Part shown: piece by piece, positions 1 through 23,826 of the stretch
Layout: each line of letters opens with the position of its first letter
Numbering within the stretch: position 1 is the first letter of the stretch
DNA from: a virus
IMG/VR virus record: IMGVR_UViG_3300020470_001463
Coordinates: 1-23,826 of that record
DNA length: 23,826 bases
Direction: 5' to 3' (one strand)
The notes under the pieces: generated by a model
The model's input: the letters and a program-made list of their open reading frames with translations, nothing else
What the model was told of the DNA's origin: nothing
The model's database searches: none
Program-made: the position numbers and the translations under genes

Positions 1-713
1 TCAGTGTTACACCTGACGCTGAAAAAACTATAGGATACATCGCAAGAGTATCCAACCCTAAGAACCAAGACAATCCTAATGTCGAGAAACTCTTAGGTTA
101 TTGCATCAAGCACGGTCACTGGTCTGTATTTGAACAGGCACATATGACACTTGAGATCAACACTACTAGAGGACTAGCAGCACAGATCTTAAGGCATAGA
201 TCCTTTACGTTCCAAGAGTTTAGTCAGCGTTATGCTAACACCGAACTACTTGGTACTACAATTGAACCACCTGAACTGAGAAGACAGGACTTAAAAAATA
301 GACAAAATTCAATCGATGATATCCCCCAAGATCAGACCGAATTCCTACAGAAAAAGATCGCTCGTTACTTTGCTGAGGGAGTCGATCTTTACGATGAACT
401 CATACGTGAGGGTATTGCGAAGGAATGTGCGAGATTTGTTCTCCCGTTAGCAACACCAACTCGTTTGTATATGACAGGTAGTGCTCGTAGTTGGATGCAC
501 TATATAAATTTACGTACAGGACACGGTACACAGAAGGAACATATGCAGATTGCTGAACTATGTCAGCGTCATTTCATATGTAACTTCCCCATCATTTCCA
601 AAGCACTTGGATGGTGTCCAGAGGCAGAGCAAGATGACGATTGCGATTGCCAGTACAAGAAGGAATACCCTGATGGGTGGGATGAAATCCAACCTTGCCT
701 AAGAATCGATTAA
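1..713 (+). CDS. thyX: Flavin-dependent thymidylate synthase ThyX, 5' partial
   Basis: Makes dTMP from dUMP using methylene-tetrahydrofolate and FAD/NADPH, supplying thymidylate for phage DNA synthesis in the host cytoplasm. The frame is open from base 3, so the start lies upstream of the window. The visible protein begins in the N-terminal alpha/beta region (a GYIARVSNP stretch and a GHWSVFEQAH stretch) and carries the ThyX signature RHRSFTFQEFSQRY at 192-233, matching the family RHRxxSxxxxSxR motif that binds dUMP and FAD. A second conserved block (RLYMTGSARSWMHYI, about 463-507) is also typical of the family. The acidic, Cys-containing C-terminal tail (about 619-710) is less usual. ThyX is common in marine T4-type cyanophages. 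The family call is firm; only the N-terminus is missing. Confidence 0.95.
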   Translation, partial: SVTPDAEKTIGYIARVSNPKNQDNPNVEKLLGYCIKHGHWSVFEQAHMTLEINTTRGLAAQILRHRSFTFQEFSQRYANTELLGTTIEPPELRRQDLKNRQNSIDDIPQDQTEFLQKKIARYFAEGVDLYDELIREGIAKECARFVLPLATPTRLYMTGSARSWMHYINLRTGHGTQKEHMQIAELCQRHFICNFPIISKALGWCPEAEQDDDCDCQYKKEYPDGWDEIQPCLRID

Positions 714-725
714 TGCCCTGAAATT

Positions 726-959
726 ATGCCTACTTACGACTTTATCAACAAAGAAACAGGTGAAATTATCGAAGATGTGCGTATGTCTATGCACGATCTC
801 GATAAATACAAAGACGAACACCCTGAACTAGAACGTTACTTCGGTAATCAAGTTCCCCATCATATGTACGGTAAACCTAAACAATCTGATGGATTCAAGG
901 ACGTAATGTCTAAGATTCAGGATTCACATCCCCGTGCAAACCTCTCTCGTTTTACATAA
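726..959 (+). CDS. Small conserved T4-type phage protein, Cys-less FmdB-like
   Basis: A 77-residue protein beginning MPTYDFINKETGE. This recalls the opening of FmdB-type zinc-ribbon proteins (MPTYxFxCxxCG), but every cysteine is absent, so no zinc ribbon can form. It is rich in charged residues, and the second half (KPKQSDGFKDVMSKI) resembles a conserved tail I recall from similar small proteins of T4-like phages. The function is unknown. Its stop shares one base with the phoH start (TAATG), so the two are probably translationally coupled. No Shine-Dalgarno is visible; the start context is AAATTATG, shared with several other genes here. Being a gene is well supported by its tight packing; the family relation is inference. 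Confidence 0.75.
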   Translation: MPTYDFINKETGEIIEDVRMSMHDLDKYKDEHPELERYFGNQVPHHMYGKPKQSDGFKDVMSKIQDSHPRANLSRFT

Positions 960-1708
960 TGCCAGTTAAAAAACGTAAGGCTCCCACAACAACAGGTATG
1001 ACGCAGAAGCAAATAAGAAGAAAGAAACCGATAGGTATAGATCATCTCAAAGTTATAGAACCTCTGACCACTAATCAAGAGAGAGTTTTCAAGTCATACT
1101 CTGAGGGAAAACATTTAGTTTTACACGGTGCTGCTGGTACTGGTAAAACTTTTATCAGTCTTTACCTAGCACTACAGCAGGTATTGGATGAAGGAAACCC
1201 ATATGATAAGGTTTATATGGTTCGTTCTCTAGTACCTACAAGAGAAATAGGATTTTTACCAGGAGATCACGAAGATAAGTCAAACCTCTATCAGATACCA
1301 TATAAGAATATGGTTAAGTATATGTTTGAGATGCCAGATGATGTTGCATTTAATATGCTGTATGAGAATCTGAAGGCACAGGAGACTGTATCTTTTTGGT
1401 CTACCAGTTTTATACGTGGTACGACATTTGATAACGCTGTTATCATTGTTGACGAGTTCAGTAACTTGAATTTTCACGAGTTAGATAGTATAATTACCCG
1501 TATAGGTCAAAACTGTCGAATCATCTTCTCAGGTGATGCTGCACAGACTGACCTAATCAAAGCTAATGATAGAACGGGAATTCTTGACTTTATGAAGATC
1601 CTGTACTCTATGCCATCATTCGACTGTGTTGAGTTTGGTATCGATGACATCGTTAGATCAGGACTCGTAAAAGAGTACCTTATTGCCAAAATCAACTCTG
1701 GACTCTAA
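959..1708 (+). CDS. phoH: PhoH-like P-loop ATPase
   Basis: A 249-residue cytoplasmic ATPase of the PhoH family, among the most frequent genes of marine T4-type phages. Its role in infection is unresolved; RNA helicase or phosphate-stress roles have been proposed for bacterial relatives. Walker A is GAAGTGKT at residues 57-64, Walker B is VIIVDE at about 161-166, and a sensor-like block (IIFSGDAAQTD) follows at about 188-198. The basic N-terminus (residues 1-24) is typical of phage versions. The length fits the family. It starts on the stop codon of the preceding gene (TAATG) and is followed 3 bases later by an exonuclease gene, placing it in a replication and repair operon. Confidence 0.95.
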   Translation: MPVKKRKAPTTTGMTQKQIRRKKPIGIDHLKVIEPLTTNQERVFKSYSEGKHLVLHGAAGTGKTFISLYLALQQVLDEGNPYDKVYMVRSLVPTREIGFLPGDHEDKSNLYQIPYKNMVKYMFEMPDDVAFNMLYENLKAQETVSFWSTSFIRGTTFDNAVIIVDEFSNLNFHELDSIITRIGQNCRIIFSGDAAQTDLIKANDRTGILDFMKILYSMPSFDCVEFGIDDIVRSGLVKEYLIAKINSGL

Positions 1709-1711
1709 ATT

Positions 1712-2395
1712 ATGTTCACTACTGTAGGTACACCTGTTGAGTTAAATGATCTCAGAGGTGTTACAAAGGATAAAGGTCGTGTTTACAAAATTCGTGAAGA
1801 AAATGAAAAGCAAATCTGGTATCCTTCTGTAACTACAGTCACAGGAATACGTAAGAAGGATAGTATCAACAAGTGGAGAGCGAAGGTAGGAGAGGAAACA
1901 GCGAATCGTATATGTAACGCAGCATCAACACGTGGCGAAAAGTTTCATAGTATGGTAGAATCATACTTGAAGAACGAGAAGGTTGAATTCACAAATGCTG
2001 CAAAGAGCGTCCTTGCTGAAATGTTATTCAGATCGGCAAAAAAGGATATTCATCGCATTGATAATATTCATTGTCTTGAGGCTCCTCTCTACTCAGATAC
2101 ACTTCGTCTGGCAGGAAGAGTTGATTGTATAGCAGAGTTTGACGGTGAACTAGCCGTTATTGACTTTAAAACATCAACAAGAGCAAAAAAGTTTGAATGG
2201 ATTGAAAATTATCTTGTTCAAGAGACTGCATATGCTGTAATGTATTATGAACGTTGCGGCATTCAAGTTAAAAAAATCGTCACCTTAGTAGCAGTAGAAG
2301 ATGGTCAAGTTCAAGTTTTTGAGGAATATGACCTTGAAAAATACTACAATCTCCTACTTGAGTACATTGACGAGTATATGGAATCCATTAAATGA
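1712..2395 (+). CDS. PD-(D/E)XK exonuclease, RecB/MGME1-like
   Basis: A 227-residue nuclease of the RecB-like PD-(D/E)XK superfamily. Visible elements in order are an SVTTV block near residue 39, the RGEKFHS helix with H79, the metal-binding aspartate in GRVDCI (D138), the DFK core (D151, K153) in AVIDFKTST, and a glutamine-bearing QETAYAVMYYE helix from Q170. This arrangement matches phage exonucleases resembling mitochondrial genome maintenance exonuclease 1. It probably processes DNA ends or recycles host DNA during replication and recombination. It lies between phoH and the late-transcription gene 33, overlapping the latter by 4 bases (ATGA). The start is preceded by TAA-ATT with no clear Shine-Dalgarno. 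The substrate polarity cannot be read from sequence. Confidence 0.88.
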   Translation: MFTTVGTPVELNDLRGVTKDKGRVYKIREENEKQIWYPSVTTVTGIRKKDSINKWRAKVGEETANRICNAASTRGEKFHSMVESYLKNEKVEFTNAAKSVLAEMLFRSAKKDIHRIDNIHCLEAPLYSDTLRLAGRVDCIAEFDGELAVIDFKTSTRAKKFEWIENYLVQETAYAVMYYERCGIQVKKIVTLVAVEDGQVQVFEEYDLEKYYNLLLEYIDEYMESIK

Positions 2396-2637
2396 AAGAT
2401 TTTAAGGAAAAATTTATGACACAAGCGAAATTCTCTGCTATGGTAGAGGAGGTGGTCAAAAACAGTGACGGCTTGGTGAACTACATCGATGCGGTTATCG
2501 TAGTCTGCGATGACCTGGAGATCGAGGTCGATACTGTCAATAAACTCATCTCAAAACCTTTGAAGGACAAAATTAAGTTTAATGCCCAAGAGTTAAACTA
2601 TGTTAAACGTACCAGTAGAGGGGTTCTACCAATATGA
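2392..2637 (+). CDS. 33: gp33-like late promoter transcription accessory protein
   Basis: An 81-residue protein that I recognise as the cyanophage form of T4 gp33, the co-activator that joins host RNA polymerase, the gp55 late sigma factor and the sliding clamp during late transcription. The core runs from YIDAVIVVCDDLEIE through NKLISKPLKDKIKFNAQ to a basic KRTSRG C-terminus. In T4, gene 33 also sits close upstream of gene 32, as here with one gene between. The listed start overlaps the exonuclease stop (ATGA). A second in-frame ATG at 2416 has AAGGAA just upstream and gives a 73-residue protein starting MTQAKFSAM, which may be the true start. T4 gp33 is longer (112 residues), so the assignment rests on recalled cyanophage homologues plus position. 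Confidence 0.75.
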   Translation: MKDFKEKFMTQAKFSAMVEEVVKNSDGLVNYIDAVIVVCDDLEIEVDTVNKLISKPLKDKIKFNAQELNYVKRTSRGVLPI

Positions 2638-2972
2638 CCGATAGATTCTACGAATCTGATCAAGTCAAAGACGAGATCAAAGAAATGGAAAAACTGTATA
2701 TGGACTTAGCTCGTCTATCTACTAAATTCCCAACAATGGACGATGAGACGAAATTAGAGCATTTAGAGAAAACTATGATGCTCATCGCCAAACAAAAAGT
2801 TTTTTATGCTAGACTGTGCTTGATGTCTCACGAGGATGAAGAAGCACTGGCAATCAAGTTGAAAATAGATGAAATGTCCAAGGTTTACTCTAATGGAAGG
2901 AACATCGATGGTGTTCTTACCGATATGGAGGAACAGTTAAGACAGTTCAGAAAGCAGCTTGACAAAGCATAA
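2634..2972 (+). CDS. DUF1825-like helical protein upstream of gp32
   Basis: A 112-residue acidic, helix-rich protein. Its opening (FYESDQVKDEIKEM, then LYMDLARL) and its centre (KQKVFYARLCLMS) resemble DUF1825, a small family I recall from cyanobacterial genomes (MGFFDSEIV start and a central RYRVFMKRFELS block). No catalytic motif is visible; the heptad-like spacing suggests a coiled-coil or helical bundle adaptor. It overlaps gene 33 by 4 bases (ATGA), and its stop codon forms part of the late-promoter-like element before gp32. T4 encodes the DNA-binding protein DsbA at this position, but I see no convincing similarity to it. A DNA-binding or transcription role is only a guess from position. 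Confidence 0.7.
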   Translation: MTDRFYESDQVKDEIKEMEKLYMDLARLSTKFPTMDDETKLEHLEKTMMLIAKQKVFYARLCLMSHEDEEALAIKLKIDEMSKVYSNGRNIDGVLTDMEEQLRQFRKQLDKA

Positions 2973-2975
2973 ATA
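2969..2975 (+). promoter_or_regulatory. T4-type late promoter element (ATAAATA) before gp32
   Basis: ATAAATA in the context GCATAAATAG matches the T4 late consensus TATAAATA at 7 of 8 positions. It overlaps the stop codon (TAA, 2970-2972) of the preceding gene. Transcription would begin near 2981, just ahead of a hairpin. It lies in one of the few real intergenic gaps on this strand (2973-3030). Confidence 0.65.
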
Positions 2976-2981
2976 GTATGT

Positions 2982-3030
2982 TACCCTTTATGGGTAGTAC
3001 AAAATACACAATCTACATTTACAAAATACT
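2982..3030 (+). promoter_or_regulatory. gp32 mRNA leader: hairpin plus direct repeat, possible autogenous operator
   Basis: A perfect 5-bp stem (TACCC 2982-2986 / GGGTA 2992-2996) with loop TTTAT would sit at the extreme 5' end of the predicted late transcript. It is followed by an A/T-rich, G-poor unstructured run. That run includes the direct repeat TACAAAATAC, whose copies are at 2998-3007 and 3020-3029; the second ends 1 base before the ATG. There is no Shine-Dalgarno. T4 gene 32 is autoregulated by gp32 binding cooperatively from a 5' pseudoknot across an unstructured leader, so this region is a good candidate for an analogous operator. No pseudoknot pairing of the loop was found. Confidence 0.5.
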
Positions 3031-3936
3031 ATGTCATTTGCAGACTTAAAAAGCAGATCTGGTAAGTTCTCGAAACTTACTAAAGAGATCGAAAAGATGA
3101 CCAGCGGCGGTCGCAAAGTCGATGATCGATTTTGGAAGCCAGCAGTTGATAAGGCAGGTAACGGTTTTGCCGTTATCCGATTCCTTCCAGAAGTCGAGGG
3201 TGGGGAACTACCTTGGGCACAGGTATGGAGTCACGCTTTTCAAGGTCCAGGAGGTTGGTACATAGAGAACTCTCTAACCACCCTAGGTCAGAAGGATCCA
3301 GTCTCAGCACTAAATTCCTCTTTATGGAATTCTGGTAGCGAGGCAGATAAGGACACTGCACGTAAGCAGAAGCGTAAGCTTTCTTACTACAGTAATATCT
3401 ACGTAGTCAAGGATCCTATTAATCCTGAAAATGAAGGAAAAGTATTCTTGTATAAGTACGGTAAGCGTATCTATGACAAGATCGTTGCTAAGATGCAGCC
3501 CAACGAAAACGACTACGATCCAGAACCCGCATTCAACCCCTTCGATCTATGGAAGGGTGCTGACTTCAAATTGAAGATTAAGCAGGTTGCAGGTTTTTGG
3601 AATTATGATGATTCTGTCTTTACTACACCTGGTGTTCTAGGTGGATTTGAAAATGACAGACTTGAAGAGATCTACAATCAAGAACACGATTTAGCAGAAT
3701 TTACTGCACCATCCGAATTCAAGACCTATGAGGAACTTGAAGCAAGGTTGAAGGCAGTTCTCGGTGCAGCACCACGTGTTGACCGTGAGACTGTAGAGTC
3801 TGAACTTGAGGATCTTAGCGAAGGTCGTGCTACTGTAGAAACCACTGATTTTGCTAAATTAGTGGACAAAGCAGAAACTGCCACAGGAGACGATGATGCG
3901 CTGTCTTACTTTGCTAAACTAGCTAACGAAGACTAA
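3031..3936 (+). CDS. 32: gp32 single-stranded DNA-binding protein
   Basis: A 301-residue T4 gp32 homologue that coats and protects ssDNA during replication, recombination and repair. The basic N-terminus (KSRSGKFSKLT, residues 7-17) corresponds to the LAST-type cooperativity motif. The OB-fold core aligns by eye with T4, including YSNIYVVKDP, NPENEGKVFLYKYGKRI and LKIKQVAGFWNYDDSVF. The C-terminus is acidic (GDDDALSYFAKLANED), as needed for partner contacts. The protein has no cysteine at all: the T4 zinc-binding segment is replaced by ENSLTTLGQKDPVSALNSS, so the zinc site is lost. Expression is probably controlled by the late-type element and structured leader upstream. The gene is followed 8 bases later by an exported-protein gene. 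Confidence 0.95.
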   Translation: MSFADLKSRSGKFSKLTKEIEKMTSGGRKVDDRFWKPAVDKAGNGFAVIRFLPEVEGGELPWAQVWSHAFQGPGGWYIENSLTTLGQKDPVSALNSSLWNSGSEADKDTARKQKRKLSYYSNIYVVKDPINPENEGKVFLYKYGKRIYDKIVAKMQPNENDYDPEPAFNPFDLWKGADFKLKIKQVAGFWNYDDSVFTTPGVLGGFENDRLEEIYNQEHDLAEFTAPSEFKTYEELEARLKAVLGAAPRVDRETVESELEDLSEGRATVETTDFAKLVDKAETATGDDDALSYFAKLANED

Positions 3937-3944
3937 GGTTAATT

Positions 3945-4265
3945 ATGAAGCGTTTTGCCATTGCTGCTATAGCACTTCTATGCTGCCAGCCAGCAATGGC
4001 TGGACCTAGAACAAGTGACGGATTTGAAGTAGAACCTTCACATTGCGTGAAGGACTACTACCACGGATGGAATTGTTGGTATACCCCTGTTAAGAAAAAG
4101 CGTCGTGCTTGGAAACGATATGATGACTGTGATCACAGTTACTGTCATCACCATCATCGTAACTGGTCACCTTATTATGAAAGGGTACCAGTATTCCGAC
4201 CAAACAGGTGGAATCATCACGGTACACCGTGTTACTTCTATAAGGATGAAAATTGGTGCTTCTAA
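3945..4265 (+). CDS. Small exported His/Cys/Trp-rich protein
   Basis: A 106-residue protein with a clear Sec signal peptide: KR at residues 2-3, a hydrophobic FAIAAIALLCC core and an AMA cleavage site after A19. No lipobox is present. The mature part of about 87 residues is unusually rich in aromatic residues and histidine (including HHHH), is strongly basic in the middle (KKKRRAWKR), and has six cysteines, enough for up to three disulfides. These features suggest a disulfide-bonded, possibly metal-binding protein acting in the host periplasm or envelope. AAGG lies 7 bases upstream of the ATG. It ends tail to tail with gp53: its TAA and the gp53 TAG share two bases. I do not recognise a family. 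Confidence 0.75.
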   Translation: MKRFAIAAIALLCCQPAMAGPRTSDGFEVEPSHCVKDYYHGWNCWYTPVKKKRRAWKRYDDCDHSYCHHHHRNWSPYYERVPVFRPNRWNHHGTPCYFYKDENWCF

Positions 4266-5017
4266 GTCACATTCTGACTGCCTGAAGCAATCAAAGCGGT
4301 AGAAGAACCGCTACCAGACGCAGACCCAGTTGAAGCAGTGCTTTGACTGGGTTTTCTGTAGCTAGAAATTCCGACGAATTCTTCAGCAATCGATGTTTCT
4401 GTCTTCTTATTACCATCCTCATCAATTTCACCGTGTGGAAGGTAACGACATAGACGCTTGAATTCATTAATGAAATCACTTACATATTCTTCACGAAGCA
4501 GGTATATATTTCTCTTCTGTTCATTCTCTGCCATAGCGACTTCAAAATGAGTCACTTTTCTACGGCAATCCTCTTTAGGTACGATAGTACCATCTGATCT
4601 AGTGTACTGGAAGGATTCGTTTACTATATTTCCTTCCTTAAGAACCAAATCTCCATTAGTAGCAAATATATCAGTAGATACCCAGTGGGACACAGCATCA
4701 ACGTCACCGAATCTATTAGTAACGTGATTATATACGTCCATACGTGTCATTGGCCAATCATCATACACGTTGATGATGTTGTTCACAAGGAGAACAATCC
4801 AGTCAAGACCTGAGTCACCATAGAACTTACGTGCAACTTGATCTGGTCTTTCACCTTCTTCTATTTCATACTGTACAAAACCTAGGAGTGAACCTTGAAG
4901 ACTGTCTTTGATTTTGATTCTACGAAAGATATTCCTACAGAGTTCATAGGGATGAACACCTGCTTGGATAGTTCTATTACGGACGTAGACTTTAGGTAGG
5001 TACTTAAAATATGCCAT
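4262..5017 (-). CDS. 53: gp53 baseplate wedge protein
   Basis: A 251-residue homologue of T4 gp53, a baseplate wedge component that joins the wedges around the hub. The N-terminus (MAYFKYLPKVYVRN) and the central LysM-like block, from YEIEEGERPDQVARKFYGDS to the conserved LDWIVLLVNNI and YDDWPM, are characteristic. The C-terminal region is low complexity (Ser/Gly/Ala-rich, about residues 222-247) and probably flexible. The start overlaps the gp48 stop (TAATG), with GGAG about 9 bases upstream, so the pair is co-translated. T4 gp53 is 196 residues; the extra length is mostly the Ser/Gly tail. With gp48 it forms an inverted two-gene island. Confidence 0.92.
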   Translation of the reverse strand: MAYFKYLPKVYVRNRTIQAGVHPYELCRNIFRRIKIKDSLQGSLLGFVQYEIEEGERPDQVARKFYGDSGLDWIVLLVNNIINVYDDWPMTRMDVYNHVTNRFGDVDAVSHWVSTDIFATNGDLVLKEGNIVNESFQYTRSDGTIVPKEDCRRKVTHFEVAMAENEQKRNIYLLREEYVSDFINEFKRLCRYLPHGEIDEDGNKKTETSIAEEFVGISSYRKPSQSTASTGSASGSGSSTALIASGSQNVT

Positions 5018-6222
5018 TATGCAATACTCCTAAATGCTTCGAACGGTGTCATATTTGGTCTATTGTTTTGTGTTCTTGATGCTGGATCTCGAACCATCTC
5101 TCTTGTAACGAAGGATGTTTCTTGGAATTCCAGAGTAACGTTCATAGCAGCAGGACCATAGTCCTCTTCATTATCAATAGCATTTTTCAGTGAATTGTAC
5201 TGTCCATCTGGTGTAGCATCTACCTCAAGATTGGAAAGTACACATTTTGTAGGATATCTTATTAGTTTGGATAGACCTGTTGGTCTTGATGCGTCTGTAC
5301 TCCAGTTACCATCATCATCTAGTTTTGCTTCAACACGCATCAATGCTAGACGCATAATATCAGGTATATTCAAGTATCTTGCACCACCAAAACTACCACC
5401 ACCAGTACCAAATGCCATAGCAGCAGCATCACTACTCCATTCATCAGAAGATCCACTGCTGTAACTAGGCAGCATTGCGTTTCTTAGATGTGAAATGATC
5501 TGGTAACACTCCTGTGCTTCAGAAGGGTTACGTGGTGACATTTTAAATGTAAATGAATGGGTACGATACTGTACACCACGGAAAGTAACTTCTTGGTATG
5601 GGTTGAATATTTTCTTACTTGCTATTGCACTTAGTTCATCACCACTTATATTACTATCTGCACCTAATGCACTATTAACAGCACCTAATGCACTTGCAGC
5701 AGTGTTCATTACTAATTGTGGTTTTGCTGTACCAGCAGCACCCATTAGTGTTTTAGTTGCTGATTCATTAGTTAATCCACCAGTATTAACCAATTCGTTC
5801 AACGCACCACCAGCAGCAACACCAGCTGGTCCTAAAGTAGTTGTATTATAATCTGTTGAATATCTTTCGTTTAAACCAGCAGGGAGGTAAAGATAAATAG
5901 TTTTAGCTATAGCGTTCCTTTCTCTTTGACCAGCGAAGGGTTCATTGAACCCAGACGCACCTGCACCAGCCCAAGTATATGGGTTAGCACCATCAGAACC
6001 TTGTGTTCTATAGATTTGGATACGTAAATAATCCACGTACTGTGTATCAAACGTATCGTGATGGTTGTTCCCTTTTCTGGAAGGTGCTACTTGCTCAGGT
6101 AATTCCCTTGGATATACCAAAGGTGAAGTATTACTTCTGTTACCAGGAGGACTAGGAGTGTTATAACCAGGAAGGAACGTGTGTAAAAACTCGTTTATTC
6201 TCTCAAGAGGTGGTAATGACAT
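5017..6222 (-). CDS. 48: gp48 baseplate tail-tube initiator
   Basis: A 401-residue homologue of T4 gp48, which caps the hub and nucleates tail-tube polymerisation. Recognisable parts are the N-terminus (MSLPPLERINEF), the YVDYLRIQIYRTQ strand, the YLPAGLNERYSTDYN block, and a tube-fold half with FTFKMSPRNPSEAQECYQII followed by a C-terminal MNVTLEFQETSFVTREM strand. A central Ala/Gly/Asn-rich insertion (about residues 130-200) is probably an exposed loop. The start codon is one base away from the divergent gp4 start, so its promoter must lie inside gp4; a perfect TATAAATA is found there on the minus strand. T4 gp48 is 364 residues. Confidence 0.9.
   Translation of the reverse strand: MSLPPLERINEFLHTFLPGYNTPSPPGNRSNTSPLVYPRELPEQVAPSRKGNNHHDTFDTQYVDYLRIQIYRTQGSDGANPYTWAGAGASGFNEPFAGQRERNAIAKTIYLYLPAGLNERYSTDYNTTTLGPAGVAAGGALNELVNTGGLTNESATKTLMGAAGTAKPQLVMNTAASALGAVNSALGADSNISGDELSAIASKKIFNPYQEVTFRGVQYRTHSFTFKMSPRNPSEAQECYQIISHLRNAMLPSYSSGSSDEWSSDAAAMAFGTGGGSFGGARYLNIPDIMRLALMRVEAKLDDDGNWSTDASRPTGLSKLIRYPTKCVLSNLEVDATPDGQYNSLKNAIDNEEDYGPAAMNVTLEFQETSFVTREMVRDPASRTQNNRPNMTPFEAFRSIA
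5892..5899 (+). promoter_or_regulatory. Possible late promoter (GATAAATA) antisense within gp48
   Basis: GATAAATA, 7 of 8 to the T4 late consensus, on the plus strand inside gp48 and about 325 bases ahead of gp4. Because gp4 and gp48 start one base apart, any plus-strand promoter for gp4 onward must lie within gp48, which makes this a candidate. The 8-base match alone could be chance. Confidence 0.35.
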
Positions 6223-6223
6223 T

Positions 6224-6664
6224 ATGGCCCATAAATTACATCAGGGTAGATTCAAACCAAGACATCCTGGCAAATACAAAGGGGATCCTACAAACATTAT
6301 TTATAGATCTGGCTGGGAGAAGAAATTTATGCTATGGTGTGATCAGAATGTAAACGTTGTGGAGTGGGGAAGTGAAGAAATTATTGTTCCATATCGCAGT
6401 CCCTTGGATCGCCGTATTCACCGTTATTTCCCTGACTTTTATGTTAAGTCGAAGAACAGAGACGGTGGATGCTCAAAGAGACTCATTGAGATCAAACCTT
6501 ATGCTCAGACTACACCACCGAAACGCGGGAGGAAAACTAAGAGGCTTCTAAAAGAGATTGCCACTTGGGGTGTCAACAAAGCAAAGTGGAAAGCAGCTAG
6601 TGAGTATTGTAAGGATAGAGGAATGGAATTTGTGATATTAACAGAACACGAATTAAAGGTATGA
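6224..6664 (+). CDS. 4: gp4 head completion protein (endonuclease fold)
   Basis: A 146-residue homologue of T4 gp4 (also called gp50/65), needed to complete packaged heads before tail joining. The conserved N-terminus (GRFKPRHPGKYKGDPTNIIY) is typical. It carries a PD-(D/E)XK-like core: E32 in WEKKF, D71 in RYFPDFYV, then E89-I-K91 in RLIEIKPY, consistent with a nuclease that trims DNA ends. I chose the ATG at 6224 rather than 6179 because AGAGGTGG lies upstream at 6205-6212 and the family N-terminus begins here; the longer frame would run 43 bases into the divergent gp48. It overlaps the next gene by 4 bases (ATGA). In T4, gene 4 is also next to gene 53. Confidence 0.9.
   Translation: MAHKLHQGRFKPRHPGKYKGDPTNIIYRSGWEKKFMLWCDQNVNVVEWGSEEIIVPYRSPLDRRIHRYFPDFYVKSKNRDGGCSKRLIEIKPYAQTTPPKRGRKTKRLLKEIATWGVNKAKWKAASEYCKDRGMEFVILTEHELKV
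6298..6305 (-). promoter_or_regulatory. T4-type late promoter (TATAAATA) for gp48-gp53
   Basis: The plus strand reads TATTTATA here, giving a perfect TATAAATA on the minus strand, about 76 bases before the gp48 start codon. It lies inside the coding region of the divergent gp4 gene. Orientation, distance and exact match make it the likely late promoter of the gp48-gp53 pair. Confidence 0.7.
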
Positions 6665-7101
6665 GTCTATTCGAAGATATAAGAGATTTAGCAGGAGGTA
6701 AAGCACAAGCATCTTCTTGGTGGAGGAATCAGCTTTTCTTTGGATTACAAGGTGTTGATGGTCCTTTGACTGGAGCTGCCGCTACTTTTAACTACAGAGC
6801 AGAATTTGGTGAACAGATGGAAAAATGGGATAAGTATCCTATGGTTTATGTTTGGGGTGAAGATTCCACCCATTTTTGGGGGTCAAACGTACATTATTTA
6901 CCACCTGCTGCTAGAAGGGCAGGTTTTTCTATAGAAGCACCACCTCAGACTATACATAAATACCTGCGGAGGAATGTATTAAGTCCTCTATTAAGCGTGC
7001 CAGAATCTGAGTGGGATGACATTGGATTGATTCCCTCTGAGCAATTTGTAGTCACGATAAACGGGCGTGATATCCCGATACCCACCAGAGTAATATTCTA
7101 A
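6661..7101 (+). CDS. Conserved T4-type cyanophage protein of unknown function
   Basis: A 146-residue protein without signal peptide or membrane segment. Notable blocks are the N-terminus SLFEDIRDLAGGK, then SSWWRNQLFFGL, a central aromatic block with MVYVWGEDSTHFWGSNVHYL followed by PPAARR, and ESEWDDIGLIPSEQFV near the end. I recall this pattern (a fixed HYLPP followed by Arg) from conserved uncharacterised proteins of T4-like marine phages. The gene overlaps gp4 by 4 bases and ends on the start of a tail-tube-fold gene (TAATG), so a head-tail or baseplate morphogenesis role is likely. T4 gene 2 (DNA end protector) neighbours gene 4, but this protein is much shorter than gp2 and I see no clear match. 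Confidence 0.7.
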   Translation: MSLFEDIRDLAGGKAQASSWWRNQLFFGLQGVDGPLTGAAATFNYRAEFGEQMEKWDKYPMVYVWGEDSTHFWGSNVHYLPPAARRAGFSIEAPPQTIHKYLRRNVLSPLLSVPESEWDDIGLIPSEQFVVTINGRDIPIPTRVIF

Positions 7102-7832
7102 TGCCAGCCCCGAACTCATTTACGGTATTCCAAGATTTAGTTAAGACAGGTGCAATGGAACCTGCCTTGGGTAATCTGTATTCGGTTGAATTTGGATTTC
7201 CTGCTATTATCAAGTTTCTACCTGGTTTTCAGTTGAATCCTAGAAAATATTATGAAGCAATTAACTATTTTGCTGATGAAGTAACTATTCCATCACGTAA
7301 TGTCACCACAGGAGACATAAAGAATTTTGGTGTTACAAGGACATATGCAACAGGTCAAACAGCAAACGAACTATCAATATCATTTCTAGTCACTAAAGAT
7401 CAGTTCCATAGAGAACTATTTGAAAAGTGGATGAATAAGATGGCACCAGACTCAGAAAATAGAGTTGGGTTCTATGATGACTATACAACTAATGTGTATA
7501 TTAAAAAGTGGGAACGTGGTTCAAATCTTATATCATCTGTAAGAAAGGAAGGTGTAGATTTTCATTCAAGACTTAATAAAGCAGTAGGTGTATACCAATT
7601 TGTTAAAGTATATCCTTATAATATGGGTACTCAGGAATATGGGAATGCTCAAGGAGGAGTGATGAAATTGGATATACAGTTTAAATACGAGAGATATAGA
7701 TTTACAACTAAAGTTAAGAACGTAGGTGATTGGACTCAGGATGTAGTAGTTAATGATTTTAATAAGGTCAGTCAGCTATTAGACTTATCTGTAGGAAGAA
7801 CACGCTACGATCATACTGATTTTGGGGTCTAA
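7101..7832 (+). CDS. Tail-tube-fold protein, probable gp54-like tube initiator
   Basis: A 243-residue protein with hallmarks of the T4 gp19/gp54 tail-tube fold: an NLYSVEFGFP first strand, the loop DEVTIPSRNVTTGDIKNFGV, the exchange strand TANELSISFLVTKDQFHRE, and a late YQFVKVYPYNMG block followed by a strand-rich MKLDIQFKYERYRF segment. At 243 residues it is longer than the tube subunit gp19 (163) and shorter than gp54 (320). With gp48 nearby and gp26 next, a gp54-like initiator at the baseplate-tube junction is the best guess, but a tube-subunit variant is possible. Its stop codon is embedded in a CTAAATA late-promoter-like element. Confidence 0.65.
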   Translation: MPAPNSFTVFQDLVKTGAMEPALGNLYSVEFGFPAIIKFLPGFQLNPRKYYEAINYFADEVTIPSRNVTTGDIKNFGVTRTYATGQTANELSISFLVTKDQFHRELFEKWMNKMAPDSENRVGFYDDYTTNVYIKKWERGSNLISSVRKEGVDFHSRLNKAVGVYQFVKVYPYNMGTQEYGNAQGGVMKLDIQFKYERYRFTTKVKNVGDWTQDVVVNDFNKVSQLLDLSVGRTRYDHTDFGV

Positions 7833-7835
7833 ATA
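7829..7835 (+). promoter_or_regulatory. Possible late promoter (CTAAATA) before gp26
   Basis: CTAAATAG overlaps the TAA stop of the upstream gene and lies 30 bases before gp26, in a true 33-base intergenic gap. It shares TAAATA with the stronger elements before gp32 and the tail-fibre gene. A variant of the T4 late consensus is plausible but unproven. Confidence 0.4.
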
Positions 7836-7865
7836 GATATAACTGAATTGTAACCCCCTTACAAA

Positions 7866-8570
7866 ATGCCTTTACCAAAACTGAGCATTCCGACTTACGA
7901 CTGCGTGTTACCACGAGGTCAGAAGGTCACTTATCGACCTTTTTTAGTCCGTGAAGAAAAACTCCTTTATATGGCTATGGAAACCCAGAACCAGAAGGAG
8001 ATGATTAAAGCAGTGAAAGAGATCATTAAAGCTTGTACTGATATTAAAAATATCAATAGTCTTGCTACTTTTGATATCGAGTATCTGTTCCTTAAAATTC
8101 GTGGTAAGTCCGTAGGAGAAGTTAGTGAATTCAAATTAACTTGTCCAGATGATGAGAAAACTCAGGTCGATGTTGAAGTGAACTTGGATGAAGTTGAAGT
8201 GGTTATCCCAGGTGACCATACTAATATCATTAAGCTTACTGACGACGTTACATTAACGATGAAATATCCTTCATTGGACGTGTTCGTTAAGAGTAACCTC
8301 ACTGAGAATCCTGGTATAGATGATGTCTTTAAACTAGCAGCAGATTGTACTGATACAATCGCTGAGGGTGATGAACTTCACGATTCAAAAGATTATAAGA
8401 AGGCAGAACTAGTAGAATTCTTTGAAGGTATGAACTCACAACAGTTCCAAGATGTTCAAAAATTCTTTGAAACTATGCCTAAACTGTCTCACGACATTGA
8501 AATATTCAATCCTAAGACAGAAGTGACAAGTACAATAACCCTTGAGGGTCTCGCAGCTTTTTTCGAGTAG
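7866..8570 (+). CDS. 26: gp26 baseplate hub assembly protein
   Basis: A 234-residue homologue of T4 gp26 (208 residues), required for central hub assembly and thought to act as an assembly factor or chaperone. The N-terminus (LSIPTYDCVLPRGQKVTYRP followed by FLVREEKLLYMA) matches the family, followed by IKACTDIKNINSLATFDIEYLFLKIR as separate helix and strand blocks. The C-terminal half is acidic and helical (AELVEFFEGMNSQQFQDVQKF). The zero-frame product stops at TAG 8568-8570. A slippery heptamer just before this stop could divert a fraction of ribosomes into the gp51-like frame, giving a product of about 299 residues. There is no Shine-Dalgarno; the start context is TTACAAAATG. Confidence 0.9.
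   Translation: MPLPKLSIPTYDCVLPRGQKVTYRPFLVREEKLLYMAMETQNQKEMIKAVKEIIKACTDIKNINSLATFDIEYLFLKIRGKSVGEVSEFKLTCPDDEKTQVDVEVNLDEVEVVIPGDHTNIIKLTDDVTLTMKYPSLDVFVKSNLTENPGIDDVFKLAADCTDTIAEGDELHDSKDYKKAELVEFFEGMNSQQFQDVQKFFETMPKLSHDIEIFNPKTEVTSTITLEGLAAFFE
8544..8567 (+). promoter_or_regulatory. Candidate -1 programmed ribosomal frameshift site
   Basis: T TTT TTC at 8558-8564 is a canonical X XXY YYZ heptamer read in the gp26 zero frame as GCT TTT TTC. GAGGG at 8544-8548 is a Shine-Dalgarno-like stimulator 9 bases upstream, similar in spacing to dnaX. The zero-frame stop follows 4 bases after the heptamer. CTCG (8550-8553) and CGAG (8564-8567) can also pair around the site; no strong downstream hairpin was seen. 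Confidence 0.75.
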
Positions 8571-8764
8571 CCCTAGCCCACGACACACTGATGAATCTAT
8601 ATGAGACTAACTTTGCTTTGATGCAACATCATAAGTATAGTCTTACAGAACTTGAAAATATGATTCCGTGGGAGAGGGATGTTTATGTGAATCTCTTGGT
8701 TCGATTCCTTAGAGAAGAAGAGCAGAGACAGAAACGAGCAGCAGGTCAAAGTGCACCTCTATAA
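8564..8764 (+). CDS. 51: gp51-like hub assembly catalyst, made as -1 frameshift extension of gp26
   Basis: From the slippery site the -1 frame encodes RVALAHDTL and then a 57-residue ORF from ATG 8591 (MNLYETNFALMQHHKYS, then LTELENMIPWERDVYVNLL and a basic C-terminus), ending at TAA 8762-8764. T4 gene 51 likewise follows gene 26, and T4 gp51 acts catalytically in hub assembly, but it is much longer (249 residues). The compact ENMIPWERDVY core resembles what I recall of downstream frames of tail-assembly chaperones. No Shine-Dalgarno precedes ATG 8591 and no other ATG or GTG start lies between the slip site and it, so expression by frameshift is favoured; the fusion would be 233 + 66 residues. 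The stop abuts the next start (TAAATG). The small frame was too short for a usual ORF threshold. Confidence 0.72.
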   Translation, partial: RVALAHDTLMNLYETNFALMQHHKYSLTELENMIPWERDVYVNLLVRFLREEEQRQKRAAGQSAPL

Positions 8765-10846
8765 ATGGCGACACAGTTAAAGTTAAGAAAATTCCTACCA
8801 GCGAAAACGACAGGCAGTATTCGCAAGGATCCTAATGCAGCATTAACTACAAGTATTAACAGACTTGGTTTTGTCGTCAGCGATATTGGATCCATAATGC
8901 AGGGGTGGTTTGATACCAAACTTGCAATTATTGAAGATCAAAAAGATAGGGCAAATTTAGCAGCAGATAAAGCAAGAGAAGATAAGCTTGAAAAGGATGT
9001 TCAGGATGAGGTAGCAGAAGAAGCAGAGAAATCAGGTGTTGCTAAGAAATCTCAGACTTGGATACAGAAACTATTATCCCCATTTATGTGGATAGGTAGT
9101 GTGGTTGCTAAGTGGGCAATTTTAACCTTCTTATCTAACCCTGATAATGCGAATTTTATAAAAAATACGATACCAGTTATTAAAACGTGGTTAGGGACTT
9201 TCTTTAAAGTCACAATGACTGGTGTGAATTGGATTATGGATGCTTTCGCAGAAGATAGCATCATAATGGGTGCATTGAAGTTAATAGGTGGTATTGGTGC
9301 ATTAACGTTAGCGAGTAGGATATTACAACCTTGGAAATTAATAGGTGATGCAGCTAGATTTAAGAAGTTTTTAGATGCTGCTGGAGCTGCTGGTAATAAG
9401 AGGTTCCCCAAAACTATGGAAAGAGGACGTAGGTTCAGACGTAACCTAGGTCGTAGGATGAAGGTTCGTTCTGGCAGATTGGTGCAAGGTACTAGAAGAA
9501 CCCTTGCCACTGGTGGTAGAAGAGTAATGGGTGGTCTTAATAAGTTTGGTGCAAGAGGTGGATTTAGTGCTGTTGCAGGTATATCATCTTTTGCTGGTAG
9601 ATTGAATGCAGGAGATAGTGTACAGAAAGCAGCAGGTGGTGGTATAGGTGCTACTATTGGTGGTGTTGCATTAACAGCGTTCTTAACACCGATCTTAGGT
9701 CCATTTGCACCTTTGGTTGGTAATTTAATTGGTGGTTTTATAGGAGATAAGATTGGTGCATTCTTAGGTGAAGCAATGACACCTATATTTGCACCGTTGA
9801 AGAGATATTTTGTTGAAATAATGTTCCCAGTGCTGAAGTCACTGTTTGAACCGTTAGCAGGTCCGATAACAGAGTTCTTTGGAGCTCTGATGCCAGTTAT
9901 TCAGCAAATAGTTGATTTCCTCAAACCTATTTTTGATAGTGCAGTCAAGAAATTGACTGAGTGGCTTAATAGTGAGGAGATGAAGGTTGCTATTGATCGT
10001 CTCGTTGGATTCCTTAAGATGGCTTGGGAGATAGCGAAGAAGATTGGTGGTGCAGTTAAGAAACTTGCCTCTTCAGCAGTAGATACTATAACTAAGTTCA
10101 ATCCTTGGGCTTCTGCTGAACAGAAACAAAAGGTATGGATAAAGGATTCTGAGAAACAGACTGCTAATTTAAAGAAAGAATTTGAATATATCAAGAATCT
10201 TAGACAGGAAAGAATTGATAAAGGTGAAGATAAAGATACGGTAGATAAGTCTAGGTTTATTTGGCCAGGTGTTGATGGATTCGCTCCTTGGCCAATTCAT
10301 ACACCAGGTGGATTATCTGGAATGGTAATGGGTTTTGGTTGGGGTGAGATGGGATCTACCCTGAAGGACAAGATTAATCATTGGCCAAAGATGATTAAGG
10401 AGTCCAAAGAAAAGTGGGAGAAGCGTAAGGAAGAATTAGAGAAATTATTAAAGCAGAAGAAAGAAGAGGAAGCTAAGAAGAGAGAGAAAGAAGGTAAGTC
10501 TGCTGGTGGTGAAGTTACCATCAAAGCAGGACCACCAGGAAATCAGGAGACTGTTAAGAGGTGGTTATTTGGAATGATGGATGGTATGACTATGGGTCTT
10601 ACCGATTTTGATGGACGTGGAAGTACTCTTGATGGTGCTAAAAATATCCTTACAAGCGTTAGGGGTCAGATAAATAGTGAGCTGAAGGATAGATCCGAAC
10701 AAGCTGCTAGTGATGATCTCACTGATGTTTGTATTAAAACTAGGATTATTATGCAACCTGTTGTTAGAGATGTTATTAGAACCGTTCGTGGTGGACAGAA
10801 CATTCAAGTTGTCCACAAGACTCACTCAGCTGAGGTAAGTAGTTAA
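8765..10846 (+). CDS. Tape-measure-like tail/hub protein, copy 1 (gp29 position)
   Basis: A 693-residue protein placed where T4 gene 29 (tape measure, 590 residues) is expected, directly after gp26 and gp51. Layout: an N-terminal helix with a NRLGFVVSDIGSIM block; a charged coiled-coil region (about 55-95); amphipathic segments LLSPFMWIGSVVAKWAIL and SIIMGALKLIGGIGALTLAS; a very basic stretch (about 205-255, many Arg); and a Gly-zipper membrane-like region (about 285-345, GGGIGATIGGVALTAFL then GNLIGGFIGDKIGAFLG). A long Lys/Glu coiled coil (about 545-575) precedes a C-terminal domain. Such Gly-zipper plus coiled-coil proteins are typical tape measures and DNA-injection proteins. Specific gp29 homology is inference from position and architecture. 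Confidence 0.62.
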   Translation: MATQLKLRKFLPAKTTGSIRKDPNAALTTSINRLGFVVSDIGSIMQGWFDTKLAIIEDQKDRANLAADKAREDKLEKDVQDEVAEEAEKSGVAKKSQTWIQKLLSPFMWIGSVVAKWAILTFLSNPDNANFIKNTIPVIKTWLGTFFKVTMTGVNWIMDAFAEDSIIMGALKLIGGIGALTLASRILQPWKLIGDAARFKKFLDAAGAAGNKRFPKTMERGRRFRRNLGRRMKVRSGRLVQGTRRTLATGGRRVMGGLNKFGARGGFSAVAGISSFAGRLNAGDSVQKAAGGGIGATIGGVALTAFLTPILGPFAPLVGNLIGGFIGDKIGAFLGEAMTPIFAPLKRYFVEIMFPVLKSLFEPLAGPITEFFGALMPVIQQIVDFLKPIFDSAVKKLTEWLNSEEMKVAIDRLVGFLKMAWEIAKKIGGAVKKLASSAVDTITKFNPWASAEQKQKVWIKDSEKQTANLKKEFEYIKNLRQERIDKGEDKDTVDKSRFIWPGVDGFAPWPIHTPGGLSGMVMGFGWGEMGSTLKDKINHWPKMIKESKEKWEKRKEELEKLLKQKKEEEAKKREKEGKSAGGEVTIKAGPPGNQETVKRWLFGMMDGMTMGLTDFDGRGSTLDGAKNILTSVRGQINSELKDRSEQAASDDLTDVCIKTRIIMQPVVRDVIRTVRGGQNIQVVHKTHSAEVSS

Positions 10847-12807
10847 TGGCTAAGACAGTATCAAAAACAATTAGATTTTATAAGTATGTCACTCCCCCAA
10901 AGGATGATACTGCTGTCATAGTTGGCAATAAGACTATTGCTGGTACAAATTTCACATCAACTATTACTGCAATTAACTCGTTAGGTGCTACGGTTAATAG
11001 TCTTGGTGTGATGATGAAGGGGATACGTAATAATCAGATTGAACAGGCAGAAGATGCTAGAAGGAATGCACAGTTAATAGCAGACCAGTCAAGGGAGAAT
11101 GATCTTGAAGCTAAAGATCAAGATGGTGGTGCTGGCAAGGTCATTAAGAATATCGCTAAGGGTGGAATAGGTTTCTTAGGACATCTATGGAAGATGTTCA
11201 AGCAACTTGCTCTATTCGGTGCCTTGAATTGGTTGTCAGATGAAAAGAATAGAGAGAAAATACAAAAGATAGTTAAACGTGTTGGTGCTTTCCTTAAATG
11301 GATGGTAGATACGTTTACAAGTATTGCGAAATTTATAGGAGACTCGTGGGATAAAACTTTTGGTGAAGGCAAGACCTTTATGCAAAGGTTGGAGGGTGCA
11401 GCCAAATTATTAGGTGCAGCAGGTCTAGGATTATTAGGCTTAGGATTCTTAACTAATCCTCTTGCCACTATTAAAAACTTTACTAGTATTCTTGGTGCAG
11501 TTGGTAAGGGTATCCTTAATATGGGTAAGTTCCTAGGAGGGAACAGACTCGGAAGATTTGGTTTAGCACTTGGACAAGGTGTAGCAGCATATCAAGAAAT
11601 TAGTCAAGATGAATCTATACCTGAAGAGGATAGACAGGCTGCTGCTATAGGTGGATCCACTGGTGCTACTGTAGGTTCTATCGCTGGTGGTGAGATTGGT
11701 GCTAAGTTCTTAGGACCTATTGGTGGTCTAATTGGTAGTGCTTTAGGTGGATTCTTAGGTAAGCACGCTGGTAAGTTCTTAGGTCCAGTTGTACAGGAGA
11801 CATTTGAGAAGATCAAGGTGATCTTTAATCAGGTAATGGAGTTTGTTAACAAGATAATGGAACCCATTATGGCTGCTGTCCAAGACTTCTTTAAAGCATT
11901 AGGACCAGCAATAGACAAGGCAGTGGACTTTATTAAACCACATCTGCCTAAGATAATGGAGATTGGTAATATTATAGGAAAGGTTGCGTTTGCTCCTTTG
12001 ATCTTACTGTTCAAAGGTCTGACAAAACTTCTTAAGATGATACCTTCTAAGCAAGAAATAGAAGGTGTTAAGGCAGAACAGGATAAAGCAGAAGGTAAAT
12101 CTATAGGTGGTGTTGTACAAGCACCTAAGATGGTACCTTATCCAAATCTACCAACACTGAAGATACCACAGTTCAGTAAGGGTGGATGGATACACGGTCC
12201 CCAGTCAGGTTATCCTGTATCAATGTCTGGTAAAGGTATTGATTTCATTGGTCACGGTACAGAGTATGTTGCTAGGAGATCATCAGGTGGATTTGTCATA
12301 CCATTTGATACTCCACATACAAGAAGAGATCCTGGTTTAACTTCACGTAGAATAGGTCAAGCAAAAGCAGGTGGATATAAGGTACCTGGATTCTCTAAAG
12401 GTGGTCCTATTGTAAATCCACCAGTATATAATTTACATATACCTAGTAGAAGTCTTGGTGGATTCGTAAAGAATACAACAAAGACAATGATAAAAGCGAA
12501 TCCTTTAGCTGCTGTTGCCCTTAAAGCTGCTGAACCACACGTTAAGAATGCTGGTAGTGCATTGGTTACAGCATTTACTAAGGTTAAGGAGGCTGCTAAT
12601 GAAGCAACAGGTGGTGCACTAGATGGTGCTATTGAAGCAATGGTTGCACAAGCAATCAAAGCTCCACCATCCCAGACTGGTGATATAGGTGGTGGTCCTG
12701 AAACACCTATCATTCAGGATGTTCCACGTAATCCAGCAGCACAATTCCTAGTCAGTAGGTTTGGTAGATCTGCTGAATCTAATAACCCAGTAAGTAACTT
12801 CTTATGA
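10846..12807 (+). CDS. Tape-measure-like tail/hub protein, copy 2 (paralogue)
   Basis: A 653-residue protein with the same order of elements as the preceding one, starting on its stop codon (TAATG). It has an INSLGATVNSLGVMMKGI N-terminal block, an EDARRNAQLIADQSRENDLE coiled coil, an LGHLWKMFKQLALFGALNWL helix, and Gly-zipper repeats (about 270-320, including GGSTGATVGSIAGGEIGAKF). A helical bundle ending at FIKPHLPKI follows. The C-terminal part differs: Gly/Pro/Ser-rich repeats with SKGGWIHGPQSG, SGGFVIPFDT, FSKGGPIVNPP and SLGGFVKNTT, a style common in phage tape-measure C-termini. It overlaps the gp27-like gene by 4 bases. It probably arose by ancient duplication; whether both act as tape measures or one serves in DNA delivery is open. 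Confidence 0.62.
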   Translation: MAKTVSKTIRFYKYVTPPKDDTAVIVGNKTIAGTNFTSTITAINSLGATVNSLGVMMKGIRNNQIEQAEDARRNAQLIADQSRENDLEAKDQDGGAGKVIKNIAKGGIGFLGHLWKMFKQLALFGALNWLSDEKNREKIQKIVKRVGAFLKWMVDTFTSIAKFIGDSWDKTFGEGKTFMQRLEGAAKLLGAAGLGLLGLGFLTNPLATIKNFTSILGAVGKGILNMGKFLGGNRLGRFGLALGQGVAAYQEISQDESIPEEDRQAAAIGGSTGATVGSIAGGEIGAKFLGPIGGLIGSALGGFLGKHAGKFLGPVVQETFEKIKVIFNQVMEFVNKIMEPIMAAVQDFFKALGPAIDKAVDFIKPHLPKIMEIGNIIGKVAFAPLILLFKGLTKLLKMIPSKQEIEGVKAEQDKAEGKSIGGVVQAPKMVPYPNLPTLKIPQFSKGGWIHGPQSGYPVSMSGKGIDFIGHGTEYVARRSSGGFVIPFDTPHTRRDPGLTSRRIGQAKAGGYKVPGFSKGGPIVNPPVYNLHIPSRSLGGFVKNTTKTMIKANPLAAVALKAAEPHVKNAGSALVTAFTKVKEAANEATGGALDGAIEAMVAQAIKAPPSQTGDIGGGPETPIIQDVPRNPAAQFLVSRFGRSAESNNPVSNFL

Positions 12808-14216
12808 GCGAATTACCCGTACAACCGAAAGGCTATAAGATTACTAGGTTTAACCTTGTTGCTGCTGATAAGTATGATCCTAAGCAGAAGGTAGATGAAG
12901 CCGAGATTGCTGACGGTGCTTTAATCGATTTGCGTAAAGTATGTTCTGGTTGGAACTATATTGAGTCTATTGATTCACCATCAGTTAGGATGGAGATTGC
13001 AATCTATGACACTGTAGATCTTATCAGTAGTTTGAGTGGTAATGAACTTATACAGTTGACTATCGAAACAGACTCTGCTCCAGGTGCATCGTTAGAGATA
13101 GAGCAAAGAATTTTTAAAATTGGTAACATAATTAAGTCTGAAAGAGCAGTGGCATATATGATATTCACTGTATCACCAGAGACTATTAATAATGAAACCA
13201 ATAAAGTCTTCAAGTCGTTTAAAGGCAATATAGGATCAGCTCACGTTAAGACTCTAGTGGATGAGAAATTAATGTCTGCTGGTAAGGAATATTCTTACGA
13301 ACCATCTAAGGGTAATTTTAATTTTATTGCAACGACTTGGAGACCATATGATTGTATCGGGTATATTTCAGATAAAATAGTGAGTTCTGTTACTAATACT
13401 GCTGGTTATATGTTCTTTGAGAATAGTAAGGGATATTATTTCCATACTATTGATTGGTTATGTTCTGATAGGAACCCTACCAAAGCAAAACCAGTTAAGT
13501 ATACCTATGAACAGGCAAACGTTGGTGAATCTACCTTCAATGCCTTTAAAATAGAACAAATTATCTTCCCAGATAGAGGTAATCATCTGGAGAAATTAAG
13601 ATCTGGTACTTACAGTAACACTGTAATTGGTATCAAAGCACCATCACTAACAAGTGGTAATCTACCTGAAGAAGGATCTTCCGAATCAGATTCAGATACA
13701 CCTGGTGATCAGAAAAGTGCTTCTGGTTCAATAGAACCACCAATGCATATGGGACTGGATAAAGTGTTTGGAGTTGCAAACAAAGCAGGTGGTCTACTGA
13801 ATGATCAGTTCCCATATCCTAAAGTCCCAGATATATACTTTGATGAAACCAGACCATCACGTACAAAAATACGTGCATTACCTGGAATGAAAAATTCAGC
13901 TCACGCTTCCGATTCTACAGGTAGTGCGGGTAATATGGATTATGATACAGTATGGGCATCTGCTTACAGTTTCAGTCGATGGCAGTTACTGAAAGCAATA
14001 AGCCTTGACATCACAGTACCAGGTAATGTAGGATTATTTGTAGGTCAGATCATCCAACTTAAAATACCTGCTTCGACAAAGAGCGAAGAAAGGACAATGG
14101 AAGATCCAGTATACTCTGGTCTATATCTGATCACTGGTCTAACTCACGAGTATACACCTGAAGGTGTAACAACTATACTCAACCTATCCAAAGACAGTAT
14201 CACTACTCCTAGTTAA
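12804..14216 (+). CDS. gp27-like baseplate hub protein
   Basis: A 470-residue protein that I take as the cyanophage counterpart of T4 gp27 (391 residues), the trimeric hub ring linking the gp5 spike to the tail tube. Supporting features are an N-terminal beta-rich half with alternating strands (VRMEIAIYDTVDLISSLSG, LIQLTIETD, AYMIFTVSPETINNE) like the VgrG/gp27 tube-like domain, a middle NFNFIATTWRPYDCIGYISD block preceding GYMFFENSKGYYF, and a C-terminal strand pair near GNVGLFVGQIIQLKIPA. A Ser/Gly/Asp-rich linker lies around residues 288-310. It starts on ATGA of the upstream gene and precedes the gp5-like gene, separated only by three accessory genes. No single diagnostic motif is available, so this is structural inference. 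Confidence 0.6.
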   Translation: MSELPVQPKGYKITRFNLVAADKYDPKQKVDEAEIADGALIDLRKVCSGWNYIESIDSPSVRMEIAIYDTVDLISSLSGNELIQLTIETDSAPGASLEIEQRIFKIGNIIKSERAVAYMIFTVSPETINNETNKVFKSFKGNIGSAHVKTLVDEKLMSAGKEYSYEPSKGNFNFIATTWRPYDCIGYISDKIVSSVTNTAGYMFFENSKGYYFHTIDWLCSDRNPTKAKPVKYTYEQANVGESTFNAFKIEQIIFPDRGNHLEKLRSGTYSNTVIGIKAPSLTSGNLPEEGSSESDSDTPGDQKSASGSIEPPMHMGLDKVFGVANKAGGLLNDQFPYPKVPDIYFDETRPSRTKIRALPGMKNSAHASDSTGSAGNMDYDTVWASAYSFSRWQLLKAISLDITVPGNVGLFVGQIIQLKIPASTKSEERTMEDPVYSGLYLITGLTHEYTPEGVTTILNLSKDSITTPS

Positions 14217-14222
14217 AGAATT

Positions 14223-14450
14223 ATGGAAACTATAGAGCAACATATCCAAAAAGATAAAGAGATCCTCGCAGATCCTCAGACAAATCCTCAGATGCGTAGG
14301 CATACTAAGGAGGAGTTACACGATTTAGAAGAGTATTATGAGCATCACGAGGAAGAAATAAAAGCAGGAGATCATCACGATCCTAACTGCATTGAACTAT
14401 TCTGTGATCAACATCCAGACGAACCAGAATGCCTAGTGTATGACGATTAG
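14223..14450 (+). CDS. cp12: CP12-like Calvin-cycle regulator
   Basis: A 75-residue acidic protein ending in ELFCDQHPDEPECLVYDD, which matches the CP12 C-terminal signature (C, eight residues, C, then R/L-x-Y-D/E-D). In cyanobacteria CP12 ties GAPDH and phosphoribulokinase into an inactive complex. In cyanophages it is an auxiliary metabolic gene proposed to shut down the Calvin cycle and steer carbon to the pentose phosphate pathway for nucleotides. The middle helix (KEELHDLEEYYEHH) replaces the usual AWDxVEEL motif, and the N-terminal cysteine pair of plant forms is missing; a third Cys stands in NCIELF. A His/Asp-rich segment precedes the loop. It sits between the gp27-like and gp5-like hub genes. 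Start context is AGAATTATG. Confidence 0.88.
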   Translation: METIEQHIQKDKEILADPQTNPQMRRHTKEELHDLEEYYEHHEEEIKAGDHHDPNCIELFCDQHPDEPECLVYDD

Positions 14451-14613
14451 AAGATTATGGAGAATCTGGAAGTATACTCTGGGTTCTTTTAGTGATGAGG
14501 CAACTAAACGATACGACAATATTGTAGCAATTATGAGGACTCTCATCTTTGCTACATATCTTATAACTAACTGCTTTATTACAGCAGGGGTAATTCGTCA
14601 CTGGAACAATTAA
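14440..14613 (+). CDS. 57-residue single-pass membrane protein
   Basis: A short gene in the +1-shifted frame that overlaps the end of cp12 by 11 bases and stops 3 bases before the next gene. The product starts MTIRRLWRIWKYTLGSF, giving a basic, Trp-rich amphipathic N-terminus. A middle helix (DEATKRYDNIVAIMRTL) is followed by a membrane segment, LIFATYLITNCFITAGVI (about residues 35-52), and a short RHWNN tail. Positive charges at the N-terminus suggest that end stays in the cytoplasm. I recall similar small proteins in other T4-type cyanophages, always uncharacterised. It fills the space between cp12 and the oxygenase exactly, which supports it being real. The short competing frame from ATG 14457 encodes only 11 residues. 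Confidence 0.72.
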   Translation: MTIRRLWRIWKYTLGSFSDEATKRYDNIVAIMRTLIFATYLITNCFITAGVIRHWNN

Positions 14614-14616
14614 ATT

Positions 14617-15195
14617 ATGAGTGAAACACCTAATAGAGTGGTGCAATCCTTTATAGCAGGAGGAACCATAGATGCAGATATATGTGACGGTGTTTTAGAA
14701 TTTTACAATGAATGTGATTACTTGGACAAAGTTCCAGGAGAAACTAATCACGGTACTGATAAGGTTCTGAAACAATCTACTGATATGGCAGTCCCATCCT
14801 TTATTAAGGATAAGAGGATTACCAAGTATCTGGATGCTGTTCAGGGTGCTATTACCCTATACGTAGAACAGTATCCTTGGGCATCTATGTCTGAGTTAGA
14901 GATTATTGAACCATTCAATATTCAACATTACAAACCTGGTGAAGCATTCACCCAACCTCATACCGAAAGGTGTTCTTCTAATAAGACAACATCCTTTAGG
15001 CATCTTGTTTGGATGACATATCTAAACAATGTAGAAGAAGGAGGTGAGACTCAATGGGTGCATCAAGATCTTGCAGTTAAACCAGAGAAAGGTGTTACCT
15101 TATTATGGCCTTGCGATTGGACACACGTGCATCACGGTGTTCCTGCACCTAACGAGGATAAATATATAGTAACAGGGTGGATTTCATACGCATAA
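14617..15195 (+). CDS. 2-oxoglutarate/Fe(II)-dependent oxygenase
   Basis: A 192-residue protein of the 2OG-Fe(II) oxygenase superfamily (prolyl-4-hydroxylase-like), frequent in marine T4-type phages. The iron ligands are H115 and E117 in QPHTERC, an HxE variant of the usual HxD, and a distal His, probably H172, in CDWTHVHHGV. K182 in the following strand is a candidate 2OG-binding residue. The core also contains LVWMTYLNNVEEGGETQW, a standard double-stranded beta-helix strand pair. The substrate is unknown; phage members may hydroxylate phage structural proteins or host targets. The start follows TAAATT with no Shine-Dalgarno, and the stop abuts the gp5-like start (TAAATG). It belongs to the accessory cassette set between two hub genes. 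Confidence 0.88.
   Translation: MSETPNRVVQSFIAGGTIDADICDGVLEFYNECDYLDKVPGETNHGTDKVLKQSTDMAVPSFIKDKRITKYLDAVQGAITLYVEQYPWASMSELEIIEPFNIQHYKPGEAFTQPHTERCSSNKTTSFRHLVWMTYLNNVEEGGETQWVHQDLAVKPEKGVTLLWPCDWTHVHHGVPAPNEDKYIVTGWISYA
15157..15164 (+). promoter_or_regulatory. Possible late promoter (GATAAATA) before the gp5-like gene
   Basis: GATAAATA lies inside the end of the oxygenase gene, 31 bases before the gp5-like ATG, a spacing like that of the other candidate late promoters here. A structural gene directly after an accessory cassette would benefit from its own late promoter. The match could be chance. Confidence 0.3.
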
Positions 15196-17631
15196 ATGCC
15201 AGCAACACTTGACGCAATAGGAAAATCTGATGTAATGGGACGCGACGGCTTCACTTGGTGGGTCGGCGAAGTCGAAGATATCGAGGATCCTCAGAAAATT
15301 GGTCGTACCAAAGTCCGTATAATCGGTTGGTACACTGGTACTGGTGCCAAACAAGCGTATACAAAGGAAGTTCCTACTGAGGACTTACCTTGGGCAATTA
15401 CTATGTTGCCTACCAACCAAGCAGGTATTAAGAACACTGGAGCGAAGTGTGAACTTCAGGTCGGTGCACAGGTTCTCGGTTTCTTCCTAGACGGTGAAGA
15501 GGCACAGTTACCCGTAGTTATGGGTAACATTCGTGGATTTAAGAATCTTTCTGATTCAAAATCTCCAGACGGTGTTCCAAGTACAGAGCAAAAAATAGGA
15601 GCAACATCTGTAGCTGATTCTACGAAAGCAGTGTCAGATGACGAGATGTCACCACAGTCTAAGACCTATCAAGGTGAGGTCTCACACGGAGGAAACTCAT
15701 TTGTCGTTGTCGCTGGTGATACACCAGGGGATGAGTTCGGAGGAGAAGAGAAGTCACGAGGTATCATTCCTAAAGCAGCACAAGATGCTCCTGGCAACGT
15801 ATACACGAACCCAATGAAAATCCCTGCTGACGCTCAAGGTGTCGCAGATGGATTGTCTGGTCCTGGAGGTGTAGGATTCGAAAAGGATCTCACAAGGATG
15901 CTTAACGAATTTGGACAGTTATCGGGTTCTATTGCCAAAGACCCCGCTGGTAATCTCATTTCTATCATAACTGGTAAGAAACTTAGAAATGATGTACTAG
16001 ATAAAGGTCTTGCTGGCATAAGTGAGATGGTATCAAATGCCATCAGTGGTGTTATGAGTGCACTAAAGAATATCCTAGCCAAGCAGTTAGAGACTATGGT
16101 TAATGGATTGATGAGTGCTCTTACTAGCGTCATACCCCTTGGCATAGTACAGCAGTTGTTGAAACTCGCTTCGTTTATCACGAGTCTGTTCTGTGGGTTT
16201 GAAGGAAATTATATTCTCGGTGCAATAGCAGGTGCAATGGGTGACATTAAGTCATTTGCTTCTGATGTTTCAAGTAATATTGTAGATAAAGTAGTTGGTG
16301 GTCTTGCCAGTAAAGTACAGGACACTGTTGACGGTGTTATCGGTAAGATCCAAGGAGCAATGGGTAAGGTTGCAGCAATGGCATCTAAGGTTCAGGCTGC
16401 TATCGCTGTTGCTCAGAAGGGAATCGCTATAGCAAAGAAAGCAGGTGCAGCATTAAAATCATTATTTGAATTTGATTTCTCCAAGATGAACTGGGGATCT
16501 CTTATTAGTATTATCCTTGGCATCCTTAAGATGCTATTTGGTAATAAAGATTGTGGTCGAAGTCATTCGCCACCCAAACAAAAGTTCTGGTTACCACTGT
16601 TAGGTTCGAGTACGTGTGAAACAGTACCAGAATTTTTACAGCAAGAAATTGAGATTGATACTGGTTCAGGTACAGGAAGTAAGACCAAGGGTGATTACTT
16701 CTCAACCTTGATGCAAGGTATTGATGCGTTTAAGGTACAGGCACAAACTTCTATGAATGGTGCTATCACTATTCAAGATAATACACCTGGTAAAGAAAAG
16801 ACTATTGTTCAGCACGCTGGTGGTCAGACTACTATTGCAACTGCTCACGGTGATCAGCACCAGAATTTACCTGGTAATACCACTGCTATCATTGGTCGTG
16901 ATGAAGCAAAGAGTATTAAAGGTAACAAGTTAGTTACTGTTGAGGGTGACTATACCCTTAAAGTAATGGGTAACTTCAACATTGAGGTTGGTGGAACACA
17001 TAACTTACACGTGTCACAGGGTGTTGGTGATGGTGGATCCAAGCAGAAGAAAGCAGCAACAACTTACGCATCAGATTATGATGTAAGTTACGAGGGAGAT
17101 TACAAAATTCAGGCACCTAACATTACGTTTAATGCCTTGAACGAGTTCTCTTGTAATGCTTCTACAATTTCCAATAAAGCAACTTCACTGATGAACTCCA
17201 TATCTGGTGAGATCATTAATGAGTGTGCTTGGAAGACAGAATTTGTTAATAATGTACATTTCTTGAATATTGGTATGCTTAACCCGCTACCTGCTATAAC
17301 AGGTCAGGTTAATCTTATCAAAGGACCACAGATTACTATTAATGGTACTGGTATAGGTCCAAGTCCAATGCCAGCAGCACAGATTAATATTTGTGAATGC
17401 ACGGTACCAGGTGGTATTATTGATGTTGTGAACGGTAGTATGGGTGGCAGACTATCCCTTGTAAACACTGGTAAAGGTGGCATAGGGGAATTCGTGACTG
17501 CTGCTGGTGGTGCTATAATGAACAACGTGACTAACGGTGTTGCTACATATAACGTTAACACTGGAGTCTTTACTGCTGGTTGTGGTGCTGGTCCTGCTCA
17601 GTTCTATGGGTTGCCAATTCTGCTCAACTAG
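15196..17631 (+). CDS. 5: gp5/VgrG-like baseplate hub and spike protein
   Basis: An 811-residue central spike protein. The N-terminus (about 15-115) is a gp5/VgrG OB-fold: FTWWVGEVEDIEDPQKIGRT followed by KVRIIGWYTG, PWAITMLP, and VGAQVLGFFLDGEEAQLPVV. The C-terminal part (about 520-811) is a repeat-rich beta-helix resembling the gp5C needle, with short periodic strands such as KGNKLVTVEGDYTLKVMGNF and NIEVGGTHNLHVS. The middle (about 215-450) contains long Ala/Gly/Val-rich amphipathic helices (IGKIQGAMGKVAAMASKVQ, SLISIILGILKMLFG), not the T4 lysozyme domain; I see no lysozyme catalytic block. T4 gp5 is 575 residues. It therefore likely punctures the envelope without degrading peptidoglycan, or a separate enzyme does so. 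The gene ends inside a sigma70-like promoter. Confidence 0.85.
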   Translation: MPATLDAIGKSDVMGRDGFTWWVGEVEDIEDPQKIGRTKVRIIGWYTGTGAKQAYTKEVPTEDLPWAITMLPTNQAGIKNTGAKCELQVGAQVLGFFLDGEEAQLPVVMGNIRGFKNLSDSKSPDGVPSTEQKIGATSVADSTKAVSDDEMSPQSKTYQGEVSHGGNSFVVVAGDTPGDEFGGEEKSRGIIPKAAQDAPGNVYTNPMKIPADAQGVADGLSGPGGVGFEKDLTRMLNEFGQLSGSIAKDPAGNLISIITGKKLRNDVLDKGLAGISEMVSNAISGVMSALKNILAKQLETMVNGLMSALTSVIPLGIVQQLLKLASFITSLFCGFEGNYILGAIAGAMGDIKSFASDVSSNIVDKVVGGLASKVQDTVDGVIGKIQGAMGKVAAMASKVQAAIAVAQKGIAIAKKAGAALKSLFEFDFSKMNWGSLISIILGILKMLFGNKDCGRSHSPPKQKFWLPLLGSSTCETVPEFLQQEIEIDTGSGTGSKTKGDYFSTLMQGIDAFKVQAQTSMNGAITIQDNTPGKEKTIVQHAGGQTTIATAHGDQHQNLPGNTTAIIGRDEAKSIKGNKLVTVEGDYTLKVMGNFNIEVGGTHNLHVSQGVGDGGSKQKKAATTYASDYDVSYEGDYKIQAPNITFNALNEFSCNASTISNKATSLMNSISGEIINECAWKTEFVNNVHFLNIGMLNPLPAITGQVNLIKGPQITINGTGIGPSPMPAAQINICECTVPGGIIDVVNGSMGGRLSLVNTGKGGIGEFVTAAGGAIMNNVTNGVATYNVNTGVFTAGCGAGPAQFYGLPILLN

Positions 17632-17639
17632 GGTATAAT
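17611..17639 (+). promoter_or_regulatory. Sigma70-like promoter (TTGCCA-17-TATAAT)
   Basis: TTGCCA (17611-17616) and TATAAT (17634-17639) are separated by exactly 17 bases, giving a perfect -10 and a -35 with one mismatch. It overlaps the last codons and stop of the gp5-like gene. Transcription would start near 17646, just ahead of AGAGG (17650-17654) and the ATG at 17660, so it could drive the small-gene/CpeT cassette early with host polymerase. Confidence 0.65.
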
Positions 17640-17659
17640 ACACTTGTAAAGAGGTTACT

Positions 17660-17818
17660 ATGCTCAGACAGTACACGGTCAAACTCAAGAGACCTAACAG
17701 TGCTTTGCCTTTGATCGAAAAGGTGGATGACTGTTTGACGATGCAGGAAGCAATACAACGTGCAGAAGCACGAACAGGATTGAAGCACTTCACTGCGTAC
17801 CCTAGTTATGGAAAGTGA
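17660..17818 (+). CDS. 52-residue basic protein of unknown function
   Basis: A short gene too small for a 60-residue threshold. The product starts MLRQYTVKLKRPNSALPL and ends AEARTGLKHFTAYPSYGK, basic overall with an acidic middle (EKVDDCLTMQEAIQ). The pattern of a strand, loop and QEAIQRAEARTG helix suggests a compact alpha/beta fold. AGAGG at 17650-17654 is a good ribosome-binding site, one of the few strong ones in the window, and a sigma70-like promoter lies just upstream, so it is likely the first gene of an early-type transcript. It overlaps the following gene by 11 bases. I do not recognise the family. Confidence 0.65.
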   Translation: MLRQYTVKLKRPNSALPLIEKVDDCLTMQEAIQRAEARTGLKHFTAYPSYGK

Positions 17819-18056
17819 CGAGCTTAATTACATCTTATTTGAATACTTTGACCTTCTTATGGAATCCCAAGAACTGTGGCTAGAACACGTATGGATCTAT
17901 GTCCATCAGCGTAGAATTTCTATGCAAGCAAATGACGGTACAATGGAAGAGATCCGATTTAAGTGGGATAAAGAGGGTGCAGAAGGTTTCCAAGAAACCA
18001 TAGCACAGATATGTGAGGCTGTGCCTGAAGACCAACGTTGTTTTGTATCTAAATGA
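17808..18056 (+). CDS. Small acidic hypothetical protein
   Basis: An 82-residue acidic protein. The N-terminal half is helical and aromatic (LNYILFEYFDLLMESQELW then LEHVWIYVHQRR), followed by a strand-like RISMQANDGTMEEIRFKWD and a C-terminal helix ending CEAVPEDQRCF. There is no signal peptide; the hydrophobic residues look amphipathic rather than membrane-spanning. It overlaps the previous gene by 11 bases and the next by 4 (ATGA), so it is translated as part of the cassette leading to the CpeT-like genes. No Shine-Dalgarno is evident. I do not recognise a family. Confidence 0.65.
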   Translation: MESDELNYILFEYFDLLMESQELWLEHVWIYVHQRRISMQANDGTMEEIRFKWDKEGAEGFQETIAQICEAVPEDQRCFVSK

Positions 18057-18340
18057 ATAGATTAACTTATGACGAAGCAATAGAAAATATTGCATTCACT
18101 TTGAAATTAGCATCAAGAGGTACACCTTTTGTGATAGAATGTCCTGAAGGTAATGTTCTTATTACACCTGTTGCAAATAAAGCAGCAGAACAGGTGGATG
18201 ATGAATTACGTGAGCAAGAGAAAGCTGCTGCATATCATCAAGGTCCATTACCCATACCTGGCGTTAACCTACCAAGTCAGGCAGAAGTTGCTGCTTTTGC
18301 TGCTCAGGAGACGCAACGTGCAATCAGCGACCTTTCTTAA
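18053..18340 (+). CDS. Small hypothetical protein before the CpeT-like genes
   Basis: A 95-residue protein. The first 40 residues form a likely alpha/beta unit (YDEAIENIAFTLKLASRGTP then FVIECPEGNVLITPV), the middle is a charged helix (AAEQVDDELREQEKAAAYHQ), and the C-terminus is Pro/Ala-rich (GPLPIPGVNLPSQAEVAAFAAQ split by prolines). No catalytic motif is visible. It overlaps the previous gene by 4 bases, and its last 23 bases overlap the start of the first CpeT-like gene; the ribosome-binding site for that gene lies inside this one. Function unknown. Confidence 0.65.
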   Translation: MNRLTYDEAIENIAFTLKLASRGTPFVIECPEGNVLITPVANKAAEQVDDELREQEKAAAYHQGPLPIPGVNLPSQAEVAAFAAQETQRAISDLS

Positions 18341-18752
18341 CTATCTCTGTCATAAGTGGGATAATTTACAACAGGCTCAGTGTTGGCCAAATCAATTTGC
18401 ACACGTCCACTATGACTGGTGGGTCGAGGGTGCTTTTTTACATTCTAAGCAATGGTATGATTGGAGTGGAGAAGTATACAGAGAGAGAACACATCAATTA
18501 GATATATTTGACAATCATATTAAATTGAATATTAATGAGAGTGGTCTTCATCTAATCTTTACTGAGGATGAGACTGGTCACGGATTTATTGGTAAGACAC
18601 CAGAGAACTCTTATAATGAGAAAGGTATTAAGATAGAAACTGTGGTAACATTAGATGCTGTTACCTACACGTCATTTGACAAAGGAACTGATAAGGATGG
18701 TAATATACTTTGGGGTAAGATCCCTGGACCTTTCATTTTTAAACATACATAA
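18318..18752 (+). CDS. cpeT: CpeT-like phycobiliprotein lyase family protein, copy 1
   Basis: A 144-residue protein of the T-type (CpeT/CpcT) bilin lyase family, which in cyanobacteria attaches phycoerythrobilin to a phycobiliprotein cysteine; cyanophage versions are short and bind bilin. Family features are an N-terminal helix (FLNYLCHKWDNLQQAQ), the FAHVHYDWW strand, KQWYDWSGEVYRERTHQL containing the conserved YRxR block, and a C-terminal GNILWGKIPGPFIF strand. The frame is open much further upstream, but I chose GTG 18318: AGGAG (18306-18310) lies 7 bases before it, and this gives exactly the length of the tandem paralogue. Whether it still has lyase activity is unclear. The stop shares one base with the next start. 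Confidence 0.75.
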   Translation: MQSATFLNYLCHKWDNLQQAQCWPNQFAHVHYDWWVEGAFLHSKQWYDWSGEVYRERTHQLDIFDNHIKLNINESGLHLIFTEDETGHGFIGKTPENSYNEKGIKIETVVTLDAVTYTSFDKGTDKDGNILWGKIPGPFIFKHT

Positions 18753-19186
18753 TGATGGATGAATTCCTTGACACGCTAGTACATCACTGGCATAATCTAA
18801 AGCAAGCACAATCCAATCCCCAAAATTTTGCTTATGTACATTACCTCTGGTATTATGATGACGGTGTTCTAAAAACTAAACAGTGGTACGATTACAATCC
18901 GAACGAACCATATCGAGAGAGAACACACAGGGTCTATGAACGTGACAATCTAGTCATTCTTGAAACGGATAAAGCTGCTGACTGTGTATGGTCACGTACT
19001 CCTAAAGGATGGGTGGGTAAGTCTGATCCTAATTGGGAACATCCTAATAAGGTAAAGGTACTTACTAAAGCACGTTTAGAAAAGAATTCATTTGCAATAG
19101 ACGATAAAGGATGGGATCAAAGAGGTAATCTTATCTGGGGAACTGAAAAAGGTCCATTCGTTTTCACACAATGCGATACAAAGTAA
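18752..19186 (+). CDS. cpeT: CpeT-like phycobiliprotein lyase family protein, copy 2
   Basis: A 144-residue tandem paralogue of the preceding protein with collinear blocks: LVHHWHNLKQAQSNPQNFAY, HYLWYYDDGVLKTKQWYDY, NEPYRERTHRV (the YRxR signature), a GWVGK turn, and a C-terminal GNLIWGTEKGPFVFTQC. It resembles phage CpeT more closely than copy 1, keeping the PYRER context and a near-terminal FxFxxC. It probably acts on bilin or phycoerythrin in the host cytoplasm or thylakoid antenna. The start shares one base with the previous stop (TAATG); a second ATG follows immediately (18755). The two differ greatly in sequence despite equal length, implying old duplication or separate acquisition. Confidence 0.78.
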   Translation: MMDEFLDTLVHHWHNLKQAQSNPQNFAYVHYLWYYDDGVLKTKQWYDYNPNEPYRERTHRVYERDNLVILETDKAADCVWSRTPKGWVGKSDPNWEHPNKVKVLTKARLEKNSFAIDDKGWDQRGNLIWGTEKGPFVFTQCDTK

Positions 19187-19425
19187 CTTCTGAGCATTAC
19201 ATTCTCAAGAACCAAGGTGTTGTCAAGATGTGGTTCATCAATGGTATAGCATTTACCTTTGATGAAATTGATAATCCCTCAATGGAATTAATTGAGCAGT
19301 GTGAAGCTAAACCTACATACAGATTACAGGATTTGTATCATAATTCACAGTATCTTATTATGGAGCAGTGTCATCCAATTCTATTTGAGATGTCAGAACA
19401 ATGCGAAGGCGAGGTACCCTATTAA
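19171..19425 (+). CDS. Small hypothetical protein after the CpeT-like genes
   Basis: An 84-residue acidic protein (MRYKVTSEHYILKNQGVVK, then MWFINGIAFTFDEIDNP) with four cysteines, three of them in EQC contexts (EQCEA, EQCHP, EQCEG). It overlaps the second CpeT-like gene by 16 bases; an alternative start at the internal ATG 19228 would give a 65-residue protein. No signal peptide or catalytic motif is seen. It is the last gene of the cassette before a 54-base gap with a late-promoter-like element. Family not recognised. Confidence 0.6.
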   Translation: MRYKVTSEHYILKNQGVVKMWFINGIAFTFDEIDNPSMELIEQCEAKPTYRLQDLYHNSQYLIMEQCHPILFEMSEQCEGEVPY

Positions 19426-19443
19426 ACCTCCCTTCTTAAGAGT

Positions 19444-19451
19444 TATAAATA
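19444..19451 (+). promoter_or_regulatory. T4-type late promoter (TATAAATA) before tail-fibre genes
   Basis: A perfect TATAAATA in the 54-base gap before the structural genes, 28 bases ahead of the GTG start at 19480. Sequence match, position in a true gap and the structural nature of the downstream genes all agree with a late promoter. Confidence 0.75.
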
Positions 19452-19479
19452 AAACTGTACGAAATAGCGCATAGAGTTA

Positions 19480-20805
19480 GTGGGAACCAAAAGAATTTCA
19501 CAATTAGATACTCTGGCAGATGGTGTCTTGACAGGAGAAGCAGTTCTCCCAGTTGTAATCTCCGATCCACTTATTCCTAACCGTAAAGCGAAGATTAATC
19601 AGATCTTTAAAGGTGTAGGTGCGGGATCTCAGTCACAGCCTGGTCTCTGCTTTGATTTGGATAGAGACACAGGTCTTTACCAAGATGCTTATAATGAGTT
19701 GGGTCTTGCTTTCGGTACATCTAGTATGTACTATAAGAAGCAAGATAATGCTGATGGTTCTGCTACGATTCGATTTATTGCAGGAGATACAACATCTTCT
19801 AATGTTAACATTGATATGCGACCGCAGGGTTCTGGTAAGTTCCTTGTTAATGGTCCTGCTGAATTCCAAGATGTAAGTTTTTTCCTTGCTGACGATCAGA
19901 ACCCTGATAAGAAAGCAAAGTTTGAAATCTCTGGTATATCTACTGGTGCAGGAATAAGGTCATTTGCGTTACCAAGTACAGGAAGTTTTACTTCTACTAC
20001 TCTGTTAGGTAACGATACCGCACAGACTATTAGTAATAAGACTATCATCATTCAGGATGGTAACTTACAAATTGTAGGTTCATCTAACGCTGGTAAGATA
20101 GCACTATTCGAGACTGACTCTTGGGAAGCACCCGTCACGCACATCTATAGACTGCCTGACTATGGTACTTCTGCATCTCAGTCTACTTTGATTGATACTA
20201 TTACTGAGCAGAATGTCAGTAATAAGAATTTAATCAATCCATCTATTTCAAACATTGAATCTGGTGATCCAAATAACCCTACACCAAAGGTTACTTTTAA
20301 TTCACCTGATGTAACATCTGATCGTGTTGTTATTTTCCCTGACGAGTCATTGACTGTTGCAGGTACTGAATCAACACAGACTATGAAGAACAAGGATTAT
20401 GCTGATCCTCGTTTTGCTGATGCTACTGATATTACTAAGCGTATTCAGTTTGATATATCTGATGTCCCAGGTGCTACAATTCTTAGATACGCATTTCCTT
20501 ATGCTCAGTTAAATACACAATTATCTGAGAATAATGTTCTAGTTACTGAACTAGCACAACAAGTATTAGATAACAAGACTATTAGGTCACTTAGGTTGGT
20601 TTCTGAAGATAACGATCAGAACCAAATTATTATGGACCTAAGTAATATTACGGGAACGAAGTCAATTAGTTTCCCAGATGCAAATGCAACACTATTATCT
20701 ACCGAGAACGTCGGCACCTTGGGTGTTAGTTTCGGTGGTGAGATCTCCGCACCTGACTTCGGTGGTAGACTCAGACTCACAAATCATTTCTTCGCAGGTT
20801 GGTAA
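19480..20805 (+). CDS. Tail-fibre-like structural protein with NKTI repeats
   Basis: A 441-residue virion protein. The N-terminus (GTKRISQLDTLADG, then LPVVISDPLIPNRKAKINQI) is the common attachment-type start of cyanophage fibre proteins. Residues about 45-130 form a Gly/Asp-rich beta region (LCFDLDRDTGLYQD, IDMRPQGSGKFLVNG). From about 161 to 408 there are irregular repeats pairing an FPD/LPD block with a Q-T-x-x-NKTI block, as in many fibre shafts. The end (GGEISAPDFGGRLRLTNHFF) is probably a cap or trimerisation segment. GTG is the start, because MGTKR homologues begin here and no ATG is nearby. A TATAAATA element lies just upstream. The receptor or exact location on the particle is unknown. 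Confidence 0.72.
   Translation: MGTKRISQLDTLADGVLTGEAVLPVVISDPLIPNRKAKINQIFKGVGAGSQSQPGLCFDLDRDTGLYQDAYNELGLAFGTSSMYYKKQDNADGSATIRFIAGDTTSSNVNIDMRPQGSGKFLVNGPAEFQDVSFFLADDQNPDKKAKFEISGISTGAGIRSFALPSTGSFTSTTLLGNDTAQTISNKTIIIQDGNLQIVGSSNAGKIALFETDSWEAPVTHIYRLPDYGTSASQSTLIDTITEQNVSNKNLINPSISNIESGDPNNPTPKVTFNSPDVTSDRVVIFPDESLTVAGTESTQTMKNKDYADPRFADATDITKRIQFDISDVPGATILRYAFPYAQLNTQLSENNVLVTELAQQVLDNKTIRSLRLVSEDNDQNQIIMDLSNITGTKSISFPDANATLLSTENVGTLGVSFGGEISAPDFGGRLRLTNHFFAGW
19960..20703 (+). repeat. Degenerate protein-coding repeats (FPD...NKTI units)
   Basis: Within the fibre protein, units occur at about residues 161-190, 221-252, 284-306 and 336-368, with a final half-unit at 396-408. Each joins an (F/L)P block ending near TL(L/I/V) to a Q-x-(I/V/M/L)-x-NK block: AQTISNKTI, EQNVSNKNLI, TQTMKNKDYA, QQVLDNKTIR. 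They are diverged at DNA level, so this is a structural shaft repeat rather than a recent duplication. Confidence 0.6.
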
Positions 20806-20811
20806 AACACA

Positions 20812-22764
20812 ATGACAGCAGGAAGACTAGCTGCCTTAAGCCCAGCAGCAACTACAGCATCAGTTCTTTATAGTACGGACGTAGATCATACAGCATCTAC
20901 TATTCTTACTGTAGGTGAACGTGGTGGAAGTGCCGCTACTTATAGAGTGGGGCATAAGGACTATACACAGAAATTAACCCTAGACGCAAACACATATAAA
21001 TTTGCACGGGGAAACCCAGTTTCAAATTATAAGGTAGAGATATCTCCAGGTATTGTAAGAGGTGATGCTACTCCAGGTTTAGCAATTGCTTCCGACGATA
21101 AGGCAAAGAATGCGAAGATTCTTGATGCTTATGTCGCAACTGGAACCATTACCAACTATGTAAAAGTAAAGACATATACTTCACTCACTGTTGATTCAAC
21201 TGGTGTCACAGGTACATTCCAAGGAGGAGAGACAGTCACTGGTGCCACATCTGGTATGACTGGAACGTTCCGTGGGCTCGGAACAGGTGGTTCTATGAGT
21301 ATGGAAGTTGCTGATATTACAGCAGGTGCTGTATCAATTAAAGGTGTCAACATAACACCTTTGTTTACTGGTGATCCTGCCGCATTTACTCAAGCATATT
21401 TTGTTTTAACTGATACACCAACACCACCAGCAGGTCAGAATACTGAAATTCTCAGTGCTACTGCTGCATCATACTATTCAGGTACTACAGGAGGTGGTAA
21501 CGTTACTGTAACTCGTGGTGTATTTGGAACCACAGCTTCTACACACAGAGCAGGGCAAAACGTAGCAATCTATCGTGATGCTGCTACAACCACTACACTT
21601 AATACTGGTGGTGGTACTCTAAACGCTGGTGTAACTACTGTACCTGTAACTGATGGTACAGTTGTAGTTTCTGGTCAGTTCTTGAGAGTTGGCAACGAGA
21701 TTATGAAAGTTACTGGTGTAACAGGTAATGACTTAACAGTTGATCGTGGTCAGTGGGGCACAACTGATGCTACTCATAACGACGGATCTACTGCTACACC
21801 AATGACACAGGAAGCACAGCAGATGATGTGGCAGTGGTTTGATACTTCTGAAGATCTAAGTGGTGGTATTTCAAACGCACAAGCTACTACTCAGTTTACT
21901 GCTACTTCTAGTGCAATCTATACAACTGGATTCACTTGGGGTACAACTGCTGGACAAGAAGTTATTCCTTCTGAGTTCCAGATGGACGTTGATCGAACAT
22001 ACTTGTTTGACCAAGCAGATTCATCTAACACAGGTTTACCGCTAAGATTCTCTGATATTCAAGAGGGTACTGGTGCTACACCTACTGCTGGTACAGAATA
22101 TACCACAGGTGTAACGAAGACTGGTACTGCTGGTACTGATGGAACGATTCAAATTATTCCAACAACCATAACTCCCAACCCATTGTATTACTATGCTGAA
22201 GGTACAGCATCAACACCAGGAGTTACTACTTACTCAAGTGCTGTCACTATTGTAAGTGATCCTGTATTTACTGAGATTTTCCTCTATGATGTTCACGGTA
22301 CTTGGATCACTGGTGATTCATTTACCATTGGTACATCAGCTCAGACAGTTGGTACTGTAACTGGTGGTAAGTATGGTCACGTTTCGAAGTGGTCTGGTTC
22401 TGATCTCTATGTAACATTAGGAACAGGATCTGCTGCATTTGCAGGAACAGACACGTTTGTTGACACTCCAACAGTGGAAGGTGCAGCACGTGCTACTGCA
22501 ACTGTTAACTCTGTAACTGCTGCTACTGATCTTGAAACAGCAGATTATTATGGTTATGATGTTGCTATTTCTGCAAACGCAGTTAATGAGCACAAAGGTA
22601 TTGTAGTTGGTCCTAATTCACATCTTATTGTTTATGCTTCAAGTGCTGACTTGTCTTTCCAAGTCAATGGATTCGAGAACACAGTTTCCGATTACGTTTC
22701 TATACATTATAATCAGCAATCCTCAGCTCCTGCTGGTGGTGGCGGTGGAAACCCAAGTCCATAA
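20812..22764 (+). CDS. Thr/Gly-rich virion structural protein (fibre-associated)
   Basis: A 650-residue Thr/Gly/Ala-rich, beta-predicted protein. Residues about 1-110 form an N-terminal domain (TAGRLAALSPAATTASVLYS); about 120-165 is a Gly/Thr stretch with GETVTGATSGMTGTFRG. Two copies of an RGxxGTTxxTH module occur at about 211-256 and 289-330. Residues about 395-462 (RTYLFDQADSSNTGLPLRFS, EYTTGVTKTGTAGTDG, PLYYYAEG) resemble a cupredoxin-like module I recall from marine phage virion proteins, but the usual Cys/His ligands after YYY are missing. The C-terminus is GGGGGNPSP. It follows the fibre protein after 6 bases and was probably acquired in modules. Exact virion position unknown. Confidence 0.7.
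   Translation: MTAGRLAALSPAATTASVLYSTDVDHTASTILTVGERGGSAATYRVGHKDYTQKLTLDANTYKFARGNPVSNYKVEISPGIVRGDATPGLAIASDDKAKNAKILDAYVATGTITNYVKVKTYTSLTVDSTGVTGTFQGGETVTGATSGMTGTFRGLGTGGSMSMEVADITAGAVSIKGVNITPLFTGDPAAFTQAYFVLTDTPTPPAGQNTEILSATAASYYSGTTGGGNVTVTRGVFGTTASTHRAGQNVAIYRDAATTTTLNTGGGTLNAGVTTVPVTDGTVVVSGQFLRVGNEIMKVTGVTGNDLTVDRGQWGTTDATHNDGSTATPMTQEAQQMMWQWFDTSEDLSGGISNAQATTQFTATSSAIYTTGFTWGTTAGQEVIPSEFQMDVDRTYLFDQADSSNTGLPLRFSDIQEGTGATPTAGTEYTTGVTKTGTAGTDGTIQIIPTTITPNPLYYYAEGTASTPGVTTYSSAVTIVSDPVFTEIFLYDVHGTWITGDSFTIGTSAQTVGTVTGGKYGHVSKWSGSDLYVTLGTGSAAFAGTDTFVDTPTVEGAARATATVNSVTAATDLETADYYGYDVAISANAVNEHKGIVVGPNSHLIVYASSADLSFQVNGFENTVSDYVSIHYNQQSSAPAGGGGGNPSP
21442..21801 (+). repeat. Two-copy RGxxGTTxxTH protein module
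   Basis: Residues about 211-256 contain NVTVTRGVFGTTASTHRAGQ and about 289-330 contain DLTVDRGQWGTTDATHNDGS, each preceded by a strand that reads like EILSAT or EIMKVTGV. The similarity is at protein level; it is a small beta module repeated within one structural protein. Confidence 0.6.
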
Positions 22765-22770
22765 CGATAA

Positions 22771-22777
22771 CTAAATA
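22771..22777 (+). promoter_or_regulatory. Possible late promoter (CTAAATA) before the last gene
   Basis: CTAAATAAA lies in the 34-base gap before the final gene, 21 bases from its ATG and upstream of an AGAGGA ribosome-binding site (22784-22789). It shares TAAATA with the other candidate late promoters in this window. Confidence 0.45.
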
Positions 22778-22798
22778 AACATAAGAGGATACTGGTAA

Positions 22799-23826
22799 AT
22801 GGCACTAACCCGTCTAAAGAATATTATTACGTCGAGGACGGGACGTATTATATACGTCAACCCCGACGATTTTGACGCATCTGATGCTTACGATAACCGA
22901 GGTAACTCGGCACTACGACCATTCAAGACATTGCAAAGGGCATTTCTTGAAGTGGCAAGGTTCTCTTATCGTGTTGGTCTGAGTAATGACGAATTTGACG
23001 CATTCTCGATCTACCTATATCCGTCTGAATATGTTTTAGATAATAGACCAGGGACAAACTTATATACAGAAATTACACCATTTGATGAAAATACAAACTT
23101 TGATTTAACCTCTCCGAACAACATTCTACAAAAATTCAACTCTGTTGATGGTGGAATCATCGTTCCCAGAGGTTGTTCTGTTGTTGGATCTGACTTACGT
23201 CGTACTAAGATTATTCCTAAGTACGTACCATATCCAACCTTACAGGCATCACTTGGTATTACATCTGCAAACGAACCAGGAGAATCTGCACTATTCAGAC
23301 TCACTGGTGGTTGCTATTTCTGGCAACAATCATTTTTTGATGGGGATAATAATGGAGTTTACTACCGTCCTGACGTAGTTGATACTATTGCTCCTAACTT
23401 CTCTCATCATAAACTAACTTGCTTTGAGTACGCTGATAACGATGACCTAGATCTATACTATCAGAAGATCTCTAAAGCATACGCAACTATTCCCGACACG
23501 TCTGGTACTATTTCACAAGACCAGTTACAGGCAAGAGTCGAGGAAAACAGAATTGTAGGTCCAATTTCTGACGAATTTAGGGTATCCCAGATTATCAGAA
23601 ATGGTCAAACTGCTACAGCATTTACTGTAGACATCCAAGATAACCCAGTAAACCACGGATTCTCTGTGGGTGTTGCTGTTAACTTAAGTGGTGTTACAGG
23701 ACCAACTGAGGCAGACGCTAATTTATATAATGGATCGTTCCTTGTCACGTCAGCACAAGGTAACCAGTTTACGTATCAGATGTCATCAGAACCATCTGGT
23801 AATGCTATTGGTAGTAACGTACTGGT
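22799..23826 (+). CDS. Large virion structural protein, 3' partial
   Basis: The frame opens at ATG 22799, with AGAGGA 9 bases upstream, and stays open to the window end (342 codons plus two bases), so the protein continues beyond. It begins MALTRLKNIITSRTGRIIYV followed by NPDDFDASDAYDNRGNSALR and PFKTLQRAFLEVARFSY. That start is characteristic of very large T4-type cyanophage structural proteins with a pectate-lyase-like, right-handed beta-helix N-terminal region (LYPSEYVLDNRPG, GGIIVPRGCSVVGSDLRRTK). The shorter complete frames in this region on other frames are shadows. It is likely a fibre or spike component; the C-terminal receptor part is not visible. A CTAAATA element and ribosome-binding site sit in the preceding gap. 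Confidence 0.8.
   Translation, partial: MALTRLKNIITSRTGRIIYVNPDDFDASDAYDNRGNSALRPFKTLQRAFLEVARFSYRVGLSNDEFDAFSIYLYPSEYVLDNRPGTNLYTEITPFDENTNFDLTSPNNILQKFNSVDGGIIVPRGCSVVGSDLRRTKIIPKYVPYPTLQASLGITSANEPGESALFRLTGGCYFWQQSFFDGDNNGVYYRPDVVDTIAPNFSHHKLTCFEYADNDDLDLYYQKISKAYATIPDTSGTISQDQLQARVEENRIVGPISDEFRVSQIIRNGQTATAFTVDIQDNPVNHGFSVGVAVNLSGVTGPTEADANLYNGSFLVTSAQGNQFTYQMSSEPSGNAIGSNVL

Follow-up and report, generated by a model that had tools for sequence, protein, structure and literature searches.

A conserved in-phase slippery heptamer points to -1 ribosomal frameshifting in the tail assembly chaperone gene of a T4-type phage

The tail assembly chaperone gene (gp26/gp51) of the virus IMGVR_UViG_3300020470_001463 is very probably decoded by programmed -1 ribosomal frameshifting (probability roughly 0.93). 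The window, i.e. the whole stretch of 23,826 bases that was analysed, contains a tail gene cluster of T4 type with genes predicted to encode a baseplate wedge protein, tail tube cap, head closure, DNA end protector, tail tube and gp26, followed by a gp51-like stub, two tape-measure/endolysin-like genes, a tail protein and a baseplate hub/lysozyme. The gp26/gp51 locus is located between the tail tube (phrog_45) and tape measure (phrog_167) genes and comprises the following features:

7101-7832, + strand: gene encoding the tail tube protein, 5' context (phrog_45 tail tube, E 9.7e-41)
7866-8570, + strand: gp26-like short tail assembly chaperone (TAC-N) of 234 amino acids (PF12322 T4_baseplate, E 3.8e-67; phrog_150, E 1.3e-75)
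8544-8548, + strand: GAGGG, similar to a Shine-Dalgarno (SD) sequence, separated from the heptamer by 9 nt and likely to stimulate the slip from upstream (match of at least four bases in 78/86 non-redundant loci)
8558-8564, + strand: slippery heptamer T_TTT_TTC in the phase of gp26, suited to a tandem slip (from the sequence; T_TTT_TTN in phase in 267/267 loci, 242 with C)
8564-8764, + strand: -1 frame extension RVALAHDTLMNLYETNF... with the gp51-like domain, 66 amino acids plus stop (phrog_634, E 5.7e-32 over 8552-8749)
8568-8570, + strand: TAG, zero-frame stop of gp26 (from the sequence)
8591-8593, + strand: ATG, gp51 start of the type chosen by annotation pipelines, judged not to be the main start (position not conserved among relatives)
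8765-10846, + strand: tape-measure-like gene, directly 3' context (phrog_167 tail length tape measure protein, E 8.8e-11)

The assignment of gp26 is based on a PF12322 score of 226.6 bits against a gathering cut-off of 24.5. Its gene ends with CTT GAG GGT CTC GCA GCT TTT TTC GAG TAG. An earlier note on this DNA had placed T TTT TTC in the correct phase at 8558-8564 and GAGGG nine bases upstream of it, and had described the -1 frame as open from the heptamer into a gp51-like ORF ending at 8764; all of this was confirmed in the sequence. From 8546 on, the -1 frame is open; it reads FFRVALAHDTLMNLYETNF... and continues across the gp26 stop up to 8761, with TAA at 8762-8764. The lengths of 234 residues for gp26 and 299 residues (233 + 66) for the predicted fusion were likewise correct, as were the other coordinates, the only slip being the distance between the heptamer and the gp26 stop, which is three bases and not four. 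Here two different frames encode the gp26-like part and the C-terminal domain of gp51, unlike in the single-frame gp51 of T4 type. Among the ORFs of at least 100 amino acids in the window, the sole other in-phase T_TTT_TT[T/C] was detected at position 19878 within a virion structural protein gene (19480-20805).

Relatives of the locus were fetched from viral contigs via the gp26 protein, the gp51 stub and the -1 frame alignment, and furthermore from genome contigs and isolates; the gp26 protein and gp51 stub queries were not picked for the presence of the heptamer. We examined 276 sequences, 267 of which contained a complete gp26 C-terminus together with the gp51 domain. Each of these 267 two-part loci, representing 180 distinct junctions, encodes gp51 in the -1 frame and carries an in-phase T_TTT_TTN. 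A non-redundant set of 86 junctions with pairwise identities below 90% was chosen to hold T_TTT_TT[T/C], a filter which no locus failed. The codon before the heptamer was GCT, AGT, GAT, AAT or TCT in this set, encoding A, S, D or N, and was always T-final and then followed by TTT. Based on codon usage the nominal probability of such a T-final codon plus TTT is 1e-40, a value that assumes independent sequences and is to be read as "very small", the junctions being related and their counts therefore not independent.

In the background genes of the same loci TTT accounts for 64% of the Phe codons but Phe-Phe is encoded by TTT TTC in only 21 of 363 cases (6%), so that this codon pair is normally avoided. 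The in-phase T_TTT_TT[T/C] occurs there 16 times in 120,499 codons, i.e. 1.3e-4 per codon, and the presence of T_TTT_TTN in 267 of 267 loci at the gp26/gp51 junction is therefore not due to chance. Loci encoding Phe-Leu in the zero frame (T TTT TTA; L181 and L187) or with the zero-frame stop 21 nt later (L113, L120 and L129) have a -1 product of the same kind. Moreover, the nearest -1 stop lies 3-45 nt 5' of the heptamer in 81 of the 86 junctions, which confines the shift to a short stretch always holding the heptamer.

The -1 heptamer was found in S-WAM1, P-TIM40, S-RSM4, ACG-2014f, S-CREM2, Melnitz (Methylophilales), phiN3 (Sinorhizobium), IC12 (Agrobacterium), DLP_6 and Ps15 (both Stenotrophomonas) and ACP17 (Acidovorax). 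The T4-type phage locus is also present in contigs L174-L195, the bins of which are named Euryarchaeota, Nonlabens, Chloroflexi, Paceibacter and others; it represents phage sequence in those assemblies, which was probably mis-binned in several of them.

The fusion could also result from slippage of the RNA polymerase on the T6 run, which would add a base to some of the mRNAs. All 267 loci indeed have six or more T in succession. However, six T are short for this process, and the heptamer ends with C in 242 loci, with T in 15 and with A or G in 10 (9 A, 1 G), though a longer T run would slip more. Taking furthermore into account that the phase required for a tandem slip is constant and that the SD-like element has a spacing similar to that of known -1 stimulators, it seems very unlikely that the polymerase is responsible.

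With regard to the frame under selection, entropy was determined for the zero-frame codon positions 1, 2 and 3 in 80 Kyanoviridae-type junctions. The mean values 5' of the heptamer were 1.22, 0.85 and 1.65, the third position being the most variable as in coding in the gp26 frame. In the 27 bases 3' of the heptamer they were 0.60, 1.52 and 1.18, and beyond these 0.26, 1.19 and 0.47; the most variable position there is the third position of the -1 frame. The coding frame hence switches at the heptamer and not at a later ATG. The alignment of the -1 products of these junctions is free of gaps from FFR on, with the consensus FFRIALxHDSLxNxYxTNFALMQHHKYSLTELENMIPWERDVYVNLL.

These data also bear on the assumption made in public annotations, according to which gp51 is a separate small protein with its own start (ATG 8591), the translation of which would depend on reinitiation at, or coupling to, the end of gp26. 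An in-frame ATG is present at 8591, and several public records give gp51 a start of its own. This ATG is the only ATG, GTG or TTG in the -1 frame before the conserved core. Among the relatives, however, 35 of the 86 junctions have none of these codons in the -1 frame before the core and 17 only GTG or TTG, whereas the existing gp51-frame ATGs are located at drifting positions, with an anti-SD match of at least four bases for 4 of 51. The conservation of the peptide begins at the heptamer and thus 5' of 8591, and the phrog_634 match of the -1 product (8552-8749) likewise takes in residues upstream of this ATG. The earlier note had additionally pointed to the lack of an SD sequence at 8591. The observation is correct but weak as an argument and was not relied on, since genuine starts are often without SD here too: it is absent from the gp26 and tape-measure starts of the window, and among 82 relatives the gp26 start is preceded by a match of at least four bases in only 42. 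An SD sequence would therefore be dispensable for a separate gp51, too. Since a separate gp51 would leave the invariant in-phase heptamer unexplained, we regard it as very unlikely.

The alignment across relatives thus retained both the phase of the heptamer and the -1 position of gp51, and no independent start was conserved; homologues encoding gp51 in another phase with its own ribosome-binding site were not detected in the Kyanoviridae-type set. With 267 of 267 loci, comparative sequence evidence argues for the -1 fusion of gp26 to the gp51-like protein as it had been predicted. A different junction was found in the distant Vibrio phage K364 (L167, 3085-3130), which contains no slippery heptamer but a TAATG overlap with the ATG across the gp26 stop. 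This junction, which fits a separately started gp51, may represent reinitiation in place of frameshifting, and the mechanism is therefore not universal in the wider group. Nearly all T4 relatives checked outside T4's own family nevertheless appear to share the slip.

With regard to stimulatory elements, an SD-like GAGGG or GAAGG is located 8-10 nt 5' of the slip, the matches mostly ending 8-10 nt before it. Matches of at least four bases were present in 78 of the 86 loci versus 26% of the control windows, but resampling of the codons with the amino acids preserved already gives 74.5. The enrichment follows partly from a conserved Leu-Glu-Gly motif, at which GAG and GGA/GGG are over-used. Matches of at least five bases occurred in 33 of the 86 loci versus 18.8 +/- 3.4 (maximum 31) in 200 codon resamples with the amino acids kept, suggesting that the SD-like stretch is longer than codon choice predicts. 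The GAGGG element resembles the known SD stimulator of dnaX in E. coli. Pairing between rRNA and mRNA as a stimulator of -1 frameshifting was described by Larsen et al. (1994), as cited in PMC10885494. In the window, the 70 nt directly 3' of the heptamer contained no stable hairpin (z +0.87), and neither the 80 junctions nor 11 close junctions yielded a consensus downstream structure. A structure in 8570-8670 (z -2.05) was discarded as a candidate stimulator, being too distant and unsupported by the alignment.

The gp26 protein and the extension were modelled separately, and the AlphaFold2 model of gp26, based on 38 relatives (pLDDT 86), was searched against the PDB. The matches of Foldseek alone were weak; after realignment the top match was the HK97 tail assembly chaperone 2ob9 with Z 7.2, the next row reaching 4.8. 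This match covers only the N-terminal third (model residues 1-83; 4.1 A over 82 residues, 8% identity), and a Z of 7.2 may reflect no more than a shared arrangement. Combined with the order tail tube - gp26/gp51 - tape measure, the resemblance of the modelled fold supports a role of gp26/gp51 as tail assembly chaperone. The extension is predicted with moderate confidence to be helical, and its first helix starts at the junction, which fits a fused product better than a product starting at 8591. Sequence relatives of note were found in the PDB neither for gp26 nor for the extension, and scattered, weak Pfam matches of the extension were judged to be due to chance. Comparing the profiles with single sequences of lambda G/T and P2 E/E' by hhalign revealed no relation; tail assembly chaperones are highly diverged in sequence.

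The locus shares its organisation with well-known systems. Like gpG/gpGT of phage lambda it would encode a short protein and a -1 long form between the tail tube and tape measure genes, and the gene order corresponds to V-G/T-H in lambda and to FII-E/E'-T in P2, where FII is the tube protein (the P2 record names it head closure). It differs from lambda in the heptamer (TTTTTTC instead of GGGAAAG) and in the size of the short form (234 versus 140 amino acids), with no detectable sequence relation. The modelled N-terminal domain of gp26 has its best match in the HK97 chaperone (PDB 2OB9). P2 is similar in having a contractile tail, an annotated -1 site located close to the 3' end of the short form's gene and consisting of an in-phase T_TTT_TTG, and a tape measure gene overlapping or directly following; a sequence relation to E or E' is again not detectable.

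In T4, the match to the gp26 profile extends over the whole of gp26 (E 3.1e-24), and gp51 matches both the gp26 profile (E 6.5e-5) and, C-terminally, the extension profile (E 1.1e-5). A joined gp26-gp51 form therefore exists naturally and, judged by these matches, T4 gp51 is the long form, kept as a separate gp26-like fusion. Since genes 26 and 51 of T4 are separate and located on opposite strands, the long form being encoded by an ordinary single-frame ORF, no frameshift joins them.

Lambda-type frameshifting has been described as conserved in long-tailed phages except T4 (PMC5009743). Vladimirov, Gautam & Davidson (2022, Virology 566:9) identified tail assembly chaperone (TAC) genes of T4-like phages, a study to which both PMC10885494 and PMC12846349 refer. 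According to PMC10885494 it showed that some T4-like phages have a short TAC gene and a separate long (fusion) one, and in PMC12846349 it is the reference for -1 signals of poly-T type in the TAC-N genes of T4-like phages; its title argues for a mechanism other than frameshifting. The novelty implied in the earlier note was hence overstated as T4-like TAC genes had been published in 2022, while the predicted frameshift itself is well supported. It would represent a case of a known mechanism and was possibly already reported for the T4-like phage group.

Concerning the cell, we infer the following course of events. Most ribosomes would end at 8568 and produce gp26, the short chaperone. In a minority, tRNA-Phe in the P and A sites on TTT TTC would slip back by one base at T_TTT_TTC, presumably aided by pairing of the upstream GAGGG with the 16S rRNA, and these ribosomes would continue in the -1 frame to form the long chaperone, a gp26-gp51 fusion of 299 residues. 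As with gpG/gpGT of lambda, the shared part may coat the tape measure protein while the extension would recruit tail tube subunits.

A tape-measure-like ATG follows directly after the gp51 stop in the window (8762-8767). Of the non-redundant relatives, 63 could be scored, and in 49 of these the tape-measure start overlaps with the 3' end of the gp51 frame, by one base in 40 of them; few SD matches were found, and translation of the tape measure gene may be coupled to the frameshifted ribosomes. The adjacent large genes at 8765-10846 and 10846-12807 both match phrog_167 (tape measure), phrog_1200 (endolysin), phrog_17500 and phrog_12696, which suggests a tandem duplication or a split of a tape-measure/lysin protein.

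A joined gp26-gp51 gene was annotated in none of the isolate records compared (S-WAM1 to K364). The frameshift would account for the annotation of gp51 as a stub with drifting starts, or for its omission as in S-WAM1, and would correct the annotation in hundreds of public genomes, the gp51 stub matching 568 records when used as query. A -1 site of textbook form is thereby assigned to a branch of the T4 superfamily that is abundant in the sea. Rather tentatively, the gp26/gp51 frameshift may be usual and probably ancestral in the T4 superfamily outside Straboviridae, i.e. in cyanophages and in relatives infecting Methylophilales, Sinorhizobium, Agrobacterium, Stenotrophomonas and Acidovorax, with the split genes of T4 being derived and the translation of the tape measure being coupled to frameshifted ribosomes. 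If this coupling is true, the output of tape measure protein would be tied to the amount of the long chaperone.
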